DNA of 64,000 nt from an uncultured Allomuricauda sp. (GTDB lineage: Bacteria > Bacteroidota > Bacteroidia > Flavobacteriales > Flavobacteriaceae), in NCBI RefSeq assembly GCF_947495325.1, contig NZ_CANLYK010000002.1:930001-994000 (forward strand), in the 5' to 3' direction. The translations under genes were made by a program, and so were the position numbers. The notes beneath the pieces were generated by a model. It was not told the DNA's origin, did no database searches, and was given only the letters and a program-made list of their open reading frames with translations. Shown here piece after piece: positions 1 to 64,000 of the stretch (the first letter of the stretch is position 1; each line of letters begins with the position of its first letter).

Positions 1-2
1 GT

Positions 3-230
3 TTTGATGCCAAGGAAGCCCAAGAGTTGGCCATGCACACTTGTAATGGAGCTGCCAGTTTGCTGATTGATTCCGGTAGCCATCCTGAAGAAGAAATTGA
101 TCGTGTTACAACACCCAAGGGCTGTACCATTGAAGGATTGAATGAGATGGAACATCAAGGGTTGAGCTCTTCCTTGATTCAGGGAATTGTCGCTTCGTTT
201 GAAAAGATAAGTGCGATTCGAAAAGGATAA
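3..230 (+). CDS. proC: pyrroline-5-carboxylate reductase, C-terminal part (5' truncated by window edge)
   Basis: Frame is open from base 3 (FDAKEAQELAMHTCNGAASLL...TPKGCTIEGLNEME), matching the ProC C-terminal 'TpgGtT..al..le' region; first gene of an arg/pro operon. Confidence 0.8.
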   Translation, partial: FDAKEAQELAMHTCNGAASLLIDSGSHPEEEIDRVTTPKGCTIEGLNEMEHQGLSSSLIQGIVASFEKISAIRKG

Positions 231-237
231 AAAAATT

Positions 238-1365
238 ATGAAACTATTTGATGTGTATCCATTATACGACGTTACACCAGTCTCGGCCAAGGGCATAGAG
301 GTTTTGGATGATAAAGGTGAAAAATACCTCGATTTTTATGGGGGCCATGCCGTTATTTCGATTGGTCATTCGCACCCACATTATGTAAATCGACTTAAAA
401 ATCAGTTGGAGCAAATTGGATTTTATAGCAACTCCGTTCAAAATCCCTTGCAACACCAACTGGCCAAGAAATTGAGCACTCTTTCGGATTGCCCCGATTA
501 CAATCTTTTTCTCTGTAATTCCGGGGCCGAAGCCAATGAAAATGCCTTGAAGATGGCATCCTTTCATACAGGAAAATCTAAAGTTATAGCATTCAGCAAC
601 GGATTTCATGGGCGTACATCCGCTGCCGTGGCTACAACGGACAATCCAAAGATCAATGCCCCCATCAACAAGCAACAGGAGGTAAACTTTTTGCCCTTAA
701 ACGATCTTGAAGCTTTTGAAAAAACCATCAGTTCAGATGACTATTGTGCCGTTATTTTAGAGAGCATTCAAGGAGTAGGTGGTTTGGATGAACCCGCCAC
801 CGAATTTTACCAATTTGTTGCTGAAAAATGCAAGTTGAATAAGGTGGTATTGATTGCGGATGAGGTGCAATGCGGTTTTGGTAGAAGTGGTAAATTCTTT
901 GCTTTCCAGCACCATGGCATTCAGCCGGATATCATTTCAATAGCAAAGGGAATGGGCAATGGTTTTCCAGTAGGCGGAATTTTAATCCACGAATCCATAA
1001 AGGCTTCCTTCGGACTTTTGGGCACCACCTTTGGTGGCAATCATTTGGCCTGTGTGGCCACCTTGGCTGTTTTGGAGGTTATAGAAAAGGAAAATCTAAT
1101 TCAAAATGCAGATGAACTTGGTGTTTATTTCAAAGCAAAAGCAGCTGAGATTCCACAAGTGAAAAAAATTAAGGGAAGAGGCTTAATGCTGGGATTGGAA
1201 TTTGATTTTGAAGTTGCCGAATTGCGAAAAAAAATGATTTTCAACCAGAAATTGTTTACAGGCGGAGCAAAGGATAAATATGTCCTTCGGATTTTACCTG
1301 CCTTGAACATTACGAAAGATCATATTGATCTATTTTTTGAAGCACTAAAAGCGGAATTGGAATGA
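238..1365 (+). CDS. argD: acetyl/succinyl-ornithine aminotransferase (class III PLP aminotransferase); start set to ATG 238
   Basis: NSGAEANENALKMA, FHGRT, ADEVQCGFGRSGKFFAFQHHGIQPDIISIAKGMGNGFPVGG motifs; operon context. Confidence 0.9.
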   Translation: MKLFDVYPLYDVTPVSAKGIEVLDDKGEKYLDFYGGHAVISIGHSHPHYVNRLKNQLEQIGFYSNSVQNPLQHQLAKKLSTLSDCPDYNLFLCNSGAEANENALKMASFHTGKSKVIAFSNGFHGRTSAAVATTDNPKINAPINKQQEVNFLPLNDLEAFEKTISSDDYCAVILESIQGVGGLDEPATEFYQFVAEKCKLNKVVLIADEVQCGFGRSGKFFAFQHHGIQPDIISIAKGMGNGFPVGGILIHESIKASFGLLGTTFGGNHLACVATLAVLEVIEKENLIQNADELGVYFKAKAAEIPQVKKIKGRGLMLGLEFDFEVAELRKKMIFNQKLFTGGAKDKYVLRILPALNITKDHIDLFFEALKAELE

Positions 1366-2558
1366 GTTTGGTATTATCTACAGAAAAAAGAAATGCGGTT
1401 TTGGCTACCATGTCTCAATTGGTAAAGTTGGAACAATCCAAGATTCTTGAAGCCAACCAAAAAGATTTGGAAGCATACAATGGAGAGGATTTGGCCATGC
1501 GTGATCGCTTAAAAGTTGATGTTTCCAAAATTGAGGGGATGATACTTTCCCTAAATCAACTTGAAGCGGAGCAAGACCCTTTAGGTATTGAGCGATTTCA
1601 ATTTACCCATGACAATGGCATCAAGGTCAGCAATAAGACAGCTCCTTTTGGCACGATCCTGATTATTTATGAATCCAGACCCGATGTGACCATTGAAGCG
1701 GCCGGAATCGCATTCAAATCAGGAAACAAGATTTTATTAAAAGGCGGGAAAGAATCCTTGAACAGCAATCTCATATTGGTTGATTTGTGGCATCAAGCTT
1801 TGGAAACTCATGACTGCTCAAAGGATTGGGTAACCTATTTACAATTTGATAGGATGCAAACCCAAAACTTTTTGGAAAACCCAACCCAAAAAATTGATTT
1901 GATAGTTCCCAGAGGTGGTGAAAAACTAATTGCTTTTGTAAAACAACATGCTACCTGTCCGGTAATTGTAAGCGGTAGGGGCAATAATTTTGTGTATGTG
2001 GATACCGAAGCGGATTTGGAAATGGCCTTGGCGATCATCAACAACGCCAAAACAACAAAAATATCGGCCTGCAATGCCTTAGACAAGGTGTTGATTGCAG
2101 CAGATTTGCCAAGAAAACAGCAATTTCTTCAACAGTTGATCCAAGAACTTCAAAAAAGTAAGGTTGAAATCCTTACGGACACATCGCTTTCCAGTTTGGA
2201 GAAAACCTCTGAAATTAGGGATGAATCAGTTTGGTATGAAGAGTTTTTGGATTATAAAATCGTTCTTGGGCAGGTTACTGATCTGACCGAGGCCATAACC
2301 AAAATAAACAAATACAGCGGAGGGCATTCGGCAGCAATAATCACCTCAAGTGATGAAAAGGCATCAACCTTTATGCAATCGGTGGATTCTGCTGCAGTGT
2401 ATCACAATGCCTCAACCCGATTTACAGATGGAGGTCAATTTGGGCTTGGTGGTGAGCTCGCCATAAGCACGGACAAATTACACCAAAGAGGGCCCATTGG
2501 GTTGCAGCATTTGGTGAGCAATAAATGGTACGTAATGGGTAATGGCCAAACTAGATGA
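1362..2558 (+). CDS. proA: glutamate-5-semialdehyde dehydrogenase
   Basis: YESRPDVTIEAAGIAFKSGNKILLKGGKE and DGGQFGLGGELAISTDKLHQRGPIGL motifs. Confidence 0.93.
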   Translation: MSLVLSTEKRNAVLATMSQLVKLEQSKILEANQKDLEAYNGEDLAMRDRLKVDVSKIEGMILSLNQLEAEQDPLGIERFQFTHDNGIKVSNKTAPFGTILIIYESRPDVTIEAAGIAFKSGNKILLKGGKESLNSNLILVDLWHQALETHDCSKDWVTYLQFDRMQTQNFLENPTQKIDLIVPRGGEKLIAFVKQHATCPVIVSGRGNNFVYVDTEADLEMALAIINNAKTTKISACNALDKVLIAADLPRKQQFLQQLIQELQKSKVEILTDTSLSSLEKTSEIRDESVWYEEFLDYKIVLGQVTDLTEAITKINKYSGGHSAAIITSSDEKASTFMQSVDSAAVYHNASTRFTDGGQFGLGGELAISTDKLHQRGPIGLQHLVSNKWYVMGNGQTR

Positions 2559-3321
2559 TATGAAAAAGAAACGAATCTTATTAAAAATCGGTTCCAATAC
2601 CCTTACCAAAGAGACCAATCATATTTCAAGGGGAAAGGTTGAGGATATCGGTAGGCAGATTGCCCACCTGTCCTCTGACTATGAGTTTATCATTGTAAGT
2701 TCTGGGGCTATTGCCGCTGCCAAACAGTTTGTAAAACTGGAACATCCCGGTCCAGAAATCAATGTAAAACAGGCATTGGCCGCAATTGGTCAACCCCACC
2801 TTATGCGCATTTTCCAGGAAAATTTTAGGGAACTGGGCTTACTTACGTCCCAATGTTTGTTGTCGTATTCCGATTTTGAGAATTCCGACGCCAAAGCGAA
2901 TATCAAGAATACCATCAATGTGCTTGTGGCGAATGATTTCATTCCCATAATCAATGAAAATGATACGGTGGCCACCGATGAAATCCAGTTTGGCGATAAC
3001 GATAAATTAGCGGCTTTGACCGCGGCGCTTTTAGAGGTTGATCTACTTTTGATTGCCACCAATACCAATGGAATCTATACCAAGGAATCATTGCTTAAAA
3101 ATCAACCTGAGACGATTGACTCTGTAGATGATTTAAAAAATCTATCCAGCGAAATAAGCAATGGCAAATCTTCACATGGAACAGGTGGAATGCAATCAAA
3201 AATAGAGGCTGCCACTATTGCCAAGGCGGCAGGTATTGAGACCTGGATTGTAAATGGACTAAAGGAAAACTTTATCCAGGACGCCCTGCAAAATTCCGTA
3301 AACTACACCAAAATCAAATAA
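2542..3321 (+). CDS. proB: glutamate 5-kinase, short form (no room for a PUA domain); start may be ATG 2560
   Basis: KIGSNTLT, VSSGAIAAAK, NENDTVATDEIQFGDNDKLAALTA, GTGGMQSKIEAA. Confidence 0.92.
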   Translation: MAKLDDMKKKRILLKIGSNTLTKETNHISRGKVEDIGRQIAHLSSDYEFIIVSSGAIAAAKQFVKLEHPGPEINVKQALAAIGQPHLMRIFQENFRELGLLTSQCLLSYSDFENSDAKANIKNTINVLVANDFIPIINENDTVATDEIQFGDNDKLAALTAALLEVDLLLIATNTNGIYTKESLLKNQPETIDSVDDLKNLSSEISNGKSSHGTGGMQSKIEAATIAKAAGIETWIVNGLKENFIQDALQNSVNYTKIK

Positions 3322-4262
3322 TGAAACACTATCTCTCCATATACGATGCCGATGATTTGACCCAATGGGTAGATGAGGCAATAGCCTTGAAGAAAGAACC
3401 AAAAAAATACAAATCCTTGGGAGCTGACAGAACCATATGTTTGTTCTTCTTCAATAACTCCCTTAGGACCCGTTTAAGTACCCAAAAGGCGGCCATGAAT
3501 TTGGGAATGGATGTTATGGTCATGAATTTCGGGAACGAAGGCTGGGCCTTGGAATATGGTGATGGAACCATTATGGGTGAGGGAAAATCGGAACATATCA
3601 AGGAAGCGGCACAGGTAGTTTCCCAATATTGCGATATTGTGGCCATCAGGGCATTCGCCAAATTGCAAGACAAAATAAAGGATGAAGCCGAGGAAGTACT
3701 GGAAGGATTTACCCAATATGCATCCATCCCTGTTGTGAATATGGAAAGTTCCGTTGCACATCCACTTCAGGCTCTTGCAGATGCCATCACATTGGAAGAA
3801 AACAATACTAAACCAAAACCAAAGGTTGTGCTGTCTTGGGCGCCACATCCAAAAGCTTTGCCACATGCTGTTGCCAATTCCTTTGTGAAAATGATGAAGC
3901 TCCAAAATGCGGAATTTGTCATTACCCACCCAGAGGGCTATGAGCTTGATTCACGAATCACAGAAGGTTGTACCATTGAACACAATCAGAAAAAAGCATT
4001 GGAAAATGCCGATTTTGTTTATGTGAAAAACTGGAGCAGTTATTCGGATTATGGGGAAGTGATACATCAGAATACGGATTGGATGATGACGGCGGAAAAA
4101 TTGGACAAGGCCAAGTTTATGCATTGTCTGCCCGTACGAAGAAATATGGTGGTGGAAGATGCCGTTCTGGATGGAAACCAGTCCTTGGTTATAGAACAAG
4201 CCAATAACAGGACGTTTTCGGCGCAAATTGTATTGAAAAAAATATTGGAGACTATTAAATAA
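3321..4262 (+). CDS. argF': N-succinylornithine / N-acetylornithine carbamoyltransferase (Bacteroidota ArgF')
   Basis: FFNNSLRTRLSTQKAAMNLGMDV, HPLQALAD, TWAPHPK-like SWAPHPKALPHAV, FMHCLPVRRNMVV. Confidence 0.92.
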   Translation: MKHYLSIYDADDLTQWVDEAIALKKEPKKYKSLGADRTICLFFFNNSLRTRLSTQKAAMNLGMDVMVMNFGNEGWALEYGDGTIMGEGKSEHIKEAAQVVSQYCDIVAIRAFAKLQDKIKDEAEEVLEGFTQYASIPVVNMESSVAHPLQALADAITLEENNTKPKPKVVLSWAPHPKALPHAVANSFVKMMKLQNAEFVITHPEGYELDSRITEGCTIEHNQKKALENADFVYVKNWSSYSDYGEVIHQNTDWMMTAEKLDKAKFMHCLPVRRNMVVEDAVLDGNQSLVIEQANNRTFSAQIVLKKILETIK

Positions 4263-4311
4263 TTATGTCATATCGAACGTAGGTGAGATATCTCATCCAT
4301 GCAGATTCGAA

Positions 4312-5106
4312 ATGATCACACACAAAATGAAACAGAGATTATCCATAGTAAAAATTGGAGGAAACATCATAGAGGATGAACAGCAGCTTTCCCATATGAT
4401 GGAATTATTCTCAAAGGTGGAAGGGCATAAACTATTGGTGCACGGAGGTGGTAAAAAAGCCACGGAATTCAGCAAAAAATTAGGCATAGAAGCCAAGATG
4501 ACCAATGGGCGAAGAATTACAGATGCTGAAAGTCTGGATGTGGCCATAATGGTTTACGGTGGACTGGTGAACAAAAACATTGTGGCCAAACTTCAATCCT
4601 TTGATTGCAACGCGATAGGGATGAGCGGAGCCGATGGCAATGCCATAAAAGCGTACAAAAGACCCGTAAAAGAGGTTGATTTTGGTTTTGTTGGTGATGT
4701 TGAAGCTGTAAACGCAAAAAATATTTCAAACCTGCTAAATGCCCATTTCACTCCAGTTTTTTGCTCCTTGACGCATGATGGAAAAGGACAGTTGTTCAAT
4801 ACCAATGCAGATACCATTGCTGCTGAATTGGCAATTGGCATGTCAACTGAATTTGAGACCACCCTCTATTATTGTTTTGAAAAGAAAGGAGTCTTGCGGA
4901 GTGTAGCAGATGAAAACTCGGTTATTCCACATATCGATTCCAAAAAATACAATCAGCTTTTAGAGCAAGGCGTTATTGCTGATGGAATGCTTCCGAAAAT
5001 GCACAATTGCTTCCATGCACTTAACAACAATGTAAGACAAGTATGTATTGGAGACAGTACCATGCTTGAAAATGCATCATCAAATTTTACCACCCTGACG
5101 CTATGA
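4312..5106 (+). CDS. argB: acetylglutamate (succinylglutamate) kinase; start may be ATG 4327
   Basis: KIGGNII, VHGGGKKATE, GMSGADGNAIKA, DGMLPKMHNC motifs. Confidence 0.92.
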   Translation: MITHKMKQRLSIVKIGGNIIEDEQQLSHMMELFSKVEGHKLLVHGGGKKATEFSKKLGIEAKMTNGRRITDAESLDVAIMVYGGLVNKNIVAKLQSFDCNAIGMSGADGNAIKAYKRPVKEVDFGFVGDVEAVNAKNISNLLNAHFTPVFCSLTHDGKGQLFNTNADTIAAELAIGMSTEFETTLYYCFEKKGVLRSVADENSVIPHIDSKKYNQLLEQGVIADGMLPKMHNCFHALNNNVRQVCIGDSTMLENASSNFTTLTL

Positions 5107-6176
5107 CAATACATCAAGATATATTGACCCAAAAAGCGATTGAACTGCTGCAACAATTGATTTCGATTCCATCTTTTTCCGGGGAAGAAGACAAAACAGG
5201 AGATGCAATCCAAAAATGGCTAAATGATTTTGGCGTAAAAACAGAAAGGCAATACAACAACATTTACGCCTTCAACAAATATTTTGATGAAAGTAAGCCA
5301 ACATTACTGTTAAACTCTCATCATGACACGGTAAAACCAAATTCGGCCTACACCAAAGACCCTTTTAATCCACATATTGAAGATGGAAAGCTATATGGCT
5401 TGGGCAGCAACGATGCAGGAGGCTGTTTGGTTTCCCTTTTGGCAACTTTTGTCCATTTTTACGAGCGAGAAGACCTAAACCATAATATTATTATGGCCGC
5501 TACCGCCGAAGAAGAAGACGCCGGAGAAAAAAGTATACGGGCACTCTTACCCATTCTCCCTAATATTGATGTGGCGATTGTAGGCGAACCCACGCTATTG
5601 GATTTAGCCATTGCAGAAAAAGGCTTGGTGGTTTTTGATGCCGTTGTGGAGGGAACCCCTTCGCATGCCGCGCATCCAAATAATAACAACTCCATTTATA
5701 ATAGTATTGAAGTACTGAACTGGTTTAAAGATTATTCTTTTGAAAAGGTTTCAGATGCTTTGGGTGAGGTAAAATTGACGGTAACCCAAATTTCTGCCGG
5801 AAATCAGCATAATGTGGTTCCCGCACAGGTAGATCTAGTTGTGGATGTTCGGGTGAACGATTGCTATTCCAATCAGGAAATTGCGGATATTTTGCAAAAG
5901 GAAGCACCTTGTAAACTAACACCACGTTCCTTGCGGTTAAATTCGTCATCCATTGATCCAAATCATGATTTGGTAAAAAGTGGACTAGTATTGGGTCGAA
6001 AAACATACGGTTCCCCAACACTTTCGGATCAGGCGGCATTAAGCTGTCAATCCGTAAAATTGGGGCCAGGTGACAGTACCCGTTCCCATTCTGCCAATGA
6101 ATTTATTCATGTACATGAAATAGAGGAAGGAATTGATTTATACACAAAAATTTTAAAAGGATTTTTAACGCGTTAA
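5103..6176 (+). CDS. argE: M20 family acyl-ornithine deacylase
   Basis: LLLNSHHDTVKP, YGLGSNDAGGCL, TAEEEDAGEKSI, VGEPT motifs of M20 peptidases; operon context. Confidence 0.88.
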   Translation: MTIHQDILTQKAIELLQQLISIPSFSGEEDKTGDAIQKWLNDFGVKTERQYNNIYAFNKYFDESKPTLLLNSHHDTVKPNSAYTKDPFNPHIEDGKLYGLGSNDAGGCLVSLLATFVHFYEREDLNHNIIMAATAEEEDAGEKSIRALLPILPNIDVAIVGEPTLLDLAIAEKGLVVFDAVVEGTPSHAAHPNNNNSIYNSIEVLNWFKDYSFEKVSDALGEVKLTVTQISAGNQHNVVPAQVDLVVDVRVNDCYSNQEIADILQKEAPCKLTPRSLRLNSSSIDPNHDLVKSGLVLGRKTYGSPTLSDQAALSCQSVKLGPGDSTRSHSANEFIHVHEIEEGIDLYTKILKGFLTR

Positions 6177-6177
6177 A

Positions 6178-6576
6178 ATGTCTGGAAAAACGAACTTATC
6201 GGAACTGCTCTCAGAAATGAATCCGCAATTACATGAAGGCGATTATGTTTTTGTTTCTGTAAGTGATTCATTTTCCATCAATTTGCATGATGTGTTGGCA
6301 AGTTTTAGGGAACAGGAAGGTGTTACACTTGTGTTGGAAAAGCAAAAGGCAGATGAATTGTCCTTGAAGTACCATTATGTTGCCTCGTGGATAACCCTTA
6401 ACGTACATTCGTCATTGGAAGCTGTGGGGCTTACCGCTGCCGTTTCAAAGGTGTTGGCGGAAAATAAAATTAGCTGCAATGTTGTGGCGGCTTATTATCA
6501 CGACCATATTTTTGTGGATAAACAAAATGATAAAAGGGCGATTGAGGTATTAGAACAATTGTCAAGAACGAATTAA
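6178..6576 (+). CDS. ACT domain-containing protein
   Basis: 132 aa; WITLNVHSSLEAVGLTAAVSKVLAENKISCNVVAAYYHDHIFV is ACT-like (aspartate-kinase regulatory type); located between argE and argH. Confidence 0.75.
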   Translation: MSGKTNLSELLSEMNPQLHEGDYVFVSVSDSFSINLHDVLASFREQEGVTLVLEKQKADELSLKYHYVASWITLNVHSSLEAVGLTAAVSKVLAENKISCNVVAAYYHDHIFVDKQNDKRAIEVLEQLSRTN

Positions 6577-6585
6577 TATAGACTT

Positions 6586-7872
6586 ATGAAACTCTGGGAC
6601 AAAGGCTTCAGCACAGATAAAAAAATAGACCATTTTACCGTTGGCAATGACAGGGAATTGGATTTGCTCTTGGCTAAATATGATGTAATTGCCTCCAAAG
6701 CACATGCAAAAATGCTGGGCAAGGTTGGGTTGATCAGCGCGGACGAATCGGATGTTTTGGTAAAGGAGTTAGATGCTATCACCGAAACCATAGAAGCTGG
6801 AAATTTTACCATTGAAGACGCTTTTGAGGACATGCACTCAAAAATTGAATTTCTGCTTATTGAAAAGTTGGGTGATATTGGAAAGAAAATCCATACGGCC
6901 AGATCCCGAAATGATCAGGTGTTAGTGGCCATGCAGCTGTACCTTAAAAATGAGCTTTCAGAAATTAAAAGCGAGGTTAAAACGCTATTTGATTTGTTGT
7001 TGAATTTAGCGGAAAAACACCAGGCCGTTCTACTTCCAGGGTATACACATTTGCAGATTGCCATGCCCTCTTCATTTGGTCTCTGGTTTTCTGCTTATGC
7101 CGAAAGTTTGATAGATGATCTTTATTTTGTGGATGCCGCTTATAAAATAGCTGACCAAAATCCGTTGGGGAGTGCCGCTGGTTACGGTAGTTCTTTCCCT
7201 GTAGATCGAAGTTTTACCACAAAGGAAATGGGTTTTGAAACCTTAAAGTACAATGTGGTGGCTGCCCAAATGGGTAGGGGAAAGGTTGAAAAAGCTACGG
7301 CATTTGGAATTTCGAGTGTTGCTGGGACACTTTCTAAATTGGCCATGGATATTTGCTTGTATATGAGCCAAAATTTTGATTTTATCTCATTTCCTGATGA
7401 ATTGACCACGGGCAGTAGTATTATGCCCCACAAGAAAAACCCTGATGTTTTTGAACTGATACGGGGAAAATGCAATAAGATTCAAGCCGTACCCAACCAA
7501 TTGACTTTGATTACCACCAATCTGCCCAGCGGCTATCACCGGGATTTACAATTGGTGAAGGAAGTTATTGTTCCAGCTATTCAAGATATAAAGGCTTGTT
7601 TGGAGTTAATGCATTTCAGTCTTAAGGAAATCAAGGTAAATACTACGATTCTGGATGACCCCAAATACGATTATCTGTTTAGTGTGGATACCTTAAATGA
7701 GCTGGTCAAAAACGGAATGCCCTTTAGGGATGCCTATAAAAAAATGGGAACGGAAATTGAAGCAGGCACCTTTACACCCAAACGGGATATTGAACATACC
7801 CATGAAGGAAGTTTGGGGAATTTATGTTTGGAACAGATACAAAAGAAAATGAATCGGGGATTGGATTCATAA
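6586..7872 (+). CDS. argH: argininosuccinate lyase
   Basis: HTARSRNDQV, GYTHLQIAMP, GSSIMPHKKNPDVFELIRGK signature. Confidence 0.96.
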   Translation: MKLWDKGFSTDKKIDHFTVGNDRELDLLLAKYDVIASKAHAKMLGKVGLISADESDVLVKELDAITETIEAGNFTIEDAFEDMHSKIEFLLIEKLGDIGKKIHTARSRNDQVLVAMQLYLKNELSEIKSEVKTLFDLLLNLAEKHQAVLLPGYTHLQIAMPSSFGLWFSAYAESLIDDLYFVDAAYKIADQNPLGSAAGYGSSFPVDRSFTTKEMGFETLKYNVVAAQMGRGKVEKATAFGISSVAGTLSKLAMDICLYMSQNFDFISFPDELTTGSSIMPHKKNPDVFELIRGKCNKIQAVPNQLTLITTNLPSGYHRDLQLVKEVIVPAIQDIKACLELMHFSLKEIKVNTTILDDPKYDYLFSVDTLNELVKNGMPFRDAYKKMGTEIEAGTFTPKRDIEHTHEGSLGNLCLEQIQKKMNRGLDS

Positions 7873-7958
7873 AAAATGTACTCCGCAAACTCATCAGATA
7901 ATTCCATCAATTAGGAGTGGATTTTTTGGGTGAAATTTCCGAACTTCACTTATCGGAC

Positions 7959-7986
7959 GATATAGTTCATTAAAACGAACGATATC
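7959..7986. repeat. inverted repeat/hairpin upstream of the 8018 gene
   Basis: GATATaGTTC-attaaaac-GAACgATATC, 10-bp arms with one mismatch. Confidence 0.6.
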
Positions 7987-7992
7987 TTAAAC

Positions 7993-8002
7993 GTTAGCAA
8001 AA
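7993..8002. repeat. left copy of 10-bp inverted repeat flanking the beta-barrel gene
   Basis: GTTAGCAAAA; exact reverse complement TTTTGCTAAC at 8628-8637. Confidence 0.6.
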
Positions 8003-8017
8003 ATTTCATTCAACTCT

Positions 8018-8623
8018 ATGATAAGAATTCTCTCTACCCTAGTTTTATTTTTAATTTCGGTCAGTGTCTGTTCTCAAAATTTTGAAATCGGTGGTAGGAC
8101 CGGAGCAAACATTACCAAACTAAATTACGCTTCTTCCAACACGACAAGTTTGGTAAGACCAATAATAGCTATGAACGCTGAATACCATTTATCTCCACGC
8201 TGGTCATTAGATGGGACACTCGGCTTTGCCGGAAAGGGAGGTGGGGATTTTGAAGAAGGAGATAAACTCTATACAGGAATTGATGACTTCAAAACCACTT
8301 TAGACTATGCGACTATTACTATCTTAATTCGGTATTATTTAAAAAAGGAAAGTAACCTGAAACCATTTCTCACTTTCGGCCCAGGCATTAGTTATATCAT
8401 TTCAGCAAAGCAATTGGAATTTGACATAATAAATGACTTAAGAAGCAGATTTGAAATAAGTTCAATTTTTGGAATTGGACTAAATCAGGAATTCAACAAC
8501 AATTTTTCCATCGAACTTCTTGGTGGAGTGGATAGGGGATGGAGTAAAATAATAAGAGCTCAAAACGAAAGTCTATTTAACCTCTCTTTCTGGATTGCAA
8601 TCGGAATAAAAAAACGTTTGTAA
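8018..8623 (+). CDS. outer-membrane beta-barrel protein (PorT-like)
   Basis: Signal peptide (MIRILSTLVLFLISVSVCSQ), GGRTGANITKL start, alternating strand pattern, terminal GIKKRL. Confidence 0.7.
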   Translation: MIRILSTLVLFLISVSVCSQNFEIGGRTGANITKLNYASSNTTSLVRPIIAMNAEYHLSPRWSLDGTLGFAGKGGGDFEEGDKLYTGIDDFKTTLDYATITILIRYYLKKESNLKPFLTFGPGISYIISAKQLEFDIINDLRSRFEISSIFGIGLNQEFNNNFSIELLGGVDRGWSKIIRAQNESLFNLSFWIAIGIKKRL

Positions 8624-8627
8624 AAAC

Positions 8628-8637
8628 TTTTGCTAAC
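8628..8637. repeat. right copy of 10-bp inverted repeat flanking the beta-barrel gene
   Basis: TTTTGCTAAC, reverse complement of 7993-8002. Confidence 0.6.
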
Positions 8638-8638
8638 A

Positions 8639-8756
8639 CGGTGTATAACTAATTGCGGGCGGATTTCCCAAAATGGAAATCCTTGTAATTAACTATCTTC
8701 GGAACAGGCGGACATTTTCCACCGGAAAAGTCCGTAACAAATCATATACAAGACCG
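8639..8756. repeat. ~118-nt multi-stem foldable intergenic element
   Basis: Outer arms CGG-TGTATA (8639-8647) / TATACA-aga-CCG (8745-8756); stem GGATTTCC/GGAAATCC (8661-8668/8675-8682); stem GGACaTTTTCC/GGAAAAGTCC (8710-8720/8724-8733). Confidence 0.6.
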
Positions 8757-8904
8757 ATAAGTGCCATTGTATTTTTCTTTAACCACTTAGTAACTTTAAT
8801 TTAGGATGAGACATACCGCCATATATTTATTTTATGTGCTGTATTAGGCGAGTTTTAGACTTCCGCAAATTTAGGGCTTTGGATGAGTGTATCTCTGGGA
8901 TATT

Positions 8905-9600
8905 CTAATGGTCTCTCTCGTAAGATTTATAATATTCTTCCAAGGTCATGTTGTGGGATTCAAAATGTTTCGATGTTGCGGTTATTTTTTGGATATGATC
9001 TATTCTAAATACCCTAAAAGCTTTTCGAAGACGGCAGTAGGCAATCAATAACCAGTTTTCCTGGGTACTGTACAATGCAAAGGGCTCTATATTTCTTATA
9101 CTATGTTTATTGTCGATAGATAGGTACTCCATATGCAAAACCTCAAAATTGGTAATGGCAGCTTGGATACGCATGAGGTAATTACTGGTCTTTTGATTGG
9201 AATAGTTGTTACTAAAGTAGATGCGTTCCGTAAGCAAACTGGCTTTTTCTTTTTGTGAACCTTTTAAAAGTGCCTTTATTTTTACGATGGCTTCAGAATA
9301 GTTCTGTACAAAAGAGGCATCCTTGTTTTTAAGAATCAATTGTTCTGCTGTGATCAGCGCATTGGCTTCATCTTCCGTAAACATTACGGGGGGTAGTTTG
9401 TAACCTTCCATCATGGAATATCCCTTGCCTTCTTCCGTAACGATTGGGACCCCGGATTTTTCAAGCGTGCGAATATCCCTGTATATGGTTCTTATGCTTA
9501 CACTATGTTTGTTTGCAAGTTGTGTGGCCGTTACAATTCTCGAGGATTGTAATTGGGTAAGGATGGCGGTAAGTCTTGCAAGTCGTGGTTTTTCCTCCAT
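8905..9600 (-). CDS. YafY-type HTH + WYL domain transcriptional regulator
   Basis: LARLTAILTQLQSSRIVTATQLANKHSVSIRTIYRDIRTLEKSGVPI and WLLIAYCRLRKAFRVFRIDHI. Confidence 0.9.
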   Translation of the reverse strand: MEEKPRLARLTAILTQLQSSRIVTATQLANKHSVSIRTIYRDIRTLEKSGVPIVTEEGKGYSMMEGYKLPPVMFTEDEANALITAEQLILKNKDASFVQNYSEAIVKIKALLKGSQKEKASLLTERIYFSNNYSNQKTSNYLMRIQAAITNFEVLHMEYLSIDNKHSIRNIEPFALYSTQENWLLIAYCRLRKAFRVFRIDHIQKITATSKHFESHNMTLEEYYKSYERDH

Positions 9601-9667
9601 AAGGAATGTTTTACTCCAAAAATCCGAGCGTTTTAAAAAACAAAACTAATAAAAGGAGAAAATAGAA

Positions 9668-11152
9668 TTAGGCTTTTGCCGTCAAGGATTTAAAGAATAC
9701 AAATCCAAAGCCCAAGAATAACATCAAATGAAAAGGAAAAAGCCCATAATCATTTAAAGGCACTGCACTGTACATTCCAAACAAGAAATAGACCATAAGT
9801 GCAAATTCCAAAATCATATTTGGAGATAGTTTTTTGGCCAGGTATTTATTGCCCTTCCAACTATCTGTAAGATTGTTGATGTTGAATTTAGGTGTACGTA
9901 CAAACTCACTTCTTTTACCCATATGGCCTTCCAATACAGCAACCGTATTATGAAGTGAAAATCCTAGGGCAACGGAGAAAAAGGTAAAAAAGAGTTTGAT
10001 GTAATCCACAAAATTATCAAAACCACTACCCTGTATGCTTTTATAGGTGAACCAGTAACAAACAAAGAGAATAATGGTACTGACTATAAAGAAACTGGTA
10101 ACCTCAAAAATCCAACCTAAATGGCCGTACATATTCTTAATATATAGCATGGGAATACTAAGTAGCGCAACAATAAAAACACATAAGAACATTGAACTGT
10201 TCAACAAATGCATTACGCCATGAAATTTTGTTTTGAATGGAATGTTTTTTGCAGTGATTACACTCCAAACGGTTTTCCGAAAGTTTTCCGCACCGCCCTT
10301 ATTCCAACGGAATTGCTGTGAACGTGCAGCACTGATTACTACAGGAAGTTCTGCAGGAGTTTCTACATCTTCCAAATATTTGAATTTCCAATTTTTCAAT
10401 TGAGCCCTATAGCTTAAATCCAAATCTTCGGTAAGTGTGTCACCTTCCCAGTTGCCTGCATCCAGAATACATTCTTTTCTCCAGATACCTGCAGTACCAT
10501 TAAAGTTGATAAAGTGACCCTTTGAGTTTCTTCCTACCTGTTCCAAGGTAAAATGCGCATCCAAAGCGAATGCTTGAATTCTTGTAAGTGTGGAGTAATC
10601 TCTATTAATATGTCCCCATCGGGTTTGGACAACACCTATTTCTTGATCCTTGAAATATGGAACCGTCTTTTTTAACCAATCGCTTTCAGGAAGGAAATCT
10701 GCATCAAAAATGGCTACAAATTCTCCTTTTGCTATTTCCAGGCCTTCTTTAAGAGCACCGGCTTTATATCCTTGTCTGTTTTCCCGTCGGATATGCGTTA
10801 TATCCAGTCCGGTTTTTTGAAGTTCTTTTATCCTTTCCGCTGTTTCAATAACAGTATCGTCCGTGGAATCGTCCAAAACCTGAATTTCCAGTTTACTTTT
10901 GGGATATTCTATCTTGGAAATATTTTCCAAAAGGCGTTCCATTACATATTCCTCATTGTAAATGGGAAGTTGAATAGTGACGAAAGGGATTTCTTTGGGA
11001 TCTAATAGATTGAACTTTGGAGCTTCTTCATTTCGTTTTTTGTAGCCCAGATAATTTATCAAAAGATTTAATTGGGCCAAGCTATAGCAGAATATTAAAA
11101 TTAAGGCTGTAGTGTAAATAGCGATGATGATAAAAGCAATAGTTAGTCCCAT
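9668..11152 (-). CDS. GT2 processive-type glycosyltransferase (cellulose/mannan synthase-like) with membrane helices
   Basis: QVLDDSTDDT, IFDADFLPESDWL, TLTEDLDLSYRAQ, QQFRWNKGG (QxxRW). Confidence 0.9.
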   Translation of the reverse strand: MGLTIAFIIIAIYTTALILIFCYSLAQLNLLINYLGYKKRNEEAPKFNLLDPKEIPFVTIQLPIYNEEYVMERLLENISKIEYPKSKLEIQVLDDSTDDTVIETAERIKELQKTGLDITHIRRENRQGYKAGALKEGLEIAKGEFVAIFDADFLPESDWLKKTVPYFKDQEIGVVQTRWGHINRDYSTLTRIQAFALDAHFTLEQVGRNSKGHFINFNGTAGIWRKECILDAGNWEGDTLTEDLDLSYRAQLKNWKFKYLEDVETPAELPVVISAARSQQFRWNKGGAENFRKTVWSVITAKNIPFKTKFHGVMHLLNSSMFLCVFIVALLSIPMLYIKNMYGHLGWIFEVTSFFIVSTIILFVCYWFTYKSIQGSGFDNFVDYIKLFFTFFSVALGFSLHNTVAVLEGHMGKRSEFVRTPKFNINNLTDSWKGNKYLAKKLSPNMILEFALMVYFLFGMYSAVPLNDYGLFPFHLMLFLGFGFVFFKSLTAKA

Positions 11153-11153
11153 A

Positions 11154-11849
11154 TTATTTTATACTGTATTTAAAAATCCAACCTAAGATTTTTATGCCTG
11201 CAAATATAGTACCTTTTAGTGTACCAGAGACTTTTGAAATGCCAATTCGCCTTTTATAACGTACTGGTACTTCGGCATATGTCATTTTTTTTCGCAAAAC
11301 TTTAAGCTGCATTTCCACAGTCCATCCATAAGTTTTATCCTGCATTTCCAATTCTTTGAGCTTTTCGTATTTAATGGCCCTAAAAGGACCTAAATCCGTA
11401 AATTTTGCCCTAAAAAATAAACGCATTAAAAATGTTGCCAATTGGTTTCCAAAAACTTGTTGTGGAGTCATGGAACCGGGTTCTCGAAACGATTTTTTTC
11501 GTGCTCCGACCACAAAATCAATGTCATTTTCTAAAATTGGGGCTACTATCTTATCCAATTCCTCTGGATAGTCTGAATAGTCTCCGTCAATAAATACGAT
11601 AATATCCGGTGCTTTGGATTGTTTGGCCACATAATCTATTCCCTTGAGGCAGGCAAACCCATAGCCACGTTGATTTTCGGTTAAAACTGTTGCGCCAGCT
11701 TTTTCTGCATTCTCTAAAGTATTGTCTGTTGACCCATTGTTGACCACAATAATTTCTGAAACAGACTTGGGGAGTTCCGATACCACTTTTCCAATGGAAT
11801 CTGCTTCATTTACTGCGGGAATGATGACTTTAATATCTGGCATTGGCAT
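11154..11849 (-). CDS. GT2 family glycosyltransferase (dolichyl-phosphate mannosyltransferase-like)
   Basis: IKVIIPAVNEADSIGKVVSELP, VVNNGSTDNT, FIDGDYSDYPEEL. Confidence 0.87.
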   Translation of the reverse strand: MPMPDIKVIIPAVNEADSIGKVVSELPKSVSEIIVVNNGSTDNTLENAEKAGATVLTENQRGYGFACLKGIDYVAKQSKAPDIIVFIDGDYSDYPEELDKIVAPILENDIDFVVGARKKSFREPGSMTPQQVFGNQLATFLMRLFFRAKFTDLGPFRAIKYEKLKELEMQDKTYGWTVEMQLKVLRKKMTYAEVPVRYKRRIGISKVSGTLKGTIFAGIKILGWIFKYSIK

Positions 11850-12319
11850 TATTTCAAATCGGACAGTTTGTTTTCCTTTTTAAAACCGCTAAAGCTAAAC
11901 CATTCTTTTATTTTTTTCCCATTTTTATATTTTTCGGCAGATGTTAACTCTTCATCCATGTATTTAAGGCAATACCCATTTTTTACGCCATTCTCCAATT
12001 GACATTTGTGGTTTATTTTTTCATTTTCATCGTAGAAAAGCCACCAGTTTACTTTTTTTCCGTTTTCAAAATGACCTTCCATTTTCAACTTTCCTGTTTC
12101 CGTATGAAAATACCAATACCCCGTACGATTATTCATTTTATAATGCCCTTGTTCCTTAATATTTTTATTTGGGAAGTAATATTTCCAGAACTCTTCCTTG
12201 GAATCGCCCACCTTCCAGCCTTGGGCTTTTAAGGCGCCACCATCATAATATTCTCGATGATATGTTTTATCGGTATCAACAAGAAAAAGTAGCAGAAACA
12301 ATAGGCAGAAACGAAGCAT
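11849..12319 (-). CDS. MORN/YwqK-repeat exported protein
   Basis: Signal peptide followed by YYDGGALKAQGWKVG / GHYKMNNRTGYWYFHTETGKLKMEGHFENGKKVNWWLFYDENEK repeats. Confidence 0.7.
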   Translation of the reverse strand: MLRFCLLFLLLFLVDTDKTYHREYYDGGALKAQGWKVGDSKEEFWKYYFPNKNIKEQGHYKMNNRTGYWYFHTETGKLKMEGHFENGKKVNWWLFYDENEKINHKCQLENGVKNGYCLKYMDEELTSAEKYKNGKKIKEWFSFSGFKKENKLSDLK

Positions 12320-12320
12320 A

Positions 12321-13925
12321 TTATTTTTTGTTCACTAAGGTCATTAAATCCACATCATTGCCCAACAGTACTTGATTGCTATCTATTCTACCTTGTAGTG
12401 GGCCATTTTCCAGTTTCAATACTCCTCTTGGGCATACAGCAGAACAAATACCGCAACCAACACAGCTGGAACGAACTATGTTCTCGCCTTTTTGGGCATA
12501 TGCACGAACATCAATACCCATTTCACAATATGTGGAGCAGTTACCGCATGAGATACATTGCCCTCCGTTTGTGGTAATCCTGAATTTTGAAAACAAGCGT
12601 TGTTGAAAACCTAAAATAGCCGCCATTGGACAACCAAAACGGCACCAAACACGGTTTCCAAAAATGGGATAGAAACCTGTGCCTATAACACCTGAGAAAA
12701 TACTTCCGATTAAAAAAGAATATGATTTGCGAAGTGTTTCTGATTTGAACAAAAATACTTGGCCTTCACCACTAAAAAAATGGAAACTAATTAAAGCAAG
12801 GATAATAACCAAATAACCAATGGCTCCATATTTTGCATCTTTTTGAAACTGTTCTCTTTTAAAAATCATTACCAGGGCAAAAACGGAGGTCAATAGAACG
12901 CCTACCCCAATTAAGAAAGTGCTCTTGGTCAACCAATATTTACTGGTATCATTGCCTAAATAGGAATAAATTACCGCGGTGGTCATCAAGGTTACAAAGA
13001 CTACAACACTATGAACCACCCAACGTTCAATTTTCCATGCTTTTACCGTTTTATCGCTAAGTTGTCTAAAAGAATCGCCCGCAGTTTCAGCCAAGCCACC
13101 ACAACCACAAACCCAAGAACAGTACCAGCGTTTACCGTATTTGTACGTTAAGATTGGACTGATTACAAAAACGGAAAGAATTCCAAAAATCAATAGAGCA
13201 AAGCCAATATCTCCAGAGCTTAAAAAGCCTTTAATGCGGTATCCTTCAAAATTGTAATAATTCAAAGGCCACATATTTTTAAGGTCATAATAAGGCAAGC
13301 TACCACCATTTAAGACTGAACTTCCATTCAATCTGGCCATGAGTTCGGGGATTATAAATGCAAACGCGGTTTGAAAAAACATCACACTCATGGTGCGTAT
13401 TCTTTCATATCTATTATGACGATACTTCCAGATAAACTTAATCCCAAAAGCAAGTATAGCAACCGTATAAAGCGTTCCATAAACAAACCATTGGCTGGCA
13501 GGATTTCCACTTAAAGCCCTACTCAAAGGGTCAAAAAGCCCAATAACTCCAGTGTTGTTCCCTTTTTGAACAAGTCCCAGATATTCTGGGAAAAAATAAA
13601 GGATAATATAAAATGAAGTAAGCGAAATACCGGCTATCCATCCCCAAAAACCTTTACTTGAAATAGATTTAAACCAAACACCATCGTTTTTAATTCCCGG
13701 CTCTTTTTGTGAATACATATCCCAAGAAAACCACAGAATTCCTATTGTTATGGAAGCCAGTGAAATGCTTAGCCACAGTGATTTGTTTGGAAAGTCGACG
13801 TTGAAAGCTGTTAACAAGATTATTGCTAGACCGAACAAACCAATTAGGGTTGCTATTTTCTGATTTCTACTTAATTCCTTTGGTGGCTGACCCGTTAAGG
13901 CCATGCTTCTATCGTAAGTGCTCAT
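12321..13925 (-). CDS. membrane 4Fe-4S ferredoxin-type protein (NapH/NosR/CcoG-like)
   Basis: Multiple TM segments, CSWVCGCGG, CRFGCPM, CISCGNCSTYCEMG, CVGCGICSAVCPRG. Confidence 0.85.
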   Translation of the reverse strand: MSTYDRSMALTGQPPKELSRNQKIATLIGLFGLAIILLTAFNVDFPNKSLWLSISLASITIGILWFSWDMYSQKEPGIKNDGVWFKSISSKGFWGWIAGISLTSFYIILYFFPEYLGLVQKGNNTGVIGLFDPLSRALSGNPASQWFVYGTLYTVAILAFGIKFIWKYRHNRYERIRTMSVMFFQTAFAFIIPELMARLNGSSVLNGGSLPYYDLKNMWPLNYYNFEGYRIKGFLSSGDIGFALLIFGILSVFVISPILTYKYGKRWYCSWVCGCGGLAETAGDSFRQLSDKTVKAWKIERWVVHSVVVFVTLMTTAVIYSYLGNDTSKYWLTKSTFLIGVGVLLTSVFALVMIFKREQFQKDAKYGAIGYLVIILALISFHFFSGEGQVFLFKSETLRKSYSFLIGSIFSGVIGTGFYPIFGNRVWCRFGCPMAAILGFQQRLFSKFRITTNGGQCISCGNCSTYCEMGIDVRAYAQKGENIVRSSCVGCGICSAVCPRGVLKLENGPLQGRIDSNQVLLGNDVDLMTLVNKK

Positions 13926-13931
13926 TTTGGT

Positions 13932-15281
13932 CTAGTTAATTTGAAAGATTCTTTTTAAACTTTTCTTTTTCAGTGCAATGGATTTACCAAAGTCCGAATT
14001 GTATTTTGAGACAACCTCTTGCTCATAATGCTTATAGAATTCGGGGTCAAAATTTGCATCTGATAGATGTTCAATAACATAATCAACGTCGCGTTCTTCG
14101 GTCAGCCATCTATCAAAAATTTCATGGCGCATCCGAATACCAAAAGTGTTAATGCCCAAGAATCGATTGTTTTCTTTGTTGAACGCTACAGTGATGCATA
14201 TTTTTTCACTGGAATGCCTCCAGTGAAAATGCTCCTCGTAGTCTTTTTTCCCTCTTTCTGAAAATACCCAACCATAGGTTTGGTATTCTATATCCAAGAA
14301 TTTTGCCGAATTGAACCAGTGACCTGGTTTGTATTCTAGTTTGTTTCCACAAATGGTTTGAGCTACTGTTTCGCCCATCATTCGTCCGGTATACCAAACG
14401 GCTTCAATGGGTCTTCTATTTCCAATGGCCTCATGCTGTTCTGCACAATCGCCAATGGCATAGATGTCTTTGATGTTTGTTTCTAAAAATCGGTTCACCT
14501 TAACACCACGGCCCAACTCAATCCCAGAATCCTTAAGGAAATCAATATTGGGAGTTACACCCGCGGTTAGTCCAACCATATCACAAGGAAGTTCTTCCCC
14601 AGTTTCGGCAATGATAACCGATTTAACACTACCGTTTTCATCAGAGACAATTTCTTTTAAATTGGTTCCCAGACGTAAATCAATATGGTGCTCTAAAATA
14701 TGTTCATTGATCATTTTTGATTCTCCGCTTGGAAGAACCCCGTTCCAAAAACTATTTTCTCTAACCAAAAATGTTACTGGAATATCCCTGCTTCGTAACA
14801 TTTCTGCCAGCTCTATGCCAATAAGCCCACCTCCAACAATTACAGCTCTTTTACAAACATCTTTATTGGGTGCATTAACTTCCAATAAATCTAGATCTTG
14901 CTTTGAGTATAGTCCTTGTACTCCATGTAAATCTTGACCGGGCCATCCAAATTTGTTAGGCTTTGATCCTGTAGCTAATATCAATTTATCATATTGTAGT
15001 GCCCTAGATCCATCTAAAAGAAGTTGCTTTTTTTCGGTATCCACATGGTTTACATAGGCTCGCACAAGTTCAATATTGTTTTTCTCCCAAAACCAATTTT
15101 CATAGGGTTGAATATGGTCAAATTTCATATGCCCCATATATACATACATGAGAGCAGTACGTGAAAAGAAATAATCAGTTTCTGCGGAAACAATAATGAT
15201 TCTTTTGTCGGAAAGTTTTCGAATATGTCTTGCTGCCGAGATGCCTGCAATTCCATTTCCGATAATTACAATGTTTTCCAT
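13932..15281 (-). CDS. NAD(P)/FAD-dependent oxidoreductase (NirB/rubredoxin-reductase-like)
   Basis: IVIIGNGIAGISAARHIRK, LILATGSKPN, AVIVGGGLIGIELAEMLRSR, IYAIGDCAE. Confidence 0.9.
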   Translation of the reverse strand: MENIVIIGNGIAGISAARHIRKLSDKRIIIVSAETDYFFSRTALMYVYMGHMKFDHIQPYENWFWEKNNIELVRAYVNHVDTEKKQLLLDGSRALQYDKLILATGSKPNKFGWPGQDLHGVQGLYSKQDLDLLEVNAPNKDVCKRAVIVGGGLIGIELAEMLRSRDIPVTFLVRENSFWNGVLPSGESKMINEHILEHHIDLRLGTNLKEIVSDENGSVKSVIIAETGEELPCDMVGLTAGVTPNIDFLKDSGIELGRGVKVNRFLETNIKDIYAIGDCAEQHEAIGNRRPIEAVWYTGRMMGETVAQTICGNKLEYKPGHWFNSAKFLDIEYQTYGWVFSERGKKDYEEHFHWRHSSEKICITVAFNKENNRFLGINTFGIRMRHEIFDRWLTEERDVDYVIEHLSDANFDPEFYKHYEQEVVSKYNSDFGKSIALKKKSLKRIFQIN

Positions 15282-15518
15282 AGAATTTTATTGGTTGTTA
15301 GAGGTGTGTCGTCCTTAAATATAAGAACTTAACGGTGACCCATAATTTAGAAAGAATTTAAATTCCCAAGACTCTGTAAGGTATTGGGCTGAAACTCGAA
15401 CCGCTAATGCATTGATTTTTAAAATCTTAAATAAATCATAAAAAAACACAAAGCGTGTATGTTGTTAAAATTGACTTCGACATAAGTTCCAGTTTTAATC
15501 AACTTAAAGATTCAAAAC

Positions 15519-16241
15519 ATGAATTATAGAAAAACACTGATCACATTTTTATGCCTTAGCATTTCTGGTTTAGGATTTGCGCAAAGCGTTTCAACATTTT
15601 TTGCCAAAACAGATACATTCCTTTCTACCTATGTTAAGGATGGCAGAGTGGTGTATAAGGATATTAAGAATAATCCAGCAAGCTTAAATGAGCTATTGGA
15701 AATGGCAAAAGGAATTTCAGTCTCTGTTAACGATGCCAAAACCTATCAGGCATTTTGGATCAATGGTTACAATTTGTCGGTCATCAAGGGAATTATTGAA
15801 AGCTATCCCATAAAATCCCCATTGGATAAAGCCGGTTTTTTTGACAAGATCACATATGAAATTGGTGGCAAAAAAATTACCCTAAACGATATTGAAAACA
15901 AATTACTAAGAGCAAACTTTCCCGAAGAAGCTAGATTTCATTTTGTTTTGGTTTGCGCAGGTCTTGGCTGTCCCCCCATAATCGATAATGCTTATCTGCC
16001 AGACACTTTGGAGTCGCAATTACAGAGGCAGACGGAATTAGCCCTTAACGATACCAATTTTATTCAGATTAAGGGAAAAAGAGTAAACCTATCCCAAATT
16101 TTTGAGTGGTATACGAATGATTTCACGCAAGGTGGAAAGAGTTTAGTGGATTTTGTGAACCAATACAGGACAGAAAAAATTGATGTTAAAACTAAGGTTG
16201 GGTTTTACCCATACGATTGGACTTTAAACGAAACCAAATAA
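15519..16241 (+). CDS. DUF547 domain-containing exported protein (divergent copy 1)
   Basis: FWINGYNLSVIKGIIESYP...LNDIENKLLRANF...RFHFVLVCAGLGCPPI...WYTNDF. Confidence 0.82.
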   Translation: MNYRKTLITFLCLSISGLGFAQSVSTFFAKTDTFLSTYVKDGRVVYKDIKNNPASLNELLEMAKGISVSVNDAKTYQAFWINGYNLSVIKGIIESYPIKSPLDKAGFFDKITYEIGGKKITLNDIENKLLRANFPEEARFHFVLVCAGLGCPPIIDNAYLPDTLESQLQRQTELALNDTNFIQIKGKRVNLSQIFEWYTNDFTQGGKSLVDFVNQYRTEKIDVKTKVGFYPYDWTLNETK

Positions 16242-16269
16242 AAATATTTTAAGAAACAACTCAACTATC

Positions 16270-17136
16270 ATGAAACAATTTATGAATACCATAGTAATTG
16301 CAACTTTATTCTTTACTTCAATTACTTTATACGCACAAGATGACGACCAAGGAGGAAGTAATATCCAGAATCTAACACCTTCTAAATTAATTGGTAAGGG
16401 CCAATGGGATGTTAAATTATTTAATAACCTGTATACCCAAGATGATAGTACTTTTGAGTCTGATAAAGGGATTCGACAAAATTTCTTTACGTCAACTTTG
16501 GAGGTTTTTACGGGAGTATCGGATACACGAAGAGTTAATGTGGGCCTAATCGCAGAGTATCGGGCAAACGGCAGGGATTTTCTTCAGGATGATGGAAGCT
16601 TTGAACGAAGAAACACTTCAGGACTAACTTCAATTGCACCATCCATTAAATTTGTTCCCTTTGAGAATGTAGGTAATTTTTCAATCTTAAGTTCTCTATC
16701 CATTCCCTTGGTCAGTAATGAAAATGATGAAGATACAGGAGTATTCTTGGACCAAAAAGGATTCACCTGGCAAAATCGTTTCTTTTATGATTATACTTTT
16801 CCGGGTAAAAAATGGCAATTATTTACTGAACTAAATACAGAATTGAATTTTGGGGATAAGGAAGAAAGTTTTGCCAATAATAGTTTAAATCTTGTTCCAG
16901 GAGTGTTCCTGAGTTATTTTCCAAGTTCAAAATTTACAGTTTTAGTTTTGGCGCAACATAACCAACGGTTAGATTTAGGGAACAATTTTACGCAAAACTT
17001 CACGGCATTGGGTGGCGGTGCCAAATATCAACTTACCAATGAATTGAACGTGGAAGTGCTTTACACAAACTTCGTTAGGGGTGATAATACGGGACTTGGT
17101 GAAACTTTTAACATAGGATTGCGGGCGGTATTGTAG
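16270..17136 (+). CDS. outer-membrane beta-barrel/transporter-like protein
   Basis: Signal peptide, repeated amphipathic strands, C-terminal TFNIGLRAVL. Confidence 0.6.
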   Translation: MKQFMNTIVIATLFFTSITLYAQDDDQGGSNIQNLTPSKLIGKGQWDVKLFNNLYTQDDSTFESDKGIRQNFFTSTLEVFTGVSDTRRVNVGLIAEYRANGRDFLQDDGSFERRNTSGLTSIAPSIKFVPFENVGNFSILSSLSIPLVSNENDEDTGVFLDQKGFTWQNRFFYDYTFPGKKWQLFTELNTELNFGDKEESFANNSLNLVPGVFLSYFPSSKFTVLVLAQHNQRLDLGNNFTQNFTALGGGAKYQLTNELNVEVLYTNFVRGDNTGLGETFNIGLRAVL

Positions 17137-17182
17137 TTCTAACAACATAAAAAACTATTTTAGGAGTCTTAATTTTTTAACT

Positions 17183-18199
17183 ATGAAAGGATTAGGGCTC
17201 TTTTTTTTATGTCTACTCCAGATTTCGTGCAACAGCCAAAAGGCTGAAAAAATAAATGGGGTGAGCTTTGTTGGCTCACGAGAAGAGGTGACCCAGGCCC
17301 ATGTAGATCCCGTTTTGAATGTTGCGGCAAATTATGCTGCCGTAATGCCCTTCGGATTTGCTAGAACATTGAATTCGCCTAACGTTATTTTCAATACCGA
17401 TAGGCAATGGTATGGAGAAACTAGACGTGGTGCCAAACAATACATTGAACTTTTACAAAAGAATGGGGTTAAAATCATGTTGAAACCCCAAATTTGGATT
17501 TGGAAAGGAGAGTTTACCGGTGATATGACCATGGAATCTGAAGAAGATTGGAAAACTTTGGAGGAAACTTACAGTGATTTCATTTTAACCTACGCAAAAC
17601 TTGCGGAGGAAACCAAGGTCGATATCTATTGTATTGGCACTGAACTGGAGGAGTTTGTAAAGAACAGACCGCAGTATTGGCAAGATTTGGTAGATAAAGT
17701 GAGGAATGTTTTTAGCGGAAAGCTTACATATGCGGCAAATTGGGACGAATACACAAGAACCCCTTTTTGGGAAAAATTGGATTATATAGGGGTTGATGCC
17801 TATTTTCCTTTGTCTGAAGAAAGCCATCCATCCTTGGAGCAAATGAAGTTGGGTTGGCAGCCCTGGAAATCAAAGTTGTTGGCACTTTCTGAGGCTAAGG
17901 ACAAACCCATTCTTTTTACTGAGTTTGGCTACAGAAGTATGGATTATACGGCAAAAAAACCATGGCTGGTAGACCGTAATGAGATGGATGTAAATCTTGA
18001 AGCGCAAGCAAATGCAACACAAGCTATATTTGATGAATTTTGGAAAGAAAAATGGTTCGCGGGAGGCTTTGTTTGGAAGTGGTTTATACACCATACCAAG
18101 TCAGGAGGTGAAAAAGACAATAGGTTTACGCCCCAAAATAAGCCTGCAGAATCTATAATTCAAAAACATTTCGTAAGCTTTAAGTACCCTAAACCATAA
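17183..18199 (+). CDS. GH113-like (TIM-barrel) glycoside hydrolase, lipoprotein
   Basis: LLQISCNS lipobox; KPQIWIWKGEFTGD, CIGTELEEF, LFTEFGYRS candidate acid/base and nucleophile Glu; FVWKWF. Confidence 0.7.
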   Translation: MKGLGLFFLCLLQISCNSQKAEKINGVSFVGSREEVTQAHVDPVLNVAANYAAVMPFGFARTLNSPNVIFNTDRQWYGETRRGAKQYIELLQKNGVKIMLKPQIWIWKGEFTGDMTMESEEDWKTLEETYSDFILTYAKLAEETKVDIYCIGTELEEFVKNRPQYWQDLVDKVRNVFSGKLTYAANWDEYTRTPFWEKLDYIGVDAYFPLSEESHPSLEQMKLGWQPWKSKLLALSEAKDKPILFTEFGYRSMDYTAKKPWLVDRNEMDVNLEAQANATQAIFDEFWKEKWFAGGFVWKWFIHHTKSGGEKDNRFTPQNKPAESIIQKHFVSFKYPKP

Positions 18200-18214
18200 T
18201 CTAGCGCACAACTA

Positions 18215-19480
18215 ATGATTCGCATTGCCCTTGCTTGTTTTCTTTCGGTACTATTGAGCAAAGCAGCGTACGGGCAAAACACGGTTGTTGATATCAAGGT
18301 TCAAGGAAATAAAAGGACCAAAACAAATTTCATAAAGAAAATCACCAAGCTAAAAGCGGGTATGGAATTGGATTCCGTCCTAATTGAAGAAGATATTTAT
18401 AGGCTAAAACGATTACCTTCTGTAACCCATGCTTACTTTCAGGTGTCTCCTTCAGTCGGAGAAGGGGAGTATACTGTCGTTTATGGAATTGAGGAAAACT
18501 TTACATTGATTCCGTTTGTAAATGTATACACCTCCAACAATGATGAGTTTGCGTTCAGGATTGGGTTGCAGGAATTTAATTTTTTGGGGAGCAATATTAC
18601 CCTTGGTGGATTTTACCAAAAGGACATTTTCAATTCCATCGGAGCCCAGATGAGAGCTCCATATCTATTTGGAAAGAAATTGGGGCTTGCCCTAAGTTAT
18701 CAAGATCTTACCACCCAAGAACCTGTTTTTCTTGACTCTGGAACGGCAGATTATAAATACAATAACGAATCCTTCGAGATCTTGGGGCTTTATGAAATAA
18801 ACTATAAACACAGATTTGAGCTCGGAATCAATTTTTTTACTGAAGATTATGAATATCTATTTGGAACTACTGATCCAAATGTTCCTCAATCGCTTAATGT
18901 AGATAAGTATCTGTATAAACTGATCTACAATTATGATGCAATTCAATATTATTATCAATATTTATCTGGATTTAAGAGTACGCTCAACTTTCAGTATGTA
19001 AATAGCTCAAATACTCAACTCCCGGAATTTTTAATTGGGTTTAATGATTTTGTGTACTATACAAGGATTAGTGAACGGGGAAACTGGGCAAGTAGACTGC
19101 GTTTGGGCCTTTCCAGTAATTTAGATACACCATTTGCTCCCTTTGCAGTAGACAATAATCTGAATATTAGAGGTGTGGGAAATACCATAGATCGAGGGAC
19201 CGGAGCTATTGTTTTTAATACCGAATACAGACACACCTTGATAGACAAAAATTGGTTTGTACTCCAGAGCAATATTTTTGTTGATGGTGGGACATGGCGA
19301 AACCCTGGGGGTGATTTTAGCGACTTTGGAGACGATCAAAATATAAGAATTTACCCAGGTGTGGGTTTGAGGTTGATTCACAAAAGGATTTTTAATGCTA
19401 TCTTTAGAATTGACTATGGACATGGCATTACCAATGATGCATCAAAAGGAATAGTTTTTGGTATAGGACAATATTTTTAA
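18215..19480 (+). CDS. short Omp85/BamA-family outer-membrane protein with a single recognisable POTRA
   Basis: VVDIKVQGNKRTKTNFIKKITKLKAGMELDSVLIEEDIYRLKRLPSVTHAYFQV (POTRA) then barrel with IRGVGN..DRGTGAIVFNTEYRH and C-terminal GIVFGIGQYF. Confidence 0.8.
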   Translation: MIRIALACFLSVLLSKAAYGQNTVVDIKVQGNKRTKTNFIKKITKLKAGMELDSVLIEEDIYRLKRLPSVTHAYFQVSPSVGEGEYTVVYGIEENFTLIPFVNVYTSNNDEFAFRIGLQEFNFLGSNITLGGFYQKDIFNSIGAQMRAPYLFGKKLGLALSYQDLTTQEPVFLDSGTADYKYNNESFEILGLYEINYKHRFELGINFFTEDYEYLFGTTDPNVPQSLNVDKYLYKLIYNYDAIQYYYQYLSGFKSTLNFQYVNSSNTQLPEFLIGFNDFVYYTRISERGNWASRLRLGLSSNLDTPFAPFAVDNNLNIRGVGNTIDRGTGAIVFNTEYRHTLIDKNWFVLQSNIFVDGGTWRNPGGDFSDFGDDQNIRIYPGVGLRLIHKRIFNAIFRIDYGHGITNDASKGIVFGIGQYF

Positions 19481-19483
19481 AGT

Positions 19484-19513
19484 ATTTCATCGATGATTTT
19501 TGCATTTCATCGA
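19484..19513. promoter_or_regulatory. two exact direct repeats ATTTCATCGA with 20-bp spacing, upstream of the amidase-like pair
   Basis: ATTTCATCGA at 19484-19493 and 19504-19513; ~45 bp before ATG 19558. Confidence 0.45.
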
Positions 19514-19557
19514 ATTTTTACCATATTTGTAGCGCATCCCAGCAACAAAATATAAAA

Positions 19558-20490
19558 ATGAAATTAATACCAACCCTTTTGTTGTGGGTAGGCATGTCTA
19601 CCATGCTTCTTGCACAGGAAAATGAGCATAAGGTCATTGCAGAACAAGGAGATGGAATCTTTTCCATACTTAGAAAGCAAGGACTTGACCCTGCAAAGTA
19701 CTACGAAAAGTTTATCACCCTAAACATAGAAAACATCAAGGATGGCAGTATGCTTCATGTGGGTAGGGAATACATAATTCCAAAGGCCAAAGATTCATTC
19801 AAGGAAACCGGGGTTAGGGTACAAATGTCCAATGGAACTGTGAACCCTATTTTTGATGCTGAACTTGCTACTATGTCTCGCAAGAGCAATTCCCTCAAGA
19901 ATGCGGTTTATTATCTGATAGCTGAAAATAAGATTGAGGCGGAAAATAAATTTACAGACGATATTATAAAGAGTCTTGCAGCGGAGCTTATGGTGCATGG
20001 AGCCACGGTTTTTGTAATTGAAAGTGGTGATGAAAAAGTAGTAGAGGGAAAACCCCTGTCAGAGGTTGAAAAAATGGGCGCTTATGTTGAGACCATTAAT
20101 AAGCGCTACCTTCAAAACAATGGAAAATATCAAAGATTATTGATTATAAGAGCGAATGGATTGATTAAAAATGGTAATATGGATGTGGCGGTATACCATC
20201 ATAATAAAAGTGAAAAAGGACAGCGTTTCGCAGAGAATATCCAAAGTGTCTTCAAAAGAAACAGTATCTCAAACCGATCTTATAAAGACATAAACACAAT
20301 TTTTCAAGATAAGAACAGCTTATATTTGGCAAAGAACACATTGCCAGCCATTACTCTTTTAACGATTGATAGCGGTTCAAAAATTTCAAAAAAAGATGGG
20401 ATTCCTGTGCGTTCTGATAAAAAATCCTTTACCAATTGGGTTACAAGTGGTATTTTAAAGGATTATGCAGACCTTTCAATCGAAGAATAA
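19558..20490 (+). CDS. LysM + Amidase_3-like protein, predicted catalytically inactive (pseudo-amidase)
   Basis: Co-linear with the next gene (EQGDGIFSILRKQGLDPAKYYEKFI; NKRYLQNNGKYQRLLI; YHHNKSEKGQRFAENI; SLYLAKNTLPAI) but lacks HGGPDPGA, THVDS and IEIGN motifs. Confidence 0.75.
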   Translation: MKLIPTLLLWVGMSTMLLAQENEHKVIAEQGDGIFSILRKQGLDPAKYYEKFITLNIENIKDGSMLHVGREYIIPKAKDSFKETGVRVQMSNGTVNPIFDAELATMSRKSNSLKNAVYYLIAENKIEAENKFTDDIIKSLAAELMVHGATVFVIESGDEKVVEGKPLSEVEKMGAYVETINKRYLQNNGKYQRLLIIRANGLIKNGNMDVAVYHHNKSEKGQRFAENIQSVFKRNSISNRSYKDINTIFQDKNSLYLAKNTLPAITLLTIDSGSKISKKDGIPVRSDKKSFTNWVTSGILKDYADLSIEE

Positions 20491-21514
20491 TTTCACAAAC
20501 CATTTTATAGGCGCTTTTAGCCTAATTATTTTCTGTTGTAACACCAATATTATTGCCCAAGATTCTATCTTGAAAGTTGAGGCTATTGAAGGTGATGGGG
20601 TCTATTCGTTATTGAGAAGAAATGGGCTGGATCCGGTTGAGTACTATCAGTCCTTTATCAATATGAACAAAGAAAACTTGACAGAAGGTGATAAGCTTTT
20701 TGTGGGAAGTATGTATCAAATACCGGATACCATTGTACTTAAGGATAAAAAGATTAAAATTGAATCGATTCCCCGAACAGAATATCCCATTTTTGGAGCT
20801 GACTTTTCTGTTGTTGATTCGCTTAGCAATAGGTTAAAGAATACAGTGTATTACTTGATTTCTGGACATGGAGGCCCTGATCCCGGGGCAGTGGCCAATT
20901 ACAATGGTAAAATGATTGCGGAAGATGAATATGCCTACGATGTAACCTTGCGTTTGGCCCATGAACTTATATCCCATGGTGCCGAAGTTCATATTATAAT
21001 ACGCGATGAGAATGACGGAATTAGACAAGCACGAACCCTAGAGTTGGATACGGATGAGGTAGCCTACCCCAATAAGACAATTCCATTGGGACAATTAAAG
21101 CGTTTGGAACAACGGGTGAAAATTGTGAACGACCTATACTTGAAGAATACTGGAAAATATCAAAGACTAATTGTTACCCATGTAGATAGCCGGAGTAAAG
21201 GAACTAATATAGATGTATTCTTTTACCATCACCATAAAAGTAAAAACGGAAAACGCCTTGCTGAAAGTATTCATAAGACCTTTGAGAAAAAATACAAAGA
21301 ATTTCAACCCAACAGAAAATATACCGGCACCTTTATGGATAGAAGCAGTCTTTATTTGATTAAAAACACTTTACCAGCGATTGCCTATATAGAGATTGGA
21401 AATATTAAAAGTAAAAAAGACCAGCGTAGAATTTTAGACCCGGATAATCGGCAAGCTTTGGCAAAATGGATTTCCGAAGGCATTTTATTGGATTATGAGA
21501 CCAAATCCAATTAG
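20465..21514 (+). CDS. LysM + N-acetylmuramoyl-L-alanine amidase (Amidase_3), intact motifs
   Basis: EGDGVYSLLRRNGLDPVEYYQSFI (LysM-like), SGHGGPDPGAV, AEDEYAYDVTLRLA, VTHVDSRSKG, AIAYIEIGNI. Confidence 0.85.
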   Translation: MQTFQSKNNFTNHFIGAFSLIIFCCNTNIIAQDSILKVEAIEGDGVYSLLRRNGLDPVEYYQSFINMNKENLTEGDKLFVGSMYQIPDTIVLKDKKIKIESIPRTEYPIFGADFSVVDSLSNRLKNTVYYLISGHGGPDPGAVANYNGKMIAEDEYAYDVTLRLAHELISHGAEVHIIIRDENDGIRQARTLELDTDEVAYPNKTIPLGQLKRLEQRVKIVNDLYLKNTGKYQRLIVTHVDSRSKGTNIDVFFYHHHKSKNGKRLAESIHKTFEKKYKEFQPNRKYTGTFMDRSSLYLIKNTLPAIAYIEIGNIKSKKDQRRILDPDNRQALAKWISEGILLDYETKSN

Positions 21515-22215
21515 TTAAGAATGTTTTTTGAATAGTATTGGTAGAGTTCATCTGGCCCGGCACCTAAATAGTTTTTTAGATGAATCATACCAAAATGGTA
21601 CTGAACCTTAAACCACCCTTTCTCCCGGTACTTTCGTGCAGAGGTAATCACATAGTCTGGAAGAACTTTGAATTTTGTATGCTGGTATAATCTTCGAATG
21701 AATTCGGTGTCCTCATAAATTAAGTACCCTTCATTGAAACCCTTGTTCTTCTCAAAAAGTTCTTTTTTTATAAAAAGCGATTGATCTCCTCCTCTACATA
21801 AGCTGTGGTTTATTCTTGAAAGCCAGGCAAAAAAACGCAAAATAGGGTTATTGGTATCAAACCTCATTCTAAAACATCCAGATTCATATCCCTGAGCAAC
21901 CGATTCTAAAATCATTTGATCAAATCCTTTAGGGGGAAGGGTATCTGCATGCAGAAAATAGAGAAGATCTCCACTAGCATGTCTTGCTCCCGTATTCATC
22001 TGTCTGGCCCTGCCTTTTTTTGACTGTATTACTTCAGCTTTATGTGCTGTTGCAATTACAACAGTTTTATCCATACTGCCACCATCAATACAAATGATTT
22101 CTTGAATTGAACTTGAAACACTGTTATTGTTTATATGGGAAAGTAGGTCCCCAATACAATTTTCCTCATTTAAGACCGGAATAAGGATGCTTATTTTTAA
22201 TTTATTCTGACTCAT
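21511..22215 (-). CDS. TIGR04283-type (arsenosugar biosynthesis-associated) GT2 glycosyltransferase
   Basis: ISILIPVLNEENCIGDLL, IDGGSMDKT, SKKGRARQMNTGARHASGDLLYFLHADTLPP, GGDQSLFI. Confidence 0.87.
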   Translation of the reverse strand: MSQNKLKISILIPVLNEENCIGDLLSHINNNSVSSSIQEIICIDGGSMDKTVVIATAHKAEVIQSKKGRARQMNTGARHASGDLLYFLHADTLPPKGFDQMILESVAQGYESGCFRMRFDTNNPILRFFAWLSRINHSLCRGGDQSLFIKKELFEKNKGFNEGYLIYEDTEFIRRLYQHTKFKVLPDYVITSARKYREKGWFKVQYHFGMIHLKNYLGAGPDELYQYYSKNILN

Positions 22216-22981
22216 TTAATCTCCAATCATACTCCAAATATTCTATTTTGGCATTTTTAGAAACTGGATTATCCAAATACATATTGATATATTCCAAGAG
22301 TGAAGTTTGCTCGGTGAAATCACTTTTATACCATTTAAATATTCTGGAAAGTTCTGCTTTGTTTTTTTGAAATCGATTCTGTTTTTTATCATTTATGAAA
22401 TCGACAGTTGCCTTGGAAAGCAACCGTTCCATGTTTTTGGAAGTAAAAGCCGTATTGAGCAGTTTTGGACATGAATATGATGCGCAATTTATAGCAAAGT
22501 GAATTCGAGGTTCGTTCATTTTACGCAGAACCTCATGCTCAATATCATTCAAGGAGGTTACATTTTTCCCAATTGAAATCCATTTTTTCTTCCATCGGTT
22601 TGGAATATCCTTTATGCTTTTTGTTGGATAATTGTCCACGATCAATTTAACCGTGGCGGCATTGTATAGATTGATATAAAAAGCCATTTTTTCATTGTTG
22701 TCCCAAGAATCTTTAGGTGAATTTTCAGAAAGATGATTCAGGTACTCTTGTAAGGAGTCACTATCATTATTAAAACCCAAATAGTTCACATTACCTTCAC
22801 TGTCCACATGTTTTTTGAGCAAATCATTCCATGGTGTATGATCGGGTATGGAATTTTGTGGTTTTAAAACTTCAGTCTGGGCCGCATTTACTGTTTTATC
22901 TCCTTTTTTTTCATCAGGATTTACATTTCCATTACAGGTGGCTAGTAGTGTTCCAAAAAAGAAATACAGGATAAAATTCAT
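22202..22981 (-). CDS. DUF547 domain-containing lipoprotein (copy 2)
   Basis: FYINLYNAATVKLIVDNYP, SLNDIEHEVLR, IHFAINCASYSCPKL, IFKWYKSDF. Confidence 0.88.
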   Translation of the reverse strand: MNFILYFFFGTLLATCNGNVNPDEKKGDKTVNAAQTEVLKPQNSIPDHTPWNDLLKKHVDSEGNVNYLGFNNDSDSLQEYLNHLSENSPKDSWDNNEKMAFYINLYNAATVKLIVDNYPTKSIKDIPNRWKKKWISIGKNVTSLNDIEHEVLRKMNEPRIHFAINCASYSCPKLLNTAFTSKNMERLLSKATVDFINDKKQNRFQKNKAELSRIFKWYKSDFTEQTSLLEYINMYLDNPVSKNAKIEYLEYDWRLNESE

Positions 22982-23101
22982 AAATAGGTAAAATAGAAGC
23001 TAATTATATTACTGGTATAACAGTCATAAAAACGACGCTAACCTTTCAAAGCCTGAAATTTTTTTTGGCAAAAAAGTGCTATGGAAAATTTTGGTTGTAG
23101 T

Positions 23102-23917
23102 TTAAATAACCTTGATTAGTTCTTTAAACAATTGTATCATTTTTGGCTCGGTGTTGCCTGCAATTTCAATAATTTCCTGAATATTAACAGGTTGCAGGTT
23201 GTCAGGGTCACATTCATCTGTTAAGACCGAAACTGCCAAGATTGGGAGTCGTAAATGATTGGCAACAATAACTTCAGGAACGGTGCTCATACCCACAGCA
23301 TCTGCCCCTAAAATTTTTAACATTCGGTACTCCGCTTTCGTTTCCAGTTGTGGTCCAACAACCGAGACATACACACCTTTTTGTAATGAGATGTCCTCTT
23401 TTTGGGCAATAGCTTCAATTTTGGTGCGCATATCCAAATCATAGGGTTCACTCATATCCGCAAAACGATCTCCAAATTCAGCAACATTTTTAAAAGCCAA
23501 AGGCGACCCCCCTTGCAGATTGATATGATCTTCAATAAGCATAATATCCCCTTTTTTATAGCTGAGGTTAATAGCGCCCGCGGCATTGGAGACAAATAGT
23601 TTTTTAATTCCCAATTGGTGCATTACCCTTATGGGATAGGTTATATCCAAAAAGTCGTACCCTTCGTACAGATGAAATCGCCCTTGCATAACTACCACCT
23701 TCTTACCGGCAATGGTTCCATAAATTAGTTTCCCGGTATGAAACTCCACCGTTGCTAAGGGAAAGTAGGGAATATGATTGTAGTGCGCTTCAATAGGGTC
23801 CTGAATCTCATCGACCAGTTGCCCTAATCCAGTACCCAAAACAATCCCAATTTCAGGATTGTCAAACCCTTTCTTTTTTAAGTAATCTACAGATTCGTCA
23901 AGTTGTTTTTTGGTCAT
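23102..23917 (-). CDS. purine-nucleoside phosphorylase
   Basis: IGIVLGTGLGQLVDEI, GKKVVVMQGRFHLYEGY, VSNAAGAIN, GPQLETKAEYRMLKILGADAVGMSTVPEVIVA. Confidence 0.95.
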   Translation of the reverse strand: MTKKQLDESVDYLKKKGFDNPEIGIVLGTGLGQLVDEIQDPIEAHYNHIPYFPLATVEFHTGKLIYGTIAGKKVVVMQGRFHLYEGYDFLDITYPIRVMHQLGIKKLFVSNAAGAINLSYKKGDIMLIEDHINLQGGSPLAFKNVAEFGDRFADMSEPYDLDMRTKIEAIAQKEDISLQKGVYVSVVGPQLETKAEYRMLKILGADAVGMSTVPEVIVANHLRLPILAVSVLTDECDPDNLQPVNIQEIIEIAGNTEPKMIQLFKELIKVI

Positions 23918-24537
23918 TCTTTTATATGTTTTAAGTAGGGACTGAAAGCTTTGATTTCCTTAATGTCCTCATAGTGGTCAATATCATTTTTTAGAGGAAG
24001 TTCAAAAAGATTTTCTCCTTTCAAATTATCCAATGTTGAAGGTAGTACAGCTTCTGTCCCCCATAACTTATCTTGAAAAAGTTCTTCTTTTAAGGATGTC
24101 ATTCCCAAGAGGTAATAACCACCATCTTCAGCTGGGCCAAGAACATAATCATGGTTGTCTAGCTTTAAAAAAGCAGTTTCCAAATCTCTTTGGGATAAAT
24201 CGTACATATCACTGCCAATAATAATGATTTTTTCATAACCAGATTTAAAACCATCTTGAAAAGCATCTAGCATGCGCAATCCTAAATCTCCGCCTTTTTG
24301 GAGTTTTTTTTGATAAATAGTATTGCCCCAAATATCAGTATCCCAAACTTCCTCAGAATAGTATAAACGTTTTTGAACGTTAAGGTTTTGGGTTATGGAA
24401 ACCGTATGTTTCAATAAAAATATATAGATTTTCAATGCAGCCTCATCACCAATTTTAGAAGCCAATCTAGTCTTACATTTTCCCAGTTCTGGATTTCTTG
24501 TAAATATTATTAGGAGTAGGTTCTTTTTTGCGTTCAA
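23914..24537 (-). CDS. TIGR04282-type (arsenosugar biosynthesis-associated) glycosyltransferase
   Basis: IIFTRNPELGKCKTRLASKIGDEAAL, QKGGDLGLRMLDAF, IIIGSDMYDLS, LGPAEDGGYYLLGM. Confidence 0.9.
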   Translation of the reverse strand: MNAKKNLLLIIFTRNPELGKCKTRLASKIGDEAALKIYIFLLKHTVSITQNLNVQKRLYYSEEVWDTDIWGNTIYQKKLQKGGDLGLRMLDAFQDGFKSGYEKIIIIGSDMYDLSQRDLETAFLKLDNHDYVLGPAEDGGYYLLGMTSLKEELFQDKLWGTEAVLPSTLDNLKGENLFELPLKNDIDHYEDIKEIKAFSPYLKHIKE

Positions 24538-24709
24538 TAGTATCCGATTTGGTCAACAATTATTTAAATATATTGGTCAGCTAGTGATATCAACACTTAC
24601 AAAAAAATGAAAATATTTCAGCCTAAGAAAATAGAGGTTAAAGATACCGTTTTAGAAATTTTGAATGTAATAATCACTATATTAATACCTTGATTTGATT
24701 AGAAATTGA

Positions 24710-26251
24710 ATGAAGAAAAAAACCTTTTCTTATTTAATAGTAATATTGCTGTTTGCCTGCAAGGGAAAGACGGAAAAAGCCATTGAAAAAACAGAACCAA
24801 GAATGTATACAGAAGACTATAGACCCCAATTTCATTTTTCGCCATCGGAAAAGTGGATGAACGACCCCAACGGATTAGTCTATAATGGGGGTATATATCA
24901 TTTGTTCTATCAATATTATCCTGAAGATATTGTGTGGGGGCCCATGCATTGGGGACATGCCATTAGCAAAGATATGGTGCGCTGGGAGCATAAACCCATA
25001 GCACTATATCCAGATGAACATGGATTGATTTTTTCGGGGAGCGCAGTCGTGGATAAGAAGAATACATCAGGATTTGGTACTGATGGAAAAATTCCCTTAG
25101 TGGCTATTTTCACCTATCATTCCGAGGAAGGTGAGAAAGCTGGAAGAAATGATTTTCAGACCCAGGGAATTGCGTATAGTTTGGATAATGGCGATACATG
25201 GGAAAAATTTGAAGGGAATCCAGTAATCGGGAATAATGGAATCAAAGATTTTAGAGACCCAAAAGTTTTTTGGCATGACGATTCTGAAAGTTGGATTTTG
25301 GCCTTGGTCGCGGGAGATCATGCAAAGTTTTATACCTCTAAAAATCTCAAGGATTGGGATTATTTGAGCGATTTTGGAAAAACAATGGGGGCACACGGTG
25401 GTGTATGGGAATGCCCTGACCTTTTTTCGTTAAAAGTTGAAGGAACCGATGAAGAAAAATGGGTTTTGATTATAAGTATTAATCCAGGTGCTCCAAATGG
25501 GGGTAGCGGAACGCAATACTTTATAGGTGATTTTGATGGTGTTCAATTTACATCGGACCAAAAAGAGCCAAAATGGTTAGATTGGGGTACTGATAATTAT
25601 GCCGGTGTCACCTACAACAACATACCTAGCAATGAACGGATTTTTATTGGATGGATGAGCAATTGGGACTATGCCAGAGATACACCGACAAAGAAATGGC
25701 GTAGCGCAATGACGACACCTAGAAACTTATCTTTGAGAAAAATAGGCGAAGAAGTTTTTTTAACGAATTACCCGTTAAAACAAGTTTTTGAACTAACAAA
25801 GTCAAGTACACCTAAGGAAATAATCGTTCCACCCAGTACTTCGGAAACTTTTTATTTTGATGGTTTGAATCAATCTCAAATTTGCTTTAAAACTTCTTCC
25901 AAAGATTTTAAGATTACTTTTAAAAATAGCTTAAACGAAACTTTGGAACTTGCTTTGGATTCAGAGAGTAATATGTTCTTATTAGACCGAACACATTCAG
26001 GTAAAGTTGATTTTCAATCTGATTCTGGGCATAAAAAACACATCATGCCCATTGGCGGCCTAAACGAAGAGTTTGAAGTTACTATACTTTTGGATTGGTC
26101 CTCCATAGAACTATTTATAGGTCATGGATTGTACGTGATGACCGAACAAATCTTCCCTACAGAACCTTACGATCGATTGATTATTGAAAATTATGATGCC
26201 CAATCTCAGATTTCAGATGGGTTTATTAAAAAAGTGGAATCGGTCTGGTGA
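24710..26251 (+). CDS. GH32 glycoside hydrolase (levanase/invertase-like), lipoprotein
   Basis: LLFACKG lipobox; QFHFSPSEKWMNDPNGLVY, FSGSAVVD, FRDPKVFWH, WECPDLFSL. Confidence 0.93.
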   Translation: MKKKTFSYLIVILLFACKGKTEKAIEKTEPRMYTEDYRPQFHFSPSEKWMNDPNGLVYNGGIYHLFYQYYPEDIVWGPMHWGHAISKDMVRWEHKPIALYPDEHGLIFSGSAVVDKKNTSGFGTDGKIPLVAIFTYHSEEGEKAGRNDFQTQGIAYSLDNGDTWEKFEGNPVIGNNGIKDFRDPKVFWHDDSESWILALVAGDHAKFYTSKNLKDWDYLSDFGKTMGAHGGVWECPDLFSLKVEGTDEEKWVLIISINPGAPNGGSGTQYFIGDFDGVQFTSDQKEPKWLDWGTDNYAGVTYNNIPSNERIFIGWMSNWDYARDTPTKKWRSAMTTPRNLSLRKIGEEVFLTNYPLKQVFELTKSSTPKEIIVPPSTSETFYFDGLNQSQICFKTSSKDFKITFKNSLNETLELALDSESNMFLLDRTHSGKVDFQSDSGHKKHIMPIGGLNEEFEVTILLDWSSIELFIGHGLYVMTEQIFPTEPYDRLIIENYDAQSQISDGFIKKVESVW

Positions 26252-26716
26252 ACATTTTTTTAGAACTTTGATTCGGACCAGGAATGATTGATTGCAATTG
26301 ATGTTATCAATCAAATAATAGAAGAATTCCTGTTTTAAAAATAATTAGAAGGAATTGTTTTTTTAATTGATATAGTGATAAAGGCTGTTTATAAGGGAAC
26401 ATATGGAACACATAATTACAAAGTACCAGAATATGTAGCCTAATTTTTCTTCTACAGCGTTCATTTTAGTGTGTTTTTTAGTTGAGATTTTTGATTTACA
26501 TTTCGAAAGTACTGAAATGAATCACACAAAATTTTACATATATACCACTTGCATTCAAAAAGATATAATTGGTTGAAAATATATTATGAATTGCAAATTG
26601 AGATATAAACGGATTATATACTCCAAGTCGGATTAAAATTTAGAAACCATCTAAATCTGCTATTTTAAAGGAGTGTGTCCGTATTTGATATTAACTTAGT
26701 CGTAATCTAAGGTTTG

Positions 26717-27166
26717 ATGGACTATAACAGGATTGATCAACAGATATCAGGAAGAATGCGAAAATGGGGAATTCCTGCCGTTAGAGTCTCTTTTGCCATT
26801 ATCTTTTTCTGGTTCGGAATTCTAAAACCTTTTGGTCTTTCTGCCGCAACCGGTCTTTTAAAGTCCACAGTGGCTTGGTTGCCATTTGGAAGTCCAGATA
26901 CTTGGTTAATTGTTATTGGTTGGTGGGAAGTGGTAATAGGACTTACATTCCTATTTAAACGAACTACAAGAATTGCTATAGCACTCTTGTTCCTTCAAAT
27001 GGTTGGGACCTTTATGCCTTTGGTATTTTTACCAGAGGTAACATTTCAAAATGGAAATTATTTATTGCCCACACTAGAGGGGCAATACATTATAAAGAAT
27101 GTATTGGTTATCTCGGCGGCTCTTATTGTTGGAGGGACATTTTATAAATCTAAAAAACACGAATAA
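26717..27166 (+). CDS. DoxX-like/DUF417-like membrane protein
   Basis: Four hydrophobic segments; RVSFAIIFFWFGILKPFG, GWWEVVIGLTFLFKR; start taken as ATG 26717. Confidence 0.6.
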   Translation: MDYNRIDQQISGRMRKWGIPAVRVSFAIIFFWFGILKPFGLSAATGLLKSTVAWLPFGSPDTWLIVIGWWEVVIGLTFLFKRTTRIAIALLFLQMVGTFMPLVFLPEVTFQNGNYLLPTLEGQYIIKNVLVISAALIVGGTFYKSKKHE

Positions 27167-27193
27167 TGTGCTTGGTCACAAACAAAGATATCT

Positions 27194-27421
27194 TTAAACT
27201 AGTGGAGTACCCTTTAAACGCTTTTCTATCTTCTTTTTCTTTTCCGTTAGACGTTTCATTACGTCCATTAAGTTAGAATCTTGGGTTTCTTTATATATTT
27301 CGTTGATGGAAAGTATAAGCTGTTTAGCCTCTCTTGAAGCTGCAACACGGTCGCTGGTGGACATATGACTCAAAGTTCTGTTCTGAAACTCTTCTGCCTT
27401 TTCTAATAAGTCTTCAGTCAT
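27194..27421 (-). CDS. small hypothetical helical protein
   Basis: 75-aa ORF, charged coiled-coil-like; no family recognised. Confidence 0.6.
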   Translation of the reverse strand: MTEDLLEKAEEFQNRTLSHMSTSDRVAASREAKQLILSINEIYKETQDSNLMDVMKRLTEKKKKIEKRLKGTPLV

Positions 27422-27542
27422 TTTTATTTAAAATTAATCTAGATCGGCTAAATATAAGGGTTAGTTTGATATTTTATATCTATCTGGGTATTCTATTTTC
27501 ATATTTATGAAATTATTAAGATACCAAACTAAGCATGCTGTA

Positions 27543-27573
27543 CAAAAAAACCGGCAAATTTGCCGGTTTTTTT
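27543..27573. terminator. intrinsic (bidirectional) terminator downstream of tRNA-Phe
   Basis: AAAAAAACCGGCAAATTTGCCGGTTTTTTT palindrome with T-tracts. Confidence 0.8.
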
Positions 27574-27574
27574 G

Positions 27575-27647
<73 letters not shown>

Positions 27648-27724
27648 TTTGTTACCTTTTACAAAGGCGGGTGCAAATATAATTTCAAAAATAGGATATA
27701 CAAACAAAAACGTAAAAAAAGGTA

Positions 27725-27751
27725 TTGGTTTTTTATAATTCTCCATCTTTG
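27725..27751 (+). promoter_or_regulatory. candidate Bacteroidota promoter for coaX (TTG...CAtcTTTG)
   Basis: TTG at 27725-27727 and CATCTTTG at 27744-27751, near consensus TTG-n-TAnnTTTG; ATG only 4 nt downstream. Confidence 0.4.
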
Positions 27752-27755
27752 TAGT

Positions 27756-28484
27756 ATGAACTTGGTGGTCGATATTGGCAATACGCTTATTAAATACGCA
27801 GTTTTTGAAAATAGGAGTATTATTTATACCCAAACTTCGGAATCAGGACTTTTTTTATCAAAGGTCAAGGAGCTTTTTGAAGTTTATCCAAAAATTGAAT
27901 ACGCCCTTATTTCATCGGTTGGTGTTTTAGAAAGAAAAGAACAAGATATTATTTCACTTTTTTGTAAGGTGGATGTGCTTAGCAGTTCCTCCAAAGTCCC
28001 ATTTAAAAATAGTTACGCTAGTCCGCAAACATTGGGAATGGATCGTGTGGCTTTGGCAACAGCTGCATTTTATAACAACCCAAGAGGAAACACGCTTGTC
28101 ATTGATGTTGGAACCTGTATTACCTATGATATGGTCAATAATGCGGGGGAGTATATTGGAGGGGCAATTTCACCGGGTATTCCAATGCGCTATAAGGCAA
28201 TGCATAATCAAACGGCCAATTTACCACTCCTTGAGCCCAAGGACATTTTAGATGTTATTGGGAACTCAACACAGGCCTGCATGCATAGTGGGGTTATCAA
28301 CGGGGTTTGTCAAGAAGTAGATGGGATAATAAGCCAGTACCATGATCGCTTTCAAGATTTAACAGTTATTTTAACAGGCGGTGACTCCCATTTTTTTGCC
28401 AAACGACTAAAAAATACCATATTTGCCAATTCTAAATTTCTCTTGGAGGGGCTAAATTACTTGCTGGAATACAATAAACGCTAG
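27756..28484 (+). CDS. coaX: type III pantothenate kinase
   Basis: NLVVDIGNTLIKYAVFEN, GMDRVALATAAF, LVIDVGTCITYDMV, GGAISPGIPMRYKAMH, ILTGGDSHFF. Confidence 0.95.
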   Translation: MNLVVDIGNTLIKYAVFENRSIIYTQTSESGLFLSKVKELFEVYPKIEYALISSVGVLERKEQDIISLFCKVDVLSSSSKVPFKNSYASPQTLGMDRVALATAAFYNNPRGNTLVIDVGTCITYDMVNNAGEYIGGAISPGIPMRYKAMHNQTANLPLLEPKDILDVIGNSTQACMHSGVINGVCQEVDGIISQYHDRFQDLTVILTGGDSHFFAKRLKNTIFANSKFLLEGLNYLLEYNKR

Positions 28485-29753
28485 ATGGTTAAGAAATTTT
28501 TGATTGCTTTTTTTTGCGTAGCTGCACATGGTATTTTTGCGCAAAACGGTACCGTATCACCATATTCATATTTTGGTATAGGAGACTTTAGAGATAAGGG
28601 TACAGTGGATAACAGGATGATGGGAGGCATTAGTATGTATGGAGATAGCATCCATATTAATTTAAGCAATCCAGCGGCCTATTCAAAATTAAAATTGACG
28701 ACCTACACCGCAGGTATTTCCCATTCGGAGTTAACTCTAAAAGATTTTACCGAAACACAGAAGACATCGGTAACCAATTTGGAATACCTATCCATAGGCT
28801 TTCCAATCGCTAAAAACGCTGGGATTGGTTTTGGAATAATGCCTTTTTCTTCGGTTGGATACAATTTGACCGATGAACAGGTCCCTTCCAATGGTGATCC
28901 AACCATTACTAATGTATTTGCAGGGGAGGGAGGTTTAAATAGGGTCTATCTTTCTGCAGGTTTTGAGCCCATAAAAAACCTGAGCATTGGTGCCACGGTA
29001 AATTTTAATTTTGGAACTCTGGAATACCAAAGGATTCAAAGTGTTGAGGATGTGCAATTTGGTACGGTTGATAGACGTGAATCGCGAATAAGCGGATATG
29101 ACATCAATTACGCTTTAAATTATAATCCAATATTAAAAGATAAATATACCCTGTACACATCAGTTCTAATAAATACGCAAGGAAATCTAACCTCGACCAA
29201 TACTCAAAACATAGGGTCTTTTTCTTTGGTGAATGGACAGGATATTGAAGTCATAGAAGTTAATTTGGATGCGGTAAACCTAAAACGTACTGAGCTTAAA
29301 ATACCTACCACAACTACACTTGGATTAGGATTTGGAGAAAATAGAAAATGGTTTTTGGGAGGCGAATATAGCTTTCAGAAATTTAGCGATTTCCAAAATG
29401 ACTTTTTAGGACTGGATAATGTAACCTATGGAGATGCAACTAGCTTCGCATTTGGCGGGTATTTTATACCAGACTATAGCTCGCTTTCTGGATATTATAA
29501 AAGGATAACATATAGAGCAGGATTACGCTATGATGTGACAGGTCTTGAGGTAAACAATAAAGAAATAAACGACTTTGGCATAACTTTTGGATTTGGACTA
29601 CCGTTGGGCAACTCGTTCTCCAATCTAAATCTAGGGTTTGAGTTGGGAAGAAGAGGAACAACAGACCAAAATCTTATAGAAGAAAACTATTTTAATATAA
29701 ATATAGGTCTCTCATTAAATGATAGATGGTTTCAGAAAAGAAAAATAAATTAA
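28485..29753 (+). CDS. outer-membrane beta-barrel protein (FadL-like, uncharacterised)
   Basis: Signal peptide, YSYFGIGDFRDKG, repetitive beta-barrel strands; follows coaX. Confidence 0.7.
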   Translation: MVKKFLIAFFCVAAHGIFAQNGTVSPYSYFGIGDFRDKGTVDNRMMGGISMYGDSIHINLSNPAAYSKLKLTTYTAGISHSELTLKDFTETQKTSVTNLEYLSIGFPIAKNAGIGFGIMPFSSVGYNLTDEQVPSNGDPTITNVFAGEGGLNRVYLSAGFEPIKNLSIGATVNFNFGTLEYQRIQSVEDVQFGTVDRRESRISGYDINYALNYNPILKDKYTLYTSVLINTQGNLTSTNTQNIGSFSLVNGQDIEVIEVNLDAVNLKRTELKIPTTTTLGLGFGENRKWFLGGEYSFQKFSDFQNDFLGLDNVTYGDATSFAFGGYFIPDYSSLSGYYKRITYRAGLRYDVTGLEVNNKEINDFGITFGFGLPLGNSFSNLNLGFELGRRGTTDQNLIEENYFNINIGLSLNDRWFQKRKIN

Positions 29754-29853
29754 TAGATTTTTTTAAGAATCAATAAATAACCACCGATATCTGTACCATT
29801 AAGATGATTTTTTTCATTAAAATTTGTACATTAACCACTTTAAAATTAGTAAG

Positions 29854-31224
29854 ATGAAGACGAAATGCTACTTAACGATGATAGCGATTATTATGTCGAT
29901 GGGATTAAGTATGGCTCAAGCACAAAACCCAGAGTGCATGACCAATCTTTCCATTTACGCAGAACACGCCAAAGTTAGAAATTATGATGCGGCTTATGAG
30001 CCATGGAAAATGGTTTATGAAAGTTGTCCGGACATTAACAAGGCCAATTTTTCATATGGAGAAAAAATTCTATCACACAAAATTAAAAATTCTTCTGGCG
30101 CAGATAAAGATGGATACATACAAGACTTAATGTCTTTGTTTGATAACAGTTTGAAATATTTTCCAGCAAAATTTAGTATGGCGGGAGTTGCCATTGATAA
30201 AGCCCTTTTGCTATATGACAATAAAATGGCGTCGGATGAAGAATTATACGGTATGTTGGATGCTGCCTTTAAAGGTGACAAGAAAAACTTTAAGAATCCA
30301 AAGGCACTTTATTTGTATTTCTCCGCGCTGGTAGATTTACACGGAGCGGGTAAAAAAGAATTGCAAGAGGTATTCGACGTTTATGATGACGTTACGGAAA
30401 AAATAGAGGATGAGAATAAAAAGTTGACCGCCATCATAACAAAGTTGTTGCCAAAAGAAGAAGCGGGGACACTTACATCCAAAGAAAAGAAACAACTCAG
30501 TGCAGCTACAACAAATTCAAAATCTTATGGTAAGGTAGCCACGAGTGTTGATGCCAAACTAGGTGCACTGGCAGAGTGTGATAACTTGATTCCTTTATAT
30601 GAGAAAAGCTACGAGTCTAAAAAAGGTGATGTAAATTGGGTAAAGCGTGCAGTGGGAAGAATGTTCTCTAAAGAATGTACGGACGATCCAATGTTCAGAA
30701 AGTTGTTTGAAGCACAATTGGCTTTAGATCCTTCTGCGGATGCCTATCTTTATGGAGGAACCCTTAAGCAAAAATCTGGGGATAGCAAAGGTGCTATCGC
30801 TGACTTTAACAAGGCAGTTGAACTGGAAACGGATAACTTTAGAAAATCAAATATCCTATATAAGATTGCTACAACTGTAAGAAGAAGCAGCAAATCACAG
30901 GCAAGAAGCTATGCCTTAAAGGCAATAGACGCCAATTCGGCAAACGGAAAAGCATATTTATTGATTGCCAATTTGTATGCAAGTAGTGCAAATCAGTGTG
31001 GAAGTACGGCATTTGAGAAGAGAGCCATTTACTGGAAAGCTGCAGATATGGCGAGAAAAGCAGGTAGGGTTGATCCATCTTTAAGTGGAAGAGCAAGCAA
31101 ATCAGCAGCTAGTTATGCTGCCAAGGCGCCTACCAAAGAGATGATATTTAGTGCCGCTATGGCAGGAAAAACCGTTACCTTCAGTTGTTGGGTTGGTGGT
31201 AGCGTTAAGGTGCCCAATCTCTAG
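29854..31224 (+). CDS. TPR-repeat exported protein; start set to ATG 29854
   Basis: Signal peptide MKTKCYLTMIAIIMSMGLSMAQA; DAYLYGGTLKQKSGDSKGAIADFNKAVEL TPR-like. Confidence 0.7.
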   Translation: MKTKCYLTMIAIIMSMGLSMAQAQNPECMTNLSIYAEHAKVRNYDAAYEPWKMVYESCPDINKANFSYGEKILSHKIKNSSGADKDGYIQDLMSLFDNSLKYFPAKFSMAGVAIDKALLLYDNKMASDEELYGMLDAAFKGDKKNFKNPKALYLYFSALVDLHGAGKKELQEVFDVYDDVTEKIEDENKKLTAIITKLLPKEEAGTLTSKEKKQLSAATTNSKSYGKVATSVDAKLGALAECDNLIPLYEKSYESKKGDVNWVKRAVGRMFSKECTDDPMFRKLFEAQLALDPSADAYLYGGTLKQKSGDSKGAIADFNKAVELETDNFRKSNILYKIATTVRRSSKSQARSYALKAIDANSANGKAYLLIANLYASSANQCGSTAFEKRAIYWKAADMARKAGRVDPSLSGRASKSAASYAAKAPTKEMIFSAAMAGKTVTFSCWVGGSVKVPNL

Positions 31225-31225
31225 T

Positions 31226-31828
31226 GTGAAACAGAATATAAAAAATAATTTAAAGTGTGTTGCCACGGTTTTTACCGTGGCAATCCTTTTTATATCCTGT
31301 AAGGATAACTATGAGCGGGTAGGTGAAGAAGCGGTAAAACCTGTTTTTCCACAAGGGGTAGCCCAGAATTTTGTTCTGACCTACACGGAGACCATAGAGG
31401 AGATGAGTACAGAAGATTCATCCAATACCAAAGTGATTGCCATACTGACCAGCCCAATTACAGAGGATTTTGACAATCAAAATTTTAAGTATCGCACGTT
31501 TCCCAAAGGACTTAAAGTGGATTTTTTTGATGAGAAAAACCAGAAGAGTGTTATAGTTGCAGATTATGGAATCGTATATTCCCAGACAAACTTAATTGAC
31601 CTTCAGGGAAATGTGGTTATAGAGAGTCATGATGGCAAAAAGCTGGAAACCCCGCAATTGTTTTACGATAGATCAAACAATTGGATATTTACCGAGGAAG
31701 TTTTTACGTATACAAATCCGGAAGATGGCACTGTAATGGATGGCGAGGGAATGGATTTTAATAGAGATTTCAGTCTTTTTAAAGCGCACAAAACCTTTGG
31801 TCTAATGACCATAAAAGAAACAGAATAG
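31226..31828 (+). CDS. lptC: LPS export periplasmic protein LptC; GTG start at 31226 proposed
   Basis: Lipobox ILFISCKD; KVDFFDEKNQKSVIVADYGIVYSQTNLIDLQGNVVIESHDGKKLETPQLFYDRSNNWIFTEE. Confidence 0.82.
   Translation: MKQNIKNNLKCVATVFTVAILFISCKDNYERVGEEAVKPVFPQGVAQNFVLTYTETIEEMSTEDSSNTKVIAILTSPITEDFDNQNFKYRTFPKGLKVDFFDEKNQKSVIVADYGIVYSQTNLIDLQGNVVIESHDGKKLETPQLFYDRSNNWIFTEEVFTYTNPEDGTVMDGEGMDFNRDFSLFKAHKTFGLMTIKETE
31260..31283 (+). terminator. terminator/attenuator-like hairpin inside lptC signal-peptide codons
   Basis: TTGCCACGGT-tttt-ACCGTGGCAA, perfect 10-bp stem, followed by TCCTTTTTATAT. Confidence 0.55.
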
Positions 31829-31829
31829 T

Positions 31830-32033
31830 ATGATCAAGTTTTTAAGATATACAGAGTATTTGTATCTGGCCGTTGCCATAATCTCCATATATAAAATTGC
31901 GGTTTTATGGAGTGTTGACCCAAAGGAAACCTATATCTTTATTTTCTTTGCAGTGGTCTCAGTAGGTATGTTCCTCTTTAGAAGGAGGTATCGTAAACGT
32001 TTTGAAGAACGTAAAAAAGATAATCAACAGTAA
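31830..32033 (+). CDS. small two-TM membrane protein
   Basis: 67 aa, tightly packed between lptC and the CorC/HlyC gene. Confidence 0.7.
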   Translation: MIKFLRYTEYLYLAVAIISIYKIAVLWSVDPKETYIFIFFAVVSVGMFLFRRRYRKRFEERKKDNQQ

Positions 32034-32035
32034 AA

Positions 32036-33325
32036 TTGGACACTTCGTTAATCATTATTATCCTTTCCTTGCTGTTCTCAGCTTTTTTCTCAGGAATGGA
32101 AATCGCTTTTGTTTCTGCAAATAGAATTCACATTGAAATAGAAAAGAAACAAGAGGGCTTTTTTGCTAAGGTCCTTACATGGCTTACAGAAAAACCATCC
32201 AAGTTTATTGCGACCATGCTCATTGGAAACAATATTGCATTAGTCATTTATGGGTTTTTCATGGGAGATGTGCTAATGGATTGGTTCCAGAACCTAGTTC
32301 CCACATCTTCAGAATTTTTAAATTCATTGCTTACCGATTTCAGCCTCCTTTCCCAAACAATTATTTCAACCTTAATAATCCTGATGACAGCGGAGTTTTT
32401 GCCCAAAGTGCTGTTCCAGATATATTCCAATACACTTTTAAAGGTTTTTGCCATTCCCGCTTACTTTTTTTACATCCTGTTCTCCTTTATTTCATGGTTC
32501 GTGATCAAAGTATCAGATTTTATACTGCGTGTTTTTTTTAAGACCGAAGGGGATGAAGTACAATTGGCGTTTACAAAATTGGAGCTTGGCGACTATATTA
32601 CGGAGCAAATGGAAACAGTAGAAGAAGAAGATGAGGTAGATTCAGAAATTCAAATATTCCAGAATGCATTGGAATTTTCCGCTCAAAAGGCACGAGAGGT
32701 AATGGTTCCCAGAACGGAGATTATGGCCGTAGAAATTGATGAGACCCCTAAAAACCTTACCAAATTATTTACGGAAACAGGCTATTCCAAAATATTGGTT
32801 TATAAGGAAAGCGTTGATGAGATTATTGGTTATGTGCATTCCTATGAACTCTTCAAAAAGCCGAAAACCATTAAAAGTATTTTATTACCGGTTGAATTTG
32901 TTCCGGAGACAATGCTCATTCAAGACATTCTGAATGTTTTGACCAAAAAAAGAAAGAGCATGGCAGTGGTTTTGGACGAGTACGGTGGTACTTCTGGGAT
33001 TATGACCGTAGAGGATATTATTGAAGAGTTATTTGGAGAAATAGAAGACGAGCACGATTCCACTGATTTGGTTGAAGAACAATTAAGTGAAAATGTATAC
33101 AAGTTTTCTGCCCGTTTAGAAGTGGACTATATCAATGAAAACTATAAATTGGAACTTCCAGAAAGCGATGAATATGAAACTTTGGGAGGATTGATCATGA
33201 ATGATATTGGGGAAATCCCCGAGCAGGACACAGAAATAAAAATAGATAATTTCTTATTTCAGATTTTAGAAGTATCCAACACAAAAATAGATTTGGTCAG
33301 CGTGCACGTTCTAGCTGAAGATTAA
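32036..33325 (+). CDS. hemolysin family protein (CNNM + CBS + CorC_HlyC)
   Basis: FSGMEIAFVSANRI, REVMVPRTEIMAVE, VLDEYGGTSGIMTVEDIIEELFGEIEDEHD; TTG start. Confidence 0.9.
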   Translation: MDTSLIIIILSLLFSAFFSGMEIAFVSANRIHIEIEKKQEGFFAKVLTWLTEKPSKFIATMLIGNNIALVIYGFFMGDVLMDWFQNLVPTSSEFLNSLLTDFSLLSQTIISTLIILMTAEFLPKVLFQIYSNTLLKVFAIPAYFFYILFSFISWFVIKVSDFILRVFFKTEGDEVQLAFTKLELGDYITEQMETVEEEDEVDSEIQIFQNALEFSAQKAREVMVPRTEIMAVEIDETPKNLTKLFTETGYSKILVYKESVDEIIGYVHSYELFKKPKTIKSILLPVEFVPETMLIQDILNVLTKKRKSMAVVLDEYGGTSGIMTVEDIIEELFGEIEDEHDSTDLVEEQLSENVYKFSARLEVDYINENYKLELPESDEYETLGGLIMNDIGEIPEQDTEIKIDNFLFQILEVSNTKIDLVSVHVLAED

Positions 33326-33409
33326 CAATTTCCACAATGTTTTGGGCTTTCTTAATTGAAAAGAAAATGGTATTTTCGCCCACTGAAATTAAAGTAAACC
33401 AGCACTAAA

Positions 33410-35539
33410 ATGGCAATATTAGAGAATATTAGAAAACGAACAACCGTACTGATTTTGATTATTGGTTTGGCATTGTTCGCATTTGTAATATCAGGAGTGT
33501 TTAGCAGCAATGATTTTGCAGGCACAAAAGTAAGCTCCTCTGTGGCAGAAGTAAATGGAGAAAATATTTCCATTGATGACTTTAGAAAAGAGGTAGAAAA
33601 TGCATCCAGAAGATTTGGCTCAAGTCTTTCTTCAACCCAATTGGTAAACCGTGTTTACGATCAAGAAGTGAGAAAATCCATTTTGGGACAACAGTTTCAA
33701 GATTTGGGTATTGATGTGGAAAGTGATCAAATAATAGAATTTGTAAAAACTTCGGGGTACGCGCAAATTCCAGATTTTCAAGATGAAAACGGAATTTTTA
33801 ATCCAGAAGTCTTCAAAAGTGCCATTGCTGATTGGAAGGTAAATGATCCTCTGCGATACGATGCTTGGTTGCAAGATGAACAATCCATTATACAAGCTGC
33901 CAAAGAACGTTTGTACTTTAATTTGATTAAAGGTGGAGTTGGCGCTACGCTTTCCGAAGGGGAATTTGATTATAAAATGGCCAACGAAAAAGTGGATATA
34001 CAGTATGTGAGAGTTCCTTATGCTTCAATAGCGGATAGTAGTATTCAGGTTTCCAAAAAAGAGATTCAAACGTATATCGATGATCACAAAGATGATTTTC
34101 AGCAAGAAGAAGCCCGTGATATCCGATTTGTTTATTTTGAAGAAAAGGCTTCTGCGGATGATGAGAAATCAGTAAAAGATGCAATTACTGCACTTCTTAA
34201 TGATACGGTTGAATATTCAGAAGAAAGAGATGCTACCGATACTATTGCCGGTTTCAGTACTACCACTGATATGGCCGCTTTTCTTGATAGAAATTCAGAT
34301 ACCAAGTTTGATACCATCTATAAGGCCAAAAAGGATTTGCCAGCTGTTGCGGCAGATACTTTAATGACACTAAAAATCGGTGAAACTTATGGACCTTATC
34401 GTGATGGCGATTTCTTTAAAATTTCTAGAATAATGGATGTAAAACCTGAAGGCTCGGTTAAATCAAGTCATATTCTTTATGCTTACGCAGGTTCCGAAAG
34501 AGCTAACCCTGATATCACAAGAACAAAGGAAGAAGCAGAGGAAGAAGCAAAAAAGATGTTGGTTGAGGCCAAAAAGGCGGATGCTAATTTTGCTAACCTT
34601 GCAAGGGAAAATTCCGACGATCCCACTGCAACTCAACGCTCAGGTGATATCGGATATTTCCAGGAGTCCAACCTAGGTTTGGCCGAAGCATATAGAAATT
34701 ACTTATTTTCGCACGATTTAGGAGAAATTGGCCTAGTAGAAACCCCTTTTGGTTTCCATATCATAAAGGTTGACGATAAACAAGACATTCTTCAAATAGC
34801 GACCCTATCCAGAGAGATTGAACCATCAGAGGAAACCATCAATACATTGTTTACCGATGCAACCAAGTTTGAGATGGCCACTATAGATGGAGAAGCTGAA
34901 TCTTTTTCAGATATCGCTAAGGAAAGTAGTTATTCGGTAAGACCCGTAAACAAAATAAAAGAGATGGATGAGAATCTTCCAGGTCTTTCAGCCCAAAGAA
35001 GTATAGTTCAGTGGGCATTTAATGATGATACCAAGGTAGGGGAGATTAAACGTTTTAGTATAAACAATGGATATGCCGTTGTACAATTGACTAAAAAACA
35101 TGAAGAAGGTCTAATGTCTCCCGAAGATGCTTCTGCAACCGCATTGCCTAAAATCAGAAAAGAACGTAAAGCAGAACAAATCATCGCTGCCAATCAGGGA
35201 AAGGCCATGGATGTTCTTGCAAAAGATAACAATGTAACAACTTCCAATGCCACTGCAGTTACAATGAAATCACCCACTATTCCAGGTGCTGGTAGAGAAC
35301 CATTGGTGATAGGTACTGCTTTTGGTTTAGCGCAAGATGCTACATCTAAACTTATTAAGGGTGAAACAGGAGTATTTTTAGTGAAGGTGACGAAGAAAGA
35401 AGAGGCACCTACTTTAGAAAACTTTAGCACGTATGCCAATACCTTAAAAACCAATGCATCCAATCGCGTAAATAGTGCAGTGTACAATGCGCTAAAAGAA
35501 GGAGCGGAGATTGAAGATAAACGAGCAATCTTTTATTAG
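33410..35539 (+). CDS. peptidylprolyl isomerase (SurA_N/PpiD type)
   Basis: N-terminal TM, SSSVAEVNGENISIDDFRKEVE, SHILYAYAG...DDPTATQRSGDIGYFQESN...PFGFHIIKV. Confidence 0.9.
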   Translation: MAILENIRKRTTVLILIIGLALFAFVISGVFSSNDFAGTKVSSSVAEVNGENISIDDFRKEVENASRRFGSSLSSTQLVNRVYDQEVRKSILGQQFQDLGIDVESDQIIEFVKTSGYAQIPDFQDENGIFNPEVFKSAIADWKVNDPLRYDAWLQDEQSIIQAAKERLYFNLIKGGVGATLSEGEFDYKMANEKVDIQYVRVPYASIADSSIQVSKKEIQTYIDDHKDDFQQEEARDIRFVYFEEKASADDEKSVKDAITALLNDTVEYSEERDATDTIAGFSTTTDMAAFLDRNSDTKFDTIYKAKKDLPAVAADTLMTLKIGETYGPYRDGDFFKISRIMDVKPEGSVKSSHILYAYAGSERANPDITRTKEEAEEEAKKMLVEAKKADANFANLARENSDDPTATQRSGDIGYFQESNLGLAEAYRNYLFSHDLGEIGLVETPFGFHIIKVDDKQDILQIATLSREIEPSEETINTLFTDATKFEMATIDGEAESFSDIAKESSYSVRPVNKIKEMDENLPGLSAQRSIVQWAFNDDTKVGEIKRFSINNGYAVVQLTKKHEEGLMSPEDASATALPKIRKERKAEQIIAANQGKAMDVLAKDNNVTTSNATAVTMKSPTIPGAGREPLVIGTAFGLAQDATSKLIKGETGVFLVKVTKKEEAPTLENFSTYANTLKTNASNRVNSAVYNALKEGAEIEDKRAIFY

Positions 35540-35561
35540 GAAGAAAATATAATTTGATTTT

Positions 35562-35588
35562 AAAAGCCTCCAACTTGGAGGCTTTTTT
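35562..35588. terminator. intrinsic terminator between convergent genes
   Basis: AAAAGCCTCCAACTTGGAGGCTTTTTT. Confidence 0.85.
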
Positions 35589-35591
35589 AGT

Positions 35592-36167
35592 TTATTTCTG
35601 CTGTTTGGCTTTTACAATCTCTCTTATGGACTGCCCATCAATCAAAACATCCTTAAGTACAGCATCACCATTTTTTATATTGACCAAAGCATAGGTAACA
35701 CTGGTAGTATCCAACTGGGATTCAGTATACGTTAATTCCGCATCATGCGCTTTGGATTCCTCCATATAGAATCGGTCAAAAGGATAATCAATTATTAATT
35801 CTGTAGTGGTATAAGAAGTAATATAGCCAACTTCAGCTTTTACAAAACCCTCTTTTTCACTCAATTTTTCTTTTGAAACTGATTTGATTTTCGCAAAGCC
35901 ATCATCGTCTTCGGTTAGGGAAATAAAAATATCATCACCTCGTACCCAATCATGTTCTTTTGGAATTTCTATTGTATTTTCATCATAACGTAGCGTAATA
36001 TACTTCCCTCTAAATGGGTCATTGGGGTCTACAGGTGCAGTTTTGAATTTGTATTCTTTCCCACTGGCCAATACATCTTCTTTATCCAATATCATTTTAG
36101 CAGGGACTGATAGTTGCATTAAGCACACAAGAACAAATACGGGTAGCACAAATTTTTTAATGTTCAT
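35592..36167 (-). CDS. GDYXXLXY domain-containing protein
   Basis: DPNDPFRGKYITLRYDENTIEIP; start set to MNIKKFVLP; adjacent to DUF2157. Confidence 0.82.
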   Translation of the reverse strand: MNIKKFVLPVFVLVCLMQLSVPAKMILDKEDVLASGKEYKFKTAPVDPNDPFRGKYITLRYDENTIEIPKEHDWVRGDDIFISLTEDDDGFAKIKSVSKEKLSEKEGFVKAEVGYITSYTTTELIIDYPFDRFYMEESKAHDAELTYTESQLDTTSVTYALVNIKNGDAVLKDVLIDGQSIREIVKAKQQK

Positions 36168-37443
36168 TTTTCTTTCTTTTTCTGAGCATCCAATAGTTTG
36201 TGGCAAAAAAACCGACTCCTACCAATACAAATAGAATTCCTCTTACAACAAAGCTCAGGTCAGTGTCAAAGAACCTACATGTTATTAATATGGTAATTAT
36301 GGCCAAACCATAGTTCAATATCCCCAAATGATTTTTTTCGGCACCATTTCTAATGGTAAGGATACCTATTGCCAAAACCAATAGATTGATTAGGACTACT
36401 GCAAATGAAAAGTAGTGTCCAATAATGAAAGTAATGGCAAATACTATAAACATGGGTGCAAGTGGCTTTATATCTTCGATAGATTTATTCTTTTGATATA
36501 CATAAAACATCCAGCTCGCCAATGCGGTTAAAATTACAGACACTATAAATTCAGGTGTTATTATCAGCTCTTCGAATACGTATTCATGTTTTCTTAAATC
36601 CTCCCAAATCTCAGAAAAACTTAATGTTAGTAGCAAAATGATTATACCAAGGCTGCCAAAAAAACCATAACCATTGCTCCTTGCTTTTTGTTTCGTAAAA
36701 AAGTCTAGATTTCCGATTAGGTAGAAAAGCCCAAAAAGACTGAAATAGGCCACCATCATAAGTTCTCCTTCTTTGTCGGCAAGAGTGCCTAATACAATAA
36801 GAACGGATAAGGGAACAAACCAATTATGTAGCACCATAAAATTGCTCTTCGGTCTTTTCTTGAATAATTGATAATAATGGGGAAGTATACTCAAAAGCAG
36901 CGGCCAATAGAGATATGATTCTTTTGAAGGGCTTGACCAATAGCTTGTTTCAGTTGCATAATAGGTTATTCCAACAATAAAGAATAGGGAAGTCAATGAA
37001 GAATTCATTACATATACTATTGGAAGACAGATTAACATCCATGTTAATATAAATGTGCTTAAATTGCCAGGGATGTTATAAACTTGACTTACCAGGGATA
37101 TACTTGCACCAACGCCAAAAAACAGGAATGAGGAAGCACTCTCCTTCCAAGCTATACTTTCATTTTTTTTGATTAACGTGTAACCGCAGAGCAGCTGTCC
37201 TATTACAAGAGGTAAAAAGGCAAAAATGGTTTTTATGGTTTTTGAAAGTTCATCCCAATTATGTGCTATGATCAAAATAATTCCAAGCCCTACTAAAATA
37301 GCTCCCAAGATTCCGAATACTACAAAAAGGCGATTTATGGAAGAATCTCCTTTGTCTTTGTAGTGATTCTTGATTTTCTCTGCAGTTTCCTGTGTAATGA
37401 CATCGGCCTCGATAAGGTCTTGTAAATCCTTGAGAATACTCAT
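36157..37443 (-). CDS. DUF2157 domain-containing membrane protein
   Basis: LIEADVITQETAEKIKNHYKDKGDSSINRLFVVFGILGAILVGLGIILIIAHNWDELS. Confidence 0.88.
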   Translation of the reverse strand: MSILKDLQDLIEADVITQETAEKIKNHYKDKGDSSINRLFVVFGILGAILVGLGIILIIAHNWDELSKTIKTIFAFLPLVIGQLLCGYTLIKKNESIAWKESASSFLFFGVGASISLVSQVYNIPGNLSTFILTWMLICLPIVYVMNSSLTSLFFIVGITYYATETSYWSSPSKESYLYWPLLLSILPHYYQLFKKRPKSNFMVLHNWFVPLSVLIVLGTLADKEGELMMVAYFSLFGLFYLIGNLDFFTKQKARSNGYGFFGSLGIIILLLTLSFSEIWEDLRKHEYVFEELIITPEFIVSVILTALASWMFYVYQKNKSIEDIKPLAPMFIVFAITFIIGHYFSFAVVLINLLVLAIGILTIRNGAEKNHLGILNYGLAIITILITCRFFDTDLSFVVRGILFVLVGVGFFATNYWMLRKRKKNEH

Positions 37444-37596
37444 TTTTTCATTTCAAATTGACGTAATGATGGGTCAAACAAAACCCATAACAATTTTGAT
37501 TCTAGATGAATATAGCAAAAATCATTGGAGTTATAGTTTGATGATTGATAACTCTCTTTTTTGAATTGATACGTTGATACATCAATCTTGGTTCAG

Positions 37597-38508
37597 TTAC
37601 AAAACCATTTCACGAAATGGATAACAGGTGTTAAATCCTTTGGATGAAAAATAGGATGGAACATTTTCGTCTCCAGTAACCATGACAAAGTCTCCGCCCC
37701 ATGCGCCAAGACTTTTTACAGCTCCGGAAAAATCTTTAAAAAGCTTGGATTTTATGGTTGGTAAGCCCAATACTTTGGATAACGTTTCTTCATGTTCTTG
37801 AATTAAGGTTTCAAATTCTGAAAGTGAAGAGGAGGCAATCACTTTTTTGGTAATTGAAGAGACTTTGGAAATTAAACTGTTCTTACTAAATCGTTGTTTT
37901 CGATAGTTGGTAATCGCTTCTTTACTGCTTTGTTTTTGGTTGAGATGGACAAAGTAAATAGAATCTTTAAAGGAAGGACTAAAAGCCACTTCCTCAACTT
38001 TAGGACTGCCATTTTCCAATCGATATAAAATAGGACTATCATGTTGCGCACAGGCAATATCATAACCGCTCCCACCAAACGCGTTCCAAAGCAATTTATA
38101 GGGATCAATTTTTGCCCATTGGGCAATGTTATTTATTAATGTTGATGAAGTACCTAAGCCCCAATTTCGCGGAAAATTAAGATAGGTTTCAACAGTAAGT
38201 CCAGCTGAATTTTGTAAAAATTCCGGGTTTTGTGATTTGGCTTCGGACAGTAAATCTATCAATGTTTTTGAAATTGATCTATCCGTTGTGGAAACTATGC
38301 TCAAACCATCCAGGTCAAAGCTTCCGTTAAACCATATGCTTTTTTTTTCGTCAAAACTTTTCCATTCCAACAAGCCCATGGATGTGGTCTGGGTCACGTT
38401 TAAAGATTGTCCATATTTGGTCGGTACGGCCAACCCAAGGGCTCCATCCAAAATGGCATACTCTCCAGAGAGCAATAATTTACCGTTGCTATAAAACTCC
38501 TTTTGCAT
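37597..38508 (-). CDS. GYDIA family GHMP kinase
   Basis: FYSNGKLLLSGEYAILDGALGLAVPT, NWGLGTSSTLINNIAQWA, GGSGYDIACAQ. Confidence 0.93.
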   Translation of the reverse strand: MQKEFYSNGKLLLSGEYAILDGALGLAVPTKYGQSLNVTQTTSMGLLEWKSFDEKKSIWFNGSFDLDGLSIVSTTDRSISKTLIDLLSEAKSQNPEFLQNSAGLTVETYLNFPRNWGLGTSSTLINNIAQWAKIDPYKLLWNAFGGSGYDIACAQHDSPILYRLENGSPKVEEVAFSPSFKDSIYFVHLNQKQSSKEAITNYRKQRFSKNSLISKVSSITKKVIASSSLSEFETLIQEHEETLSKVLGLPTIKSKLFKDFSGAVKSLGAWGGDFVMVTGDENVPSYFSSKGFNTCYPFREMVL

Positions 38509-39824
38509 TAGTTAGATCTAATCTTTTCCAAAGCTTCTTTTACAGAGGCATTGGTAACGGCATGGTCTTTAAAATAATCCACAAGTTGCAGTTTTTCGCT
38601 TTCGGTAGCTCCTATTTGGTTCAGCATGTTCAGCAAATGCATTTTCATATGCCCTTTTTGAATTCCCGTAGTTACCAAAGAACGGACCGCTGCAAAATTT
38701 TGTGCCAATCCGGCTACGGCAACAATCTGCATCAATTCTTTTGCGTTCGGATTTTGAAGGATCTCCATCGCCAGTTTTACCAAGGGGTGAAGCGAAGTCA
38801 ATCCACCCACAGTGCCTAGAGCTAGTGGAACTTCAATCCAGAACTTAAAGATATCGCCTTCAATGCTTGCATGGGTTAGACTTGAGTAACTACCATTTTT
38901 GGACGCATAAGCATGAACCCCTGCTTCAACGGCCCTAAAATCATTCCCTGTTGCCAAAACCACTGAGTCAATACCGTTCATTATGCCCTTATTGTGGGTT
39001 ACGGCTCTATACGGTTCTGCCTTGGCAATAGAAATTGCCTGTATTATTTTTTTAGCAAATTCTTCTGGTGGAATATTGTCTTCATTTAGTTCATGAACTG
39101 GACAGTTCACTTCTGCCTTCACCAAACAATTGGGCACATAATTGGATAGGATACTCATTATAATTTCTATCTCCTTCTCGGCATCCGTAAAATTGTGATA
39201 TCCATTTGCCTTTTCCTGCAATGTTTTGGCAAATTGTTCCAAACATGAATTGATAAAATTGGCCCCCATCGCATCCAGTGTTTCAAAAGTGCAGTGCAAT
39301 TGGTAATACCCATCAATCTTATCACTTAAATTCCGAAGTTGTATAGTACTGATTCCACCACCACGTTTTTCCATATTTTTGGTGATAGCAGCGGTATCTT
39401 TGTAAAAATCAGGTTTTATCTCCTCAAAAAAAGTATTTAATTTTTCGGAACTTCCTTTAAATATAAAATGAACCTGCCCTACTTTTTCAGTTCCTAGAAT
39501 CTCAGTTTTAAACCCACCACGATTTAACCAAAATTTGGCGGCCTTACTTGCGGCGGCCACCACGGAACTTTCTTCAATGGCCATAGGAATGGCATAGAGC
39601 GTATCATTTATCAGAAAATTAGGGGCAATCGCAAAAGGGAGGTAATAGTTGGTAACCGTATTTTCTATAAACTCGTCATGCAGTTTTTGTAGTTCTATAT
39701 CGTCGTTCCAATAACGCTTCAATAGTTGCTTGGTTTCCTCTGGATTTTTGGTAAAGTTGGAGGCGACCCAATTAATTTTTTCGCTTTTGGATAGTTTGGA
39801 AAATCCTTCAACAGGAGTGGTCAT
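38508..39824 (-). CDS. hydroxymethylglutaryl-CoA reductase (class II)
   Basis: NYYLPFAIAPNFLIND, PMAIEESSVVAAASKAAKFW, GANFINSCLE, HNKGIMNGIDSVVLATGND, LGTVGGLTSLHPLVKLA. Confidence 0.94.
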   Translation of the reverse strand: MTTPVEGFSKLSKSEKINWVASNFTKNPEETKQLLKRYWNDDIELQKLHDEFIENTVTNYYLPFAIAPNFLINDTLYAIPMAIEESSVVAAASKAAKFWLNRGGFKTEILGTEKVGQVHFIFKGSSEKLNTFFEEIKPDFYKDTAAITKNMEKRGGGISTIQLRNLSDKIDGYYQLHCTFETLDAMGANFINSCLEQFAKTLQEKANGYHNFTDAEKEIEIIMSILSNYVPNCLVKAEVNCPVHELNEDNIPPEEFAKKIIQAISIAKAEPYRAVTHNKGIMNGIDSVVLATGNDFRAVEAGVHAYASKNGSYSSLTHASIEGDIFKFWIEVPLALGTVGGLTSLHPLVKLAMEILQNPNAKELMQIVAVAGLAQNFAAVRSLVTTGIQKGHMKMHLLNMLNQIGATESEKLQLVDYFKDHAVTNASVKEALEKIRSN

Positions 39825-39962
39825 AGAGCTTGGTTAAAGGGTTCAAATATAAAGATAATGCTGTTTTTCATTGTATTTAAGTCATTTTTCAATAGTGTTG
39901 GGATGTGTTTTCTGTTGCAATTGTAACATTAAAGTTTAGATTTTCGATAAATATTAGTAAAC

Positions 39963-42152
39963 TTGGTAGATTTTAATCAATTTATAACTTCAATGCGAAA
40001 ACAGCTTCCCTTATTCCTGATTGTTTTAGGATTTTTAACCACATCAATAGCCCAAAAGAAAAAAATAACCCTTGAAGAAATTTGGGGAGGCACATTTAGA
40101 ACTGAAAACATGGATGTGCTACGTTCCATGAAAAATGGAAAGCAATATACCATTCTGAATTTTAATCGATCACCACGTTCCAGTAGTTTGGATAAATACA
40201 ATTATGAAACTTTGGAAAAAGTGGAAACCCTTGTGGCCTCCTCAGATGAGATTCCTTTTTTCAGTTCCTATGCCTTTAGTGATGATGAGTCAAAAATAGT
40301 ACTGGCTACGGAAATTGAGCCCATTTTTAGGCGTTCACGTTTAGGCATTTACTATGTATATGATGTTGCAACCAAGAATATTGTTAAGGTTTCTGATGCT
40401 AAAATTCAGGAACCTTTGTTATCTCCGGATGGTTCAAAAGTTGCCTACGTAATGGAGAATAACATTTATATAATGAACATGGCTTCCGGGACAACCAAAC
40501 AGATTACTACGGATGGTGTTAAGGGAAGTATCATAAATGGTATAACCGATTGGGTATATGAGGAGGAATTTGCCTTTGTACGTGCATTTGAGTGGAATAG
40601 CAATGGAACCAAAATTGCTTTTCTAAAGTTTAATGAGACCAATGTGCCACTTTACGCAATGGATGTCTATGGACAGAATTTATATCCGTTTCAATATGAA
40701 TTTAAATACCCGAAAGCAGGAGAGGAAAATGCAATGGTATCCTTGCACATGTATGATGTGACATCCGACAAGACATCAAAAGTGGATTTGGGCAAGGTAG
40801 AATACATCCCTCGAATACAATGGATGAACAATCCTGATTTTTTGAGTGTACAAACCATAAACCGACATCAAAATCATTTGAAACTACATTCTGTAAATGC
40901 GAAGGATAATACAGTTTCAGTATTGCTCGAAGAAAAGGATGATGCTTATGTGGATATTACGGACAACCTGACCTTTTTGGCTGATGACAGTTTTATATGG
41001 ACAAGTGAAAGGGATGGTTATAATCACATTTATTTATATGACAAAGGAGGTAAACTGAAAAACCAAGTTACCAAGGGAGAGTGGGAAGTGACCAATTACT
41101 ATGGTTATGACGAAAAAGGGGATAAGATATATTACCAGTCCGTGGAGAATGGCTCTATCAATCGAGATGTATATAGTATTGGAAGTTCCGGAAAGAACAA
41201 AAAACGGTTGACTGAAAAAGAAGGAACCAATTCTGCCGATTTTAGCGCAGATTACAGCTATTTTATCAATACCTATTCAAGTGCCGTGATGCCTTATGAA
41301 TTTACATTGCACAAAGCATCCAACGGGAAAAAACTGAAGGATATAAAAAACAATGCTATTCTGGATAGTGCATTGGAAGGTTATGAATTGACTCCAAAAG
41401 AGTTTTCGACCATAAATATCAATGGGAATGATTTGAACATGTACATGATCAAACCCGTAGACTTTGATGAAAGCAAAAAATACCCGCTCCTCATGTTCCA
41501 ATACAGCGGGCCAGGCTCCCAACAAGTTGCGAACAGATGGTTTGGGAGCAATGATTATTGGCATCAAATGCTCGCATCTGAAGGATATATTGTGGCCTGT
41601 GTGGATGGAAGGGGAACCGGTTTAAAAGGGCGCGATTTCAAGAAAGTCACGTATATGAATCTTGTAAAGTATGAGACCGAGGATCAAATTGCAGCAGCCA
41701 AAAAGCTGAGCGAACTTCCTTATATTGATGAAAACCGCACAGGTATTTGGGGATGGAGTTATGGAGGCCATATGAGCACAAATTGCCTTTTAAGGGGGAA
41801 CGATACTTTTGAAATGGCCATTGCCGTTGCTCCGGTAACCTCTTGGCGTTTTTACGATACCATCTATACCGAACGCTTTATGCGAACACCGCAGGAAAAC
41901 CCTGGGGGGTATGATGATAATTCACCGTTTAACTATCCCGAGCTTTTAAAGGGAAAATATCTTTTGGTGCACGGTTCTGGTGATGATAATGTACATGTGC
42001 AGAATTCTATGCGTATGATTGAGGCTCTAGTGCAAGCGAACAAAGATTTTGAATGGGCCATTTACCCAGACAAAAACCACGGAATTTATGGAGGTAATAC
42101 TAGACTTCACCTGTTCACCAAAATGACCAATTTCATTAAAGAAAATTTATAA
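39963..42152 (+). CDS. S9 family peptidase (DPP-IV-like); start may be ATG 39993
   Basis: EEEFAFVRAFEWNSNGTKIAFLKFNE, GRGTGLKGRDFK, WGWSYGGHMS, GSGDDNVHVQNS, DKNHGI. Confidence 0.93.
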   Translation: MVDFNQFITSMRKQLPLFLIVLGFLTTSIAQKKKITLEEIWGGTFRTENMDVLRSMKNGKQYTILNFNRSPRSSSLDKYNYETLEKVETLVASSDEIPFFSSYAFSDDESKIVLATEIEPIFRRSRLGIYYVYDVATKNIVKVSDAKIQEPLLSPDGSKVAYVMENNIYIMNMASGTTKQITTDGVKGSIINGITDWVYEEEFAFVRAFEWNSNGTKIAFLKFNETNVPLYAMDVYGQNLYPFQYEFKYPKAGEENAMVSLHMYDVTSDKTSKVDLGKVEYIPRIQWMNNPDFLSVQTINRHQNHLKLHSVNAKDNTVSVLLEEKDDAYVDITDNLTFLADDSFIWTSERDGYNHIYLYDKGGKLKNQVTKGEWEVTNYYGYDEKGDKIYYQSVENGSINRDVYSIGSSGKNKKRLTEKEGTNSADFSADYSYFINTYSSAVMPYEFTLHKASNGKKLKDIKNNAILDSALEGYELTPKEFSTININGNDLNMYMIKPVDFDESKKYPLLMFQYSGPGSQQVANRWFGSNDYWHQMLASEGYIVACVDGRGTGLKGRDFKKVTYMNLVKYETEDQIAAAKKLSELPYIDENRTGIWGWSYGGHMSTNCLLRGNDTFEMAIAVAPVTSWRFYDTIYTERFMRTPQENPGGYDDNSPFNYPELLKGKYLLVHGSGDDNVHVQNSMRMIEALVQANKDFEWAIYPDKNHGIYGGNTRLHLFTKMTNFIKENL

Positions 42153-42168
42153 TCAAACCACCTAATAT

Positions 42169-43701
42169 ATGTCAGATATTGTAAAACCAGCCAGTGAAAA
42201 GGAGCTTTTTGGGCATCCACAAGGTCTTTTCTATTTGTTCTTTGCCGAATTATGGGAGCGTTTCAGTTTCTATGGGATGCGGGCCTTGCTCACCCTGTAT
42301 ATGGTCAATGTTATATTCGAGGCCTTATCAACAAGAGATTATGCTGCAGCTGCAGTATATGCTTCTTATGGTTCTTTGGTCTATGCATCAACAGTAATTG
42401 GAGGAAAAATATCGGATTCTATTCTAGGTATGCGTTCTTCAATTTTTTTGGGTGGTATTTTAATGGCGTTGGGGCATTTTGTATTGGCCATTGAACATAA
42501 TACGGCATTCTTTTTGGCCTTGGCATTTATTATAGTTGGGAATGGATTTTTTAAACCTAACATATCAACATTTGTAGGAACCTTGTACAAAGATGGGGAT
42601 ACCAGAAAAGATTCTGGATTCACCATTTTTTATATGGGCATCAATATTGGTGGCTTCATATCACCTCTACTCTGCGGATGGCTGGGAGAAACGTATGGAT
42701 GGCATTATGGTTTTGGTTTGGCGGGAATAGGAATGCTTACAGGATTACTTTTCTTTTGGAGCGGGATAAAAAAGAACGTTTTTGGTGAAGGGGGCAAACC
42801 ACCAAGTGTTGAGGTGTATGAGAAAAAAGTGATAGGAATTCCTCAAAAACACCTTATTCCAATTTTAGCATTTTTATCAGCTCCTTTGATTGCGTATTTA
42901 TTGCATTCCTATAAATCTTTAGGAGGTGAAGGAAGTTTTTTTGAGGATCAAAACATTGTAAATGTATTGTTCAAATTGATTGGAGTGGCAATTTTAGTTT
43001 ACATGGGTATGATAATGATTAAATCTACCTTAGATGAGCGAAAAAAGCTCTTTATGGCTTTATTGATTACCTTTTTCATGACCATATTTTGGGGTTTTCA
43101 TGAGTTACATGGTAGTGTAATTACACTTTTTGCAGCCAGAAATGTGAACTTGTCCCTCATTAATGCAAGTCAGACCAACGCCTTGAATTCCATGTTCATC
43201 TTTATTTTGGCGATTCCAATTTCATTGGTTTGGACGTATTTAGCGAAAAAGAAATTAAATCCAAGAACACCCTATAAATTTGGTTTGGGTCTGGTTTTGG
43301 CTGGGTTAAGTTTTTACGTGGTTTCCCTAAGCGGCGGAGCGGCGGATGAAAATGGAATGGTGCCATTTTCTTATTTACTCTGGCTATATTTTATATTATC
43401 AGTCGGAGAATTATTTATGTCACCTGTGGGACTTTCAAAAATTACTGATTTATCACCAAAAAGAATTGTGGCATTTATGATGGGAGTTTGGTTTCTTTCC
43501 TCTGCTTTTGCTTTTCAAGTGGTTGGTTTTATTTCGAAACAACTGGCTATTGAAAGCACAGATAGCAATGTGGGTGGTTTGGATACGCTTGATGTATATT
43601 TAGACGGTTTCCGCTTAATTGCAATATATGCCTTGGTTGCAGGAATTGTGGTATTGGTGTTTGGTCCGCTCATGAAAAAGTTAATGGGCAACGTTCACTG
43701 A
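42169..43701 (+). CDS. peptide MFS transporter (POT/PTR2)
   Basis: FFAELWERFSFYGMRALLTLYMV, GGKISDSILGMR, GNGFFKPNISTFVG, FYMGINIGGFISPLL. Confidence 0.93.
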   Translation: MSDIVKPASEKELFGHPQGLFYLFFAELWERFSFYGMRALLTLYMVNVIFEALSTRDYAAAAVYASYGSLVYASTVIGGKISDSILGMRSSIFLGGILMALGHFVLAIEHNTAFFLALAFIIVGNGFFKPNISTFVGTLYKDGDTRKDSGFTIFYMGINIGGFISPLLCGWLGETYGWHYGFGLAGIGMLTGLLFFWSGIKKNVFGEGGKPPSVEVYEKKVIGIPQKHLIPILAFLSAPLIAYLLHSYKSLGGEGSFFEDQNIVNVLFKLIGVAILVYMGMIMIKSTLDERKKLFMALLITFFMTIFWGFHELHGSVITLFAARNVNLSLINASQTNALNSMFIFILAIPISLVWTYLAKKKLNPRTPYKFGLGLVLAGLSFYVVSLSGGAADENGMVPFSYLLWLYFILSVGELFMSPVGLSKITDLSPKRIVAFMMGVWFLSSAFAFQVVGFISKQLAIESTDSNVGGLDTLDVYLDGFRLIAIYALVAGIVVLVFGPLMKKLMGNVH

Positions 43702-45720
43702 TTAATCCAAATCAAAAACATAAAATCCCTTTTCACCAGTACTGTGGAAGGGGATACTTTTTTTATTACACGTCCGCTTCCAACGTTCCATATAGCTTGG
43801 GTAGTTACTGCCATCTGCAATAACAATTTTTGGTTGGATTGAATCGATTACGCGTTCCAGATTTACCTTTGGGGATTGAGTGAGCAACAAAAAATCTTGG
43901 GCCTCCATTTTTGGATAAACACCTATACTATCCATCACATAAATACTTTTCCCATTACTATCGTAACTATTTTTTAGTTCATGAAAAAAAATGGATTGAA
44001 TTCGTTCCGCAATTTTATAATCATTTATGGAGCTGTTTATATTGATGGTATCATGCGCATAAATTATAAGGATTCTTCCGGTTTGATGCAGCAGTATTGT
44101 ATTCTTGGATTTATGCAATAGGATAAAAGCTTCCTTGTTCTGCACTTTTACCTGAGTCCAAATAGTCCAGCCCTGTAATGCTACAATTCCAAGTAAAAGT
44201 GCAATGGCGTTTTTAAATCTTGGTTTGGAAAGAAATACGATCAAGGCAATGATGATCAGATACGCTAAAACCATTTGTACGTTATCAAAAGGAATATCCT
44301 TAATTATAAACCCTTCTTGTTGGGCAACCCAGTCTACTATAGCATTCATGGATTTGATCACTTGGTTGTAAGCGTAAACCATAACATTGGGTAGACTATT
44401 AAAAATGGATAACAGAATAACCAAAACGCCCATCCCAAGAATAAAACCTAAAAATGGAATGATCAGAAGATTGGATACAAAGAACAAAGCCGGAAATTGA
44501 TGGAAGTAAAAAAGACTGATGGGTAAAACACCCAATTGTGCCGCAACGCTTACGGAAAACAATTGCCATATTTTTTGAATTAGATAATTTTCAGGAAACC
44601 AGAATTGCTGGAGTTTCGGATAAATCCAAACAATGGCAAAAACTGCCGCGTAGCTCATTTGAAACCCTACCTGGAATAAAAACAAGGGTTTTATTAGCAA
44701 GATGAAGAACATGGATAAGGCAATACTATTAAAAGCATTGGTGGGTCTATTCAGATACATTGCATATGCTAAAAAGGAGAACATGGTCACAGCTCTCACA
44801 ATGGAAGGGGAAAGTCCTGCTATAAAAGCGTAAGCCCAAAGTAAAAAGACAATCAACACCAATTTTATGCCTTTCCCTTTAGGGAATCGCTCTATGGGAT
44901 TTAGCAAAAATTGAAGTAACAACAGGAGAATACCAACGTGAAGCCCGGAAACGGCCAAAATATGAACGGCTCCGGCATTTTTGTAGTTATTATAGGTACT
45001 TTCCGAAATGTCGCTACGTTGGCCCAGTAATAAAGCTTGAATTACGGCTAGTTCATCTTTTCCAAAGTCTTTGGTTTTTAATTTTGATATGATGTGCTCC
45101 CGGAAATTGGAGGCTAGTCCATAAATTGTTGTGGAAGCACTTTCTTTGAAAACATAGTCTTTTGAATTGACCCTGATCTGATGGTAAATCCCCAGTTTTT
45201 TCAAATAATCCTTATAATCAAACTGGTGCGGATTTAAAGACGGTTTGATGGTTTCTGCTTTTGAAAACAGAATTATCTCATCATCAACTTTAAGTTTTTT
45301 TACCATGGAATCTATCGGAAAACTCAAAATCAAGTTTCCGGAACTATGTTCATTTTCCAGGGAAATTACATTCGCCACATAGCGCTGGGTAAATGGATTG
45401 GGTTTAAGAACTTCCCTAACCTTAAGTTCCCACAGTTTTTGTTCAGCTAAGTTTTTCTTTGAATAATGAGTTGGAAGACTTTTGGATTGAGCTATGGTAA
45501 CAATGAAAATTCCCAAAAGTGATGTGGCAAAAACAAAAATTAATTCGAAATAAGGAAATCCGTTACGAGTTTGTTTCCTTTTGGCCCAAAACAATAACAG
45601 AAGCAGGGTTAAAATACAATAGGCAGAAACTTGCCAATCAACCTGAATATTAAAACCTATGACAATGCCTATAATTAGACATAACGTCAATTTTATAGAT
45701 ACAAAATTAAAAAGTTGCAT
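43702..45720 (-). CDS. ComEC/Rec2 family competence protein; start set to ATG at 45718-45720
   Basis: LLLGQRSDISESTYNNYKNAGAVHILAVSGLHVGIL, AFIAGLSPSIVRAVTMFSF. Confidence 0.9.
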   Translation of the reverse strand: MQLFNFVSIKLTLCLIIGIVIGFNIQVDWQVSAYCILTLLLLLFWAKRKQTRNGFPYFELIFVFATSLLGIFIVTIAQSKSLPTHYSKKNLAEQKLWELKVREVLKPNPFTQRYVANVISLENEHSSGNLILSFPIDSMVKKLKVDDEIILFSKAETIKPSLNPHQFDYKDYLKKLGIYHQIRVNSKDYVFKESASTTIYGLASNFREHIISKLKTKDFGKDELAVIQALLLGQRSDISESTYNNYKNAGAVHILAVSGLHVGILLLLLQFLLNPIERFPKGKGIKLVLIVFLLWAYAFIAGLSPSIVRAVTMFSFLAYAMYLNRPTNAFNSIALSMFFILLIKPLFLFQVGFQMSYAAVFAIVWIYPKLQQFWFPENYLIQKIWQLFSVSVAAQLGVLPISLFYFHQFPALFFVSNLLIIPFLGFILGMGVLVILLSIFNSLPNVMVYAYNQVIKSMNAIVDWVAQQEGFIIKDIPFDNVQMVLAYLIIIALIVFLSKPRFKNAIALLLGIVALQGWTIWTQVKVQNKEAFILLHKSKNTILLHQTGRILIIYAHDTININSSINDYKIAERIQSIFFHELKNSYDSNGKSIYVMDSIGVYPKMEAQDFLLLTQSPKVNLERVIDSIQPKIVIADGSNYPSYMERWKRTCNKKSIPFHSTGEKGFYVFDLD

Positions 45721-46265
45721 TATAGAATTCGCATGGCCTTTACAAAAGCATAATTCCAATAGCCTTCCCGTAAGGAAGATACGATTACACCTCTCGAGGT
45801 TGAGGCGTGAATAAATTTTATGTCGTTTCCTTTAACATCAACAACTAAACCTACATGGTTTATACGTTTTCCGCTTTTACTGGTTTTAAAGAAAAGAAGG
45901 TCCCCCTTCTGTACTTGACCTACTTTTATGCGTTTTCCCTCCTCTGCCATTTGGTAGGAAACCCGAGGAAAAACAATATTATTTTCTTTTAAGGCAACAT
46001 AGACTAAACCAGAACAATCCATTCCCTTTCGTGTAGTGCCTCCAAATTTGTATCGTGTGCCGGAAAAGGTCATCGCCGTAGCGATAATATTTTCGGCTTT
46101 TTTGTCCTTTCGTTCTTCTTTTTTGCTTTTTTCGGGGAGCGTGGTGTTTTCAGCAGTACCCTCAACAGTAACGGTTCGGGGAGTGCTGTAGGTTCTTTTT
46201 TTCTTGGCCGACCCACAGCCAATAATGGTTAAAAGAGCTAGAAAATAGAGTGTTTTCCGTAACAT
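45720..46265 (-). CDS. C40 family peptidase (NlpC/P60), lipoprotein
   Basis: LTIIGCGS lipobox; GMDCSGLVYVALKEN, GDLLFFKTSKSGKRINHVGLVV. Confidence 0.93.
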   Translation of the reverse strand: MLRKTLYFLALLTIIGCGSAKKKRTYSTPRTVTVEGTAENTTLPEKSKKEERKDKKAENIIATAMTFSGTRYKFGGTTRKGMDCSGLVYVALKENNIVFPRVSYQMAEEGKRIKVGQVQKGDLLFFKTSKSGKRINHVGLVVDVKGNDIKFIHASTSRGVIVSSLREGYWNYAFVKAMRIL

Positions 46266-46297
46266 CCAAGATACTATTTCATTCTTGGTTGCTAAAT

Positions 46298-47410
46298 CTA
46301 AGCATTTTCGATGATTAATTTGGCCGCCAATTGACTCGCACCTTTTCCGCCCAATTTGTTTTTCAGCAATTTATAGTCTTCCAAAATACGGTCTCTATCT
46401 TTCCCTTCTATAATTTTTGAAAGCTCAGCTTTGAGTTTAGCAGTAGTTAAATCGCTTTGAATCAGTTCTTTGACAACTTCTCTATCCATAATCAGATTCA
46501 CCAGCGAAATAAAATCCAAGGTGATGATTCGTTTTGCAATTTGATAGGAAATCCAATTTCCTTTATAGCACACCACTTGAGGAATGCCAAAAAGAGCGGT
46601 TTCCAGGGTCGCGGTGCCGCTGGTAACCAATGCGGCATGGGAATGATTTAATAGGGAATAGGTTTGATTGGAGACGTAACCTATATCATTTTCTTTTAGA
46701 AAGGAGGCGTAAAAGTCATTTGGTAAGCTGGGGGCACCGGCTATAACAAATTGATAATTTGGAAAATCGTCGCAAATAGATAGCATTATATGCAACATCT
46801 TTTGAACTTCTTGTTTTCTACTTCCAGGTAATAGTGCAATAAGGGGTTTTTTGAAATCCAGCCCGTGTTCTTTTCTGAAAGTGGGTTCATCAACAATTTT
46901 GGTATTTTCAATGGCATCAATCAATGGGTGACCAACAAAGTGTACAGGATAATTATGTTTTTTTTCGTAAAACTCCTTTTCAAACGGAAGTATCACATAC
47001 ATAGCATCAATATCCCGTTTAATTTTTTCAATTCTCCCTTCCCGTGAAGCCCAAATTTGTGGTGAAATGTAATAGTTGGTAGTAAAATTATTTTTCTTCG
47101 CCCATTTTGCGATACGCAGGTTAAAACCGGAAAAATCGATAAAAATAATGAGGTCAGGTGCAAATTTCTGAATGTCTTCCTTGCAAAAAGCAATGTTCTT
47201 GAAGATGGTGGGGATATTTTTAAGAACTTCCAGAAACCCCATAAAGGCCATGTCCTTGTAATGTTTGGCCAATTCCCCGCCTGCCTTTTGCATTAAATCG
47301 CCACCCCAACAACGGATTTGAGCCTTCTCATCCTCTATTTTAAGGGCCTTGATAAGATTGGAGCCGTGAAGGTCTCCAGAAGCTTCACCTGCTATAATGT
47401 AGTACTTCAT
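46298..47410 (-). CDS. lpxB: lipid-A-disaccharide synthase
   Basis: YYIIAGEASGDLHGSNLIKAL, GFLEVLKNIP, FIDFSGFNLRIAKWAKK, LLPGSRKQEVQ, TSGTATLETALFGIPQVVCYK. Confidence 0.96.
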   Translation of the reverse strand: MKYYIIAGEASGDLHGSNLIKALKIEDEKAQIRCWGGDLMQKAGGELAKHYKDMAFMGFLEVLKNIPTIFKNIAFCKEDIQKFAPDLIIFIDFSGFNLRIAKWAKKNNFTTNYYISPQIWASREGRIEKIKRDIDAMYVILPFEKEFYEKKHNYPVHFVGHPLIDAIENTKIVDEPTFRKEHGLDFKKPLIALLPGSRKQEVQKMLHIMLSICDDFPNYQFVIAGAPSLPNDFYASFLKENDIGYVSNQTYSLLNHSHAALVTSGTATLETALFGIPQVVCYKGNWISYQIAKRIITLDFISLVNLIMDREVVKELIQSDLTTAKLKAELSKIIEGKDRDRILEDYKLLKNKLGGKGASQLAAKLIIENA

Positions 47411-47443
47411 TAAAAAAGTTCAAATTCAAAACATCACCTTTAA

Positions 47444-47731
47444 TCAACTAAAAAACTTATAGTATAAAATTACCAAAGCTGTTAGCAAGGTGGCAATCAT
47501 AACTCCTCGTGCTCTGTAATCCCGTTTTAAGCGCAGAAAACCAAAAAAAGCAACTAGGTTCAATATGGCACCAAGTGCCAACAGGCTTCCTATATGTCCT
47601 TGAACTATTGCTGCATCAAAGGTTTCAGCGATTCCTAAATCAGAAAAAATCAAGATATAAAGCAAAGTGCCAATGGTATTTGCAATTACCCCTACGACAA
47701 AACCTATTATAATTTCTTTCCTAGTGTTCAT
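47444..47731 (-). CDS. small membrane protein
   Basis: 95 aa, three hydrophobic segments; overlaps surE end. Confidence 0.65.
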   Translation of the reverse strand: MNTRKEIIIGFVVGVIANTIGTLLYILIFSDLGIAETFDAAIVQGHIGSLLALGAILNLVAFFGFLRLKRDYRARGVMIATLLTALVILYYKFFS

Positions 47732-48500
47732 TTAAGTTCCAATTGTTTACTTGGGAAATAACATGATGTGCGGTAAGGTCAAATTGGGTGGGGACAACAG
47801 AAACATAGCCTTGCCCCAGTGCCCAAATATCGGTATCCTCACCTTTGTCAAGCAGTTCAAATTCACCTGTTAACCAATAATAGTCTTTTCCCGTAGGGCT
47901 GGTTCGTTTATCAAATTGTTCTTTCCAGTTGGCCTTGGCCTGTCTGCAAACCTTTATTCCCTTGGGTTCAGCATCGGTTTTTGGAATATTGACATTGAGG
48001 ACAGTACCTTTTGGGATTCCGTGTGCCAATGCTTCAGAAACAATACTTTTTATCGATTTTCCCACAAAGCTAAAATCCGCTTCCCAAGAATAGTCACATA
48101 AGGAAAAACCAATGGCGGGAATGCCTTCAATACCAGCCTCAATGGCGGCACTCATGGTTCCCGAGTAAATTACGTTTATTGAAGCATTTGAGCCATGATT
48201 GATTCCGCTTACGCAGATATCCGGTTTTCTGTCCAATATTTCCTGCAGTGCCAACTTTACACAATCGGCAGGCGTACCACTGCAACTATATTCATGGGGA
48301 GCACCATCTTCTTGATCAATGGTCACTTTCTTTGAATACAGTGTACTGTCTATGGTTATGGCGTGTCCCATACCAGATTGGGGACTGTCTGGGGCTACAA
48401 CAATAACCTCGCCTATCTCCTTCATTAACCGGATTAAAGTTCTAAGACCTGGGGCAGTAATTCCATCATCATTGGTAACTAAGATGAGTGGTTTTCTCAT
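47721..48500 (-). CDS. surE: 5'/3'-nucleotidase SurE
   Basis: ILVTNDDGITAPGLRTL, VVAPDSPQSGMGHAIT, SGINHGSNASINVIYSGTMSAAIEAGI. Confidence 0.96.
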   Translation of the reverse strand: MRKPLILVTNDDGITAPGLRTLIRLMKEIGEVIVVAPDSPQSGMGHAITIDSTLYSKKVTIDQEDGAPHEYSCSGTPADCVKLALQEILDRKPDICVSGINHGSNASINVIYSGTMSAAIEAGIEGIPAIGFSLCDYSWEADFSFVGKSIKSIVSEALAHGIPKGTVLNVNIPKTDAEPKGIKVCRQAKANWKEQFDKRTSPTGKDYYWLTGEFELLDKGEDTDIWALGQGYVSVVPTQFDLTAHHVISQVNNWNLNEH

Positions 48501-48703
48501 TTTGTATAATTAATGCTGTAAAAATACGTTTTTCATAAGTATATGATGTCCCAAGTGTTTAACAAAAAATTACAGTCCCTGCTCTAAACTGGCACGGTTT
48601 TTTCAGTATCTTAGGGAATTCATACGAATAGAAACGGAGAATGATGTAATGTGGATTTGACAATAAAAAGTCAAATAATCTAGCTCCCAATAAAACCATA
48701 TTT

Positions 48704-50902
48704 ATGAAGAAGAATTTCGCCTTTGCGCTTTTAGTAATTCTTGTTGCAGTAGCTTCCTGCAGTTTTACAAATAAATCATTTGAGAATGATGACAAGGATA
48801 AGTTGCTGTTGGACTTGATTACCTACGTATTGGAACGGGGACATTATGAGCCCAAAGACTTGAACGATAATTTTTCATCAAATGTCTTTGATGATTTTGT
48901 CGATATTCTAGATCCTACAAAAAGGTATTTTTTAGCCAGCGATATCAAAGAATTTGAAAAATATAGGTTTCAAATTGATGATGAAATACGAAATACAGAT
49001 ATCACTTTTTTCAATGTAGTGTACCAGCGTTTAATGAAACGTATGGATGAAGCAAAGGGAATTTATGCAGAGGTACTTTCCAACCCGTTTGATTATACAA
49101 TGGAGGAAGATATCAATATTGATTATCGTGATCAAGAATTCGCATCAAACAAAAAACAACTTAAAGAACGTTGGAGAAAACAGCTTAAATATAATACCCT
49201 TGGCGTTTTTGACAATAAGGTGGATAACAAGATAGCAGAGATGAAGGGTGGTATGGCAGGCGAAGGAGGAGACATTGCCTATGCAAGTACCGTTGTAAAC
49301 TTAAAAGAGGCCAATTCAGTTTTAAAGGATGTTACCATTACTGAAATTGAAATTGCTTCCAGAGAGAATACCAAGAACACTTTGGATGAATTCTTTGATT
49401 TTATAGAAGACTTGGAGCGTAAGGATTGGTTTGTTCAATACATCAATACTATTGTTGACGAATTTGATCCACATACCTTTTATTTTGCTCCGGATGATAA
49501 GGAGAAATTTGATATTGGAATGTCCGGTAAGTTTGAAGGAATAGGAGCCAGACTGCAAAAGAAACCAGAAGGAGCCCGGATTATGGAAATTATTTCCGGA
49601 GGCCCGGTATGGAGGGAACAAAGTTTGGAAGTTGGTGATGAAATTTTGAAAGTAGGACAAGATGGCGAAGAACCTATTGACATTGTTGGAATGCGTTTGG
49701 ATGATGCCATCAAATTGATAAAAGGACAAAAAGGAACCGTTGTTGACCTTACCGTTAGAAGAGTAGATGGTACTATTGAAGAAGTTTCCATAACCAGGGA
49801 TGTGGTCATGTTGGAGGAATCCTATGCAAAGTCCGCTACCGTAAAAGGGGATGATCATAAATATGGCCTTATCAATTTACCTAAGTTTTATGTGGATTTT
49901 GAAGATTATACCGAAAGAAACGCGGCTTCAGATGTTGCCAAAGAAGTTGAGCGACTAAAGGAAGAAGGCGTTGAAGGGATTGTTCTGGATTTAAGGGACA
50001 ATGGAGGCGGTTCGTTAAAAACTGTTGTGGAAATGGCAGGTCTTTTCATTAAAGATGGCCCAATTGTACAGGTACGCTCTTCAGGACAGCGAAAAGAAGT
50101 GCATGAAGATAAGGATGAGCGCATTCAGTGGGATGGCCCATTGGTTATTTTGGTGAACGAGTTATCCGCTTCGGCTTCCGAAATTTTGGCAGCTGCCATG
50201 CAGGACTATAAAAGAGCGGTTGTTATTGGAAGCAAGCAAACCTTTGGAAAAGGGACTGTTCAGAATGTAATTCCTTTGGATAATATAGTACGAAGCAATG
50301 AACACGGGGATTTGGGTGCTATTAAACTTACCACCCAAAAATTCTATAGGATCAATGGAGGCTCTACACAGTTGGAAGGAGTTAAAAGTGATATTGTGGT
50401 ACCAGACCGATATAGTTACATAGATCTTGGAGAACGAGATCAAGAAAACCCATTGGGTTGGGATAAAATCACACCTGCCGATTATGAGATATGGGATGGT
50501 TATATCGATTTTGAAACTACCATTGCCAATAGTAAAAAACGAATGGAAGGCAACCAACAGTTAAAGTTGATTGAGGACAATGCCAAATGGTTAAAAGAGC
50601 AGCAAGATGAAACTATTGTTTCCTTAAGCTATGATTCCTATAAAAGCAAGGAGCAACAGGCTAAAAAACGCGCAGAACAATTTAAGAGTTTAAGGGAGTA
50701 TGATTCCAAACTTACGTTTGGATCATTAAAATATGAAACGGAATTGTTTACCAAAGACTCTGTGCTGCGGGAAAAAAGAAACCGCTGGCACAAAAATTTG
50801 GCAAAAGACATTTATGTTGAAGAAGCAGTAAATGTGCTAAAAGACTTGAAATTGAACAACATTAAAGGAGCCGAAAGAAAATTGGCCAGTGTAAAAGGTT
50901 AA
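48704..50902 (+). CDS. carboxy-terminal processing peptidase (Tsp/Prc, S41)
   Basis: PDZ FEGIGARLQKKPEGARIMEIISGGPVWREQSLEVGDEILKV; VLDLRDNGGGSLKTVVEMAGLF; LVNELSASASEILAAAMQDYKRAVVIGSKQTFGKGTVQ. Confidence 0.95.
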   Translation: MKKNFAFALLVILVAVASCSFTNKSFENDDKDKLLLDLITYVLERGHYEPKDLNDNFSSNVFDDFVDILDPTKRYFLASDIKEFEKYRFQIDDEIRNTDITFFNVVYQRLMKRMDEAKGIYAEVLSNPFDYTMEEDINIDYRDQEFASNKKQLKERWRKQLKYNTLGVFDNKVDNKIAEMKGGMAGEGGDIAYASTVVNLKEANSVLKDVTITEIEIASRENTKNTLDEFFDFIEDLERKDWFVQYINTIVDEFDPHTFYFAPDDKEKFDIGMSGKFEGIGARLQKKPEGARIMEIISGGPVWREQSLEVGDEILKVGQDGEEPIDIVGMRLDDAIKLIKGQKGTVVDLTVRRVDGTIEEVSITRDVVMLEESYAKSATVKGDDHKYGLINLPKFYVDFEDYTERNAASDVAKEVERLKEEGVEGIVLDLRDNGGGSLKTVVEMAGLFIKDGPIVQVRSSGQRKEVHEDKDERIQWDGPLVILVNELSASASEILAAAMQDYKRAVVIGSKQTFGKGTVQNVIPLDNIVRSNEHGDLGAIKLTTQKFYRINGGSTQLEGVKSDIVVPDRYSYIDLGERDQENPLGWDKITPADYEIWDGYIDFETTIANSKKRMEGNQQLKLIEDNAKWLKEQQDETIVSLSYDSYKSKEQQAKKRAEQFKSLREYDSKLTFGSLKYETELFTKDSVLREKRNRWHKNLAKDIYVEEAVNVLKDLKLNNIKGAERKLASVKG

Positions 50903-50922
50903 AACCTGTCACGAAAAATTAT

Positions 50923-50958
50923 AAAAAAAACCGACTTCAACCAAGTCGGTTTTTTTTA
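50923..50958. terminator. intrinsic bidirectional terminator
   Basis: AAAAAAAACCGACTTcaaccAAGTCGGTTTTTTTT. Confidence 0.85.
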
Positions 50959-50992
50959 TTGCTGTGATTCACCCAAAGGACAAACCAACCGG

Positions 50993-51433
50993 CTAGTTTT
51001 TATATTTTATTTTTTTGGTTCCTCCAGAAATTGCCATTCCTTGGTTGTCGTATGCTGTTATTGCCACCTCTATTTCGCATTGGTCCAATAAGAAGTTGGA
51101 ATCTACCCATTTGGTTTTAGAAACACAATCAATTAAAAGAGAATCTATCTCATTGTCCCTAATTGCCAATATCCACAAAAAGCGTTCAGATTTTTGTAGG
51201 TCCAACATTGTTTTATATTCAGTTGAATCGGTTTTAACTGACTCTAATTCAATAATTGTGTCTCGATAGATAGAAGTGTACTTTGTAATTTCATTTTTGT
51301 AATTAGTTGTTTTCCTGAGGTTTTTAAGAATACAGCTTACCTCTAAAGGTTTGCTGATTGTATCCTCTACAACAGTTTTTTGTGTTTTGCAACACACTAG
51401 TGTAATTGCGATTAGAATGAGTCGAATTTTCAT
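50993..51433 (-). CDS. hypothetical lipoprotein
   Basis: MKIRLILIAITLVCCKTQK lipobox-like; no family recognised. Confidence 0.65.
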   Translation of the reverse strand: MKIRLILIAITLVCCKTQKTVVEDTISKPLEVSCILKNLRKTTNYKNEITKYTSIYRDTIIELESVKTDSTEYKTMLDLQKSERFLWILAIRDNEIDSLLIDCVSKTKWVDSNFLLDQCEIEVAITAYDNQGMAISGGTKKIKYKN

Positions 51434-51485
51434 AAGGATGCCATTTAAATTAGTTATAACGCCCTACTAAATGTAGTTTTTGCAA

Positions 51486-52754
51486 TTATCTTTTCTTTCT
51501 TTTAAACCCAGGATTTTGTGAACCTCTTTTTTTATTACGATTGGCAAAAAACTCCTGTTTTTTCCGCTGTTTTTCCTTTTCCATTGCCTTTTTTTCTGTA
51601 GTATTCATGGGTCTGTCGGTCTGCGGAAATGGATTTTCACTTACAACTTCAATCTTTTGCTTAATAAGTCTTTCAATATCCCTTATGTACACGCTCTCCT
51701 CCGGTTCGCATATTGAAATGGAAGTGCCCTCTTCACCGGCACGCCCACAACGGCCAATTCTATGCACATACGTTTCAGGCTCATTGGGGATTTCATAATT
51801 AATTACATAGCGAAGTCTGTCAATGTCTATACCGCGTGCAGCAATATCCGTAGCCACCAATACTCTAATGTTTTCGGCTTTAAACCCTTTTAGTGCCTTT
51901 TGTCGCTGATTTTGAGACTTGTCACCATGAATGGCCGCACATTCAATTTTTTTCTTTTGGAGATTGCGCACAATACGATTTGCTCCATGTTTTGTCCTTG
52001 AAAAAAGTAGCACTTGCTTAAGTTCAGGGTTCTCTAAAATATGTAAAAGCAGTTTGCCTTTGTCTTGTTTGTTGGTGGTATATAAAAACTGTTGAATTGT
52101 TTCTGCCGTGGAAGAAACAGGATTTACAGCTACCTTTTTTGGATTGATTAAAATTTGTTGGGACAGGGCCAAAATATTTTTTGGCATTGTTGCGGAGAAA
52201 AACAAGGACTGTCTTTTTTTGGGCAATTTGGAAAGAATCTTCTTTATATCATGAATAAAACCCATATCCAACATACGATCTGCCTCATCCAATACAAAAT
52301 AGTCAACATCCCATAAGGAAATATACCTTTGATTCATCAAATCCAACAAACGTCCGGGAGTGGCAATTAAAACATCAATACCTTTCTTCAATATATTTAC
52401 TTGGGGCCTTTGATTTACACCTCCGAAAATTACCGTATTTGTGATAGTAGTGTATTTCCCATAAGCTGCAAAGTTTTCCCCAATTTGGATGGCAAGCTCC
52501 CGCGTTGGAGTTATCACCAGTGCCGAAATCCTTCGCTTACCACTTTGTTTTTGTTTGTCATTCGCCAAATGTTGAATAATGGGAATGGCAAAGGCCGCAC
52601 TTTTTCCTGTTCCAGTCTGTGCGCTGCCCAAAACATCTTCCCTATTTAAAATCAATGGAATTGATTTAGCCTGAATAGAAGTTGGCTCCGTATAGTTTTT
52701 ATCCTTCAAGGCTTTGAGGATGGAGGGAATCAATTTTAAATCTTCGAATGTCAT
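51486..52754 (-). CDS. DEAD/DEAH-box RNA helicase; start set to MTFEDLKLIPS at 52754
   Basis: GSAQTGTGKSAAFAIPI, PTRELAIQI, TPGRLLDLM, VLDEADRMLDMGF, FSATMP, ATDIAARGIDIDRL, HRIGRCGRAG. Confidence 0.95.
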   Translation of the reverse strand: MTFEDLKLIPSILKALKDKNYTEPTSIQAKSIPLILNREDVLGSAQTGTGKSAAFAIPIIQHLANDKQKQSGKRRISALVITPTRELAIQIGENFAAYGKYTTITNTVIFGGVNQRPQVNILKKGIDVLIATPGRLLDLMNQRYISLWDVDYFVLDEADRMLDMGFIHDIKKILSKLPKKRQSLFFSATMPKNILALSQQILINPKKVAVNPVSSTAETIQQFLYTTNKQDKGKLLLHILENPELKQVLLFSRTKHGANRIVRNLQKKKIECAAIHGDKSQNQRQKALKGFKAENIRVLVATDIAARGIDIDRLRYVINYEIPNEPETYVHRIGRCGRAGEEGTSISICEPEESVYIRDIERLIKQKIEVVSENPFPQTDRPMNTTEKKAMEKEKQRKKQEFFANRNKKRGSQNPGFKRKKR

Positions 52755-52860
52755 TTTGTTCAACGGATTATAAAAAGTTTGAGAGGCTTCTTTGAAAGCT
52801 GCAAACTTAAGGCTAAGCATACAAAGGAGCACTAACTATGCTAGCTGGTCCCAATAATTT

Positions 52861-53313
52861 TCATTCGAACTTTTCAATAACTTCAATGGTCTGTTTTAAA
52901 TGCTCAGGACTTTTAATCCGGATATTTATGGTTTTGTAAACCCACTCATCACCATTTCTATCTGCAGAAATATCCATTTTGCTCTTTATTTTCTTTTCTG
53001 AACCAGTAACCCTAACGGTAATGTCCAGTGTGTTGTAATCGTTTGAATAGTTGTGTGCGCCCTCTAGGATTGCCAATTTGTCCAGCGGTTGCAATTCTCC
53101 CAGGAGCTGTATTACTTTTTCGTTCTTTTTAGCAATTTCCAGTGCATTTTCGCAAACCGATGATTCCGAATAGACTTTGGCCATTCCCATAATATTCCCG
53201 CCCAGTTTAGTAGAAAACAGTAGACCTAATACCAAGAATAAAACGATTATTGATGGAAGAAACCATTTCCAATTTCGCTTAAACCAACTTTTATGTTCAA
53301 TTAGGGTATTCAC
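52861..53313 (-). CDS. membrane-anchored protein, Coa1-family-like
   Basis: Single N-terminal TM (WKWFLPSIIVLFLVLGLLFSTKLGG) then small alpha/beta domain; resembles proteins annotated Coa1 family. Confidence 0.5.
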   Translation of the reverse strand: MNTLIEHKSWFKRNWKWFLPSIIVLFLVLGLLFSTKLGGNIMGMAKVYSESSVCENALEIAKKNEKVIQLLGELQPLDKLAILEGAHNYSNDYNTLDITVRVTGSEKKIKSKMDISADRNGDEWVYKTINIRIKSPEHLKQTIEVIEKFE

Positions 53314-53328
53314 AATGGTTATTTTATA

Positions 53329-54117
53329 TCATCTAATCTCCTCAAGAAATGTTGTGACCACTTCCCAAGTTTCACTAACGTCATTTCCAACGCGCTCACT
53401 TACAAGCATGGAAGAACCATGCACTCCATATTTTGCGGCATAAGTTTGATGTCCATTCACCTTGGCCAATTCAAATTGGGCTTGCACATTTTCATTTTCC
53501 ATTTCATTTGGTGGCCTTAACAGCAACAATGGAACTTTTAAAGTTTCAAAGTAAGGGTCTGGCAAGCAATTTTTCATAGAACCTCCGGAAGCTGGGGAAA
53601 AAGCCAATACGGCATTTATTTTATCCTGATTTTGACTGGCTAGCTGAATAGCCAAAGAAGCACTGTAACTGCTTCCCCAAACAATTTTATTTCCAGTGAA
53701 CTCTGAACCGATAATGAAATCCAATGCGCTTTCAAGATTGTTGTATGCATCACAATACGTATATGGATTACCAAAACTATGGTCAGAAATAGTGGTGAGG
53801 GTTCTATTGTAATTACCATAGATTTGTCCACCCATTCTTTGGTCAATTGCTAAGATATTGAACCCTTTGTCAACAAGTTTTGGAATAATGGACCCATATT
53901 CGGCCCTTGCATTTGACCCACCTTGATGGAAGAGTAAAATAACTGTGCTGGTTTTATCTATTTCATACAAGTCGCCATATATCTTAATGCCATCTGAGGT
54001 AACAAAGCTGATTTCTTCCACTGAATCACTTGTAGTAGTATCCTCAATTTTGCTTTTTTTTTGGCAAGCACTAAATAGGAATAGTATACAAATTGATAGT
54101 GCGATAATTTTTTTCAT
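53329..54117 (-). CDS. alpha/beta hydrolase (dienelactone hydrolase-like), lipoprotein
   Basis: LLFSACQK lipobox; VILLFHQGGSNARAEY, IVWGSSYSASLAIQLAS (GxSxS nucleophile elbow). Confidence 0.82.
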   Translation of the reverse strand: MKKIIALSICILFLFSACQKKSKIEDTTTSDSVEEISFVTSDGIKIYGDLYEIDKTSTVILLFHQGGSNARAEYGSIIPKLVDKGFNILAIDQRMGGQIYGNYNRTLTTISDHSFGNPYTYCDAYNNLESALDFIIGSEFTGNKIVWGSSYSASLAIQLASQNQDKINAVLAFSPASGGSMKNCLPDPYFETLKVPLLLLRPPNEMENENVQAQFELAKVNGHQTYAAKYGVHGSSMLVSERVGNDVSETWEVVTTFLEEIR

Positions 54118-54245
54118 GGTTCATAGAATGATGCACCCTCAAATTATGACAATAAGTAGGTGCGAATCGTTAAAAGGAGGTTAAAGTTGGGGAAGAGTAA
54201 ATTTAGGAGAACCCGGAATTATAGCCTTTATTGTGAGTAGTTTTT

Positions 54246-54773
54246 TTATTCAGTTCGTTTGTAATTCAGTCCGGTTTTAAATCCACAAAAAGTTAGGAAA
54301 ATCAATAGTAATATTTGCATGTAAAAAAGAATGCTTGATAAAATTCCAAAATTATTATCCTTTGATTCTATTTCCTGTTCAATTTGCTCTAATCCTTCGC
54401 CAGCACTCAATGGTGGATAAATAGTCCAACCAGAAGTTTGTTGAACAAAGTTCTCCACAATTGTACTAATTCCATTCAGGATTATTATCAGTAAAGTTGT
54501 TGAAATTATTAAAATCAGATTAGCAGTCAGATTTTTAAAATTCCCGCGTAATGTTCGGATAAGGTAAATTCCAAAAAATACTAAAACTCCGAGCAAAATG
54601 ATAAAGTGAAAATTGGCAATCACAAAATAAGTGTCGTGAACATTTATGTCAAGAGTTGAGTCAGATTTCAGCCCATCAATTCCAAAAATCAGCGTATTCA
54701 AAATCAATACAAGCATTATCGTTCCAATCAGCCAAAATATTTCTTTTTTTTTCGGATTTTGTTTTTTAGACAT
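54246..54773 (-). CDS. multi-TM membrane protein with COX1-like HDTYFVIANFHF motif
   Basis: LDINVHDTYFVIANFHFIILLGVLVFFGIYLI; start set to MSKKQNP. Confidence 0.65.
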   Translation of the reverse strand: MSKKQNPKKKEIFWLIGTIMLVLILNTLIFGIDGLKSDSTLDINVHDTYFVIANFHFIILLGVLVFFGIYLIRTLRGNFKNLTANLILIISTTLLIIILNGISTIVENFVQQTSGWTIYPPLSAGEGLEQIEQEIESKDNNFGILSSILFYMQILLLIFLTFCGFKTGLNYKRTE

Positions 54774-54878
54774 TATGCACAACAAGTATATATAGTTACC
54801 AACCAATATAAGAATATATGAACAATGATCCTATATTCCATAGGATTTCCCTAAACTTGAAAAAGAAAGTAGCGACCA

Positions 54879-55679
54879 ATGAAAAACAGAACCATCTATA
54901 CCTTACTTTTTATTGTTTGTGTGATAGGCTTTTGGGTGTTCGAAAATTTTTATACCCCAGATACGTATTCAAATCCTGATGGTACAGCAGTTTCAGCATT
55001 ACAGGATTCAGGTTTGTTACCAAACTCAACCACCGGAGCTATTGTTCAGCATGAACATTTTGTGCTTTCGTACAATGAGCCTTACGAACAAGCAGAGTGG
55101 GTGGCCTATGAGTTAAAGAAGAGTCATTTAACCCAAGACGATAGAAAACGCCCCTATTTTATTGAAGACCCCAAGGTAAAGACCAAATCTGCGGATTGGA
55201 GAAATTATAGAGGCTCCGGGTATGATAGGGGGCATTTGTGCCCCGCAGGTGATCGCCGGTTTTCGGAGTATGCCTACAATGAAACATTTTATACCAGCAA
55301 TATTAGTCCCCAAGACCGTGATTTTAACGCTGGTGTTTGGAACCGATTGGAACAACAAGTGCGTCAATGGTGCAAAAGATATGGGGATTTGGTTGTGATT
55401 ACCGGAGGGGTTTTGGAAGATGGATTGGAAGAAATAGGGGAGGAAGATGTGGATGTTCCCAACGCATTTTACAAAATTGTATTTCGAAAAAATGAAGCTA
55501 CCGTTGATTTGCTTTGTTTTTTGATACCCGGTAAGGAAAGCCAAGCGAAGTTGGAGAGTTTTCTAATTTCTGTTGATGAATTGGAGGCATTGACCAACAT
55601 CAACTTTTTTGAAGGGCAATCCCAAGAATGGCAAGAAAAAGTAGAGCGAAAAGTAAATGCTTCGGGCTGGAAATTTTAG
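54879..55679 (+). CDS. DNA/RNA non-specific endonuclease (NucA-like), exported/membrane anchored
   Basis: YRGSGYDRGHLCPAGDRRFSEYAYNETFYTSNISPQDRDFNAGVWNRLEQQVR (DRGH motif). Confidence 0.93.
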   Translation: MKNRTIYTLLFIVCVIGFWVFENFYTPDTYSNPDGTAVSALQDSGLLPNSTTGAIVQHEHFVLSYNEPYEQAEWVAYELKKSHLTQDDRKRPYFIEDPKVKTKSADWRNYRGSGYDRGHLCPAGDRRFSEYAYNETFYTSNISPQDRDFNAGVWNRLEQQVRQWCKRYGDLVVITGGVLEDGLEEIGEEDVDVPNAFYKIVFRKNEATVDLLCFLIPGKESQAKLESFLISVDELEALTNINFFEGQSQEWQEKVERKVNASGWKF

Positions 55680-56965
55680 ATACCATCCTTTAGACGGTTG
55701 GAATCCAGCTTTAGAAAAATAAAAAGCAACATGGTAAAGAAAATCAATCCAGAGCCTCCATAACTAAAAAACGGAAGTGGAACCCCAATGGTCGGTAACA
55801 GTCCAATCACCATACCAATATTTACAAAATAATGGATAAGCAGGATGGAGATTACCCCATAACCATACATTCGGCTAAAATCGTTCTTCTGTCTTTCAGC
55901 AATAAAAATCAACCGTAAAAACAAAAAAGAAAAGAGGAGAATTACAGTAAATGTTCCCATAAAACCCCATTCTTCACCAACAGAGCTAAAAATATAATCA
56001 GTGTGTTGTTCCGGCACAAAATCTCCCTTGGTACGGGTGCCCTCTAAAAACCCTTTGCCAAAAAAACCACCTGACTCAATGGCTTTTTCAGATTGATAGG
56101 TATTATAACCAATGGTTTTTCTAATTCCCTCCAGCTTTTTCTCATCTTTTTCCAAACTCAACCATAGGGCAAAACGGTCGCGATGCCTTTGTTCAAAAAC
56201 ATTCTCATAGACAAAGCCAACGGATAGGGAAAAAAGAATGGATAAAGTAATTGTAATACCTAAAGGTAGTAATGGAACTTTTGTTGATTTTCGTTTAAAG
56301 GTAAAGATGAGAACAGTCAAGACACCGAGTCCTATTGCAATCCAAACTGTGCCGAACATCAAGGTGGTTGCGAACAGAACAACAATAAACAATAAAATTC
56401 CAAGATAATATATAGGAAAACCTTCCCTAAAGAGTACAAAGAAAAGTGAAAAGTAAATCAACGAACTACCTGGGTCTGGTTGAGGAAGTATAAGAAGTGC
56501 TGGCAATAGAATGATGATCAAAGCATATAGTTGGTGCTTTCTATTTTTAATGTCCGTTTGAATATCACTTAAATATTTTGCCAATGCCAGTGCGGTTGCA
56601 ACCTTTGCCAATTCTGATGGTTGTAGGTTAAAGAAGCCCAAATCATACCAAGATGTTGCTCCGGCAATGGTCTTTCCAAAGAGAAAAAGTCCTAGCAATA
56701 ATACTAAGGAAGCAATGTAAAACACCGATGCAAATCGTTCAAAAAAACTTGTCTCGATAAAGAGGACCAAAATGATTCCTGCAAAGGCCAGACCAATGAA
56801 AAACAACTGTTTTCCGTAGAGGGTGGAAAAGTCAAAAATTGAGGCATTTTGATCACTCAAGGTTGTAGAATAGATGTTGATCCATCCAATAAAAACCAAA
56901 AAAGCGTAAAGAAATACGGTAAGCCAGTCTATTCTTCCAAAAAGTCCTTTACCAGACATATTCAT
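55676..56965 (-). CDS. rodA: rod shape-determining protein RodA (SEDS)
   Basis: GATSWYDLGFFNLQPSELAKVATALALAKYL, LPQPDPGSSLIY, FVPEQHTDYIFSSVGEEWGF, GVPLPFFSYGGSGL. Confidence 0.96.
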   Translation of the reverse strand: MNMSGKGLFGRIDWLTVFLYAFLVFIGWINIYSTTLSDQNASIFDFSTLYGKQLFFIGLAFAGIILVLFIETSFFERFASVFYIASLVLLLGLFLFGKTIAGATSWYDLGFFNLQPSELAKVATALALAKYLSDIQTDIKNRKHQLYALIIILLPALLILPQPDPGSSLIYFSLFFVLFREGFPIYYLGILLFIVVLFATTLMFGTVWIAIGLGVLTVLIFTFKRKSTKVPLLPLGITITLSILFSLSVGFVYENVFEQRHRDRFALWLSLEKDEKKLEGIRKTIGYNTYQSEKAIESGGFFGKGFLEGTRTKGDFVPEQHTDYIFSSVGEEWGFMGTFTVILLFSFLFLRLIFIAERQKNDFSRMYGYGVISILLIHYFVNIGMVIGLLPTIGVPLPFFSYGGSGLIFFTMLLFIFLKLDSNRLKDGI

Positions 56966-58820
56966 TTATCTTGAAAGGTTCTCCGCTATAGGGTTTGGCG
57001 TATTCATGCTCCAATGTTTTTTCCAACATACGCTTTTCCAAATCCTTTCTTGTGATTTCTCCTTTTATATATTTCTCAATCAACAACGAAGCAATATGCC
57101 CAGCATAGCGTGAGCCATAATAACCATTTTCTATATAAACAGCCAAGGCAATCTTAGGATTTTCAACTGGGGCAAAAGCCACAAAAACGGAGTGGTCCGT
57201 GAGCTGCATGCGTTCTCCATTGACCCTAACAAAATTTTCAACAGTTCCGGTTTTCCCTGCAATATTAATTTCTGGAATTTGAACCCATCTTCCGGTGCCG
57301 TATTTATATACATTTGCCATTCCTTCAATTACAGGCTCAAAATGTTCTCTGTCAATGGTAGTATATCGTGGCTCTGTGTATTTTGGGTCTATTGCTCCGG
57401 TATTCCTACCAATACGTTTTATAATATGGGGTGTGTAGAAGTAGCCTCTATTGGCAATGGCTGCCGTCATATTGGCAAGCTGCAAGGGTGTGGCGGCAAC
57501 TTCTCCCTGCCCGATCGAGTTTGAAATAATAAAGGAAGATGCCCATCTATTGTCACCATATGCTCTGTCATAATATGCTCTGTTTGGAATTCTACCTGGG
57601 CTTCCTGTGGGTAAATCAGTACCTAAATATTGACCCAGACCAAAACTTTTCATATGCTTTTCCCAAGCATCCATTCCCTCGTCCGTGGTTGGATATTTTC
57701 CATATATTTTTCTGAAAGTTCCGGCAAAGTAAGCATTACATGATTGATAAATACCTGAATTCATATCCCGAACTCCACCACCACAATGGCAGCCCCTTTT
57801 TGTGTTTCCCACATAAAAACCATTATAACATCTAAACTTTGTGCTAGGGTCTATTACTCCTTCTTGAAGGGCAACAAGTGCATTTAATGTTTTAAACGGT
57901 GACCCTGGCGAAGGTTGCGCCAAAATAGATCTATCCCAGGTAGGTTTGGAAATAGTGTCATAATGCAATTTGCTATAGTTTTTTGAGCGATCTCTACCTA
58001 CCAAAAGGGCAGGGTCGTATGTAGGCCCTGAAATCATGGCCAAAATCTCACCAGATTTAGGATCAATTGCTACAATGCCACCTCTTTTTCCATGCATTAA
58101 TTTTTCACCATATTCCTGTAGCTTTTTGTCAATGGTTATATGTATTTCTTTTCCCTGCTCAGGAAGTGTGTCAAGTTTTCCATTTTTATAGGGTCCAATA
58201 TCCCTGTTAAAACGGTCTTTTTGAATATGTAATACTCCTTTACGCCCCCGAAGCACTTCTTCATATTGTTTTTCAATGCCGGTACGGCCTTTTAATTCTC
58301 CCGCAACATAATATGGATTGTTTTGAAGGTCTCTTTCGTTTACCTCACTAATATATCCCAACACGTTGGCAGCGCTATTGGTGGTATAGTAGCGCAGTGA
58401 CCTTTTTTGTATATAAAATCCTGTATAATGCCTCATCTTTTCTTGAAGGCGGGCATAATCCTCTTTGGATAGTTGTGGCACTAAAACCGAAGGTAGCCTT
58501 GGGGAGTACCTTCTTGCTCTTGCCATTTTGTTGATAAAAGACGTTTTATCTATACTTAACAGTTGACAAAACTCTAAAGTGTCCAAAGGTTTTACGTCTC
58601 TGGGGATAACCATAACATCATATGCAGGCTGGTTACCTACCATAAGCTCTCCATGCCTATCGTATACATAACCCCTCTCCGGATAATCATAGATTTTTTT
58701 AATGGCTGGATCGTCCAAGATTTGATCAGGTGAAAAACGAAAAAGCTGTAAATAAGAAAGCCTTCCTATGAAGGTAAATCCAATGATAACAATTATAGAT
58801 GATAACAACAGTTTTTTCAT
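56949..58820 (-). CDS. mrdA: penicillin-binding protein 2
   Basis: RGYVYDRHGELMVGNQPAYDVMVIPRD, SPGSPFKTLNAL, QSCNAYF, AGKTGTVENF. Confidence 0.95.
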   Translation of the reverse strand: MKKLLLSSIIVIIGFTFIGRLSYLQLFRFSPDQILDDPAIKKIYDYPERGYVYDRHGELMVGNQPAYDVMVIPRDVKPLDTLEFCQLLSIDKTSFINKMARARRYSPRLPSVLVPQLSKEDYARLQEKMRHYTGFYIQKRSLRYYTTNSAANVLGYISEVNERDLQNNPYYVAGELKGRTGIEKQYEEVLRGRKGVLHIQKDRFNRDIGPYKNGKLDTLPEQGKEIHITIDKKLQEYGEKLMHGKRGGIVAIDPKSGEILAMISGPTYDPALLVGRDRSKNYSKLHYDTISKPTWDRSILAQPSPGSPFKTLNALVALQEGVIDPSTKFRCYNGFYVGNTKRGCHCGGGVRDMNSGIYQSCNAYFAGTFRKIYGKYPTTDEGMDAWEKHMKSFGLGQYLGTDLPTGSPGRIPNRAYYDRAYGDNRWASSFIISNSIGQGEVAATPLQLANMTAAIANRGYFYTPHIIKRIGRNTGAIDPKYTEPRYTTIDREHFEPVIEGMANVYKYGTGRWVQIPEINIAGKTGTVENFVRVNGERMQLTDHSVFVAFAPVENPKIALAVYIENGYYGSRYAGHIASLLIEKYIKGEITRKDLEKRMLEKTLEHEYAKPYSGEPFKINEYVW

Positions 58821-58875
58821 GGCGAATCAAAATTTGTCAGTCCAGCATATTTACTTCAACGAAATAGTAACTTTT

Positions 58876-59382
58876 TTATTCGCTATGCGGACTAAAAAGT
58901 GAACTAAAGAGTGCACATAAAATCAAAGTTACAATACCTGTAGCTAAAACCCTTTTAAAAATTAAAAGCACATGGGATAGACTTATAATTTCCAGAGAAA
59001 AGAAAACAATCTGATGGATTAAAATTAAAAGGCCCAAAAAAGTCAAGCGTTGTACTTTGGTGGTATTCTTAAAGCTGAAATTTTGAAATTCATAGTTCAC
59101 CCCAAAGCAAAACCGCATAAGTACGGGTCTAATGTAGGCCACGGTAAGCGTAGCGGTGGCGTGCAGTGCCATTGTGTCCGAAAAAATATCAATAATGAAT
59201 CCTAGGAAAAAAGAGGTGACCATAAACAGAGCCCTATTTCCTTTAATCGGATACCAGTATAAAAATATGACGTAAACCAGTGGATTTATAAATCCAAGAA
59301 AGTTTAGGGTGTTAAATATCAGAACCTGTATTAGGATGAGCAATATGAATCGTAAACCGTTTAAAATTAAAGTGCTATTCAT
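58876..59382 (-). CDS. mreD: rod shape-determining protein MreD
   Basis: Hydrophobic 168 aa protein between mreC and mrdA. Confidence 0.88.
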   Translation of the reverse strand: MNSTLILNGLRFILLILIQVLIFNTLNFLGFINPLVYVIFLYWYPIKGNRALFMVTSFFLGFIIDIFSDTMALHATATLTVAYIRPVLMRFCFGVNYEFQNFSFKNTTKVQRLTFLGLLILIHQIVFFSLEIISLSHVLLIFKRVLATGIVTLILCALFSSLFSPHSE

Positions 59383-60190
59383 CCGTTGTCCTTGTCTCTA
59401 GAGCTTCAATTTCTTCTTTGTTTTTGTTTTGTATTATGTAAATGTTTTTAACATTGGCCATATCATTGAACAATTCAACATCGATATTGTAAAAGCTCCT
59501 TGATGCGTTAAGGTCGTATTTCTTAATAACCCCTATTGGAATATCTTCCGGAAAAATACTTGACATTGCTCCGGTAACGATGGTGTCTCCCACAACCAAG
59601 GGAACGAGTCTTGGTATATCTATGAGCTGCACAACATTATAATCTTCAACATTCCAAGTAAGTGAGCCAAAATAGTTGGTATTCTTTATTTTGGCATTAA
59701 TGTTTGACTTTGTGTTCAAGACACTTTGTACGGTTGCAAAATTTGAAGAGGTGTTTTCCACAATTCCCAGAATACCTTTGGTTGTGATTACACCCATGTC
59801 TTGTGTAATACCTTGATTTTCTCCCTTATCAATAGTAATATAGTTTCGTGGGGAAGCAAAGCTATTTTTGATAATACTGCCGCTTATTATTTCATAATTT
59901 ATCGAGGTAGTATCAAATTGCTGGATAGCATTCGTATTGGGATTGAAAAGTAGTTTGCGCAATTCCTCATTTTCCCTTACCAACCTTTTGTTTTCATCTT
60001 TGAGCTCAAAATAAGATGAAATATTTGCGGCCGATCCATAAACATTTCCTGTTAGCCATTTAGAGGAATTAAAAAATTTGGATTGATGATATGAATGTGA
60101 TCTTACGGTAAGTGTCAAGCAAACGACCATAAGAAACCCATAGAGAAATGCATTTCTATAATTTAAAATAAAATTGATGATGCGCTGCAT
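59375..60190 (-). CDS. mreC: rod shape-determining protein MreC
   Basis: LKDENKRLVRENEELRKLL coiled coil, NYITIDKGENQGITQDMGVITTKGILGIVENTSSNFATVQSVLN. Confidence 0.93.
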   Translation of the reverse strand: MQRIINFILNYRNAFLYGFLMVVCLTLTVRSHSYHQSKFFNSSKWLTGNVYGSAANISSYFELKDENKRLVRENEELRKLLFNPNTNAIQQFDTTSINYEIISGSIIKNSFASPRNYITIDKGENQGITQDMGVITTKGILGIVENTSSNFATVQSVLNTKSNINAKIKNTNYFGSLTWNVEDYNVVQLIDIPRLVPLVVGDTIVTGAMSSIFPEDIPIGVIKKYDLNASRSFYNIDVELFNDMANVKNIYIIQNKNKEEIEALETRTTDE

Positions 60191-60252
60191 GCAATCGTAT
60201 CATTAGGAAAGTTTTAAAACTTTCGAACGGTTCCAATAATTAGGTCACCGAA

Positions 60253-61281
60253 TTATTTTATCAATATACTTTTATAGCGCTCCAAATTTTTAAGAGCAAT
60301 ACCCGTACCTCGCACAACCGCTCTCAATGGATCTTCGGCAATGTAAACGGGTAAATCCGTTTTTTGGGAAAGCCTTCTGTCCAGTCCTCTTAGCATTGAA
60401 CCTCCTCCGGCTAAATAGATACCGGTATTATATATATCAGCTGCCAATTCTGGTGGGGTTTGGGAAAGGGTTTCCATTACGGCATCTTCTACCCTTAGAA
60501 TACTTTTATCAAGTGCTTTTGCTATTTCTCTATAGGAAACTTGAACTTGTTTTGGTTTTCCAGTCAATAAATCCCTTCCTTGAATTGACTTATCATCCGG
60601 AGGGGATTTTAAATCTTCGGTAGCGGAACCTATTTCAATCTTTATCGCCTCTGCCGTACTTTCCCCAACATAAAGGTTGTGTTGCGTGCGCATGTAATAA
60701 ATAATATCATTGGTAAATACATCACCTGCAATCTTGACGGATTTATCACAAACAATTCCGCCCAGCGCTATCACAGCAATCTCTGTTGTTCCACCACCTA
60801 TATCAACAATCATATTTCCTTTGGGCTGCATAATATCCAAACCGATACCAATTGCAGCAGCCATAGGTTCATGAATCAAATACACTTCTTTACCATTAAC
60901 ACGTTCTGCGGATTCACGTACCGCACGCATCTCAACTTCAGTAATCCCGGAAGGAATACAGATGACCATTCGTAATGCTGGTGGAAACCATTTTTTCTTT
61001 AAAGCAGGTATGTTCTTGATGAACATATTGATCATCTTTTCAGAAGCATCAAAATCTGCAATTACACCATCCTTCAAAGGTCGTATGGTCTTAATATTTT
61101 CGTGGGTTTTTCCCTGCATCATGTTGGCTTCCCTGCCTACAGCAATTATTTTTCCAGAGATGCGATCCCTAGCAACAATTGACGGACTGTCAACTACTAC
61201 TTTATCTAAATGAATGATCAGGGTGTTTGCAGTACCAAGGTCAATTGCAATTTCCTCAGTCATGAAATCAAAAAATCCCAT
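60253..61281 (-). CDS. mreB: rod shape-determining protein MreB
   Basis: IAIDLGTANTLIIH, PLKDGVIADFDASEKMI, VDIGGGTTEIAVIALGGIV, GIYLAGGGSMLRGLD. Confidence 0.97.
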   Translation of the reverse strand: MGFFDFMTEEIAIDLGTANTLIIHLDKVVVDSPSIVARDRISGKIIAVGREANMMQGKTHENIKTIRPLKDGVIADFDASEKMINMFIKNIPALKKKWFPPALRMVICIPSGITEVEMRAVRESAERVNGKEVYLIHEPMAAAIGIGLDIMQPKGNMIVDIGGGTTEIAVIALGGIVCDKSVKIAGDVFTNDIIYYMRTQHNLYVGESTAEAIKIEIGSATEDLKSPPDDKSIQGRDLLTGKPKQVQVSYREIAKALDKSILRVEDAVMETLSQTPPELAADIYNTGIYLAGGGSMLRGLDRRLSQKTDLPVYIAEDPLRAVVRGTGIALKNLERYKSILIK

Positions 61282-61336
61282 AAAAAGTATTGGTTTTTCG
61301 GATTAACGGTAAATTTTATCGGCTAATGTACTAAAA

Positions 61337-62869
61337 TTAATGTTTAAAATGTCGAGTCCCCGTCATTACCATTGACAGCCCATTTTCATTGCAATAATCT
61401 ATGCTCAACTGATCTTTTATAGATCCTCCAGGTTGAATAACACTTTTTATTCCTGCTTTATCCGCAATCTCAACACAATCGGGGAATGGGAAAAAGGCAT
61501 CACTAGCCATAACTGCGCCTTCCAACTCAAAATTGAAGGAATTCGCTTTATGTATCGCTTGGTTTAGAGCATCAACTCTTGAAGTTTGACCAGTTCCACT
61601 AGCGCAAAGTTGTTTGTTCTTAGCCAAAACTATGGTATTACTCTTGGTATGCTTACATAATTTGGAAGCAAAAATCAAATCTTCGATTTCCTCCGAAGAT
61701 GGTTTTTTATCCGTTGCCGGTTGCAATTCTTCGGCGGTATCCGTTTTAAAATCTTTATCCTGGACCAAAACACCATTCAAGCATGTTCTAAGCAAAGTTT
61801 CCGGAAGCGCTACTTCATTTTGAATAAGGATAATTCGGTTCTTTTTGCCTTTTAGAATTTCCAAAGCTTCATCGGAATAGGATGGGGCAATGACCACTTC
61901 GCAGAACAGTTTGTGTATTTCCTCCGCTGTTGGTGCATCGATTTCAACGTTGGAAATCAAAATTCCACCAAAAGCAGAAACTGGGTCTCCAGCCAAGGCA
62001 TCCACATAAGCTTGGTGTATAGTTTTACGCTGGGCCAAGCCACAAGCATTGTTGTGTTTTAGAATGGCAAAAGTGGGGTCGTCATTTTTAAACTCCCCCA
62101 TAAGATTTACAGCGGCGTCAACATCTAATAGGTTGTTATAAGAAAGTTCTTTTCCATGTAATTTGGAGAACATGGCTTCAAAATCACCATAGAAATACCC
62201 TTTTTGATGCGGATTTTCACCATAACGAAGCACTTTTCCATTTTGCTCACTGATTTTAAGCGCAGTTTCTTCACCATTTGCATTGAAATAGTTGAAAATG
62301 GCCGAATCGTAATGTGAGGAAATATTAAAAGCTTTGGAGGCAAACCGCTTGCGATCTTCCATCGTAGTTGAACCGTTTCCTTCAGAAATCACATTTAGAA
62401 AGTCTTCGTAATCTTCCATTGATGAAACACAAAGCACATCTTTGAAGTTCTTTGCAGCTGCCCGAATTAAAGAGATTCCACCAATATCGATTTTTTCAAT
62501 AATATCCTGTTCCGAAGCTCCACTTGCCACAGTTTTTTCAAAAGGATACAGATCCACAATAACAATGTCCAACTGCGGAATTTCAAATTCAGCCATTTGC
62601 GCAACATCACTATCGTTGTCCTGACGGTTAAGAATTCCGCCAAAAACTTTCGGGTGCAATGTTTTTACGCGTCCGCCCAAAATGGAAGGATAACTGGTTA
62701 CATCTTCAACAGGAACAACATTGATTCCCAAATCGCGAATAAATTTCTCGGTTCCTCCTGTAGAGTATAGGGTTACGCCAAGTTCATCCAATTTTTTAAC
62801 AATGGGTTCCAATCCATCTTTGTGAAATACCGATATAAGTGCAGCGGAAGCTTTTTTGGTGGTGCTCAT
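61337..62869 (-). CDS. purH: bifunctional AICAR formyltransferase/IMP cyclohydrolase
   Basis: ALISVFHKDGL, LYSTGGTEKFIRDLG, GGRVKTLHPKVFGGIL, RYGENPHQKGYF, DAFFPFPDCVEIADKAGIKSVIQPGGSIKDQ, MTGTRHFKH. Confidence 0.97.
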   Translation of the reverse strand: MSTTKKASAALISVFHKDGLEPIVKKLDELGVTLYSTGGTEKFIRDLGINVVPVEDVTSYPSILGGRVKTLHPKVFGGILNRQDNDSDVAQMAEFEIPQLDIVIVDLYPFEKTVASGASEQDIIEKIDIGGISLIRAAAKNFKDVLCVSSMEDYEDFLNVISEGNGSTTMEDRKRFASKAFNISSHYDSAIFNYFNANGEETALKISEQNGKVLRYGENPHQKGYFYGDFEAMFSKLHGKELSYNNLLDVDAAVNLMGEFKNDDPTFAILKHNNACGLAQRKTIHQAYVDALAGDPVSAFGGILISNVEIDAPTAEEIHKLFCEVVIAPSYSDEALEILKGKKNRIILIQNEVALPETLLRTCLNGVLVQDKDFKTDTAEELQPATDKKPSSEEIEDLIFASKLCKHTKSNTIVLAKNKQLCASGTGQTSRVDALNQAIHKANSFNFELEGAVMASDAFFPFPDCVEIADKAGIKSVIQPGGSIKDQLSIDYCNENGLSMVMTGTRHFKH

Positions 62870-62961
62870 TTTTTGTCTTAAAAATCAATTTATTAAGCAC
62901 ACAAAAGTAATTTTTTTGCTACTAAAAAAAATGATGGGTTATCAACAATATGGAACTAGTT

Positions 62962-63414
62962 TTAAAGAATTTGTGATACTTCTTGGTTTACAAATTCTAA
63001 AAAGCGTTCATCTGCTTCCGTAAAGGGGTCTGGGGTATTGGAATCTATATCAATTTGACCGATGTTCTCGCCATTTTTAAACAAGGGAACCACAATTTCC
63101 GACTTCACTGTAATACTGCATGCAATGTAATTGTCTTGAGCGGCAACATCTGGAACTACAAAGTTTTCATTGCTTACGGCGACCTGTCCGCAGATACCTT
63201 TCCCAAAGGGAATAATGGTATGATCAGTGGGCTCACCAACATAAGGCCCCAATTTTAGCTCTTCTTTATCCCCATTTTTAAAATAAAAACCAACCCAATC
63301 ATAATGCTCCACAGAATCACTAAGCAGTTTGCAAATCTTGGTTAGACGATTTTCCACACTTTCCACGTTATTAGATAGAATGGTGGTTACCTTTGGTTTT
63401 AGAGATGTAAACAT
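62962..63414 (-). CDS. GAF domain protein (free Met-R-sulfoxide reductase-like)
   Basis: YDWVGFYFKNGDKEELKLGPYVGEPTDHTIIPFGKGICGQVAVSNENFVVPDVAAQDNYIACSITVKSEIVVPLFKNGENIGQIDIDS. Confidence 0.9.
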   Translation of the reverse strand: MFTSLKPKVTTILSNNVESVENRLTKICKLLSDSVEHYDWVGFYFKNGDKEELKLGPYVGEPTDHTIIPFGKGICGQVAVSNENFVVPDVAAQDNYIACSITVKSEIVVPLFKNGENIGQIDIDSNTPDPFTEADERFLEFVNQEVSQIL

Positions 63415-63545
63415 TGAATTGTTTTTTGCAAATGTATTTTAAAATGGACTTTTTAGTCTATGCGAAAGAAGAAAAATTACTACTCTGATAGCCTAAAATT
63501 TAGTTAAGGAATCATCTGGAAATAACGACAAAGACAAATAAATTG

Positions 63546-63553
63546 TAATTTTG
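63546..63553 (+). promoter_or_regulatory. candidate -7 box TAATTTTG (TAnnTTTG) immediately before the GTG start
   Basis: Exact match to TAnnTTTG, 4 nt upstream of GTG 63558. Confidence 0.45.
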
Positions 63554-63557
63554 TGGC

Positions 63558-63968
63558 GTGAAAGAGATTTTTCGCAATATCGGTTCTATTTTCTTGGCAC
63601 TTATGGTGTTACTGTCTACGGTTTCGTGGACGGTAGATAAACATTTGTGCATGGGAAGAGTAATGGACGTTTCGTTCTTTGCCCATGCTGATGACTGTGG
63701 CATGGAAGAGGCAATGAAGGCCATGGGAACGGATGCTGGTGAAAACCATTGTTGCGATGATGAAACTTTTACAGTGAAAGGACAGGATGACCTAAAACTT
63801 TCTTGGAATGATTTGGAATTGGAGCACCAAACCTTTTTGGTGGCCTTTGCCCAGTCTTATCTTGATTTGTTCATCCCTGTTGCGGAACTACCTGTTCCCC
63901 ACGAAAAATACCCACCCCCCATTTTGGTCAAGGACATTCAAGTGCTGGACCAAGTCTTCTTGATTTGA
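63558..63968 (+). CDS. HYC_CC_PP family protein (GTG start)
   Basis: Signal peptide; VDKHLCMGRV, ENHCCDDE, EKYPPPI motif set. Confidence 0.85.
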   Translation: MKEIFRNIGSIFLALMVLLSTVSWTVDKHLCMGRVMDVSFFAHADDCGMEEAMKAMGTDAGENHCCDDETFTVKGQDDLKLSWNDLELEHQTFLVAFAQSYLDLFIPVAELPVPHEKYPPPILVKDIQVLDQVFLI

Positions 63969-64000
63969 TGTATTGAATAGCAATGAGTTTTCCGTTTCAT

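Follow-up and report, generated by a model that had tools for sequence, protein, structure and literature searches.

Architecture of the tandem amidase locus

The window, the whole 64,000-nucleotide stretch of DNA analysed here, encodes two adjacent, co-directional proteins that combine a LysM-like domain with an Amidase_3 fold. The upstream gene (U; 19558..20490, + strand) encodes a pseudo-amidase of 310 aa with a signal-like N-terminus, a LysM-like domain that is the most conserved part of the protein (~residues 23-76; 19624..19785, + strand), and a degenerate Amidase_3-fold domain (~residues 114-305; 19897..20472, + strand) that has lost its catalytic site. The downstream gene (D; 20465..21514, + strand) encodes an enzyme of 349 aa with intact H135, E153, H239, and E310. 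The original prediction described two co-linear open reading frames overlapping by 26 nt; these positions are confirmed, and the two proteins align over their whole length with 39% identity.

The chromosomal slot occupied by these genes is syntenic. Upstream lies a GH113 glycoside hydrolase (17183..18199, + strand), with or without a gene for a short BamA-like POTRA/barrel protein (18215..19480, + strand), while a convergent TIGR04283 glycosyltransferase (21511..22215, − strand) lies downstream in most genomes. Between these markers the slot contains D alone, U and D, U alone, or nothing, and U-only genomes, where examined, carry U in this same slot. The BamA-like protein of the window contains one POTRA domain and a barrel in 421 aa. 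The downstream glycosyltransferase belongs to a conserved convergent cluster (21511-24537, − strand) in which TIGR04283 and TIGR04282 “arsenosugar biosynthesis” glycosyltransferases flank a DUF547-like gene and a purine nucleoside phosphorylase-like gene, both named from sequence only.

The Pfam domain Amidase_3 (PF01520) is readily detected in D (E = 1.7e-20) and matches U below the curated cut-off (E = 9.4e-5). An AlphaFold2 model of U, built from a 10-row alignment (mean pLDDT 66), predicts a β-α-α-β unit at residues 23-75 followed by an α/β domain, and Foldseek searches with this model return the Amidase_3 enzymes CwlD, LytH, CwlV, and AmiA as best matches. The model of D is of lower confidence (pLDDT 57), yet retrieves the same family. 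Together with the 39% identity to D, these results place U within the Amidase_3 fold. The “LysM” label of the original prediction stands only in part: the predicted β-α-α-β topology fits, but Pfam LysM matches are sub-threshold (best E = 0.0035, four of eight members), so that the sequence evidence is no more than suggestive and we refer to the domain as LysM-like. In the PDB, the profile hits best (E = 0.02) to a cell wall-binding protein, in which the GD-hS motif is found two times. The N-terminus of U, which starts MKLIPTLLLWVGMSTMLLAQ, reads as a signal peptide and speaks against a cytoplasmic location; U is apparently secreted.

The catalytic site is lost throughout the U family

Conservation of the active site was surveyed across 62 U and 58 D sequences, all distinct. 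The four residues required of an active Amidase_3 enzyme, namely two zinc-binding histidines (H135 and H239, D numbering), a zinc-binding glutamate (E153), and a catalytic glutamate (E310), are invariant in 58 of 58 D sequences, while a complete site is found in none of the 62 U orthologues. The original prediction read the D signatures as kept and the corresponding U motifs as absent or replaced, and the alignment bears this out motif by motif: the GHGGPDPGA loop is deleted in the U protein of the window, H239 of D (THVDS) aligns with R198 of U, and E310 of D (IEIGN) aligns with T269 of U. The predicted loss of two zinc-binding histidines and the catalytic glutamate is not due to chance, because it recurs throughout the 62 distinct orthologues. 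The column of the GHGG histidine is a gap in 56 of them and a histidine in only one, L035; this protein comes from outside the genus (marine Flagellimonas-type bacteria) and lacks the surrounding GGPDPG motif. The H239 column contains arginine in 51 sequences and never histidine, and the E310 column contains threonine in 46 and glutamate in three (L034, L035, and L037, all outside the genus).

Two further differences had been overlooked. The third zinc ligand, Glu153 of the AEDEY motif, is not conserved in U, where the column contains aspartate in 22 sequences and glutamate in 13, the remainder having a different residue or a gap. In addition, U lacks a second segment of D, some 15 residues long; this conserved segment (~residues 182-198 of D, DENDGIRQARTLELDTDE; 21008-21058) is possibly an active-site or autoinhibitory loop. 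Displacement of the catalytic residues to other positions was rejected, as U contains no second conserved histidine: only H214 is conserved in ≥80% of U sequences, and D shares this residue. A relocated zinc site in U thus appears unlikely from the alignment.

U is maintained by purifying selection

Reading frames are open in all 62 distinct U orthologues, none of which is broken by frameshifts or premature stops. Among 22 genome pairs with dS < 1.5 (NG86 method), the median dN/dS is 0.078 for U and 0.037 for D, with a non-synonymous rate about 1.9 times faster in U. The four closest pairs of U-only genomes give U dN/dS values of 0.036-0.104, indicating that U is still constrained in species that carry no D. 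U is under purifying selection, as expected from the original prediction of a non-catalytic pseudo-amidase maintained by selection. The disappearance of its catalytic residues and its faster evolution relative to D would fit a U that is merely a pseudogene in decay, or an artefact of annotation; this reading is extremely improbable, however, and is refuted by the intact frames that persist in 62 distinct orthologues from many species (a diverse set of which shows 32-67% identity to U) and by a dN/dS of ~0.08 rather than near 1.

Constraint is distributed differently along the two proteins. Mean pairwise identity across the 32 genomes of the genus carrying both genes is lower for U than for D in the amidase domain (0.598 vs. 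0.857), a difference seen in 15 of 16 disjoint pairs (p = 0.0005). The LysM-like domain shows the opposite tendency (0.725 for U vs. 0.674 for D; higher in U in 12 of 16 disjoint pairs), which is not significant alone (p = 0.08), and so does the linker (0.655 vs. 0.530), likewise not significant alone (p = 0.45). It is safe to state that U has lost constraint in the amidase domain and kept it in the LysM-like domain.

Distribution of U and D

Match tables show a full-length U in 70 and D in 33 of the 73 genomes from the genus; 38 of these genomes contain U without D. D never occurs without U within the genus, save for one genome (G014) in which D lies beside a contig edge that shows only the end of U, but this rule says little, given that almost every genome there has U. 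Among sampled genomes outside the genus, eight contain U, of which three lack D (G113, G144, and G180) and five carry both genes. Conversely, 20 loci from other genera encode D with no U beside it, and searches of these 20 loci with U and D profiles revealed no hidden U gene. When the U profile was run over 298 genomes of the order, U-level scores were obtained only in G000, G068, G190, and G180, with the other matches (217-280 bits) falling in the D range. Canonical Amidase_3 enzymes, by comparison, were recovered from all 31 genomes searched.

One good-quality assembly within the genus (G003) encodes neither U nor D. Its slot is intact and empty, with the POTRA gene ending 4 bases before the convergent glycosyltransferase, which rules out an assembly gap; U is therefore not strictly indispensable. 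The BamA-like gene of this genome is split into two open reading frames (L135, 5114-6382), through either decay or sequencing error.

In a phylogenetic tree, one branch (SH-aLRT 100) separates all U sequences from all D sequences. This topology fits one old duplication and one loss of catalysis, which would suffice to explain both families, although several outlying U sequences are long-branched, making the branching order within U, and a sister rather than nested position of U relative to D, unsure. Mapping D presence onto the U tree, taken as a stand-in for the species tree, requires 11 changes, of which at least eight are forced by well-supported branches. In one genome of another genus (G212, locus L032), D groups within the D clade of Flagellimonas, whereas U lies on a long branch outside that genus, a discordance that reflects either transfer of D or a tree artefact.

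Possible functions of U

These results establish a conserved, non-catalytic, and separately maintained amidase paralogue, and U is very probably a functional pseudo-amidase that acts independently of D. The original prediction assigned U a non-catalytic role in the service of the active copy; selection on U and its inactive site uphold the first part, the tie to D is not supported, and a general role in binding peptidoglycan or in regulating other hydrolases could still apply. A dedicated activator or chaperone of D, expressed with it from one operon and following EnvC-like logic, would explain why the genes are tandem, co-directional, and overlapping, and why D in the genus accompanies U. The co-occurrence with an adjacent target amidase expected of an EnvC-like factor is not observed, since U persists without D in the 38 genomes of the genus and in three of eight U genomes elsewhere, remains constrained in U-only species, and is missing from the 20 D-only loci. 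U is thus not an obligate partner of D, and we consider an activator role highly doubtful.

Two other readings dispense with a strict partnership with D. U might act as a decoy or shield, its LysM-like domain and dead fold occupying peptidoglycan and competitively guarding it from D, AmiC-type, or foreign amidases, which would be consistent with retention of both domains, continued constraint on the LysM-like domain, and deletion of the active-site loops. This reading is rather unlikely: the 100 columns not conserved in U include many D-invariant residues, the active-site side among them, making stem-peptide binding by the old groove doubtful. Alternatively, U might serve as a structural tether without a role in hydrolysis, anchored through its LysM-like domain and binding an outer-membrane or periplasmic protein through its second domain. 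Constraint on the LysM-like domain and linker, and the short BamA-like protein that U often adjoins, speak for a tether, but the BamA-like gene sits beside U in only part of the genus and is gone from that place in a large remainder, so that the adjacency is not a fixed partnership. A specific pairing of U with this neighbour was accordingly rejected, and a tether in general also appears unlikely.

Our best reading from sequence and predicted structure is that U is a periplasmic, LysM-anchored protein that would bind peptidoglycan and modulate other hydrolases or shield the wall from them. Tandem duplication of an ancestral D-type enzyme with LysM-like and Amidase_3 domains probably took place in an ancestor shared by Flagellimonas and certain related genera of Flavobacteriaceae, after which the upstream copy would have lost the GHGG loop, the second zinc-binding histidine, and the catalytic glutamate and become neofunctionalised as the non-catalytic U. 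U would be exported to the periplasm, as its signal-like N-terminus suggests, where its LysM-like domain may bind peptidoglycan glycan and its dead amidase fold may modulate cell-wall hydrolases in trans, serving as a module for docking or for covering the substrate. Such modulation in trans is plausible, if somewhat short of probable. Its targets would most plausibly be canonical Amidase_3 enzymes, plus D where present, with either activation or protection as the outcome. More tentatively, this secreted, LysM-anchored dead amidase could regulate or guard cell-wall hydrolysis in Flavobacteriaceae on a genus-wide scale, and could thereby have made its active parent dispensable and open to repeated loss. 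The retention of a dead enzyme copy while its active parent is missing from the same locus, apparently through many losses, represents a well-replicated natural case. Because U-only, U+D, D-only, and empty-slot genomes all occur in nature, a pseudo-hydrolase can here be tested for its function in the absence of the parent enzyme.

Comparison with known systems

No prior description of the U family was found in the open-access literature by literal text match. The sister, or parent, family comprises the D-type LysM-like Amidase_3 enzymes of Flavobacteriaceae, which share the architecture and slot of U and differ in keeping their catalytic residues intact in all 58 sequences. The closest precedent for a regulatory pseudo-amidase is CwlM of mycobacteria, an Amidase_3 homologue that activates MurA (PMC4946905), and U likewise has lost its zinc ligands. 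CwlM resides in the cytoplasm, has no classical secretion signal, and activates MurA when phosphorylated, PknB being the kinase (PMC4946905), whereas U combines a LysM-like domain with an N-terminus that resembles a signal peptide and is encoded at a locus common to its active parent.

The solved structures closest to D and U are those of the partner-dependent amidases CwlD-GerS and LytH-ActH (PDB 7rag, 7tj4). CwlD-GerS illustrates that an Amidase_3 enzyme can depend on a partner (PMC8496864), but the partner in these complexes is a different kind of protein rather than a dead amidase copy. EnvC, NlpD, and DipM are degenerate LytM factors in which a dead hydrolase domain controls hydrolases (PMC10336132, PMC10268282). 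They resemble U in containing a catalytically dead cell-wall hydrolase domain, with a control role only proposed for U, and differ in that their fold is that of a LytM endopeptidase while the dead domain of U is the amidase fold itself. If U indeed acts as a regulator or guard, its part towards canonical amidases would match that of degenerate LytM factors in Proteobacteria, and Bacteroidota could have a form of amidase control that relies on a dead amidase instead of a dead LytM domain.
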